Source of the DNA: Betaproteobacteria bacterium
GTDB taxonomy: Bacteria; Pseudomonadota; Gammaproteobacteria; Burkholderiales; Burkholderiaceae_C
DNA length: 36,604 nucleotides
Assembly: GCA_024641925.1 (NCBI GenBank)
Contig: JAHECB010000010.1
Coordinates: forward strand, 1 to 36,604
Reading direction: 5' to 3'
Shown: positions 1 through 36,604 of the stretch, in pieces
Layout: every line of letters starts with the position of its first letter
Numbering within the stretch: the first letter of the stretch is position 1
Made by a program: the position numbers and the translations under genes
Notes under the pieces: generated by a model
Database searches by the model: none
What the model saw: only the letters and a program-made list of their open reading frames with translations
What the model was told of the DNA's origin: nothing

Positions 1-513
1 ACCAACGACATCTACACCAAGGAAGACCAGCGCCTGCTCACCGAAGCCGGTGCGCTGGAACCCGAACGCATCGTGGGGGTTGAAACGGGCGGCTGCCCGC
101 ACACGGCCATCCGCGAAGACGCGTCCATCAACCTGGTGGCGGTGGACCAGATGCTGCAGCGCTTTCCCGATGCCGACATCGTGTTCATCGAATCGGGTGG
201 CGACAACCTGGCCGCCACCTTCAGCCCCGAGCTGAGCGACCTGACCATCTACGTCATCGACGTGGCCGGCGGCGAAAAGATCCCGCGCAAGGGCGGCCCC
301 GGCATCACCAAGAGCGATCTGTTTGTCATCAACAAGACCGACCTGGCGCCTTACGTGGGCGCCGACCTGGCCGTGATGGAGGCCGACACCCAGCGCATGC
401 GGCGCGGCAAGGCCTACGTGATGACCAACCTGAAAACCCAGACCGGGCTGGCCGAGGTGGTGAACTTCATTGAACAGCGCGGCTTGTTGCTGGAAGGACA
501 GCCCAGCGCCTGA
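1..513 (+). CDS. ureG: UreG, urease accessory GTPase (5' end outside window)
   Basis: UreG is the SIMIBI-class GTPase that, with UreD, UreF and UreE, delivers nickel to apo-urease in the cytoplasm. Frame 1 is open from the first base and gives the last 170 residues. The Cys-Pro-His metal-binding motif lies in [31 protein letters not shown] is the usual UreG core, and NKTD (in [15 protein letters not shown]) is the guanine-specificity motif. The P-loop lies upstream of the window. The tail [11 protein letters not shown] is a normal UreG C-terminus. The structural genes ureABC and ureEF are presumably to the left. A hairpin 11 bases after the stop suggests an operon end. ureD is not adjacent; it lies about 2.3 kb downstream. 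Confidence 0.97.
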
Positions 514-523
514 GCGCGCGGCC

Positions 524-541
524 GCTGACGGGCCTGTCAGC
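524..541 (+). terminator. Hairpin just after ureG
   Basis: GCTGAC (524-529) and GTCAGC (536-541) form a perfect 6-bp stem with a 6-base loop, 11 bases after the ureG stop. No U-run follows, so it is at best a weak or Rho-assisted terminator or an mRNA 3'-end stabiliser. The terminator call is inference from position. Confidence 0.4.
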
Positions 542-585
542 AGCCACCCGCGCCGCGGCATCAAACGCCAACCCGGACCCAGCCC

Positions 586-1101
586 ATGCCCCGCTACGTG
601 GCCTTTCTTCGCGGCGTCAGCCCGCAAAACGCCAGGATGCCCGACCTGAAACGCTGCTTTGAGGCCGCCGGCTTCAGCAAGGTGAAGACCGTGCTGTCCA
701 GCGGCAACGTGGTCTTCGACAGCCCGTCGAAGACCGAATCCGCCATCGAAAACGCGGCTGAAGCGGCGATGCAGCAAGGGCTGGGGCGCAGTTTTTGCAC
801 CATCGTGCGGCCGGTTGACCGTCTGACGCATCTGCTGCAGAGTGACCCCTACGCGGCAAGCGGGGCGCCCCCGCAGGCCAAGCGCGTGGTGACTTTCATG
901 CGTGATGTCATGACGCCGAAGATGCCACTGCCCTTTTTGGCCGACGACGCCGCGGTGCTGTGCCAACACGGCCGCGAGGTCTTCACCGCCTACCTGCCCC
1001 ATCCCAAGGGCCCCGTTTTCATGACCCTGATCGAACGTTCCTTTGGCCGTGACGTCACCACCCGCACCTGGGAAACGGTCAGGAAATGCGCGGCGGCTTG
1101 A
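586..1101 (+). CDS. DUF1697 family protein
   Basis: This 171-residue protein matches DUF1697 in length and opening pattern. It begins MPRYVAFLRGVSPQNARMP, followed by a Phe-Glu-Ala-Ala-Gly-Phe stretch and VLSSGNVVFDSPS, the family's hallmark SGNVVF segment. DUF1697 proteins are small, cytoplasmic and of unknown function. The start ATG is preceded by a weak GGACCC-type ribosome site. The gene lies between ureG and a GGCT-like gene on the same strand, 72 bases after the ureG stop. Nothing links it to urease beyond location. No signal peptide or membrane segment is visible. Confidence 0.85.
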   Translation: MPRYVAFLRGVSPQNARMPDLKRCFEAAGFSKVKTVLSSGNVVFDSPSKTESAIENAAEAAMQQGLGRSFCTIVRPVDRLTHLLQSDPYAASGAPPQAKRVVTFMRDVMTPKMPLPFLADDAAVLCQHGREVFTAYLPHPKGPVFMTLIERSFGRDVTTRTWETVRKCAAA

Positions 1102-1124
1102 CCCACTCACACGTCCCAATCTGC

Positions 1125-1139
1125 ATGAAGTTTCCATGA
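1125..1139 (+). promoter_or_regulatory. Five-codon mini-ORF overlapping the next start
   Basis: ATG AAG TTT CCA TGA reads MKFP-stop, and its TGA overlaps the ATG at 1136 (ATGA). A CCCAAT hexamer at 1115-1120 could act as a weak -10. It may be a translational coupler for the downstream gene, but a chance occurrence is quite possible. Confidence 0.25.
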
Positions 1140-1660
1140 CCCCCACAACGCCCACCGACTTCCTGTACTTCGCCTACGGTTCCAACCTGCTGTCGCGGCG
1201 CCTGCTGGCCCGCACACCGTCGGCAACGGCCCTTGGCGTGGGTGCGCTCAAGGGCCATGAGCTGCGCTGGCACATGGCCTCCACCGACGGCTCGGGCAAG
1301 TGCGACGTGGTGCCGTCGGCCCATGACACGGCGCAGGTGTACGGCGTGGTCTACCGCATTCAGCACGTCGACAAGCCGGTGCTCGACGCGGCCGAATCAC
1401 TGGGTGTCGGCTACCAGGAGCAGTTGGTGACGGTTCACATGCCCACCGGGCCCTTGCAAGCCTGGCTGTATGTGGCACTTCGGCGCGACCCCGCCGTCGT
1501 ACCCTATGACTGGTACCACGCGCTGGTGCTGTCCGGCGCCCAGGAACATGGCCTGCCGCCCGGCTATATCCAGACGTTGCACAACGTGCCCACCCAGCCC
1601 GACGCCGATGCCGACCGGGCTCAGCGCCATTTCAGCCTGACACGACCCGACCAGCGCTGA
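1136..1660 (+). CDS. Gamma-glutamylcyclotransferase-like (AIG2/GGCT fold) protein
   Basis: A 174-residue protein with the GGCT-like substrate loop FAYGSNL at about residues 11-17 and a candidate catalytic Glu in LDAAESLGVGYQEQ, as in gamma-glutamylcyclotransferases. These enzymes release 5-oxoproline from gamma-glutamyl amino acids or related gamma-glutamylamines. The substrate cannot be told from sequence. The ATG at 1136 was chosen because the YFAYGSN motif then sits near the N-terminus as in the family; the in-frame GTG at 1043 would add about 31 unrelated residues overlapping the DUF1697 gene. There is no signal peptide, so it is cytoplasmic. Confidence 0.85.
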   Translation: MTPTTPTDFLYFAYGSNLLSRRLLARTPSATALGVGALKGHELRWHMASTDGSGKCDVVPSAHDTAQVYGVVYRIQHVDKPVLDAAESLGVGYQEQLVTVHMPTGPLQAWLYVALRRDPAVVPYDWYHALVLSGAQEHGLPPGYIQTLHNVPTQPDADADRAQRHFSLTRPDQR

Positions 1661-1741
1661 CCCGGCACTGCGCACTCGCCAGCGTGCGGCGCTGCGGCGC
1701 TGCCGCAGAATGCCGTCAACGGTTTCCCGAGCAAAACGCCC

Positions 1742-2800
1742 ATGCACATCACCCGCGCCAACCTGGACGACGCTGTCAAGCAAGGCCTGCTGTCGGCAGA
1801 GCAGGGCCAGGCACTGTGGGCGTTTTGGCAGCAGCAGCAACAAGCCACACCCAGCTTCAAGCCGGCGCACATCCTGTACTACCTGGGCGGGCTGATCGCC
1901 ATCGGCGCCATGAGCTTGTTCATGACGCTGGGCTGGGAGCAGTTTGGCGGCACCGGCCTGATGCTGATCGCGCTGGCTTATGGCGCGGTGCTGGTGGGCT
2001 TGACCGAGGTGCTGCTGCGCAAGCGGCAACTGGCCATTCCGGCGGGCATCACCGCGACGCTGGCGGTGGTGCTGGTGCCCTTGGCGGTCTACGGCGCCCA
2101 AAACGCCCTGGGCCTGTGGCCCGACGACGGGCCGCAAGACGGCAGCTACCGCGATTACCACCGTTTCATCGACTGGCGCTGGCTGCTGATGGAGCTGGCC
2201 ACGCTGGCAGCCGGTGCCGTGGCGCTGTGGCGCTATCGGCTGCCCTTTCTGGTGATGCCGATCGCCGTGACGCTGTGGTACCTGAGCATGGACTTCACGC
2301 CTTTTGTGCTGGGCACCGATCACGTTGAGGTATTTTCCGATGCGCGCAAGTGGGTGTCGGTCGGCTTTGGTCTGTTGATGCTCGGGCTGGCCTTCTGGGT
2401 GGACGTGCGCTCAAAAAGCAGCCGGGACTTTGCCTTCTGGCTGTACCTGTTTGGCGTGCTGGCCTTCTGGGGCGGGCTGAGCAGCTTGCACTCGGACAGC
2501 GCGTGGTCCAAGTTGGTCTACCTGTGCATCAACCTGGCGCTGATCGCCAAGGGCGCAATGCTGTCGCGTCGCGTGCTGGCGGTGTTTGGTGCGCTGGGAG
2601 TGGCCGGCTACCTGGGCTACCTGTCGCATGACGTGTTCAAGGACAGCCTGCTGTTTCCGGTTGCCTTGTCGGCCATCGGTCTGGGGGTGGTGGCGGCGGG
2701 CATCGGGTGGCAACGCCACGAAGATGCGCTGGGCAATGTCTTGCGGCGCTGGATGCCGACACCGCTGCGCGAGCTGGTCGAGCGGCGGGCAGGGCAGTGA
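1742..2800 (+). CDS. DUF2157 multi-pass membrane protein
   Basis: This 352-residue protein starts with a soluble helical segment (residues 1-45, with a Gln run at about 35-39), followed by YYLGGLIAIGAMSLFMTLGW and roughly eight to ten hydrophobic segments to about residue 330. The N-terminal soluble region followed by a helical membrane body is the DUF2157 layout. Function is unknown. Its TGA overlaps the GTG start of ureD (GTGA at 2797-2800), so the two are probably translated from one message. Whether it acts in urease maturation, for example in metal or urea transport, is not shown by the sequence. The start ATG is preceded by GAGCAAAACGCCC, a poor ribosome site. Confidence 0.8.
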   Translation: MHITRANLDDAVKQGLLSAEQGQALWAFWQQQQQATPSFKPAHILYYLGGLIAIGAMSLFMTLGWEQFGGTGLMLIALAYGAVLVGLTEVLLRKRQLAIPAGITATLAVVLVPLAVYGAQNALGLWPDDGPQDGSYRDYHRFIDWRWLLMELATLAAGAVALWRYRLPFLVMPIAVTLWYLSMDFTPFVLGTDHVEVFSDARKWVSVGFGLLMLGLAFWVDVRSKSSRDFAFWLYLFGVLAFWGGLSSLHSDSAWSKLVYLCINLALIAKGAMLSRRVLAVFGALGVAGYLGYLSHDVFKDSLLFPVALSAIGLGVVAAGIGWQRHEDALGNVLRRWMPTPLRELVERRAGQ

Positions 2801-3642
2801 CGGTGGTGCCCAAGGGCTGGTTGGGTGAACTGTCCTTGCGCTACCGGGCGCAGCAGGGCCGCACCGTGGCGCAGGACCGCCATACCGGCCCGCTGCGGGT
2901 GCTGCAAAGCCTATACCCCGAAGGCCCGGCCATCTGCCACCACGTGCTGGTCCACCCGCCCGGTGGGCTGGTGGGTGGCGACGAACTGGTGCTGCAGGCA
3001 GACCTGGACAGCGGCACCCACGCGCTCATCACCACACCGGGCGCCACACGCTACTACCGCAGCGACGGCCTGCAGGCACGGCAGACCGTGCGCTTGAAGC
3101 TGGCCGCCGGCAGCCGTCTGGAATGGCTGCCCATGGAGACCATTGCGCACCCCGGGTGTGCCGCGGTCAGCCAGGTGCAGTTTGAACTGGCGCCGGGTGC
3201 TGCGATGATGGGCTGGGACCTGCTGGCCCTGGGTCTGCCGGCCAGCAAAGCCGCTTTCGACAGTGGCCGCTTCGAGCAACGCCTGCACTGGCCCGGCGTC
3301 TGGCTGGAGCGTGCGCAGATTGACGCGACCGATGATCTGTTGCTGAACAGTCCCTTGGGCCTGGCCGGCCACCGGGCCGTGGGCACCTTGTGGTTTGCGT
3401 CGGGGTCTGTCCTGGCGCCGGCGCTGGCGCAGAGCTTGAAGGACCAGGCCCGGGAAGTGGCGGGGGCGTCAGCGCTGGCGACCAGCGCGGGCTGCACGGC
3501 GCCCGATCCGCGACTGGTGGTGCTGCGTGTGCTGGCGCCCCGCGTGGAACCGGCCATGACGCTGCTGCAAGCCGTGTGGGCTGAGTGGCGTACATTGGCC
3601 TGGGGCCTGGAACCCACCGCGCCAAGGCTGTGGCGCACCTGA
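2797..3642 (+). CDS. ureD: UreD (UreH), urease accessory protein
   Basis: UreD binds apo-urease and forms the UreDFG complex through which nickel reaches the active site. The 281-residue product carries recognisable UreD segments: GWLGELSLRY near the N-terminus, the HVLVHPPGGLVGGDEL block at about residues 47-62, TTPGATRYYRS, and LEWLPMETIAHPG. The GTG at 2797 overlaps the DUF2157 stop by four bases and gives the usual length; GTG codons at 2803 and 2806 are alternatives. An upstream GGGCAGGGC could serve as ribosome site. Its position is unusual: in most Burkholderiales ureD precedes ureA, but here it follows ureG with three unrelated genes between. Confidence 0.93.
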   Translation: MTVVPKGWLGELSLRYRAQQGRTVAQDRHTGPLRVLQSLYPEGPAICHHVLVHPPGGLVGGDELVLQADLDSGTHALITTPGATRYYRSDGLQARQTVRLKLAAGSRLEWLPMETIAHPGCAAVSQVQFELAPGAAMMGWDLLALGLPASKAAFDSGRFEQRLHWPGVWLERAQIDATDDLLLNSPLGLAGHRAVGTLWFASGSVLAPALAQSLKDQAREVAGASALATSAGCTAPDPRLVVLRVLAPRVEPAMTLLQAVWAEWRTLAWGLEPTAPRLWRT

Positions 3643-3699
3643 CGCGCCGACGCCCCTAGACTGCAAGCCCTGATACCCGAACGCCCAAGGAGCTCCGGC

Positions 3700-4287
3700 T
3701 TGAAGTTGAAGATGTCGCAGAAGTCCCTGTTCGCGGTGCTGCTGCGCTCGCCCTGGTGGATCAGCCTGTTGATCGCCGCCACGCTGGCGCTGTTGGCCTG
3801 GGTGCTGCTGCCGCAGGCCTACAAGGCGGTGGGTGTGGTGTCCAACCTGCCCTTTGTGGTGATCGCGGCCATGGCCGCCTGGAAGCAGCGCGGCCAACCC
3901 AGCCCGGCCCAGGTGAGCCGGACGCTGCAGGCCGTTGCCGCCATGCCGTGGCCACAGTTTGCTCATCTGCTGGAACAGGCCTTTCAGCGCGATGGCCATG
4001 TGCTGCAGCGGCGGTCCGGTGTGGCGGACTTTGAACTTGAACGCAGCGGCCGGCGCATGCTGGTCAGTGCCCGACGCTGGAAAACGGCCCGCACCGGTCT
4101 GGAGCCGTTGCGACTGCTGCAGGCCGAACGCGAAAAGAGCGATGCGCCGGATGCGCTGTACGTCAGCCTGGGTGCGCTCAGCGAGGGTGCCGCCGCCTAC
4201 GCCAAGCAGCAAGGCATCACCATCTGGCAAGCGGCCGAATTGGCGCGTGCGCTGCGGGGCCTGATTCCGAGCGCCCTCAAAGCCTGA
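3700..4287 (+). CDS. Membrane-anchored Mrr-type restriction endonuclease-like domain protein
   Basis: This 195-residue protein has two membrane segments (about residues 17-39 and 45-61) followed by a cytoplasmic domain like the Mrr catalytic fold: PWPQFAHLLEQAFQRDGH, then a core strand pair around SGVADFELERSGRRMLVSARRW. In active Mrr-like nucleases this region carries an Asp and then (Q/E)-x-K before Arg-Trp. Here the Asp is present (D110) but the pair reads S123-A-R125, so nuclease activity is doubtful. A TTG start at 3700 is preferred because AAGGAG at 3687-3692 sits 7 bases upstream; the ATG at 3712 is too far (19 bases). It follows ureD by 57 bases. Confidence 0.7.
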   Translation: MKLKMSQKSLFAVLLRSPWWISLLIAATLALLAWVLLPQAYKAVGVVSNLPFVVIAAMAAWKQRGQPSPAQVSRTLQAVAAMPWPQFAHLLEQAFQRDGHVLQRRSGVADFELERSGRRMLVSARRWKTARTGLEPLRLLQAEREKSDAPDALYVSLGALSEGAAAYAKQQGITIWQAAELARALRGLIPSALKA

Positions 4288-4319
4288 TTCAGGTCCGCCG
4301 CTTCCTTGGGTTCGGGCCG

Positions 4320-4353
4320 GGCCAGGCCGAACATGCGGCCGCGGTGCCTGGCC
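4320..4353. repeat. 8-bp inverted repeat abutting the FNR box
   Basis: GGCCAGGC (4320-4327) and GCCTGGCC (4346-4353) are perfect inverted arms around an 18-base loop that itself contains the palindrome GCGGCCGC (4335-4342). It lies 33 bases after the Mrr-like gene and directly touches the FNR-type site. It may terminate upstream transcription, although no U-run follows. Confidence 0.5.
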
Positions 4354-4368
4354 TTGATGTGCATCAAG
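4353..4368. promoter_or_regulatory. FNR/Anr/Dnr-type binding site
   Basis: CTTGAT-GTGC-ATCAAG contains the exact consensus TTGAT-N4-ATCAA (4354-4367) of FNR/Anr-family oxygen- or NO-responsive regulators, extended to 6-bp arms. The centre is at 4360.5. If the TATACC at 4393-4398 is the -10, the site centres near -43, close to the class II activator position. The match is seen in the sequence; the regulatory role is inference from the family consensus. Confidence 0.75.
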
Positions 4369-4392
4369 TGCGACTACATGGCCTGCCGTCAG

Positions 4393-4412
4393 TATACCCA
4401 CTACCGTATATA
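4393..4412 (+). promoter_or_regulatory. Candidate -10 region and small dyad
   Basis: TATACC (4393-4398) and TATATA (4407-4412) are rare AT-rich hexamers in this GC-rich DNA and are the best -10 candidates for the gene starting at 4427. TATAC (4393-4397) and GTATA (4406-4410) also form a dyad with an 8-base spacer that could be a second operator. Confidence 0.5.
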
Positions 4413-4426
4413 AAACAGGCTTCGAC

Positions 4427-5164
4427 ATGCACGCCACCCATCGCCATCCGGCCTTCACCTCATGGTCGCTCGCGGCCGTCCTGGCCTTGGCGGTTGCCGC
4501 CACGCCGGCGCGCGCCGCAGACGCCGTCACCGACGCCTTGAAGGCCGCCTACGCCCCGTACCGCGAGGCGCTGTTCAGAACCAACAGCAAAGCACAGCCC
4601 GAATCCGAAGCGGCCATGGTGGCGGCGCGTGCTGCCTGGAAAGCGGTCGGCGACCGCTACGGCACCCAAACGCCGGCGCCCTACGACCGCGACAGCCAGT
4701 TCGGCACGACGCTTGCGCAGGTGGACACGGTGTACACCAACGCTGCCGCCCAAGTGGCCGCGCACCAGCTGCCCCAGGCGCACGAAACGCTGGAAGAGGC
4801 ACGTGACCTGATGGCGGAGTTGCGCCGACGCAATGGCGTCATCGTCTACAGCGACCACATGAACGCCTACCACGCGGTGATGGAGCAGGTGCTGCTGGAA
4901 GACGCCAAGAAACTGGGTCAGCCGGGCGGCATGCATACCATGACGGGCCAGGCTGCGGTACTGAACTTCCTGGCGCAGCGCCTGAGCACCGAGGCGCCGG
5001 CCGACGTGGTGGCACAACCCGGCTTCAAGCCTTTGGTGGACGCGGTTCTGGCCTCGGTGGCCGGATTGCGTGCTGCCGTCGAGCGCCAGGACGAGGCGGC
5101 GGTCCGCGCTGCCGTGGGCCAGCTCAAGGCACCCTACAGCCGGCTGTTCCTGACATTTGGCTAG
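4427..5164 (+). CDS. Exported helical protein of unknown function under a predicted FNR-type promoter
   Basis: I do not recognise a specific family. The 245-residue product has a clear Sec signal peptide (hydrophobic core SLAAVLALAVAATPARA, likely cleaved after A30). The rest is almost entirely amphipathic helix, reminiscent of four-helix periplasmic proteins of the cytochrome c-prime/c556 type, but there is no CXXCH haem site, so it is not a c-type cytochrome. Histidines and methionines cluster in SDHMNAYHAVMEQ and in PGGMHTM, which could bind a metal or haem b. The TAG stop lies in CTAG (5161-5164), shared with the stop of the convergent reductase gene. The FNR-like box suggests induction at low oxygen. 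Confidence 0.75.
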   Translation: MHATHRHPAFTSWSLAAVLALAVAATPARAADAVTDALKAAYAPYREALFRTNSKAQPESEAAMVAARAAWKAVGDRYGTQTPAPYDRDSQFGTTLAQVDTVYTNAAAQVAAHQLPQAHETLEEARDLMAELRRRNGVIVYSDHMNAYHAVMEQVLLEDAKKLGQPGGMHTMTGQAAVLNFLAQRLSTEAPADVVAQPGFKPLVDAVLASVAGLRAAVERQDEAAVRAAVGQLKAPYSRLFLTFG

Positions 5165-6096
5165 CCCTGGCGAGGACCGGGCGCCTGGCTGTGCGCGCGC
5201 ACCTGCGCATCAACAAAGGCCTCCAGCCGTGTCAGGCGAATACCGAATCGGCGCTCGAGTTCTGCGGCGCCGCTGAAGGTTTCGTCAAAAGCGTCGTCGG
5301 GCAAGCTCAGCAGGTGCATCAGCCGCGCCACACCGGGGTGAAATGGCCGGGCCAACCCCGACACCATGCGCGCCACGCCTGCGGGCAGGTGCGACACCTT
5401 CAGGGGTCTGCGCGCCAGGCGAGCGTAGAGCGCGGCCACTTCGGCATTGGTGGCATTGTCGGGGCCGCCGATGTCCAGTTGCGAGAAGGGCAGCGGGTCG
5501 TCCAGGAGTGCGTGCACGGCAAACTGCGCAACGTCCGCAGCGGCAACGAAGTTGCGTCGTTTGGTGCCAGGGCCAACCAGCTTTGCCTGACCCTTGCGCA
5601 ACACATTCAGCCCGTTGAAGTTGTGTACATGGTGTTCCATGAAGGCGGTCGGTCGCAGGATGGCGAAGGCCATGCCGCTGGTGGCCACCACCTGCTCGAT
5701 GGCGTGTTTGGTGCGAAAGAAGTCGGTCGGCTGGTCGGGTGACGCCAACAACGCCGAGGTGTAGACAAAACGATGTACGCCAGCGGCGCGCGCGGCATCG
5801 ATGAGTGTGCGGTGTCCGGTGTCATCAACCGCTTCCGAGCGCCAGCGCCCGCGGCCGAGCAGGCTGTGCGCTGCGGCCAGTACCTGCGTCACGCCGGTCA
5901 GTGCGCGTTCGATCGAGGCGCGGTCGGTGAGGTCGCCGGCCACGATCTCGGCGCCGGCGGCACGCAGGTCGGCTGCGGCCTGCGGGTGGCGGCACAGGCC
6001 GCGCACGGCAACACCGCGCTCGAGCAGCGCGTGGATGGTGGGCCGCCCCAGCGCACCGCTGGCACCCACGACCAGTACCCGTGGACTGTTTTTCAT
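5161..6096 (-). CDS. NmrA/atypical SDR-family NAD(P)-binding oxidoreductase
   Basis: A 311-residue protein beginning RVLVVGASGALGRPTIHALL, the glycine-rich GxxGxxG nucleotide-binding loop of atypical (extended) short-chain dehydrogenases. AGDLTDRASIERAL and FVYTSALLAS (Ser of the active-site region) follow, then RPTAFMEHHVHNF. An NmrA-like or NAD(P)H-binding family (UDP-epimerase related) assignment fits. A typical YxxxK is not evident, so it may bind cofactor without classical catalysis. Substrate is unknown. The gene is convergent with the exported protein gene and overlaps it by four bases. Confidence 0.85.
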   Translation of the reverse strand: MKNSPRVLVVGASGALGRPTIHALLERGVAVRGLCRHPQAAADLRAAGAEIVAGDLTDRASIERALTGVTQVLAAAHSLLGRGRWRSEAVDDTGHRTLIDAARAAGVHRFVYTSALLASPDQPTDFFRTKHAIEQVVATSGMAFAILRPTAFMEHHVHNFNGLNVLRKGQAKLVGPGTKRRNFVAAADVAQFAVHALLDDPLPFSQLDIGGPDNATNAEVAALYARLARRPLKVSHLPAGVARMVSGLARPFHPGVARLMHLLSLPDDAFDETFSGAAELERRFGIRLTRLEAFVDAQVRAHSQAPGPRQG

Positions 6097-6263
6097 GGAC
6101 TTCGTCGCTCGGTCATGTTGGTGCCGGCAGGGCGGGGAGTTTCAGGTCCGGGACGCCGAAGAATAACGGAGACATGGCGGCGGCAGGGGCCGGTGCAGCA
6201 CCCACAAGCCCAGCCCCAGCAGGGCCGGGGCGGCCAGGCATGGTCGCCGAAGCTGCCAGCCGC

Positions 6264-7033
6264 CTACAGCACGCCAAAGTCGCGCAGGGTCTGCTCGGGT
6301 GGCGACGCCGCAGCCAGCCGCCAGGCCGCCGCCCACACCGGCCCGGCCAGGTGGCTTCGCAGTTCGGCCAGCGCGTGCTCCCAGTCGCTGCGTTCCTGCA
6401 GCGTCATCACGGTGGCCGCCAGCATGACCTGATTGTCCAGTTCGTCGGCGCCCTCGGCAAACAACGGCAAGGCCCGCGCATCGGGCTGGCTTTGCAGCAG
6501 CAGAAAACCCGGCCAGCGGCAATGCAGCAGAGCGTCGCGGCGGTGGCCCAGTTGCCAGCTGGTGGCGATGCTGCGCCGCGTCCATTCACAGGCCTGGTCG
6601 ACATCGCCCTCGGCCAGTGAAATGCGGGCCAGCATGTGCTTGGCGCGGGCCACTATGAAGCCGTAGCCGACGCTGCTGGCCGTGCTGAAGGTTTCATCGG
6701 CACAGTGCCGCGCGCTGTCCAACTGCCCCAGCCGCGCGTGGACCATGGTCAGATGATGGGTCACCGGGGTCAGGCACCAGGCATCGGCCAGGGTCTGAAA
6801 CGCGCGCGTGATGCCATCAGGGTGTCCAGTGCCTGCGCCTCGCTGCCCGGTTGCCAGGCCAGCGCCATGCCCTTGATGCCCGTGGCCAAGGCGGCGTCCC
6901 ATTCGCTGGGCAGCGATTCAAACAGCTGGATGCAGCGGTCCAGCGCCGCGCCGACCTGTTGTGGCGCGCGGCCCAGCAGCGTGAAGGCCTGCATCTGCAG
7001 CGCCTGCGCCTTCCGGCATGAGTTGCATGGCAC
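6264..7033 (-). pseudogene. Frameshifted, truncated TPR-domain remnant
   Basis: Two adjacent minus-strand frames read as one helical repeat protein. The 5' part (7033 to about 6811) reads LQMQAFTLLGRAPQQVGAAL and later GMALAWQPGSEAQALDTL. The 3' part (about 6812 to 6264) reads AFQTLADAWCLTPVTHHLTM, HARLGQLDSARHCADE and KHMLARISLAEGDVDQACEW, and stops after LRDFGVL. The join needs one frameshift near 6811. The N-terminus is missing: a stop lies at 7040-7042 in frame. The pattern resembles the C-terminal TPR regions of large LuxR, SARP or cyclase/STAND regulators, like the gene at 30173-32980, but I cannot show direct kinship. Confidence 0.6.
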
Positions 7034-7133
7034 GTATGGTCACCATTGCGCTACACACGGTTACCAACACAGCGTGCCGTGGGCCAACTGATGCACCAAG
7101 GCCCAAAAAAGGGAATGCTCGCCGTTCAAGATT

Positions 7134-7153
7134 GTTGTCGATGCGCCGACAAC
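7134..7153. promoter_or_regulatory. Inverted repeat upstream of LuxR-type gene
   Basis: GTTGTCG (7134-7140) and CGACAAC (7147-7153) are perfect 7-bp arms with a 6-base spacer, about 100 bases before the start of the regulator at 7250. A 20-bp dyad of this kind fits a LuxR-family operator, possibly autoregulatory. The rest of 7034-7249 holds only smaller dyads (for example ATGGT-C-ACCAT at 7036-7046, and TGGGCC/GGCCCA at 7080-7105) and no gene. Confidence 0.4.
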
Positions 7154-7249
7154 GGGGCATGAAATGCGTATCCAGTGCCGCCTTCACGACACGCAGCAAC
7201 CCGCCTGCCAATATCCATTCAGCACCGTTCGCCTGTACAGGAGCAGCAC

Positions 7250-8239
7250 ATGCTGACCGATGACCGCCGCTCGGCTGCCCTGAGCGCCCTGGTCCTGACG
7301 CTGCACCGCGACAGCCCGGCCTGGCCTGCAGCCGACTTCCAGGACCGGGCCTGCGAGCTGCTGGCCGATCTGCTGCCCTTTGATGCCGCGGTGTGGGGCT
7401 CGGAAAATCCGGCCACGCTGCAGCCCTTTGCCTTGCACCCCTACCGCGTAGCGGACCGCCTGTGGGCCGACTACCTGACCTACGGCGCCGGGGCCGATCC
7501 GGTGTTGGCGGCCGTTCGGGCCGCACCACAGACAGCCGTGGCCTTGGATCTGACCGAACAGGCGGCCACCGAGCCCGCCGCTGACGGCGCCGACCCCTGC
7601 GTGCTGCGTGCGCTGGGCGTCACCGCTGCGCTGGGCATTGCGCAGTTGGAGCCCTTGTCTCAGCAGCGCGCCTACCTGTGCCTGTGGCGTTACCGCGGCA
7701 GCCCGCCCTTCGACGACACCGACCAGCGTGTGCTGCAATTTCTGATGCCGCACCTGACGGAGACGGTTCGCGAAAGCCGGCTGTCGAATGCTTCAACGCA
7801 TGGCCACGCACCCGCGACAGAGCGCAGCCACGCCGTGAGTGACACGGCCGGCGTGCTGCAGCATGTGGACGATCGATGTCAGGTGCTGCTGCGGCTGGAA
7901 TGGCCACACTGGCAAGGCAGTTCCCTGCCCGAAGTCTTGTTGCCGTTGATGCAGGCCGATGGTGACCAGACCTACGTGGGCCGACGCATCGCCGTTCGCA
8001 TCGCAGCGCACAACAACACGGTGTTGCTGGCCGTGCGCCTGCGAGGGGCGCAGGACCGGCTGAGTGCGCGCCAGCGCGACATTGCCGAGCTTTACGCCAG
8101 CGGCAGCACGGGGCCCGAAATTGCCCTTCAGCTGGGCCTGTCGGCCTCCACGGTCAACAACCATCTGGGGGCCGTGTTCAAGAAGCTGCAGGTCGGCAGC
8201 AAGCTGGAACTGGTGCGCGTGTTGCAACCCGGCAACTGA
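7250..8239 (+). CDS. LuxR-family transcriptional regulator
   Basis: The 329-residue protein ends in a LuxR-type helix-turn-helix (about residues 268-325): LSARQRDIAELYASGSTGPE, then LSASTVNNHLGAVFKKLQV. The N-terminal 260 residues form an unassigned sensing region with no receiver aspartate pattern and no membrane segment, so it is a stand-alone regulator rather than a response regulator. ATG at 7250 is supported by AGGAG at 7239-7243 with 6-base spacing. No LuxI synthase is nearby, so an acyl-homoserine-lactone role is not supported. It starts downstream of the decayed TPR gene, transcribed divergently from it. Confidence 0.88.
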   Translation: MLTDDRRSAALSALVLTLHRDSPAWPAADFQDRACELLADLLPFDAAVWGSENPATLQPFALHPYRVADRLWADYLTYGAGADPVLAAVRAAPQTAVALDLTEQAATEPAADGADPCVLRALGVTAALGIAQLEPLSQQRAYLCLWRYRGSPPFDDTDQRVLQFLMPHLTETVRESRLSNASTHGHAPATERSHAVSDTAGVLQHVDDRCQVLLRLEWPHWQGSSLPEVLLPLMQADGDQTYVGRRIAVRIAAHNNTVLLAVRLRGAQDRLSARQRDIAELYASGSTGPEIALQLGLSASTVNNHLGAVFKKLQVGSKLELVRVLQPGN

Positions 8240-8323
8240 CGACCGCACGGCACCGCGGGTCGGCGCCGACGGGCCAATGTTCTGCTGATGGGCCTTCGGC
8301 GTGGCCCGCACGGCGCCAACGCG

Positions 8324-8349
8324 TGGTCCAATCCGGCGCCGTGAACCAG
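8324..8349 (+). promoter_or_regulatory. Leaderless-type promoter motif, copy 1
   Basis: TGG-TCCAAT (TCCAAT 8327-8332, extended -10 like) is followed by 8 bases and GTGAACCAG. The 26-base block is identical at 24 positions to 13465-13490, in front of the radical SAM gene. It places a -10-like hexamer directly before a start codon, as in leaderless messages. Confidence 0.4.
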
Positions 8350-8445
8350 TACCCGCAGGCGAAGATGAGTGGCGTGGACGACAGCGACGACAAGATCGAC
8401 GCCATCGTGACGCCGCTGCAGCGCTGCGGCACCAAGTGGTCTTGA
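8341..8445 (+). CDS. Possible 34-residue ORF behind the copy-1 promoter motif
   Basis: GTG at 8341 opens a short frame ending with TGA at 8443-8445. The peptide is acidic in the middle (GVDDSDDKIDAIV) and ends LQRCGTKWS. It resembles no family I know. It could be a true small protein, the start of a truncated gene whose remainder is lost, or chance. It is listed because its start context duplicates that of the gene at 13464. The rest of 8240-8504 shows a palindrome GTCGGCGCCGAC (8259-8270) and a GGGCC/GGCCC hairpin (8290-8307) after the LuxR gene, which may be its transcription end. Confidence 0.3.
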   Translation: MNQYPQAKMSGVDDSDDKIDAIVTPLQRCGTKWS

Positions 8446-8504
8446 TGTCCTGCTGCAGTGTGCCGGGCCCGCCCTGAAAGCGCCCCAGCTGCGAACGTGT
8501 GCCG

Positions 8505-8948
8505 TCACGGCGCCGCGACGCCCTTGACGGCGAGCGTGGTGGGCGAGGTTGGTGCATTGCTGAGCACGTGCACGACTCCGTGCAGCACGTAAGCCGTCGA
8601 CGGCGCCCAGGTCAGGACGATGGCGCAAACGCCGGCCTGCGGCAGGTTGCCGTTGGGGCAACGGCTCTCGAACGACAGCTCTGGTCCGTCGACCGTGATG
8701 GAGATGTCGTCGAGCGCCTCATAGGTTTCCAAACCGATCACCCCGTTGGCGAGATACACAGAGAGCTGCTTCGATGTTCCCACGGGCACCGCACCGAAGT
8801 CGGCAGCGCCATCGGCCCCCGAACTGTTCAATCTGGGCTGCGGCGGACAGCTGTCAAAGTCCGCGAAGCCGCAGGCCGCCATCGAGCCGGCGGTCCAGGC
8901 AACGATGCCAGACCGGCGCACGAAAGTTTGTAAGGGGTTCTTGATCAT
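8505..8948 (-). CDS. Small lipoprotein with ASH-like (choice-of-anchor D) domain
   Basis: The 147-residue product has basic residues (VRR), a short hydrophobic stretch and a lipobox-like Met-Ala-Ala-Cys with C26, so it is probably a lipoprotein. The mature part reads ADFGAVPVGTSKQLSVYLAN, the typical opening of an ASH/HYDIN-like or choice-of-anchor D Ig-fold repeat, and ends LSNAPTSPTTLAVKGVA, the usual closing strand. Two cysteines (in RCPNGNLPQAGVCAIVLTW) could form a disulphide. Start ATG at 8948 was chosen because it gives a proper signal sequence. It diverges from the response regulator at 9103. Function is unknown; surface adhesion or scaffolding is possible. Confidence 0.65.
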   Translation of the reverse strand: MIKNPLQTFVRRSGIVAWTAGSMAACGFADFDSCPPQPRLNSSGADGAADFGAVPVGTSKQLSVYLANGVIGLETYEALDDISITVDGPELSFESRCPNGNLPQAGVCAIVLTWAPSTAYVLHGVVHVLSNAPTSPTTLAVKGVAAP

Positions 8949-9062
8949 GTGCCAGTGATGATGGCCGGTCGAGGGTTGCCCGGCGGCTTCATCCTGGACC
9001 TTCGCGTCAGCGACTCCATCGCCACAAATGGTGAGATTCACCGGCCATCGGCAGGTACACAC

Positions 9063-9090
9063 TTGCGCTGTGCCGGACGATCCCTACAAC
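9063..9090 (+). promoter_or_regulatory. Candidate promoter of the response regulator gene
   Basis: TTGCGC (9063-9068) and TACAAC (9085-9090) are spaced 16 bases and lie just ahead of the ATG at 9103, which would leave a very short leader. Matches to the sigma-70 consensus are partial. Confidence 0.35.
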
Positions 9091-9102
9091 GCAAGAACCT
9101 CG

Positions 9103-10023
9103 ATGCCCCTGACGGTAGCCCTGGTCGACGACGACGCGGCGATTCGCGAACGCGTGCGCCAGGCGCTGGCCCGCGAAGACGACATTGAACTCATGGGTTC
9201 GTTTGCCGACGGGCGCCAGGCGTTGGCGTTTTTGGCATCACGCGCGCCCGACGTCTTGCTGGTCGACCTGGGGCTGCCCGATCTGCCCGGGCTGGCCGTC
9301 ATCACCTATTGCGCTCAACGCCACCCGGGCACCGACATCATGGTGCTGACGATCTTCGGCGACGCGGCCAACGTCCTGCAATGCATCAAGGCCGGTGCCA
9401 GCGGCTACCTGCTCAAAGACAGCCTGAGCGACGAAATCGTGCAACCCATCCGCCAGTTGCGCGACGGTGGCGCACCGATGACGCCCTCGATCGCGCGCCA
9501 GTTGCTGCACCATGTGCGACCCGCGACCGGTCCTGGCCCGGCGCCGATGCCGACCTTTGTCGAGTTCACGCTCACGCCGACCGAGAAGACCGTGCTCAAC
9601 CTGATCGCGCGCGGTTTCAAGTATGCGGAGATTGCCAAGCTCAATGGCGTGTCGGTCCACACCGTGCACAGTCACATCAAGAACATTTATGCCAAGCTCA
9701 GTGTCAAATCCAGAAGCGAAGCCGTCTTCGAGGCGAGCCGGATAGGCCTTTTGGAGGGTGTCATGGGCGCGGACAAGCCGCGCACCCGAGCGTTGGCGCG
9801 CCTGGGCCAAAGGTGCATTGATGCTGGCCTGCGCGGGCCTGGCCACCGGGGCGCAGGCTCAAATGCACATCGTCAGCGCCTCCGCCTGTGTGCAGCCTGC
9901 GGATGCCGCGCCTTGCGTCGACGAGCCGGTTGCGTTGCCTTACCACTGGGACCTGGGCCACGCCGACAGGAACGGGCAGGTACGCTTCACGATTCATTTC
10001 GCGGCGGCGGCAGTAGCCGGTAG
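9103..10023 (+). CDS. NarL/FixJ-family response regulator with anomalous C-terminal extension
   Basis: Receiver domain at residues 1-120: acidic pocket D9-D11, phosphoacceptor D55 in LLVDLGLPD, T83 in VLTIF and K105 in GYLLKDS. A LuxR-type helix-turn-helix follows at about 155-215: LTPTEKTVLNLIARGFKYAE, then GVSVHTVHSHIKNIYAKL. A normal family member would end near residue 218 (GLLEG, base ~9757), but the frame stays open for about 88 more Arg/Gly/Ala-rich residues overlapping the sensor kinase gene in another frame. That tail looks like out-of-frame translation, so the native stop has probably been lost by mutation or an indel error. It pairs with the kinase at 9758. Confidence 0.85.
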   Translation: MPLTVALVDDDAAIRERVRQALAREDDIELMGSFADGRQALAFLASRAPDVLLVDLGLPDLPGLAVITYCAQRHPGTDIMVLTIFGDAANVLQCIKAGASGYLLKDSLSDEIVQPIRQLRDGGAPMTPSIARQLLHHVRPATGPGPAPMPTFVEFTLTPTEKTVLNLIARGFKYAEIAKLNGVSVHTVHSHIKNIYAKLSVKSRSEAVFEASRIGLLEGVMGADKPRTRALARLGQRCIDAGLRGPGHRGAGSNAHRQRLRLCAACGCRALRRRAGCVALPLGPGPRRQERAGTLHDSFRGGGSSR

Positions 10024-11511
10024 CGGGAATGCAGTGAACGACTTGCCCGCGGTGTACCTGCCCCGTGTCGGCAACGCATTCTCGGCGTCCCTGAACGGCG
10101 GTCGCTTCTACGCCGTCGGTCATCCTGGCACCCGACGGCACGACACAGTCAAGCGGCCCTACCTGATCGCGCTGCCGGCAGCGCTGCTGCGCCGCGACGA
10201 CAATGTGCTGCAGATCACGGTCGAGGCCACCGGCGGCCGCGCTGCCCAGCTCGGACCGGTGACGCTGGGCGTGCATGACGAGCTCGAAGACCGGTTCGAG
10301 CTCGAACGGTTCTGGCGCGTCCAGCTCAGCGCGGCGATGATGTGGATGGCGCTGACCCTGGGGTTGATGAGCCTGGCGGTCTGGCGCGTGCAGCGCGAGC
10401 CGATGTTCCTGAGTTATGCGGTTGCCGAGCTGGCCTGGGCGGCGCGTCTGGCCGACATGTTCTTCATCGAGATGCCCTTGCCCTGGCCGCAAGGGGGTGC
10501 TGGCGTGGCCGTCGCCTTCGCCATTTCGCAGTTGGCCATCGGGCAGTGGCGCGCGCTGTGGATCGGCTGGATCGCGCTCGCCACGCTGTGTTACGTGCTG
10601 CTGGCCGTGTATGTCGGCTGGCGGGCGTTCCGGGAACGGCACTACTGGCGCTGGATCTTTGCCTGCTTCGTGCTGATGGCCACCGTGGCCGGTGCGCTCG
10701 ACGTGCTGGAGTCGCCAGGTTCGATCTACATGCACCCTACCTGGTCGCGCCTGGTGTGGGCAGGCTACAGCCTGGCGCTGGCCGCATTGGTCGCGCGCCG
10801 CCTGCTGCTGGCGCGGCACGCCCAGCAGCAGGCCAACGAGACCCTGCGCCTGGCCCTGGCGGCGCAGGCGGCCGAGCTGGACCAGGTCAACCGGTTGCGC
10901 TCCCGGGTCGAACTCGACCTCGCCATGGCGCAGGAACGCCAGCGTGTGATGCGCGACATGCACGACGTACTGGGCGCACGCTTGTCCGGACTCTTGTCGC
11001 GGCCGGGCGTCAGGGCGACGCTGCGAACGTGATGCAGTCCGAGGTGCGCCTGGCCATCGACGATCTGCGCGACGTGGTGGACGCGATGGCGTCTTTCGAC
11101 GGCAACCTGGCCACCATGCTGGGGGAGCTGCGTCCGCAGCTTGAACGCCGCCTGGCGCTGGTCGGCGTCAGCCTGGACTGGTCGGTCGACGAGCTGCCCG
11201 CCCCCGAGGATTTCTCGCCGGCCCGGGTGCAGCACCTGCGCCGCCTGCTGCTTGAAGGCGCGACCAACATCGCACGGCACGCCCGGGCGCAGCGCGCCGA
11301 ACTGAGTGCGCGAGTGCATGATGGCGCCATCGAAGTGCGGCTGCGCGACGACGGTATCGGCATCGACAGGCCCGACCAGTCGCCGGTTGGCACGCCCGGC
11401 AACGGCTTGCGCAACATGCGCTGGCGGGCCCAGGCCCTGGGCGCCGACATCCAGTTCCACGGCAGCCCGGGCACCACGATGACACTGCGCCTGCCGTTGG
11501 CCCGGGGCTGA
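9758..11511 (+). pseudogene. Sensor histidine kinase (HisKA_3 type) split by a frameshift near 10999
   Basis: The first frame (9758-11032) has a signal-like N-terminus (cleavage near AQA-Q, about residue 35), a periplasmic beta-rich sensor region, about six membrane segments (190-360), a coiled segment and the H-box QERQRVMRDMHDVLGARLSG with H402. It then runs off into LLSRPGVRATLRT-stop. The correct continuation is in the next frame: RQGDAANVMQSEVRLAIDDL, LLEGATNIARHARAQ (N box), LRDDGIGID (G1) and GNGLRNMRWRAQALGA (G2), ending at 11511. One missing base, for example a G in TCGCGG at 10998-11002, rejoins them into 584 residues. It is either a recent inactivating mutation or a sequencing error. 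It follows its cognate regulator. Confidence 0.85.
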
Positions 11512-11539
11512 CCATGGCAGGTCTGCTCGATCCTGGCTT

Positions 11540-13300
11540 TCAGGGCTTCGCCACGGACAACACGAACTGGCTTGCGGCCGGGTTTGGGTTGGGCAGCGCA
11601 ACGGCATTGATGCCGATGCCGCGCAGTGGCAGCGCGACGAACTCGGACACGTTGACGGTTGCACCTGCGCTGTTGGTCACGCCCGTGTCCGGGCGACGCC
11701 AGCGGTAGCCCTGGCGCGCCGTGCCTGCCACGGCGTTGTTGAAGATCGTCTCGGGCCGTGTGATGACCGGAACGCTGTTGAAGTTGGTGACGTTGTTCCG
11801 GGTGTAGGCGTCGTTGACCGTGTCCACCCCCGTGATGGTGTTGCTGCTTTCCGTGGTGGGCTGCCCAATCTGGGTGTAGATGGAGCCGGCGAGGGCGTTG
11901 CCGGCGTTGACGCTCCAGGACAGGTTGGTCGCGCCGACGGTAGGCTGTGGGTTGGTGCGCCGACGGGTGCCGAACGACCAGGTGCCGTCCTGGCCCACGC
12001 CCACCAGCATCATCTCGCCGCCGCCGGCGCGGAAGGCGAACAGGCGTGACTTCTCGGTGGCGCTGAAGTTGATGTCGAAACCGCCCGTAGCGTTGATCGT
12101 CAGCGGCGGGCTCGGCAGGCCGGTGGTCGAGCAGGTCTTGGCGTTCTCGCACAGGCTGGTGAAGGCCACCACGCCGGCACTGCTGATGGTGACGGTCAAC
12201 GACTGGGGCGCCAGCGGGTCGGTTTGGGTGCTGCGGTCGTAGCCGAGGAAATTCCAGTCGCCCGCCAGATCGGCCAGCGCGAAGGCCTGCTCGGGGAAGC
12301 CGACGCCGAAGTAGCCGTCGCCCGTTCGCATGGCGAAGACGCCGGATCCCGATACCACGATGTCGCCGCCGCCTGAGGTGCTGAAGCGGCAAGGGCTGCC
12401 GGCCAGCGGCGACAACGTGATGGTCTCGCCGGCCGCGACGGTGATCGCGGGCACGGTGGCGTTGATGGTCAGCTTCTCCGTCGACTCCGCGCCAAAGCTG
12501 CCGTCGGCGCCCACCGTCGGTACCACCAAGCGGTAGGTGCCGCTGCGCAAGGCGGCGCAGGTAGTCGCCTGGGCTTGCAGCGCCACGTCAGCCGCGACAG
12601 ACGCCGTGCCGCTGGGCGCGGCCGTGGGGGTGGTCTGCAACACGGTGGCCGTCAGTTGCGGCAAGGTCACGCTGGCGCTGCTGAGTTTCACTTTCAGTGC
12701 ATCCAGCAACTGGTCGTAGGCGTTGCCCGCCGTGCTGCCACTGGCCGCTGTCAGGTTGCCGGTCACCAGGTTGCCGAGCGCCGAGGCATCGACGCCGTTG
12801 CTCTTCAGCACCGCGACGATCTTGCCCTGCGCGCTGTCCAGTGCGGTTGAGGTCAGCGCCGTGATGTCGGGCGCGGCGAAACCGGTGAAGTAGTCGGCCG
12901 GGTCCTTGCCGGCCAGGCTGGCGACGATCAGTTGGGTGATGGGGGTCAGGTTGGCGGTGGCGGTGGCGCCGCTGCCTGCAACGGCCGAATAGAGGTCGCC
13001 GCTGCTGGCCGCGACCTTCAGCGCGCAGGGCAAGACGCCGGCGGTCAGCGCGATCGAGTAGCTGCCGTTGGCCGCTGTGGTGGCGCTGCCGGTGCCGCCG
13101 TTGCATTTGGCGGTGACCGCTGCGCCCGCGATGGCCGCACCGGTGGCGGCCGTGCCTTGCAAGGTCAGCGACGCGGCCGGCGGCGGTGGTGGTGGCGGCG
13201 TGCTGGACGAACCGCCGTCACTGCAGCCGGTGGTCAGGGCCGCACCAGCGACCAGTGCGCTCAGGTACTGCAGACGGTGCAAGACGGCGGGGGATGTCAT
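11540..13300 (-). CDS. Large exported lipoprotein of unknown function
   Basis: The 586-residue product has a lipoprotein signal (SALVAGAALTTGC, C26) followed by a Ser run and a run of seven prolines, a flexible tether. Residues ~42-110 (SLTLQGTAATGAAIAGAAVT, then GSYSIALTAG) resemble a carboxypeptidase regulatory-like (transthyretin-type) Ig fold. The remainder is Thr/Ala/Gly-rich beta structure with few landmarks, ending FVLSVAKP. ATG at 13300 is supported by GGAG with 7-base spacing on the minus strand. The frame stays open much further upstream, but that part is antisense to the radical SAM gene and has no ribosome site. It is convergent with the kinase gene (28 bases between). Cell-surface location is inferred. 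Confidence 0.8.
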   Translation of the reverse strand: MTSPAVLHRLQYLSALVAGAALTTGCSDGGSSSTPPPPPPPAASLTLQGTAATGAAIAGAAVTAKCNGGTGSATTAANGSYSIALTAGVLPCALKVAASSGDLYSAVAGSGATATANLTPITQLIVASLAGKDPADYFTGFAAPDITALTSTALDSAQGKIVAVLKSNGVDASALGNLVTGNLTAASGSTAGNAYDQLLDALKVKLSSASVTLPQLTATVLQTTPTAAPSGTASVAADVALQAQATTCAALRSGTYRLVVPTVGADGSFGAESTEKLTINATVPAITVAAGETITLSPLAGSPCRFSTSGGGDIVVSGSGVFAMRTGDGYFGVGFPEQAFALADLAGDWNFLGYDRSTQTDPLAPQSLTVTISSAGVVAFTSLCENAKTCSTTGLPSPPLTINATGGFDINFSATEKSRLFAFRAGGGEMMLVGVGQDGTWSFGTRRRTNPQPTVGATNLSWSVNAGNALAGSIYTQIGQPTTESSNTITGVDTVNDAYTRNNVTNFNSVPVITRPETIFNNAVAGTARQGYRWRRPDTGVTNSAGATVNVSEFVALPLRGIGINAVALPNPNPAASQFVLSVAKP

Positions 13301-13463
13301 GGAAAAGCTCCAGCGGTGCTCCCGGATATTCAGGCCCGCGCAAGTTACGGCCAAGGCGGGATTTGCACATCGCCACAACTGGTGAGTCGCAGGCTGGCGA
13401 ACCCGCACGGCATCGCCGGCGGTGCCGGCTTGGCGCGGCCGCCCGGCCTTGCCGCAGCCGCTC

Positions 13464-14558
13464 ATGGTCCAATCCACCGCCGTGAACCAGATCACCGAAC
13501 TCGTCGCCCACCTGCAAGCCCAAGGCGCCGGGCCGCGCCATGTGGCGCATCTGCTGCGCCTGTGGGTGCAGGCCTTGCCGCACGGGCCGCGTCGGCGGCA
13601 GCCCGAACACTTCCTGCCCCAGGCGGTGCGCGATGGCCTGCCCGTGTGGCAGGCTGCGCTGGCGAGGCTGGCGACACTGCAGTCACGCCACCCGGCGCAA
13701 GACGGCTCTGAACGCCTGCTGGTGCAACTGGCCGACGGCCAGACCGTGGAAAGTGTGCTGCTCACGCCCGAACGCATCCCCGGCCTGTGTGTCAGCACGC
13801 AGGTGGGTTGTGCGGTGGGTTGCGGCTTTTGCATGACCGGACAGGGCGGCTTGCTGCGCCAGCTGGGCAGTGCCGAGATCGTGGCGCAACTGGCGCTGGC
13901 ACGTTCGCTGCGACCGGTGAAGAAGGTGGTGTTCATGGGCATGGGCGAACCCGCGCACAACCTGGACGCCGTGCTGCAAGCCATCGAGCTGATGGGCACA
14001 TTGGGCAACATCGGCCACAAGAACCTGGTCTTCAGCACCGTGGGCGACCCGCGTGCTTTTGACCGCCTGATGGCCTTGAAAGAAGGCCAGGTGCGCCCGG
14101 CGCTGGCACTGAGCCTGCACACCACCAAGCCGGCTTTGCGCGAAGAACTGCTGCCGCGTGCCGCGCGCCTGACACCCGCCGAACTGGTGGACGCCGGCGA
14201 GGCCTACGCCCGCGCCACCGCTTACCCCATCCAGTACCAATGGACGCTGATGCAGGGCGTGAACGACGGCGACGACGAGATCGACGGCATCGTGTCGCTG
14301 CTGCACGGCAAGTACGCGCTGATGAACCTGATCCCCTACAACGCCGTGCCCGGCCTGCCCTGGCAACGCCCCAGCTGGGAACGCGCGGCTGAAATGGCCC
14401 GCTTGCTGCACCGCCGCGGCATCCTGACCAAGCTGCGGCATTCGGCCGGACAGGACGTGGACGGCGGCTGCGGGCAGTTGCGGGCGCGCAGTGAAAGTGG
14501 CGAGCTCAAGCTCAGCGCAGCGGCGCAGCGGCGCATTCCCATCCGCGCCCAGGCCTGA
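13464..14558 (+). CDS. RlmN/Cfr-family radical SAM RNA methyltransferase-like protein
   Basis: RlmN/Cfr enzymes methylate C2 or C8 of adenosine in rRNA or tRNA using two SAM molecules and a 4Fe-4S cluster. The cluster motif is CAVGCGFC (CxxxCxxC) within LCVSTQVGC. The family blocks FMGMGEPAHNLDAVLQA, FSTVGDPRAF, LSLHTT and LIPYNAVPG are present. The C-terminal GQDVDGGCGQL supplies the conserved Cys that forms the methylated intermediate in RlmN. The protein (364 residues from ATG 13464, 358 from GTG 13482) is a little shorter than typical RlmN, and its neighbours are not those usual for rlmN, so it may be a paralogue. The GTG start is attractive because a -10-like TCCAAT lies 8 bases upstream; neither start has a ribosome site. 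Confidence 0.88.
   Translation: MVQSTAVNQITELVAHLQAQGAGPRHVAHLLRLWVQALPHGPRRRQPEHFLPQAVRDGLPVWQAALARLATLQSRHPAQDGSERLLVQLADGQTVESVLLTPERIPGLCVSTQVGCAVGCGFCMTGQGGLLRQLGSAEIVAQLALARSLRPVKKVVFMGMGEPAHNLDAVLQAIELMGTLGNIGHKNLVFSTVGDPRAFDRLMALKEGQVRPALALSLHTTKPALREELLPRAARLTPAELVDAGEAYARATAYPIQYQWTLMQGVNDGDDEIDGIVSLLHGKYALMNLIPYNAVPGLPWQRPSWERAAEMARLLHRRGILTKLRHSAGQDVDGGCGQLRARSESGELKLSAAAQRRIPIRAQA
13465..13490 (+). promoter_or_regulatory. Leaderless-type promoter motif, copy 2
   Basis: TGG-TCCAAT (13468-13473) followed by 8 bases and GTGAACCAG repeats the block at 8324-8349 with 24 of 26 bases identical. If it is a promoter, transcription would begin at about the GTG at 13482, giving a leaderless message and arguing for that start. 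Confidence 0.4.
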
Positions 14559-14635
14559 TGCGCGTGTCCGCCCGGTGTCCGATACAGGCAGGGTTCCTGG
14601 GCGGCTGATGCACGCCTGGGGCGCCGCGACCCGCG

Positions 14636-14972
14636 CCGCGTCGACCAGATGGCCGCCACGGCAGTGTCGGGCCGCAGCCGCAGTACCTGTTCAACGTGAT
14701 GGTCGACGGGGTCGAAAACGGCAACGCGCCGCAGAGCATCCCGTCGACGAACACGACCGCCGGGGTCGTCACGCGCAGCCGCCCGCTGTGCCCATGGCCG
14801 CAAAGGGCGATCTACAACGGTTCGGGTGACGCCAACAACATCGCCAACGTCCATTGCGGCGGCGGCGCCGAAACAAAAGAAACCGAGTGCCTGGCGCTGG
14901 TCGTCAAGTTCCAGAAGGAGACGTCCAGGAGCTACGACACCGCGGGTTTGCGCAATCCAGCGACCTGCAATG
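14636..14972 (+). pseudogene. Degenerate C-terminal remnant of a tannase/feruloyl esterase
   Basis: One plus-strand frame carries hallmarks of the tannase/feruloyl esterase C-terminus: a Gly-His-Gly-x-x-Gly-Pro block like the family's active-site GHCxGGP (14654-14674), then LFNVMVDGVENGNAPQSI, RPLCPWPQRAIYNGSGDANN, HCGG and later NPATC. A stop at 14606-14608 and the absence of any upstream alpha/beta-hydrolase body mean that only the last ~110 codons survive. The His is followed by Gly instead of Cys. No natural stop is seen before the frame runs under the antisense SDR gene. Similarity is recognised from family motifs, not from a search. The remaining bases of 14559-15010 hold nothing else I can support. 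Confidence 0.6.
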
Positions 14973-15010
14973 CGAGCTCAAGCCGGCCGCTGTCGTGCTG
15001 GGCGTGCCCG

Positions 15011-15769
15011 TTACGCGCCGAGCAACTGCCCGCCGTCCACCGTCAGCACCTGCCCGGTCATCCAGCGCGCGTGCTGCGAGGCCAGGAACAGCGCCACCTC
15101 GGCGATCTCGTCGGGCGTGCCCATGCGGCCAAACGGAATGCTCTTGAGCGTGCGCTCATACAGCGCGTCACCGGCCTGCCTGCGCTGGTCCCAGACGCCG
15201 CCGGGGAACTCGATCGAGCCGGGTGCGATGGCGTTCACGCGGATACCCTGGCGGCACAGCATCGCGGCCTGGCTGCCCGTGTAGCTGTTCATCGCGGCCT
15301 TCACCGCCGCATAGGCCGGCGAGCGCACCGAGGGCCGGTAGGCCGAGATCGACGAGATGTGCAGCACCGACGCGCCGGCGCCGGACGCCAGCAGCCAGGG
15401 CAGCGCGGCATGCGAGGCGCGCACCATGGCCATCACGTCCACCGACAACCCGGCCGCCCAGCCGGCCTCGTCATCCCCCATGCCAAAGCCCGAGGCGTTG
15501 TTGACCAGCACGTCGATGCCGCCCAGGGCCTGAGCGGCGGCTTCGACATAAGCCGACACCGAAGCGGCATCAGCCAGGTCGCAGGGTGCGGCGTGCGCCC
15601 TGTGGCCGTGGGCAGCGATCTCGGTGCGGGCGGCCTCCAGCGCCGACACGCCCCGGGCACAGATCGACACATCGGCGCCGGCGGCGGCAAAGTTCAACGC
15701 GATGGCCCGGCCGATACCGCGGCTGCCACCGGCCACGACGACGCGGCGACCATTGAAATCGAAGGGCAT
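15011..15769 (-). CDS. Classical short-chain dehydrogenase/reductase
   Basis: A 252-residue NAD(P)-dependent oxidoreductase of the classical SDR family. Visible motifs are GGSRGIGR (cofactor loop, about 14-21), LVNNAS, the catalytic Ser in HISSISAY, and YAAVK (Tyr and Lys). The end FLASQHARWMTGQVLTVDGG is standard for the family. The substrate cannot be told; 3-ketoacyl-type or sugar-alcohol SDRs share this layout. Start ATG at 15769 gives MPFDFNGRRVVVAGG, the expected distance to the cofactor loop. The downstream bases (14973-15010) separate it from the tannase remnant on the other strand. Confidence 0.92.
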   Translation of the reverse strand: MPFDFNGRRVVVAGGSRGIGRAIALNFAAAGADVSICARGVSALEAARTEIAAHGHRAHAAPCDLADAASVSAYVEAAAQALGGIDVLVNNASGFGMGDDEAGWAAGLSVDVMAMVRASHAALPWLLASGAGASVLHISSISAYRPSVRSPAYAAVKAAMNSYTGSQAAMLCRQGIRVNAIAPGSIEFPGGVWDQRRQAGDALYERTLKSIPFGRMGTPDEIAEVALFLASQHARWMTGQVLTVDGGQLLGA

Positions 15770-15908
15770 GGTGAGGTCTCCTGCAAGGTCGCAGGACGAT
15801 ACCCCAAGGGCCTGGCACCACCGGCCACGACGATGGGCGTTCTTGTGATGCGGGCCTGCGCTGTCAACCGCTTGGCGGCCTGCAGCTCAGCGGCATCTTT
15901 GGCCTTGA

Positions 15909-16136
15909 TCAGGCCGCCGGGCCGGCCACCACGGTGACCTGCGTGTCACCCAACACCACCATCGCGCCGGGCCGCAGCTTGCAGGTCTTGCGCAGTTCCA
16001 CCTGGCCGTCCACCTGCACCACCCCTTGCGCCACCAGCATCTTGGCGGCGCCGCCGCTGGGTGCCAGTCCGGTGAGTTTGAGCAGGTGGTCCAGCGTGAC
16101 GAATTCGCCGCGCACTTCGAAGTTGAGCGTGTTCAT
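15909..16136 (-). CDS. Small S4-domain RNA-binding protein (YbcJ-like)
   Basis: This 75-residue protein is essentially a single S4 domain: FVTLDHLLKLTGLAPSGGAA, then LVAQGVVQVDGQVELRKTCK, the helix-turn-strand that binds structured RNA. Length and layout match the YbcJ family of free-standing S4 proteins, thought to act on ribosomal or other RNA. The start ATG at 16136 is divergent from the gene at 16215. Bases 15770-15908 between it and the SDR gene show no feature I can name. Confidence 0.88.
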   Translation of the reverse strand: MNTLNFEVRGEFVTLDHLLKLTGLAPSGGAAKMLVAQGVVQVDGQVELRKTCKLRPGAMVVLGDTQVTVVAGPAA

Positions 16137-16203
16137 GGACGTGGATCATCCCCCGAAACAGCCCTGTCCGGCAGCAACGGTTGGCGGCGCACGCCAGCAA
16201 CGT

Positions 16204-16209
16204 AGCATC
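16204..16209 (+). promoter_or_regulatory. Candidate -10 element immediately before a start codon
   Basis: TAGCAT lies 5 bases before the ATG at 16215, and no ribosome site is seen. This would give a leaderless or very short-leader message, as proposed for the motifs at 8324 and 13465. Confidence 0.3.
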
Positions 16210-16214
16210 GGCAC

Positions 16215-16706
16215 ATGAACGATGAAACCTTGCAACCCGACGACGACGCCCCCATCCACGAACCCCGCCACTGGCGCGACAACGGCTGGACCGCGGTGGT
16301 CATCAAAAACGACGACGACGAAGGCTGGGCCGTGTCCATGACACCCGACGGCCAGTCCGAGCCCGCGCTGATCGGCCCGTGGACCATGGGCCGCGACAAG
16401 AAAAATCCCAAGCCGCTGGACACGAATGCATTCAATACCCTCGTGAAAACCGCGCATGAGGTGGTGCGCCGGCACGAACAGCACCTGCAGGCCACCTTGC
16501 ACAAGTCGGTGGATATCAGCACGGCCGACGGCGACGTCAAGATCACGCTGGACATCGTGCCCGACGAGTACGAGCCTTATGCGATGCTGACCGCGCTGGA
16601 TGCCGACGGCGAACAGGTCGCTCAGGTCAAGGTGTCAGCCGGTTTCAAGCTCAACAACGCCAGCGCCCAACGCTGGGCCGACGCGGGGTTTGTCAGGCCG
16701 GGCTGA
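16215..16706 (+). CDS. Conserved-type hypothetical protein, acidic
   Basis: I do not recognise a named domain. The 163-residue, cytoplasmic-looking protein has an acidic N-terminus, then WTAVVIKNDDDEGWAVSM, a region with GPWTMGRDKKNPKPLD, and a helix EVVRRHEQHLQATLHK. The second half, STADGDVKITLDIVPDEYEP, is beta-rich. Codon usage is like its neighbours, supporting a genuine gene. It is flanked by the divergent S4 gene and the convergent IclR gene (16 bases after its stop). Confidence 0.75.
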   Translation: MNDETLQPDDDAPIHEPRHWRDNGWTAVVIKNDDDEGWAVSMTPDGQSEPALIGPWTMGRDKKNPKPLDTNAFNTLVKTAHEVVRRHEQHLQATLHKSVDISTADGDVKITLDIVPDEYEPYAMLTALDADGEQVAQVKVSAGFKLNNASAQRWADAGFVRPG

Positions 16707-16722
16707 ACCGCTCCACGCAGCG

Positions 16723-17523
16723 TCAGAGCAATTCACCCATCCGCCGCGCCGCGGCCTGCAGCGCCGGCAGTCGCGCGATGGCGTCGTCGGCCGACATGCG
16801 CGCCACCGGCGCGTGCACAGCCACGGCAGCGCGCACGGCACCGGTGGCGTCGCGCACGGGCACCGCCAGCGCTATCAGGCCGGGGATGAACTCCTCGCGG
16901 TCCAGTGCGTGCCCGCAGGCGGCGATGGCTTCGCATTCGCTGCGCAGCGCGCTCTGCGTGGTCAGCGTGTTGGGCGTCAGCCGGGCCAGCGGCACCTCGG
17001 CCAGCAGCTTGTTGCGGCGCGGTGCATCCAGATGCGCCAGCAGCAGCTTGCCGCTGGCGGTGCAGTGCAGCGGCACATGCGTGCCCACGTCCAGCGTCAG
17101 CCGCCAGGGCCAGGGTGCTTCCACACGGTCCAGGTACAGCACGCTGGCACCGTCCAGGGTGGTGAAGTTGCAGGTTTCGCCCACCTGCGCCACCAGCGCT
17201 GCCAGCACCTCATGGCGCAGCCCGCGCACCGTGCCGTGGTTCAGCGTGGCCAGCGCCAGGCTGCGCAGGGCCGGGCCCACGGCAAAACTGCGCTCTTCCA
17301 CGTCGCGTACCAGAAAGCCGGTGTCCAGCAACTGCATGCACAAACGGTGTGTGGTGGCTTTGGGCAGGGCCAGCCGCTGCGACAGGTCGGCCAGCGTCAG
17401 CGCGCGGCTTTCGTCAGCCAGCAGCGACAGCAAGCGCAGCGTGCGTTCTGCTGCACTGGCGGTGTCGCTGGGTTTGGGGGCTGAGGGCGTTTCGGGCAGC
17501 GGGTGGGAAGGCTTGGCCTGCAT
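16723..17523 (-). CDS. IclR-family transcriptional regulator
   Basis: The 266-residue protein has an N-terminal winged helix at about residues 22-80 (ALTLADLSQRLALPKATTHR, then LLDTGFLVRD) and a C-terminal effector-binding domain with the family signature around CTASGKLLLAHL and FIPGLIALAVPVRDATGAV. IclR regulators sense small carboxylates or aromatics. ATG at 17523 gives a normal length; a TTG at 17556 would add 11 residues and has no better ribosome site. The gene diverges from ynjB with 252 bases between, so it may control that transporter; this is inference from position. Nothing with a clear operator pattern was found in 17524-17775. Confidence 0.9.
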   Translation of the reverse strand: MQAKPSHPLPETPSAPKPSDTASAAERTLRLLSLLADESRALTLADLSQRLALPKATTHRLCMQLLDTGFLVRDVEERSFAVGPALRSLALATLNHGTVRGLRHEVLAALVAQVGETCNFTTLDGASVLYLDRVEAPWPWRLTLDVGTHVPLHCTASGKLLLAHLDAPRRNKLLAEVPLARLTPNTLTTQSALRSECEAIAACGHALDREEFIPGLIALAVPVRDATGAVRAAVAVHAPVARMSADDAIARLPALQAAARRMGELL

Positions 17524-17775
17524 GGGGTGCCTGGGTGCAGCGAAAGAGCTGATCAATGCTGCAGTGTGCCTTGTTCAGCGATGCCCGTTGCCCAAGCCGC
17601 CGATGCCTGTCAGGCAATGTCATAGCATGTAGGCACCCCATAGACGCCATCGACAATTTCGCGCGGGCATCCTGTAAGGAGCCTGCGTCTGGCGTCGACC
17701 GACCCATTCGATCAAGGCGCCCTGCGCGGGTTTTCCCCTCGCTCCTACCGTATTGACCAGCGACCGCACCGACCC

Positions 17776-18999
17776 ATGTTCACACCCTTCTCTGTCACGC
17801 GGCGCAGTCTGTTGTTGCTGACGCTTTTTCCGGCTGGCGCGGCCCTGGCGCAGCCCACCGTGCCTTGGTCCGAGGTCCTGGCCAGGGCGCGTGGCCAGAC
17901 GGTTTATTTCAACGCCTGGGCCGGCGACCAGAAAACCAACAACTTCATCGCTTGGGCGGGCAGCGAGCTGAAAACACGTTACGGCGTGCAAGTGCAGCAT
18001 GTGCGCCTGAAAGACACCGCCGAGGCGGTCACCCGGGTCATCGCCGAAAAGGCTGCCGGCCGTGATGCCAATGGGACGGTGGACCTGATCTGGATCAATG
18101 GCCCGAACTTCCTGACACTGAAAACGCAGGGTTTGCTTTACGGGCCGGTGACGCCGACGCTGCCCAATTTCCGCTTGGTCGACACCACCAGCAAGCGTTC
18201 CAACATCATCGACTTCACCACCCCTGTGGACGGCTACGCGGTGCCCTGGCGGCTGGCCCAGATCGTGTTTGTGTACGACAGCGCCCGCCTGCGCAACCCG
18301 GCGCAGGTGCCGCGTTCGGCCGCCGACCTGCTGGCCTGGGCGCGCCAACATCCCGGCCGTCTGACGCACCCGAACGCCAGCAACTTTTTGGGCGCCACCT
18401 TCCTGAAGCAGATGATCTACGACCTGGCCCCGGACGCCGCCATGATGCAGCAGCCGGCCACCGACGACAGTTACGCCCAGGTTTCTGCACCGCTGTGGGC
18501 CTGGTACGAACAGCTGCGGCCCCTGCTGTGGCGCAGCGGCCGCCAGTTTCCGGAAAACGGCTCGGCGCAGCGGCAGTTGCTGAACGACGGCGAGATCGAC
18601 ATCACGCTGTCGTTCAACCCCGCCGAAGCCGCCGTGTCGGCCGCTGCGGGCTTGTTGCCAACCACCGTCAGAACCTTCACGCTGCGACGCGGCAGCATCG
18701 GCAACACCAGTTTTGTCGCCATTCCGTACAACGCTGCCCACAAGGAAGGCGCCATGGTGCTGGCCAATTTTCTGCTGGAACCGGCCACGCAGGCCCGGGC
18801 GCAGGATATCCAGGAAATCGGCAGCCTGAACGTGCTGGACATGGCCAAGCTGTCGGCGGCGCAGCGCGCGCTGTTCGATCGCCTGACCCCCAGCGCGGCC
18901 TTGCCCAGTGCCGCCGACCTGGGGCAGCCGCAACTGGAGCCCCACGCCAGCTGGATGACCCGTGTGACCGCCGACTGGCAACGCCGCATCAGCCCGTGA
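17776..18999 (+). CDS. ynjB: YnjB-type ABC transporter substrate-binding protein
   Basis: The 407-residue protein has a signal peptide (VTRRSLLLLTLFPAGAALA, cleaved before Gln) and then the periplasmic binding-protein fold seen in YnjB: GQTVYFNAWAGDQKTNNFIA, VDLIWINGPNFLTLKTQGLL and FLGATFLKQMIYDL. It captures a small solute in the periplasm and delivers it to YnjCD. E. coli YnjB is of similar length; its substrate is not firmly known. The stop overlaps the GTG of ynjC (GTGA, 18996-18999). I saw no TPP riboswitch or other structured leader in 17524-17775. Confidence 0.85.
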   Translation: MFTPFSVTRRSLLLLTLFPAGAALAQPTVPWSEVLARARGQTVYFNAWAGDQKTNNFIAWAGSELKTRYGVQVQHVRLKDTAEAVTRVIAEKAAGRDANGTVDLIWINGPNFLTLKTQGLLYGPVTPTLPNFRLVDTTSKRSNIIDFTTPVDGYAVPWRLAQIVFVYDSARLRNPAQVPRSAADLLAWARQHPGRLTHPNASNFLGATFLKQMIYDLAPDAAMMQQPATDDSYAQVSAPLWAWYEQLRPLLWRSGRQFPENGSAQRQLLNDGEIDITLSFNPAEAAVSAAAGLLPTTVRTFTLRRGSIGNTSFVAIPYNAAHKEGAMVLANFLLEPATQARAQDIQEIGSLNVLDMAKLSAAQRALFDRLTPSAALPSAADLGQPQLEPHASWMTRVTADWQRRISP

Positions 19000-20699
19000 G
19001 CCGCCGGCTGCTGCGCTGGGCGCCGCCGCTGACGGTAGTGGCTTTCATGCTGCCCATCGGTGCCGGCCTGCTGGGCACCTTGCTGCCGGCGTTGGGCCAC
19101 ATGCCGGCCATTGGCGCACAGGGTTGGGGCTTGCAGGCCTGGCAGACGCTGCTGGCCTACCCGGGCTTTGTGTCCAGTCTGCAACTGACACTGTTCACCG
19201 GGCTGCTGAGCACGGTCTTGTCCGTGCTGCTGGCCCTGGGGCTGGCTGCCGCGGTGGCGCATCAACGCTGGGCCCGGCGTCTGGGCGCCTGGATGGCGCC
19301 GGTGCTGGCCACACCGCACTCGGCACTGGCAATCGGTTTTGCGTTTCTGATTGCACCCTCGGGTTGGCTGGTGCGCCTGGTATCGCCGGGCCTGACCGGC
19401 TGGAGCTTGCCGCCAGATGTCAGCACCGTGGGCCACCCCGCCGGGCTGGCCCTGGTGGCCTGCCTGTTGCTGAAAGAGGTGCCCTACCTGATGCTGATGA
19501 CGCTGGGTGCCCTCAATCAGGTCGCCGCCCCCGCCCACATGGCTGCGGCGCGAGCGCTGGGGTACCGGCCGGCGCAGGCCTATGTGCAGGTGGTGCTGCC
19601 CCAGGTCTATCCGCAAATCCGGCTGCCGGTGTATGCGGTGCTGGCGTTTTCGCTGTCGGTGGTGGACGTGGCCATGATCCTGGGTCCCGGCAACCCGCCC
19701 ACGCTGGCTGTGCTGGCCGTGCGCTGGTTCAGCGCGCCCGACGTGCAGTGGTACCCGCCGGCGGCGGCAGCCGCCATGCTGCTGCTGGGCTTGGTGGCCG
19801 GCGCCATCGCGCTGTGGCATGGGCTGGAACGTGTTGTGGCGCGGCTGGGCCGTTGGTGGGCCGAAAGCGGCCGGCGCAGCCGTGTGACCAGCGACCTGGC
19901 GCTGGCCGCCGCAGCCACCTGCGCGGTGTTGCTGGCCGCCACAATGGCGGTGCTGGTCGTCCTGCTGCTGTGGTCGCTGACGCAGCATTGGCGCTACCCT
20001 GACGCGCTGCCGGCGGCCTGGACGCTGGCCCATTGGCAACAGCAGGGCGTCAGCCTGGTCGGGCCGGCCACCAACACCTGGGTCATCGGGTTGGCGTCTA
20101 CTTTGGTGGCACTGGCGCTGGTCGTGGCCTGCCTGGAAAACGAGTCGCTGCACCAACGGTCTGGCGCTGCGGCGTCATCGGTGGGCCAGCGCAGCCTGTG
20201 GCTGCTGTACCTGCCTTTGCTGGTGCCTCAGGTGGCCTTCTTGTTTGGTGCCCAGGTGCTGCTGGTGCGGGTCAGCCTGGACGGCCAGATCGGTGCCGTG
20301 ATCTGGACCCACCTGATATTTGTGCTGCCTTACCTGTTCCTGTCCCTGGCGGAGCCGTGGCGCGCCTTTGACGTGCGCTACGCGCGCACGGCTGCGAGCC
20401 TGGGCGCGTCGCCTTGGCGCGTGTTCTGGCGCATCAAGCTGCCCATTCTGTTGAAACCCACGCTGATTGCCTGCGCCGTGGCCTTTGCCGTCAGCGTGGG
20501 CCAGTACCTGCCCACACTGTTTGCGGGCAGCGGCCGTGTGGCCACGCTCACCACCGAAGCGGTGACGCTGTCGTCGGGCGCCGACCGCCGCGTGACCGCC
20601 GTGTGGGCCATGCTGCAGGCAGCGCTGCCTTTCATCGCGTATGCGCTGGCCGCCGCGTTGCCCCGGCTGCTGTTTGTCAACCGCAAAGGCCTGGCATGA
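18996..20699 (+). CDS. ynjC: YnjC-type fused ABC transporter permease
   Basis: The 567-residue membrane protein contains two permease units in one chain, as in YnjC and ThiP. The first half has its coupling (EAA-like) loop around AARALGYRPAQAYVQVVLPQ; the second has a clear loop AASLGASPWRVFWRIKLPIL. About 12 hydrophobic segments are visible. GTG at 18996 overlaps the ynjB stop and starts a typical N-terminus (SRRLLRWAPPLT); the frame stays open upstream inside ynjB, but only as an overlapping shadow. ynjD follows with an ATGA overlap at 20696-20699. Confidence 0.88.
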   Translation: MSRRLLRWAPPLTVVAFMLPIGAGLLGTLLPALGHMPAIGAQGWGLQAWQTLLAYPGFVSSLQLTLFTGLLSTVLSVLLALGLAAAVAHQRWARRLGAWMAPVLATPHSALAIGFAFLIAPSGWLVRLVSPGLTGWSLPPDVSTVGHPAGLALVACLLLKEVPYLMLMTLGALNQVAAPAHMAAARALGYRPAQAYVQVVLPQVYPQIRLPVYAVLAFSLSVVDVAMILGPGNPPTLAVLAVRWFSAPDVQWYPPAAAAAMLLLGLVAGAIALWHGLERVVARLGRWWAESGRRSRVTSDLALAAAATCAVLLAATMAVLVVLLLWSLTQHWRYPDALPAAWTLAHWQQQGVSLVGPATNTWVIGLASTLVALALVVACLENESLHQRSGAAASSVGQRSLWLLYLPLLVPQVAFLFGAQVLLVRVSLDGQIGAVIWTHLIFVLPYLFLSLAEPWRAFDVRYARTAASLGASPWRVFWRIKLPILLKPTLIACAVAFAVSVGQYLPTLFAGSGRVATLTTEAVTLSSGADRRVTAVWAMLQAALPFIAYALAAALPRLLFVNRKGLA

Positions 20700-21349
20700 A
20701 CACCGCCGGTCAAGCACTGCATTTGCGCGATCTGCACATCACCCTCGCCGGGCGACATCTGATCACGGGCCTCAACGCCACCGTGGTCGCCGGCGACTGC
20801 CTGACGCTGATGGGCCCCAGCGGCTGCGGCAAGTCCACCCTGTTGGCTTATCTGGCCGGCACGCTGGAGCCGGTGTTCGACGCCAGCGGCAGCGTGCGTG
20901 TGGGCGACACCGAGCTGACCGGGCTGGCGCCCGAGCGGCGTGGTGTGGGCATCCTGTTCCAGGACGACTTGCTGTTCCCGCATCTGTCCGTGGGCGGCAA
21001 CCTGGCGTTTGCTTTGCCGGCCTCTGTTCGACCCCGTGCTCGGCGCGCCGAGCTCATCGACGCGGCGCTGCTGGAGGCAGGCTTGCCCGGTTTTGCGCGA
21101 CGCGACCCGGCCACACTGTCGGGTGGCCAGCGGGCCCGGGTGGCGCTGATGCGCACCCTGCTGGCGCAGCCGCGTGTGCTGCTGCTGGACGAACCGTTCA
21201 ACAAGCTGGACGCGCAGCTGCGAAGCGACTTCCGCAACTTTGTTTTTGAACACGCACGCCAGCATGCGCTGCCGGTGCTGCTGGTCACCCACGATGAAGC
21301 CGATGCCCAGGCGGCGGGTGGCCAGGTCATCAACCTGGGTGCGGCATGA
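20696..21349 (+). CDS. ynjD: YnjD-type ABC transporter ATP-binding protein
   Basis: The 217-residue ATPase has the same length as E. coli YnjD. Walker A is GPSGCGKST (K46), the Q-loop is in LFQDDLLF, the signature LSGGQ is at 141-145, Walker B is VLLLDEPF (D165, E166) and the H-loop is VTHDEAD. It energises transport through YnjC. It overlaps the genes before and after it by four bases each (ATGA), so the transporter and the kinase at 21346 are translated together. Confidence 0.9.
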   Translation: MNTAGQALHLRDLHITLAGRHLITGLNATVVAGDCLTLMGPSGCGKSTLLAYLAGTLEPVFDASGSVRVGDTELTGLAPERRGVGILFQDDLLFPHLSVGGNLAFALPASVRPRARRAELIDAALLEAGLPGFARRDPATLSGGQRARVALMRTLLAQPRVLLLDEPFNKLDAQLRSDFRNFVFEHARQHALPVLLVTHDEADAQAAGGQVINLGAA

Positions 21350-22419
21350 GTGACGCGGCTTCGGCCCCAGGCGTCGACGGCTTGTTGCAAGGCCTGCGTT
21401 GGGCGCTGTGTGAAACGCGGTCGCCGTTTGCCGAGTGTCCTTTGCAGATGCTGACGGACAAGGGCCTGGCCCACCACCACGTGCGCCTGCAGGGCAGTGG
21501 ACTGCTGGCCCGCTTGCCCAAACAAAGCCAGATGGGTTTGCCGGCAGCCGAGAACCTGGCCTACGAAGCGGCGTGTTTCCAGCGTGCAGCCGCCAGCGGG
21601 CATGTGCCGATCTTGGCGGGCACGCTGGCACCTGGTGCCCGTTTGCCGCGGGGCGGTCTGCTGGTGCAAGAGATTGTGGGAAGGCCCATACGCCTGCCCG
21701 AAGACCTGCACACCATGGTTGCAGCCCTGGCAGCCCTCCACGCACTGCCGCTGCCCGGGCCTGACCAGCGCCAACCGCTGCTGGACGCGGCCGACCCGCT
21801 GCAAGCCCTTCAGCAAGAAATCCAGGCCCAGGCCGTTCATCTGGGCAGTGCCGGTCTGGACGCACCCACGCGCCAGCTCATCGACGGCGCCCTGGCGCGT
21901 TTCCAGGCCTGTCTTGAACAGCCGGAAAGACCGGCCCGCCGTTTGATTGCTTTTGATGCCCACCCGGGCAACTTCCTGGTGCGCAACGATGGCCAGGCCG
22001 TGCTGGTGGATCTCGAAAAGGCCCGCTACAGCCACCCGCCGCTGGACCTGGCCCACGCCACGCTGTACACGTCCACCACCTGGGACGTGGCCAGCAGTGC
22101 CGAGCTGAACCCGCAGCAGGTGGCGCAGGCTTGCCTGGCCTGGGAGGCAGCCTGCAACCTGGGCCGCAGCCAGCGGTCGTGGCTGGTGCCCTTGCGCGCC
22201 GGCATGTGGCTGTGGTCGGTGACCTGGTGCGCCAAGTGGCGGGTGCTGTCACCGCGCCAGGTACAGACGGCGGTGGACGGCGAAGACTGGTCGCAGGCGC
22301 TGACCGCCCAAGACCTGGTGGCGCATGTGCGCGAGCGGGTGGACTGTTACCTGAGCCGGCCTGTCGTGCAGCGTGTGGTCGATGAGCTGGACGTGCTGCA
22401 TCGCCTGCTGGGAAGCTGA
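21346..22419 (+). CDS. APH-family small-molecule kinase coupled to ynjBCD
   Basis: The 357-residue protein has the aminoglycoside-phosphotransferase/choline-kinase fold: the catalytic loop FDAHPGNFLVRND (D204, H206, N209) and the metal-binding aspartate in VLVDLEKA (D222). Family members phosphorylate small alcohols such as choline, thiamine (ThiK), fructosamines or aminoglycosides. The ATG is inside the ynjD stop (ATGA), so its product probably acts on what YnjBCD imports. ThiK is an APH-fold thiamine kinase and YnjC resembles ThiP, so a thiamine-like substrate is one hypothesis only. The gene is convergent with the nucleoside hydrolase gene. Confidence 0.8.
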   Translation: MSDAASAPGVDGLLQGLRWALCETRSPFAECPLQMLTDKGLAHHHVRLQGSGLLARLPKQSQMGLPAAENLAYEAACFQRAAASGHVPILAGTLAPGARLPRGGLLVQEIVGRPIRLPEDLHTMVAALAALHALPLPGPDQRQPLLDAADPLQALQQEIQAQAVHLGSAGLDAPTRQLIDGALARFQACLEQPERPARRLIAFDAHPGNFLVRNDGQAVLVDLEKARYSHPPLDLAHATLYTSTTWDVASSAELNPQQVAQACLAWEAACNLGRSQRSWLVPLRAGMWLWSVTWCAKWRVLSPRQVQTAVDGEDWSQALTAQDLVAHVRERVDCYLSRPVVQRVVDELDVLHRLLGS

Positions 22420-22461
22420 ACCCGGAACCCTGTCGGCCTGCGCGCTGGGGGCTGCGTCGAT

Positions 22462-23547
22462 TCAGCCGGGCGCCGTGCGCAGCTTGCTGAAAAAGTCGTT
22501 GAAGATGGCATCACGCGCCACCGCATGCGCCTCGCGCATCAAAGGCCGGCCCGCTTGTGCGTGCCAGCGCCGGTCGTCGCCCAGCAGGGGTGTGTTGACC
22601 AGCCCGCTGGGCACCCAGGCCGGGTTCATCAGCCACGCGAAGTTGATGAAGTCCCAGATCACCCAGGAATGGGCGCCCGATCCGTCCAGGCCCAGAAAGT
22701 CCCACAGCGGGTTGTGCGTGAACAGGTGGTGCAGGTAGTGGCCGATGGCGCCGCGACCCTGCACGTAGCGCTCCATTTCGGCCAGCGACAAGCGCAGCTG
22801 CGCCCCCACGTGGTAACCCGGCAAGTACACCAATGGCACGCCGCTGTTGAACAGCACCTGCGACGCCAGCAGGTCTTGTTCCAGGTTCAGCGCAAAGTTG
22901 GTGTGTGATGCGTGCGACGGGTAGCCGGCGGTCCACACCACCACGATCTTGTGCACGATGTCGGGCGCCATCAGCAACGCGCTGGCGACGTTGGTGACGC
23001 AGCCGATGGCCACCACGTACAGCGGGTCGTCGCCTGGGTGCTCGCGTGCCGTTTGGATCAGATGGCGCACCGCCTCGCTGTCCATCGGCGCGCTGGTGCC
23101 GGCCAGGTAGCCCGGGCTGCCCCGAAAGACGCGGCCTTGTGTGGGCATCTGCAGCAGGTCGTAGACCTTCAGGATTTCGTCGTGGCTGCGTTCCATGCCG
23201 ACGTCGGGCGGGTTGAACACCGCCAGGTCCACCGTGTCCAGCGGCCATTGCCGCTGCGCAAAATGGTCCAGGCGCGCCGCGTGCTGGTGCAGCAGTTCCA
23301 GATCGGCCGCTGAGGCGCGCGAGGGATCAGCCCGTGCAGCCCGCGCCCGGATCATCTCAACGCGCCGGTGGTTGAACGAAAATGGTGCCGCATAAACCGC
23401 CACCACTTCCAGCTGCTGCGGTGACAACAGCGCCCAGGCCAAGGCAAACTGGTCGTCGATCTCGTTGGCGGCGTCGGTGTCGATGACCACGCGCACACGG
23501 CCTTGCGGTTCGGCAAGGCGCTGGCGCAACCAGTTGCTGTTCTGCAC
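22462..23547 (-). CDS. Nucleoside hydrolase (IUNH family)
   Basis: The 361-residue enzyme has the calcium-binding N-terminal motif RVVIDTDAANEIDDQFALAW (a DTDxxxEIDD variant), followed by AIGCVTNVASALL and, late in the protein, a histidine in GSGAHSWVIWD. The family cleaves the N-glycosidic bond of ribonucleosides. The variant motif may indicate a less-studied subgroup, so substrate is open. GTG at 23547 is favoured by GAAGG about 7 bases upstream; a longer frame to 23652 overlaps the preceding gene. It follows the regulator at 23558 by 10 bases, so they are probably one operon. Confidence 0.85.
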   Translation of the reverse strand: MQNSNWLRQRLAEPQGRVRVVIDTDAANEIDDQFALAWALLSPQQLEVVAVYAAPFSFNHRRVEMIRARAARADPSRASAADLELLHQHAARLDHFAQRQWPLDTVDLAVFNPPDVGMERSHDEILKVYDLLQMPTQGRVFRGSPGYLAGTSAPMDSEAVRHLIQTAREHPGDDPLYVVAIGCVTNVASALLMAPDIVHKIVVVWTAGYPSHASHTNFALNLEQDLLASQVLFNSGVPLVYLPGYHVGAQLRLSLAEMERYVQGRGAIGHYLHHLFTHNPLWDFLGLDGSGAHSWVIWDFINFAWLMNPAWVPSGLVNTPLLGDDRRWHAQAGRPLMREAHAVARDAIFNDFFSKLRTAPG

Positions 23548-23557
23548 AGCAACACCT

Positions 23558-25150
23558 TCAGCGTTGCCCTGCGGCCCGGCGCAGCAGCAGGGTCTTGCGG
23601 GCTCTTTGCTCGTCGCCCGAATCGAGCCACTTGCCGCCGATGCGCTCGGCAACGGCCGCCGGGGCCAAGGCCATCAGCCGTTTGAAGTCTTTTTTCGCCA
23701 GGGCTTCGTCCCCCTTGCCCATCCGGCTCAGCACCAGGCACAGCAGCGGCGGGTAAAACTCCGGCGCTTCGCCCATCGAGGACAACGCGGTGTCGATCGC
23801 CGCTGCATAGTCTTCGGCCGCAAACTGAGCCCACGCCAGCGAATTCAGAAACGACCAGCGCAGCGAATCGCAGGGGCTGAGGCGAAGCGCTTCACGCACG
23901 TGCTCGATGCCCGTCTGCGCCTGCCCCGCAGCGGCTTCATAGTGTCCCAGCAGGCTTAATGTCAGTGCATCGTTGGGGTTGAGCGCGTGGGCGCGGCGCA
24001 GGTCGGCCAGGCCCATCTGGCGCTGCCCCGAATAGATCTGCAACATGGCTTTCCACAAGTGTGCACTGTGGTCCGCGCCGTCGATGGAGATGGCCGTGCG
24101 GGCTGCAGCCAGACCGCGTTCAAGCACCGCTTCAACCGGGTCGGCGCGCCCGGCCCAGATCTGTCGCCAGCACAGATAGGCCAGCGCCACCCAGGCGGAG
24201 CAACATTGGGGGTCGATCGCGATGGCCTGCTCGGCCAGGCGCAGGGCGTCATCGTGTGTCACGCCTCCCGCGTCCTTGTCGGCACGCCGCCCCACGTCGC
24301 GTGCCCGCATGGCCAGCTCGTAGGCGGCCAGGTTGGCGGGGCGCACCGAGCGTGCCCTTTCAAACTCGACCGATTCGATCTGTGGCGCCAAGGCGGTGAC
24401 GATGGCGTGCGCCAGATCGGCCTGCACCGCAAAAACATCTTCCAGGGCACGATCGTATTTTTCAGCCCAGACATGGCCGCCGCTGCGCGCATCGATCAGT
24501 TGCGCCGAGACCCGGATGCGCTGGCCCGCACGTCGGATGCTGCCCTGAACGACATAACGTACACCCAGTTGCTGCGACACCGTGCGCACATCGACGGCCT
24601 GACCCTTGTAGCTGAAGCTGCTGTTGCGCGCGACCACAAACAGGGACCTGAAGCGCGACAGCTCGGTGATGGTGTCCTCGGTCACACCGTCGGTGAAATA
24701 GGCCTGTTCCGGGTCATCGGCCAGGTTGTCGAAGGGCAGTACGGCCACCGAGGGCTTGGCCGGCAAGGCCAGCGCCAGCTCGGCGGGCAGGGGTTGGGCC
24801 ATCTGCGCAGAAGCCAGTTCAGGCGCTGCGCTGGCAGGTTCAGCGACGTCCGCGGTGAAGCGGTAGCCGCGGCCAGGCAGCGTCGTGATCGCTTGCGGGC
24901 CAAGCAACTTGCGCAGCGCGCTGATCTGCACCTGCAGGTTGTTTTCTTCAACCACCAGGCCGGGCCAGACGATGTCCAGCAGTTCGTCTTTGGCCACCGC
25001 GCGGTTGCGATGCTCGATCAGCGCCAGCAGCAGGTCAAAGGCGCGCGCGCCCAGCTTGACCGGCGCCCCATCCAACAGCAGTTCGCGCCGTGGGCCGCTG
25101 AGGGTGTAGCCGTTGAAAGTGATGTCGTCGCCCACACGCGATTCGCTCAT
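23558..25150 (-). CDS. Winged-helix (CadC/OmpR-type) regulator with TolB-like and TPR regions
   Basis: The 530-residue protein begins with a Trans_reg_C winged helix (residues ~10-105: LGARAFDLLLALIEHRNRAV, VVEENNLQVQISALRKLLG, LPGRGYRFTA). A TolB/FlgO-like domain follows at ~133-255 (VAVLPFDNLADDPEQAYFTD, VVQGSIRRAGQRIRVSAQLI), then TPR helices to the C-terminus (ALNPNDALTLSLLGHYEAAA). Unlike CadC it has no membrane segment. This architecture is known in signalling proteins often annotated as adenylate cyclases, but no cyclase domain is present. Start ATG overlaps a 13-codon leader ORF. It probably controls the nucleoside hydrolase gene 10 bases downstream, or neighbours. Confidence 0.85.
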   Translation of the reverse strand: MSESRVGDDITFNGYTLSGPRRELLLDGAPVKLGARAFDLLLALIEHRNRAVAKDELLDIVWPGLVVEENNLQVQISALRKLLGPQAITTLPGRGYRFTADVAEPASAAPELASAQMAQPLPAELALALPAKPSVAVLPFDNLADDPEQAYFTDGVTEDTITELSRFRSLFVVARNSSFSYKGQAVDVRTVSQQLGVRYVVQGSIRRAGQRIRVSAQLIDARSGGHVWAEKYDRALEDVFAVQADLAHAIVTALAPQIESVEFERARSVRPANLAAYELAMRARDVGRRADKDAGGVTHDDALRLAEQAIAIDPQCCSAWVALAYLCWRQIWAGRADPVEAVLERGLAAARTAISIDGADHSAHLWKAMLQIYSGQRQMGLADLRRAHALNPNDALTLSLLGHYEAAAGQAQTGIEHVREALRLSPCDSLRWSFLNSLAWAQFAAEDYAAAIDTALSSMGEAPEFYPPLLCLVLSRMGKGDEALAKKDFKRLMALAPAAVAERIGGKWLDSGDEQRARKTLLLRRAAGQR

Positions 25151-25188
25151 CTTCCGCGACTCCGCAAGCCGCTTTTTTCAGAATGCAT
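25147..25188 (-). CDS. Possible 13-residue leader peptide
   Basis: ATG at 25188-25186 opens MHSEKSGLRSRGR, and its TGA overlaps the ATG of the regulator (ATGA). AAGG lies about 7 bases upstream of the mini-ORF, a usable ribosome site. It could couple or attenuate translation of the regulator. No run of a single regulatory amino acid is seen, so classic attenuation is not supported. The 25151-25232 interval is otherwise AT-richer than its surroundings and probably contains the promoter. Confidence 0.35.
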   Translation of the reverse strand: MHSEKSGLRSRGR

Positions 25189-25232
25189 GGCTGAACCTTG
25201 ATGTTTTTGTCTTCTTGAATATCGGCCTTCTT

Positions 25233-26858
25233 TCAGCGCTGCGGTCGGATCTTGTAGATCGCGTTGTTGCGGTCGGCGCTGAAGTACACGGTGCCGTCGG
25301 CGTGCACGGCCACCCCGGTCACCACATAGGGTGGCGGCAGCCCGGGGCCGGCCTCCAGGCCGATGGGCAGGTTGGCGGCCACGGTGCGGCGCGAGCCGTT
25401 GGCTGGATCGATCTCGGTCAGGCGGCGCGCCGCGGCCTCGGCCACGACAATGCTGCCCCAGGGCGTGAAGGCCAGTCCTTCGGGCAGCGCCAGCTGGTCG
25501 GCCACCACCGTCTTGGTGCCGGTGGCCACGTCGACGCGGAGCAGCCTGCCGCCGGCCTCGGTGACGTACAGCGCGCCGTCCTGGCCGACCACCATCTGCA
25601 CCGGCCCGGCCAGCCCGGTGGCGATGGTGCGGCGCTGCTTGAAGCCGTCGCCGCTGGCCTGGGTGATGGTGCCGGTGGCGATTTCGGCAATGGCGATGCT
25701 GCCGTCGGGCAGGAACTGCGCATCCATGGGCGCCTTCAGCCCATGGATCATCGTGGCGGTTTTCATGTCGGTTCGGTCCAACACCTGCACCGAGCCGGTG
25801 AACCACGATGTGAGCAGGATTTGCTGGGTGGACAGGCCCACCGCAAACGGGTACTCCATGTCGGAAGCCTGCATGCGTTTGATGTCGCGCACCGCGCCGC
25901 TGGCCACATCCACTTTGCGGAAAGCGAAGATGTCGGCCACTCACAAGCTGTTGCCGTCCAGCTTCAGGCCTGCCGGGACGGCCAGCTTGCCCGAGGTGAG
26001 CGTGCGTAGCGCACCCGTGGTGGGGTTGAAGGCCTGCACCGCGTTGTCGGCCATGTTCGACACGTAAATGGTGCCGTCCGGCGCAATGGCCAGGTTGTCC
26101 AGCGCACTGCTCAACTGCTTGACCACGTGCTTGCGACCGGTGGCCAGTTCAACACGGCTCAGCTCGCCGGTCTGGGTGTCCACCACCCACAGGTTGCCCT
26201 TGCCGTCCAGGTTGGCGGCGGCCGCTGTCTTGAATTCGGCGTTGATGACGGTGAGGGCGCCGGTGGCCGGGTCCATCTTGGCCACGCTGCCCTTGAACCA
26301 CAGCGGCCCGTAGAGCATGCTGTCGGGCCCGACTTCAAAGCCGTTGAAGCCTCCCATGTCCTTGGCGATCAGGCGCGGCGGCTTGACGCCGGCCACGTCG
26401 ATCTCCCACATCGCATCGCCCAGGAACACCTGGCTGGCGTAGAGCTGGCCCGTCTTGCGGTCGAAGTCGAGCGAGTTGATGCCCGGCAGGTCCTTGGCCA
26501 GCACACGGATGGGTGCGCTGTCGTTTTCCCGATAACGCACGATGCCTTGCAAGTACGAGGTCCAGGCCAATTCGCCCTTGGGGCCGATGGCGATGTCGTC
26601 GGCCTGGCCTTCGGGCGCGGCGATGAAGACCTTGGCCTCGCCGCTGTTGCGGTCGACCACCCACATGTTGGTGCCCACCACCGAGCCGGCCAGCAACCGG
26701 CCCTGCGTGTCTACGGCCAGGCCGTGCACGCCCGTGAAGGACGATGGCGCCACCAGCACTTCGGGCGCGGCCCAGTGGGCTGGGCGGGTGGGCGTGGTGC
26801 TGCAGGCGGCCAGCAGCAGGCTCAGGCCGAGCGCGGCGGCGATTCGGTAGGGTTGCAT
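25233..26858 (-). pseudogene. Beta-propeller (SMP-30/NHL-like) lipoprotein interrupted by an in-frame TGA
   Basis: The first part (26858-25941, 305 residues) has a lipobox LLLAACSTT (C19) and repeats such as GLAVDTQGRLLAGS, DDIAIGPKGELAWTS and NLAIAPDGTIYVSN, typical of six-bladed propellers of the SMP-30/NHL/Vgb type. It ends LKLDGNSL at TGA (25943-25941). Reading continues in the same frame at GTG 25940 with ADIFAFRKVDV and further blades (GVAVHADGTVYFSADRNNAI) to 25233. The repeat pattern predicts Trp at the stop (NLWVVD elsewhere in the protein), so TGG to TGA is the simplest explanation. The intact form would have 541 residues. Both halves might still be made separately. Confidence 0.8.
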
Positions 26859-26941
26859 GAGTTTCCTCCTGGTGGGTGGGCACAGCGTATCAGGCAGGCT
26901 GCTGGTGTGCGCCGTTGACGGTCAAACGCGGGACAGTCTCT

Positions 26942-28384
26942 TCAAGCCGCCGCCAGGTGGCGCAAGGCGGGCAAGCTGGGCAGGAACAGGTAAGCACCGC
27001 CCCGGGTGCTGACAAAACGCGGCAGACCGCGCAACCGGATCGCACCGCCAGCGGGCAAGGGCAGCTCGAACCAGCTGTCGACCGGGTCGTTGGCGCCCAG
27101 CAGCGGGTCGTTGCTGCCGGTGATGCGCGGGTCTTGCAGGCCCAGGTTGAGCCAGTCGTAGTGCACGGCTTCAAACTGCGCGGCCAGATTGGCGCTGAGG
27201 AAGTGCCCCAGCAGACCGCGCTCGATGCCGTCGTCGGGTTTTGCGGGGTCGTACGCCGGGCCGTAAGGGATGCCCCGGCGCACCAGCCGCCGGGTGTGGT
27301 TGGCCATGCGTTGCACGATGGTGCTGCCGCGTGGGTTGCAGCGCCGCATGTGCGCGCCGTAGGGGCAGCGCGCGCCGTCGTTGTCGTTTTGGTAGTCGAA
27401 GTTGCCCAAGGGCACCGGGTGTGTGGGGTCCATGGTGTCCGGCGCGTCGGGCGACAGGGCCAGCGGCACCCCGTTGCGCCAACGCCCGCACATCTTGGCC
27501 GCCAGCACCTCGCGCAGTGCGTTGTGACGCGTCAGGCCGCTGCGTGCTACCCAGGCGCTGTCAGGGGCCAGCAGTTCGTGGCCTTGCGGATGCGCCAGCA
27601 GTTCGCTGGCAGCATGGTCCAGATAGGCTTCAAAACCGGCCACGTCCTGGGCCAGGACCCGAAAGGCGCTGAAACTGCCGTTGTGGCCCAGCACCGCGGG
27701 CTGGGGCACGGGCCAGAACAGGCCCTCAAAGGCTGTCTTGTGGCCCAGCAGCACGGTGCCCAGCGGCGCCAGGGGCTGGGCGTCGGGGTAGTCAGCCGGG
27801 TCGTGGATGCCGACAAAACGCGGCTGCGAGATGTTGTCGCGGTAGCCGAAATGCACCTGGTCGCCGTTGAAGTTGGCGCCGTCTCGTGCACCCAGCACGC
27901 GCCAGGCCTGGCCGTTGCCGGTCGCCTGCACACGTTGTTGCACGCGGTCCAGGTGGGCACTGTCGTCGGCATGGATGGTGGCCACCACATGCACCAGCGC
28001 GGGGTCGTCAAAAGGCGCCGACCAACGTGACGGTGCGCTGTTGCCGAAGTCGCCCAGCTTCAGCGCGCGCGCCGCCATGCCGTCGGTGAATTCGTCGGGG
28101 AAGCTGGCCATCACCTCGGCCGACACACCCAGCGCCCGAAGTCCCTGGGCCGTGATGCCGATGTTGAAACAATGGTCCGGCTTGACGAGCCAAGGGGCCT
28201 CGGTGGTGATTTGCGGCGCCAGCGTCGTGTCACCCCCGGTGATGGTCCCCAGCCAGGCGCAAGCGGTGGCGCGTTCGGCGACGGCCAGCACCAGATGGCG
28301 CACCTGCTTGTGGCGGTAGCCGCGCAGGATGTTGCCTTGCAGCTGGGCGCGGTCCAGTGCGCCGGTGTTGGCGGCGGCGCTCAC
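26942..28384 (-). CDS. DyP-type haem peroxidase
   Basis: The 480-residue enzyme has the DyP hallmarks: distal G180-Y-R-D183-N (normally GxxDG; the Asp is kept, the last Gly is Asn) in HFGYRDNISQPRF, the proximal haem-ligand H345 in CPYGAHMRRCNPR, and the distal Arg in TRRLVRRGIPYG (369-370). DyPs oxidise dyes and other substrates with hydrogen peroxide. It has no twin-arginine signal, so it is probably cytoplasmic. GTG at 28384 overlaps the TGA of the previous gene. It is the last gene of the coupled operon starting at 32980. Confidence 0.9.
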   Translation of the reverse strand: MSAAANTGALDRAQLQGNILRGYRHKQVRHLVLAVAERATACAWLGTITGGDTTLAPQITTEAPWLVKPDHCFNIGITAQGLRALGVSAEVMASFPDEFTDGMAARALKLGDFGNSAPSRWSAPFDDPALVHVVATIHADDSAHLDRVQQRVQATGNGQAWRVLGARDGANFNGDQVHFGYRDNISQPRFVGIHDPADYPDAQPLAPLGTVLLGHKTAFEGLFWPVPQPAVLGHNGSFSAFRVLAQDVAGFEAYLDHAASELLAHPQGHELLAPDSAWVARSGLTRHNALREVLAAKMCGRWRNGVPLALSPDAPDTMDPTHPVPLGNFDYQNDNDGARCPYGAHMRRCNPRGSTIVQRMANHTRRLVRRGIPYGPAYDPAKPDDGIERGLLGHFLSANLAAQFEAVHYDWLNLGLQDPRITGSNDPLLGANDPVDSWFELPLPAGGAIRLRGLPRFVSTRGGAYLFLPSLPALRHLAAA

Positions 28385-29091
28385 CAGCCCACCCCCAGGC
28401 GTCGGCGAACCTGGCCCACGGCAAACCCCGGGTAGGCGCGGTAGCCACTGCCCAGGGACACATTCGGGTTGGCGTTGAGCTGCAGGATCAAGGCCCGCGG
28501 CAACAACAGCAGATCGTCTTGCGCGGGGTCGGCGTTTTGCTGCGCCAGCAGGTTGGTGGCCAGGTCGGGCGCCTGGTACATGTCGTGCGCATGCACCCAG
28601 TCGATGAAGGCTTCGACGTTGCGCTCCGACGGGATGACACGGTCGCCGTCTTCGATGAGCGCAACGATGGCGTCGAACACGCTGCCGATGGTGGCGATGA
28701 AGTCACGGATGTAGTTGGTGAAGTCGCCGTCGTAGACCGAAAACATGCACAGGTTGTTGCCGACGATGACAAAACGCGCAAAGTGCACGGTGCCCACGTT
28801 GTCCAGGCCGGCGTAAATCTCGTCGGTGTTCTGCGCCACGGCCAGCGCGGCCTTGGCGCGGCCCACGGCCGTCTTGTCTTTCAACGGCATCACCAGGTTC
28901 ATCATGCGCTGCACGTTGTCGCCCACCGCCGTCGCGTCTGGCGGGCCGCCGGGCTGCGGCGCAACAGGCGTGCGCCAGGCCCAGAAGGGCACCAGCACAT
29001 GCCCGGCGATGAACTGGAACAGGCGTGTATCGGGCAGCTTGTCGACCAGCTTGTCGAGCCAGGACTTGGACCGCAGGGGTGCAGCAGGCAT
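28381..29091 (-). CDS. Unknown protein coupled to DyP peroxidase
   Basis: I do not recognise a named family. The 236-residue protein has a basic N-terminus, a hydrophobic stretch FQFIAGHVLVPFWAW (about 26-40), a helix-rich middle, then GTVHFARFVIVGNNLCMFSV and YDGDFTNYIRDFIATIGSVF. The strand-helix alternation resembles a ferredoxin-like or dimeric alpha/beta-barrel half (my inference), a fold also used by DyP proteins. It lies between the catalase-related gene (5 bases after that gene's stop) and dyp (GTGA overlap), so a role with one of the two haem proteins is likely, for example as partner, adaptor or substrate-channelling unit. Confidence 0.65.
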   Translation of the reverse strand: MPAAPLRSKSWLDKLVDKLPDTRLFQFIAGHVLVPFWAWRTPVAPQPGGPPDATAVGDNVQRMMNLVMPLKDKTAVGRAKAALAVAQNTDEIYAGLDNVGTVHFARFVIVGNNLCMFSVYDGDFTNYIRDFIATIGSVFDAIVALIEDGDRVIPSERNVEAFIDWVHAHDMYQAPDLATNLLAQQNADPAQDDLLLLPRALILQLNANPNVSLGSGYRAYPGFAVGQVRRRLGVGW

Positions 29092-29096
29092 GGACT

Positions 29097-30176
29097 TCAG
29101 GCCTCCGGGTTGAAGGGGCAGGCGGTGCCGCCGCGCATCTGGCGCGAGGTTTCGTAGGCGCCGCGCCGGGCCCGCAGGATGGGGTCGTCAGACAGTTCGA
29201 TGCCCGGCAGCAGGCGGCAAGGGTTGAAGCTGATCTTTTCGCACACGGCCTGCTGGTCTTGCGCCACCTGCACCAGGGTGAGTGTGCCCATGACGATGCG
29301 CTGGCGCTTGGCGGGCCAGGGGCGCGTGGGGTCGGCCAGCGCGTCGCCGCGTTCACCAATGGCCATCATCAGCACCATGTCGGCCGGCCATTGCTGCAGG
29401 CGCTGTTGCAGTTCGGCGTTCAAGTAATCGTCCACTGGCGGCGCAGCGGGGTTGGTGGTGGCCACGCCGGCCACGGGCTGCCAGCTGAAGCGCACCGGGC
29501 GGCGCAAGCCATCGGCCCCCAGCACCATGAAGGTGTGCACGGCGTGGAAGCTGGCGCGGGCATAACTGACGGGTGCGCCGATGGTGCCGGCATCAAATAC
29601 GGCCATCTGCGCACTGCGGTGGGCGTTGGCATAGGCCAGGGTACCGGCGGCACCGCTCATCAACTGCCCCGGTGGCGGGTCGGGCGATGGCGGCTTCAGC
29701 TGCAGCATGCCCAGCAGCTTTTGCCAGGCGCTGGGCACGGTCACGGGGGTCTGCCTCGCGGCCTGGCAGAAGGCCAGGAAATCGGCCACCGTGGGGCTGA
29801 AAAAGCTGCCCAGGGTCATGGCGATCAGGTCGGTGGCGGCATCGTCCTTCAGGTGGAAACGGGTGGCCATGCCGCGCACGTCGGACCAGCCGTCGCGCCG
29901 CACCGGGCTGCCCGAGCCGTTTGAAAAACGCACCGTCGCCGGCACCTGGTGGCCCTGAAAGTGTTCGGCCACGCAGAACTGCCGCGCCACGTCTGAAGCC
30001 ACAAAATGCCCCTGCACGCCCACACCCAGCGTGTGCACCGGGCGTGTGCCGGGCGCGTGGTCGGGAAAGTCGGCGATGACGGCGTCGACCAGCTGACGGG
30101 AGATGGCGTCATCCGCGCTGGCGATGGCCGCAGCAGGGCCGGCGTTGGCTTCAAGGTTGGCGGCGGTGCCCTTCAT
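29097..30176 (-). CDS. Catalase-related haem protein
   Basis: The 359-residue protein has a catalase-like core but is far shorter than true catalases. R45-x-x-H48 in RPVHTLGVGVQGHF matches the distal Arg/His block, and VRFSNGSGSPVRRDG matches the VRFS segment. Near the end, DPILRARRGAYETSR places R337 and Y341 as the proximal RxxxY haem ligand. The distal Asn block (DLxxNNTPxFF in catalases) reads DLIAMTLGSFF, with no Asn. Catalase-related proteins such as coral allene oxide synthase act on lipid hydroperoxides, so peroxide disproportionation should not be assumed. No signal peptide. ATG at 30176 overlaps the preceding stop (ATGA). Confidence 0.82.
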   Translation of the reverse strand: MKGTAANLEANAGPAAAIASADDAISRQLVDAVIADFPDHAPGTRPVHTLGVGVQGHFVASDVARQFCVAEHFQGHQVPATVRFSNGSGSPVRRDGWSDVRGMATRFHLKDDAATDLIAMTLGSFFSPTVADFLAFCQAARQTPVTVPSAWQKLLGMLQLKPPSPDPPPGQLMSGAAGTLAYANAHRSAQMAVFDAGTIGAPVSYARASFHAVHTFMVLGADGLRRPVRFSWQPVAGVATTNPAAPPVDDYLNAELQQRLQQWPADMVLMMAIGERGDALADPTRPWPAKRQRIVMGTLTLVQVAQDQQAVCEKISFNPCRLLPGIELSDDPILRARRGAYETSRQMRGGTACPFNPEA

Positions 30177-32980
30177 GCAGGCTCCTTGGGTATCGACGCG
30201 GCGCGGAGGCTTGCCGTTCGCAGCAACGCGCCAGCCATGTCGGACAGATAGGCGCGGGCTGCCGGCAGCCCGAAGCTGCCGCCGTTGGCCAGTGCCAGCT
30301 CGAAACCGGCAGCCGTCATGCGCGCCTTGCAGGTCTCCACCAGTTGCTGGTTCTTGCGCCCGGGTGACACCGGTGAACCGCGCAGCGCAGCGGCCAGGGT
30401 CACGACGGCCTCGTCGGCGCCCAGCTGGGCCAAGGGCAGCAGTGCCGCCTTGAGCGTGGACCAGGCGTAGAAGGTGGCGCCATGGGTAGGAATCTCGCCC
30501 AGCGCCTGCAGGTGGATGGCCAGCGCGTCGGCCGGCGGCGCAGCAGCGGCCTGCAATTCGGCGATGAAGTGTTTGACACGCTGGGCGCCCAGCGTATTGC
30601 CGGCCATCAACGCCCATTCGACCGAGATCTGGTACTCGGCAATGGCCTGTTGCGGGTTGTCAAAGCTCAGCACACGACCCCGCGCGTAGTGCACGTAGCC
30701 CAGCAGGGTCGGTTGGGTGACGTGCTGCCCGAGTTGGGAAACCTCCTGTGCGAGCGCCGCGGCGCCCGCCACATCGCCGACACGCGCGGTGACATAAGAC
30801 GCCATGCACAACGACGTCACCTCACAAGCCGTGTTGCCGGCGGCGCGGGCCTGCGCCGCCGAAGTCCGCAGGTGCTTCAGGCACTTGGCCGTGTCCTTGG
30901 ACCACTGCGCGATCTGCCCGGCCACGCCTTCGAGCCAGCCCGCGCTGGACGCGTAGCCCGCGGCTTCGGCCTGGAGACCGGCGGCGACGAAGTTTTCGGC
31001 GGCCTGACTGTCGCCATCGGCATGGAAGGCATGCACGGCCGCCGCTGCCAGCAGCATGGCTTGCTGCGGCAAGGTGTGTGCACCCGGCTGGGCCATCACA
31101 CGCTGCGGCCAGAAGGCGGTTTCGGCGCCGCGCTGGGCGTAATTGAACAGAAAAAGCGCTGCGGCGATGTCGGCGGCCAGCGGCAGGTCGCGTGTCAGGG
31201 CTCGTTCAAAGGCTGCGCGCAGGTTGGCAAGTTCGTCGAAGATGCCCTGGACGGCCTTTGACTCCTGATCGGTGGCGACCCGGGCGCCCAGCTCGCGGCA
31301 GCGGGCCGCAAACACCTGGCCATGGCGGTTTTCCACCGTTTGCAGCTGCCCTGCCTGGGCCAGCTTTTCGCGCCCGAACGCCTGCACCGTCTGCAGCATG
31401 CGGAACAACCGCGGCGAGCCCGGGTCGCGAGACAGCAGCGACGATTCGACCAATTCGTCGATGCCCGCCAACACGGCTGACGCGCTGCCGATGCCGGCCG
31501 CCTTGTCGCCCGCCCCGTCGACCATGCACAAGGCCAGCGCCTGTTTTTCATGGAAAGGCCCCGAAAACACGGCCAGGCGTTCCAGGATGCGGCGGCTGGC
31601 CGGATCCAGCAGCTCATAGGACCAGTCCAGTGTCTGGCGCAGCGTCTGCTGGCGACCTGCGCGACGCTGCAAGCGGCTGGTGCCCAGGTCCAGCGGGTTG
31701 GTGACGCCGGCGGCAATGTCGGCCACGGTCAGCCGGCGCAGATGGCCGGCCGCGATCTCGATGGCCAGCGGCAGGTGTTCGAGGTGGGCACAGATGCGAT
31801 CGATCGTGGACAGCTCTTCATCCGTGGCGTGGAAGCCGTGGTTCACCAGTCGCGCCCGTGCCACGAACAGGCGCACGGCGGCGGATTCGCCGGGGGCGGC
31901 GCGCGACTCTGCACCGGTGCCCCTGCGACCCAAACCGCACAGCGGCGACACCTCAAAAAGCGCCTCGCCATCCACGCCCAAGGTGCGTCGACTGGTGTTG
32001 ATGATGAACAGCGTGGGGCAGAGCTGCCCCAGGTCCGGCACGGCATCGGCGATCGGGTCGAGTACATGCTCGCAGTTGTCCAGCAGCAGGATGGCCCTTG
32101 CGCCTTGCAGCCGTTCCAGCACCTGCACGCGGGGTTGCATGCCGGGCTGGGGTTCGATCAGCAGGCTGGCGGCGATGGCGGGCCAGACATCCGCGCCGCG
32201 CTCCAGCGCTGACAGGTCGACAAACCAGGCGCCATCCGGAAATGATGACTCCAGTGAACGCGCAAATTCAACCGCCAGCCTTGTCTTGCCGATGCCGCCA
32301 GGGCCGATCAAGGTGAGCACACGCGACTCATGGGTCATGGCCACCAGCGCTTCGATCTCGGCTTCCCGGCCAAAAAAAGCATTCAGCGTGGCCGGCAGGT
32401 TGCCGGTGGCCGTTTCGCGTTTGCCACCGATGGGCGGGAAGGCCTGCGGCAGGCCTGGCATGTTGAGTTGCAGCACCCGGATCGGGTCGATGCCCTTGAA
32501 ATGGTGTTCACCCAGGTCGGTCAAGGCCAGCTTAGCGGCTTGCAGTTCGGGCGCCAGCAAGGCGGCGGTAGCGGCCGAGACCAGCACCTGATCCGCATGT
32601 GCCGCATTGCCCAGCCGCGTCACCAAGGGCATGGCGGGGCCGAACCAGTCGCTGCCGCGAGGGCGCGCCAGGCCCGTGTGGATGCCGGCGCGGATCAGCA
32701 GCCGCCCTGTGGGCCCCCAGGCCGTAGCACGCAGGCTGTGCGTGGCATCGATGATGGCCCGCACGGCGTCCAGGGGCCGGTCGAAGCCGGCATAGAGGCC
32801 GTCTCCTGTGTTCTTGAAGGGGTCGCCGTGGTGGCGTCGGATGGCAGCCTGCAGCAGTTGGTCGTGCAAATCCATCGCGCCCAGCATGTCGCCCGGGAAT
32901 TGGCGGTGCAGGGCTGTACTGCCGACGACGTCTGTAACGAGGAAGGTGCGTTCGATACTGCTTGCGGCGTTGTCCAACAT
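30173..32980 (-). CDS. Cyclase-like / STAND ATPase / TPR regulator
   Basis: The 935-residue protein has three modules. Residues ~11-170 form a class III nucleotide cyclase-like domain: FLVTDVVGST (metal Asp D17), FKNTGDGLYAGF (K56, D60) and WFGPAMPLVTRLGNAAH, where Pro118 replaces the usual Asn, and R122 is kept. Residues ~200-450 form a STAND/NB-ARC-type ATPase with Walker A LIGPGGIGKT (K232) and Walker B AILLLDN (D301). The rest is helical TPR-like repeat. This architecture is known in large bacterial regulators, usually sensing and signalling. It is the first of four tightly coupled genes. Start ATG at 32980 is preceded by a weak AGG-type ribosome site. Confidence 0.88.
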   Translation of the reverse strand: MLDNAASSIERTFLVTDVVGSTALHRQFPGDMLGAMDLHDQLLQAAIRRHHGDPFKNTGDGLYAGFDRPLDAVRAIIDATHSLRATAWGPTGRLLIRAGIHTGLARPRGSDWFGPAMPLVTRLGNAAHADQVLVSAATAALLAPELQAAKLALTDLGEHHFKGIDPIRVLQLNMPGLPQAFPPIGGKRETATGNLPATLNAFFGREAEIEALVAMTHESRVLTLIGPGGIGKTRLAVEFARSLESSFPDGAWFVDLSALERGADVWPAIAASLLIEPQPGMQPRVQVLERLQGARAILLLDNCEHVLDPIADAVPDLGQLCPTLFIINTSRRTLGVDGEALFEVSPLCGLGRRGTGAESRAAPGESAAVRLFVARARLVNHGFHATDEELSTIDRICAHLEHLPLAIEIAAGHLRRLTVADIAAGVTNPLDLGTSRLQRRAGRQQTLRQTLDWSYELLDPASRRILERLAVFSGPFHEKQALALCMVDGAGDKAAGIGSASAVLAGIDELVESSLLSRDPGSPRLFRMLQTVQAFGREKLAQAGQLQTVENRHGQVFAARCRELGARVATDQESKAVQGIFDELANLRAAFERALTRDLPLAADIAAALFLFNYAQRGAETAFWPQRVMAQPGAHTLPQQAMLLAAAAVHAFHADGDSQAAENFVAAGLQAEAAGYASSAGWLEGVAGQIAQWSKDTAKCLKHLRTSAAQARAAGNTACEVTSLCMASYVTARVGDVAGAAALAQEVSQLGQHVTQPTLLGYVHYARGRVLSFDNPQQAIAEYQISVEWALMAGNTLGAQRVKHFIAELQAAAAPPADALAIHLQALGEIPTHGATFYAWSTLKAALLPLAQLGADEAVVTLAAALRGSPVSPGRKNQQLVETCKARMTAAGFELALANGGSFGLPAARAYLSDMAGALLRTASLRAASIPKEPA

Positions 32981-33134
32981 CTGCAGCCTACGCGCCGATC
33001 GGCGATGTCAACGACGGCGTAGTTTGCAACAGTGACGCTGATGGCGCCAGTGCTATTGAGGAAAGTGTGCGCAGTTCAGGCTCAGCTTGCGCCCTGATCA
33101 GACTGGATCCACCGGTCGATGACCACGACCCCGC

Positions 33135-33152
33135 CGACCGTCATTGCGGTCG
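33135..33152. repeat. 6-bp inverted repeat after the ABC ATPase gene
   Basis: CGACCG (33135-33140) and CGGTCG (33147-33152) form a perfect stem with loop TCATTG, 19 bases past the stop of the minus-strand ATPase gene. There is no U-run, so terminator function is uncertain. The rest of 32981-33170 shows a TTGACA-like hexamer on the minus strand (33011-33006) with no convincing -10. Confidence 0.35.
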
Positions 33153-33170
33153 CGGCCCGACCATGCACTG

Positions 33171-34883
33171 TCAGCGCACGGGCGTTGCCAAAGCTGCCGC
33201 GCTGTAGCCCTTGGGAATCGCGGCCAGCAGCCGCTTGGTGTAGTCCTCACGCGGTGCGGCCAGGATCTGTGCGGCGCTGGCCTGTTCCACCACCACGCCG
33301 TCTTTCATCACCAGCACCTCGTCGCTGATGAAACGCACCACCGCCAGATCGTGGCTGATGAAGACGTAACTCAGGCCAAATTCGTCCTGCAAGTCTTTCA
33401 GCAGGTTCAGCACCTGGGCCTGCACCGACACGTCCAGCGCCGACACGGCTTCGTCCAGCACCAGCACCTCGGGGTTCAGGGTCAGGCAGCGCGCAATGGC
33501 CACGCGCTGGCGCTGGCCGCCGCTGAATTCATGCGGGTACTTGCCGAAGGCGCGGCCGTCGAGGCCCACTTTTTCGAGCAGTGCGCGGGCGCGTTGTTCG
33601 CGGTCGGCCGTGCTGTTGCCGATGCCGTGGATGACCATGGGCTCCAGCAGTGTCTGGCCGATGGTGAAGCGCGGGTTCAGGCTGGCGTACGGGTTCTGGA
33701 ACACGATCTGGATGCGCCGGCGCATCACCTGGCGCTCGGCGGCGCTGATCTTCAGCAGGTTCTTGCCGTCGAACATCACCTCGCCGGCCTCGGGCCCGCC
33801 GTTGGGTTCGTGCAGGCGCAGCAGGGCCAGGCCCATGGTGGTCTTGCCGGAACCCGATTCACCCACCACGCCCAGTGTGTGGCCCTTGCGCAGCTGGAAG
33901 TTCACGTTCTGCACGGCCTTGAATTCGCGCCGGCCGAACACGCCCTTTTTCAGCCAGAAGCTCTTGGCCAGCGCACGCACTTCCAGCACCACCGGCGCGT
34001 TGGGGTCCTTGGTCTTGGCCAGGCCGGCCGCGGCCGTGCTGCTGACACCGCCTTGTGAAGCGGCGATGTGGTCGTCGATGACCATCAAACGCGCCGGGTT
34101 GCCCTCCAGGCTGGGCCGGCAGGCCAGCAGCGCCTTGGTGTAGGCGTCCTGTGGTCGTTCAAAGATGTCGGCGGCCGGGCCTTGTTCGCGGATGGTGCCG
34201 CCGCGCATCACCACCACGCGGTCGGCAATTTCGCCCACCAGGCCCAGGTCGTGGCTGATGAACAGCACACTCATGCGGTGTTCGGTCTTCAGCTTGCCCA
34301 GCAGTTCCAGGATCTGTCGCTGGATGGTCACGTCCAGCGCCGTGGTGGGCTCGTCGGCAATCAGGAGCTTGGGTTCGCAAGCCAGCGCCATGGCAATCAT
34401 CACGCGCTGCTGTTGGCCACCGGACATCTCGTGAGGGTAGCTCTTCAGTCGGCGTGTGGGTTCAGGAATGCCCACTTCGTGCAGCAGTTCTTCGGCACGC
34501 TTCAACGCGGCGGACCGGGACAGTCCCAGGTGTTTCATCAGCGGTTCACACAGCTGCTGGCCCACGTCAAACACCGGGTTCAGCGAACTCATGGGGTCCT
34601 GGAACACACAGGCAATTTCGCGCCCGCGCATGGCCTGCAAGTCCGCCAGGCTGGCCTGCAGCAGGTTTTTGCCCTGCCACAGGATGCGGCCTTCACGCAC
34701 GGCGTTTTCAGGCAGCAGGTTCAGCACGCTCATGGCGGTGACACTTTTGCCCGAGCCCGATTCACCCACCAGCGCCACGGTGGTGTTTTCAGGGATGTCG
34801 AAGCTGACGCCCTTGACGGCTTCGGCCAGCACGCCCTGGCCCATGCGGAAGGACACTTTCAGGTCTTGAATACTCAGCAGCAT
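33171..34883 (-). CDS. Double ABC ATPase of a peptide/nickel-type transporter (DppD-DppF fusion)
   Basis: The 570-residue protein contains two complete ATPase units: Walker A GESGSGKS, signature MSGGQQQRV and Walker [13 protein letters not shown] in the first; [18 protein letters not shown] and [11 protein letters not shown] in the second. Two-in-one ATPases of this type (GsiA, YejF) serve Dpp/Opp-class importers of peptides, glutathione or nickel complexes. ATG at 34883 follows the permease stop by 4 bases (34884-34887); the frame upstream is not used. The periplasmic binding protein is not in the window, so substrate is unknown. Confidence 0.93.
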
Positions 34884-34887
34884 GGTC

Positions 34888-35946
34888 TTATTCCAATCCA
34901 CGCAGTTTGGGGTCCAGCGCATCGCGCAGCGCATCGGCCATCAGTGAAAACGCGGTCACGAACACCGCCATGAACAGGGTGGCGGCCACCAGTTGCCACC
35001 AGTGGCCCAGGATCAGCTCACTCTGCGCCTCGGCCAGCATGGTGCCCCAGCTCACCTGGTCTACCCGCACCCCCAGGCCCAGGTAGGACAGGATGACCTC
35101 GCTCTTGATGAAGCCCACGGTCAGCAGACCCAGCCGCACCAGCATCACGTGGCTGACGTTGGGCAGGATGTGCCGAAACATGCGGCTGGCGTTGCTGGCG
35201 CCGATGGCCTCGGCGGCGCGCACGTATTCGCGGCTGCGGTGTTTGATGAATTCGGCGCGCACCTGGCGGTACATGCCGGTCCAGCCGGTCAGGGCCAGGA
35301 TGATGACCACGCTTTGCACCCCGCGCCCGGCCACCGCTGCAAAGGCAAAGATCAGCAGGATGTTGGGGATGGATTCAAAGACGTTGTAGACCCACTCCAG
35401 CAGGTCGCCCACCTTGCCGCCGAAATAGCCGCCAAAGGCGCCCAGCAGCGTGCCCAGAATGGTGGCGCACAGCGCAGCGGCCACGCCCACAAACACACTG
35501 ATCTCGGTGCCCTTGACGGCCTTTTGCAGCACATCACGGCCCAGGCGGTCGCCGCCGAAGGGCAGGGTGTCAGCCTTCACGGTTTCGGTGGTCTGGAACG
35601 CCTTGGCACGTTCGGCCCACTCCTTGTAGCGCGGCGCTAGCGGGTCGATGTCGCTCAGGTCCACGTTGGGGCCTTTGGGGCCTTCGATGGCACTTTGCGC
35701 CTCGGGCGGCGCCGGGCCCAGGAAGGTGGGCGGTGCGTTGGGTACCCCCACTTCGTCCTGCCAGTTCTTGGCCACCAGGCCGGTGGCCGACAAGACGATC
35801 AGCAGCAGGAAGCCCGCCACCACCCACAAGGACACCAGGCCCACGCGGTCGGACCTGAAGCGGCGCCACGCGGCCGCCCAGACACCTTCGCTCTTTTGCA
35901 GCGCGCTGCCGCCAGCGCTGTCGGCTGAGATCACGGCTGTATTCAT
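34888..35946 (-). CDS. DppC/OppC-type ABC permease
   Basis: The 352-residue membrane protein has an N-terminal cytoplasmic segment, one membrane helix (about 36-58) and a long periplasmic stretch (about 60-140, with a Pro-rich part) before the conserved permease core. The coupling loop AAEAIGASNASRMFRHILPN marks the Dpp/Opp permease C family, and the end MADALRDALDPKLRG is standard. The long first loop resembles YejE-type subunits. ATG at 35946 overlaps the stop of permease B (ATGA, 35943-35946). Confidence 0.92.
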   Translation of the reverse strand: MNTAVISADSAGGSALQKSEGVWAAAWRRFRSDRVGLVSLWVVAGFLLLIVLSATGLVAKNWQDEVGVPNAPPTFLGPAPPEAQSAIEGPKGPNVDLSDIDPLAPRYKEWAERAKAFQTTETVKADTLPFGGDRLGRDVLQKAVKGTEISVFVGVAAALCATILGTLLGAFGGYFGGKVGDLLEWVYNVFESIPNILLIFAFAAVAGRGVQSVVIILALTGWTGMYRQVRAEFIKHRSREYVRAAEAIGASNASRMFRHILPNVSHVMLVRLGLLTVGFIKSEVILSYLGLGVRVDQVSWGTMLAEAQSELILGHWWQLVAATLFMAVFVTAFSLMADALRDALDPKLRGLE

Positions 35947-36604
35947 TTCAGCACCACGCGGGGGTCGGCGAACTTGTAGGCCACGTCGGTCAGCAGGTTG
36001 ATGAACATGGTCAAAACGGCCAGGTAGATGGTCACCGCCTGGATGACCGGGAAATCACTGCGGTTCACGGCCAGCAGCACCTCGCGGCCAATGCCGGGGA
36101 TGCTGAAAAACACCTCGATCAGGAAGCTGCCCACAAAGATGCCGGGCAGCTGCAGGCCGATGTTGGTCAGGATGGGGATCATGGCGTTGCGCAGCACGTG
36201 GCGGAACAGCACCACCCGTTCGGTCATGCCCTTGGCGCGCGCGGTGCGCACGTAGTCCTGGCCCAGTTCGTCCAGCAGGAAGGTGCGGTACAGGCGGGTT
36301 TGGGGCGCCAGGCCCACCATCACCGCCAGCAGCACCGGCAGCGGGGCGTAGGTGATCAGGTTGTTCCAGACGCTGTCGCTCCAGCCCTGCACTGGAAACC
36401 AGCCCAGCTGGAAGCCGAAAACGTACTGCCCGATGATCACGTAGACCAGGAAACTGATCGAGAGTGCAACGGTGGTCACCACCATGATGGCGCGGTCGGT
36501 CAGGCTGCCGCGGCGGTAGGCCACCCACATCGCGATCGGCAGGGCCAGCAGCACGTCCAGGATCAGGATGGGGATCATCACCGTCAGCGTGGCCGGCAGG
36601 CGCG
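35943..36604 (-). CDS. DppB/OppB-type ABC permease (5' end outside window)
   Basis: The frame is open to the right edge of the window, so about 220 C-terminal residues are present (stop at 35943). The coupling loop is TARAKGMTERVVLFRHVLRN, followed by NIGLQLPGIFVGSFLIEVFF and the family ending DVAYKFADPRV. Together with the C permease and the double ATPase it completes a peptide-type importer; the binding protein probably lies further right. Confidence 0.93.
   Translation of the reverse strand, partial: RLPATLTVMIPILILDVLLALPIAMWVAYRRGSLTDRAIMVVTTVALSISFLVYVIIGQYVFGFQLGWFPVQGWSDSVWNNLITYAPLPVLLAVMVGLAPQTRLYRTFLLDELGQDYVRTARAKGMTERVVLFRHVLRNAMIPILTNIGLQLPGIFVGSFLIEVFFSIPGIGREVLLAVNRSDFPVIQAVTIYLAVLTMFINLLTDVAYKFADPRVVLK

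Follow-up and report, generated by a model that had tools for sequence, protein, structure and literature searches.

The present study confirms that three adjoining genes of the window (the whole stretch of 36,604 nucleotides analysed here), encoding a catalase-related haem protein (CAT), a small partner protein of a family without name (MID) and a DyP-type peroxidase (DYP), form a conserved cassette, beyond chance. Furthermore, catalase-related and P450 proteins share one slot beside MID-DyP in more remote relatives, and the STAND gene that accompanies the triad is exchangeable. No description of the set of CAT, MID and DYP was found in the CC-licensed PMC text searched.

In the window, all four genes lie on the minus strand: the STAND regulator (30173..32980, an ORF of 935 aa), CAT (29097..30176, 359 aa), MID (28381..29091, 236 aa) and DYP (26942..28384, 480 aa). 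The STAND stop and the CAT start overlap in an ATGA (30173..30176, minus strand), a gap of 5 bases separates the CAT stop (TGA) from the MID start (ATG) (29092..29096, minus strand), and the MID stop overlaps the DYP start in a GTGA (28381..28384, minus strand). The ORF coordinates and the reading of the junctions bear out the arrangement of four coupled minus-strand genes claimed by an earlier, sequence-only reading of this DNA. From the spacing, we infer that the four genes are probably co-transcribed. No RNA element reached the gathering score within positions 24000-36604, and the numbers of promoters and terminators found (1 and 8, respectively) compare with shuffled means of 0.6 and 6.5. 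Base composition was uninformative as to recent transfer, the GC content being 0.65-0.69 in the operon and 0.67 in the window. Besides, two SMP-30/ScyE-like propeller ORFs at 25233-26858 adjoin at 25940/25941, each matching a different end of the same model; they possibly represent a split gene, and have no counterpart in the other triad loci.

Conservation of the CAT-MID-DYP triad

A pattern scan seeded with MID, run on one genome per species over 84,980 species with short query patterns that reach close relatives only, returned 30 loci with MID identities of 56-74%. CAT, MID and DYP are found in the same order and on the same strand, with the spacing kept too, in 27 of these 30 loci. The other three (L022, L033 and L034) end at contig ends, and their visible parts agree with the CAT-MID-DYP order: L033 holds CAT-MID and is then cut, L034 holds the end of MID followed by DYP, and L022 and L034 are two contigs of one MAG. 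With four further distinct triads added, the set comprises 33 distinct triads, window included. The 33-row triad tree leaves out L033 and L034, and L092 and L093, whose lengths mark them as the L009 and L031 contigs, were not counted a second time.

Since the scan was seeded with MID, CAT was tested from the opposite direction. In 15 triad genomes, the best CAT match (523-625 bits) was the triad's own, the next best reaching at most 103 bits. Among 146 genomes of the Bradyrhizobium group (the genus of G930, the genome that carries the Bradyrhizobium hereditatis locus L012), a strong MID was present in 17 and a strong CAT in the same 17, at adjoining coordinates; the CAT match of one of them (G1027) came in two pieces. 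One extra genome of this set had a weak CAT match (130 bits) and another had weak MID matches only, both of the remote type. The close form was confined to the window genome among 300 genomes of its order, three of which gave weak partial matches. A sample of 289 genomes from another class (around G468) held no close MID, one remote MID match (in G468) and only two CAT matches, of 124 and 132 bits. The cassette is thus of scarce and patchy occurrence, and is passed on as one block. The check that the sequence-only reading had called for, namely co-occurrence of the gene families, thus came out in its favor for CAT, MID and DYP, whose homologues are not scattered.

Most of the close loci come from Bradyrhizobium, as would be expected if the three were chance neighbours kept together through shared descent alone. 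However, the same gene order also occurs in Acidiphilium, Sphingomonas, Ruegeria, Hellea and Roseiarcus records and, over two contigs, in a Granulosicoccaceae MAG, and CAT-MID runs to the contig end in an Acidimicrobiia MAG. This conservation across clades, together with the fusions of MID to DyP and the divergent catalase-MID-DyP order in the remote loci described below, contradicts mere shared descent, which we find scarcely credible.

CAT, DYP and MID as proteins

CAT matches PF00199 in Pfam with an E value of 2e-28 (99.9 bits against a cut-off of 25). Its R45 and H48 are conserved in each of the 32 triad rows that could be read, and R337 and Y341 in all 33 triads. At the position of the catalase distal Asn (human residue 148), the 32 readable triad CATs have M (15) or T (17) and never N; the window CAT has Met, and the CAT of L033 has I. 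The one gap in the residue table stems from L014, where CAT is split over two frames and the best piece alone was used. The observation made on the window, that both residue pairs are kept while the distal Asn is missing, therefore extends across the 33 triads. Among the features of a monofunctional haem catalase, CAT has the Catalase Pfam domain, the distal His and the proximal Arg/Tyr, and lacks the distal Asn. It also has, within its 359 aa, the short core, distal His and proximal Tyr that characterize catalase-related hydroperoxide-metabolising proteins. The closest PDB relative of CAT by sequence is 3e4w (E 1e-38), which likewise has a short catalase core and differs in aligning a Gln at the distal Asn position, where the triad CATs have M or T. 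The PDB name of 3e4w is 'putative uncharacterized protein', and we take it to be the 33-kDa catalase-related protein (a peroxidase) of M. avium paratuberculosis. The missing distal Asn proves little, because its equivalent in coral AOS is reported, in the part of PMC5617202 drawn on here, to be per se unimportant for catalysis. To judge by the title of a paper cited there, such mutations in AOS and human catalase alter the rate and leave the essential chemistry unaffected.

DYP matches PF21105 (E 6e-8, 33.4 bits against a cut-off of 27.5), and its score with TIGR01413 (79.9 bits) is below the cut-off of 100.5. By amino-acid sequence, its relatives in the PDB are the DyP-type peroxidases 8re2/8re3 and 2d3q, with which it shares the catalytic Asp, Arg and His and remains recognizable. 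Specifically, D183, R366 and H345, presumably the catalytic Asp, distal Arg and proximal His, are invariant in 32 aligned sequences (fusions included) and in 32 triad sequences. The GYRDN motif noticed earlier in the window DYP is real: all of the 32 triads keep its Asp, and its last residue is N in 27 and S in 5 of them. The full GxxDG is thereby absent from the triads, and many remote MID-linked DyPs retain the final G. Since the Asp is always kept and the last residue is N or S, GxxD[N/S] marks the triad DYPs as a subfamily distinct from the known DyP-type peroxidases. The window DYP is 54-65% identical to the triad DYPs and 27-43% identical to the DyPs of remote MID loci. The physiological role of DyP is widely seen as unclear.

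MID of the window has no match in Pfam at E 0.1 and none in NCBIfam, and nothing better than E 8.4 was obtained against PDB sequences. Its structure model predicts two N-terminal helices (residues 11-40) and a ferredoxin-like/ABM-type core (about residues 59-174), and this model resembles ABM/polyketide-tailoring proteins. The N-terminal helical stretch is rich in aromatic residues, and H103, R106, Y120, D121 and G122 are invariant in 33 triads. Homology of MID to the halves of DyP was considered and rejected (profile comparison probability 0.4 over 14 columns), and a resemblance of fold alone is claimed. A phage origin was rejected, as the phage collection gave no match to MID.

The second haem protein beside MID-DyP

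In all 31 remote loci, the MID domain lies at most 1.3 kb from a DyP domain or is fused to it (fused in 8). The MID family hereby gains a defined partner, DyP, and the association of the two extends well outside the triad subfamily. A catalase-family partner, assigned through a homology chain (L058 alone scores above the PF00199 cut-off, and sequence searches connect the rest to L003/L058), is present in 10 of the 31 loci: before MID in L057, L058 and L078, which show the divergent catalase-MID-DyP order, and after DyP in L059, L060, L061, L064, L086, L087 and L107. A P450 partner is present in 13, fused in L062, L063 and L066-L069 and separate in L070, L072-L076 and L108. Two P450 cases are uncertain (L110, about 3 kb away on the other strand, and L112, a weak match), and six loci (L035, L065, L071, L077, L109 and L111) show neither partner. 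The two kinds never occur together within the stretches fetched for the 31 loci.

We consider it evenly balanced whether CAT, MID and DYP constitute one functional module, a two-haem hydroperoxide-processing unit, and the mechanism put forward for it is a reasoned hypothesis about as likely to be right as wrong. MID, given its modelled ABM-like fold and aromatic-rich helices, would dock on DyP and, at a membrane or lipid surface, could help in binding an apolar substrate or presenting it. One haem protein would make or consume an organic hydroperoxide, and the other would rearrange or reduce it. CAT may act as a catalase-related hydroperoxide isomerase, lyase or peroxidase, by analogy with coral cAOS/cHPL or the Nostoc catalase-related lyase, and DyP could be its peroxidase or oxidase partner. 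The neighbouring gene, whether a cyclase-like STAND, a TIR-TPR or a LuxR-type STAND, would supply the switch that activates the module.

The sequence-only reading had favored organic or lipid hydroperoxides over H2O2, and this is still what we infer, with evidence on both sides. We prefer it mainly because catalase-related and P450 proteins substitute for each other at one slot. O2-activating P450s typically carry an acidic residue and a neighbouring threonine in the I-helix. In the 10 aligned P450s (of the 13), this helix reads GFVPT, GFAPT, GFIPT, GGPPQ, GAIPT or TGGAT; the acid position is V/A/I/P/G and the alcohol position P/A in all 10, while ExxR and the Cys loop are kept. Since the P450s of the remote loci lack the usual O2-activating pair, the hydroperoxide reading gains support. 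A possible link to a fatty-acid dioxygenase is seen in the relative locus L064, whose animal-haem-peroxidase protein of 1007 aa is closest in the PDB to fatty-acid alpha-dioxygenases. The reading is weakened because neither a lipoxygenase nor an An_peroxidase was found in the window genome, although the lipoxygenase control was silent, giving no signal anywhere. Also counting against it are the catalase-family partners of L060, L061 and L064, which have the proximal Arg/Tyr motif and no distal His.

The lack of LOX and An_peroxidase hits in the window genome (LOX control silent) would equally suit plain peroxide defence, in which CAT and DYP would both scavenge H2O2 and organic peroxides under oxidative stress, with MID as a helper and the STAND/cyclase protein as a stress regulator. 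Peroxide is commonly used by both haem families, and the catalytic residues of CAT and DYP are largely intact. Nevertheless, we regard such a defence as unlikely: the distal Asn is missing in 32 of 32 CATs, replacement of the catalase-family gene by a P450 at remote loci is odd for a scavenger, and a housekeeping defence would hardly be expected to have its strong form in just 17 of the 146 genomes of the Bradyrhizobium group.

GMC oxidases, a RoxA-like cytochrome and TOMM genes near MID-DyP loci fit a tailoring role as well as they fit hydroperoxide processing. Here, a specialised metabolite or peptide would be the target oxidised by the haem enzymes and the ABM-like protein, under pathway-specific regulators. 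The likeness of the MID model to ABM/polyketide-tailoring proteins, the TOMM/cyanobactin genes adjoining the Gloeothece MID-DyP, the GMC oxidoreductases near L060 and L061 and the LuxR-type STAND regulator in L107 speak for natural-product tailoring. It appears doubtful to us all the same, as no core biosynthetic gene recurs beside the triads, whose flanks differ between loci (in L008, two of them are the housekeeping genes Iso_dh and SpoU), and, among the ORFs listed for the two short gaps that border the window operon, none looks like a precursor.

Hydroperoxide processing, the preferred reading, has known parallels. According to the sections of PMC5617202, PMC11719350, PMC13049297 and PMC9579011 used here, the haem enzymes that rearrange fatty-acid hydroperoxides next to a dioxygenase include catalase-related proteins and special P450s. 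These sections describe cAOS-LOX and cHPL-LOX fusions in corals and catalase-LOX fusions in Acaryochloris and Anabaena (PMC5617202, PMC11719350). Like cAOS and cHPL as portrayed there, CAT is a catalase-core haem protein with a distal His and a proximal Tyr, coupled (sometimes fused) to a second oxidative enzyme. In contrast, the partner in the triad is DyP plus MID and not a lipoxygenase, the distal Asn position holds M or T, and V/I/A precedes the distal His where cAOS has Thr. In Nostoc punctiforme, a linoleate 10S-dioxygenase is paired with a catalase-related 10S-hydroperoxide lyase (Brash 2014, as cited in excerpts of PMC13049297 and PMC9579011), which is again a catalase-related haem protein in tandem with a second haem enzyme. 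The dioxygenase of that pair is cyclooxygenase-like in these excerpts, whereas the partner here is a DyP and the window genome yielded no An_peroxidase. The bacterial P450-MID-DyP proteins look like a counterpart of the fungal dioxygenase-P450 fusions, in which a haem peroxidase-type domain is fused to a P450 (PMC13049297, in part). However, fungi have a cyclooxygenase-like peroxidase part where the bacterial fusions have a DyP-type one, and the P450 is N-terminal in the bacterial fusions and C-terminal in fungal DOX (PMC9579011, in part).

A bolder version, to which we assign a low probability, would place MID-DyP at the 'dioxygenase' position as a haem oxygenase unit producing organic or lipid hydroperoxides, which a swappable catalase-related or non-monooxygenase P450 partner would convert into signal molecules under the switch of STAND/cyclase/TIR sensors. 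If true, MID-DyP and its partner would be a bacterial counterpart of the coral catalase-lipoxygenase and fungal dioxygenase-P450 oxylipin synthases, assembled from unrelated parts. The catalase-family/P450 interchange beside MID-DyP suggests oxylipin-like chemistry in ordinary soil bacteria, and opens the role of these DyPs to direct testing.

Some remote loci deserve a description of their own. In L062, L063 and L066-L069, single proteins of about 1,400-1,540 aa comprise a P450, at least one MID-like domain and a DyP domain (for example, L066:5859-10226). A classification of the P450s as CYP74 was rejected, the top-ranked PDB entries among the matches listed for three of them being bacterial P450s. 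L064:3182-11387 contains a catalase-family gene next to the alpha-dioxygenase-like An_peroxidase gene, followed by a double MID and by a DyP-catalase fusion of about 900 aa. At L065:4891-6279, a RoxA-like cytochrome c (the Pfam name), for which we assume a link to rubber oxygenase, adjoins the MID-DyP pair. On a Gloeothece plasmid (L035:1-11200), the pair lies beside PatA/PatG, TOMM-binding and SagB genes and a linear amide hydrolase.

Regulatory neighbours of the cassette

The STAND protein of the window has a class III cyclase-like N-terminus, an AAA/NB-ARC-type NTPase and a long C-terminal half. In Pfam, AAA_22 scores 27.5 bits (cut-off 27), NB-ARC 22.9 (below 23.5) and AAA_16 30.2 (below 32.6), and the protein qualifies as a P-loop STAND/NB-ARC-type NTPase. 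Its Guanylate_cyc match is sub-threshold (15.3 against 21.9 bits), and the label TolB-like denotes a sub-threshold match only. In the cyclase domain, the two Asp and the Lys that we take to be the metal ligands and the catalytic Lys are present, and the presumed transition-state Asn is replaced by Pro, leaving the catalytic set incomplete; this Asn is kept in some neighbouring cyclases, e.g. those of L027 and L066. Because of the Pro, a sensor role is more likely for the N-terminus than efficient cyclase activity.

The four-gene set of the sequence-only reading held for CAT, MID and DYP and held less well for STAND, since a cyclase-AAA STAND gene immediately precedes the triad, in the same orientation, in 9 of 33 cases (8 of 32 besides the window). 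A cyclase-AAA gene is convergent and just downstream in 18 of the 33, 3 have a TIR-TPR gene at this downstream position, and neither was found at the remaining 3. Contig ends truncate the regulators of L015 and L024, which were assigned via the regulator cluster; this cluster covers 22 of 30 loci. On the concatenated-triad tree, the regulator states need four changes, which is the minimum. Convergent type B, convergent type C, the TIR type and the 'none' type are each confined to a single clade, and the upstream type is the remainder.

Signalling genes adjoin the remote loci as well. Cyclase-TPR genes and a convergent CRP-family gene are found in L062, L063, L066 and L068, and cyclase-AAA genes in L072 and L073. 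L067 and L069 have TPR genes with a SARP-like start, a label given by eye (Pfam gives TPR alone for L069), and a divergent AAA-LuxR STAND gene stands beside MID-DyP-catalase in L107, from an actinobacterial genome. The recurring element is a signalling or STAND-type neighbour and no single gene family. For the cyclase background, 12 genomes were sampled; the eight from Bradyrhizobium (7.0-11.7 Mb) have 26-69 PF00211 matches each, or about 3-6 per Mb, and therefore about 0.05 would be expected within 10 kb.

STAND, TIR and cyclase genes as neighbours recall an immune-like defence system, whose sensors would detect an invader and whose effectors would be the haem enzymes, and the PADLOC TIR and PycC models do match the regulators of L025 and L012. 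We hold this to be very improbable, as none of the four window proteins has a PADLOC match and such a number of PF00211 matches in each of eight genomes makes cyclase-domain proteins ordinary in Bradyrhizobium. A RiPP/TOMM idea, based on TIGR03903 against the L012 regulator (463 bits, below the cut-off of 706), was rejected, and the match was read as shared cyclase-AAA architecture.

A CadC-like winged-helix protein with a TPR part is encoded at 23558-25150 of the window. From about residue 106-135 to residue 397, it is 31-34% identical to the TIR-TPR proteins of the L011, L025 and L032 triads. In these Sphingomonadales-type loci, a conserved protein of 605-678 aa adjoins the TIR-TPR gene (L011:8226-10244, L025:12173-14206 and L032:12205-14020), and the L011 copy has no Pfam match. 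Finally, L017 has a decayed remnant of the catalase family, most similar to the L061/L064 type, at 13421-13798, directly upstream of the convergent cyclase-AAA gene. The same place holds such a remnant in other Bradyrhizobium loci (L012, L013, L018-L021, L026, L030, L089 and L091), as though this position had once carried a second cassette, since lost.
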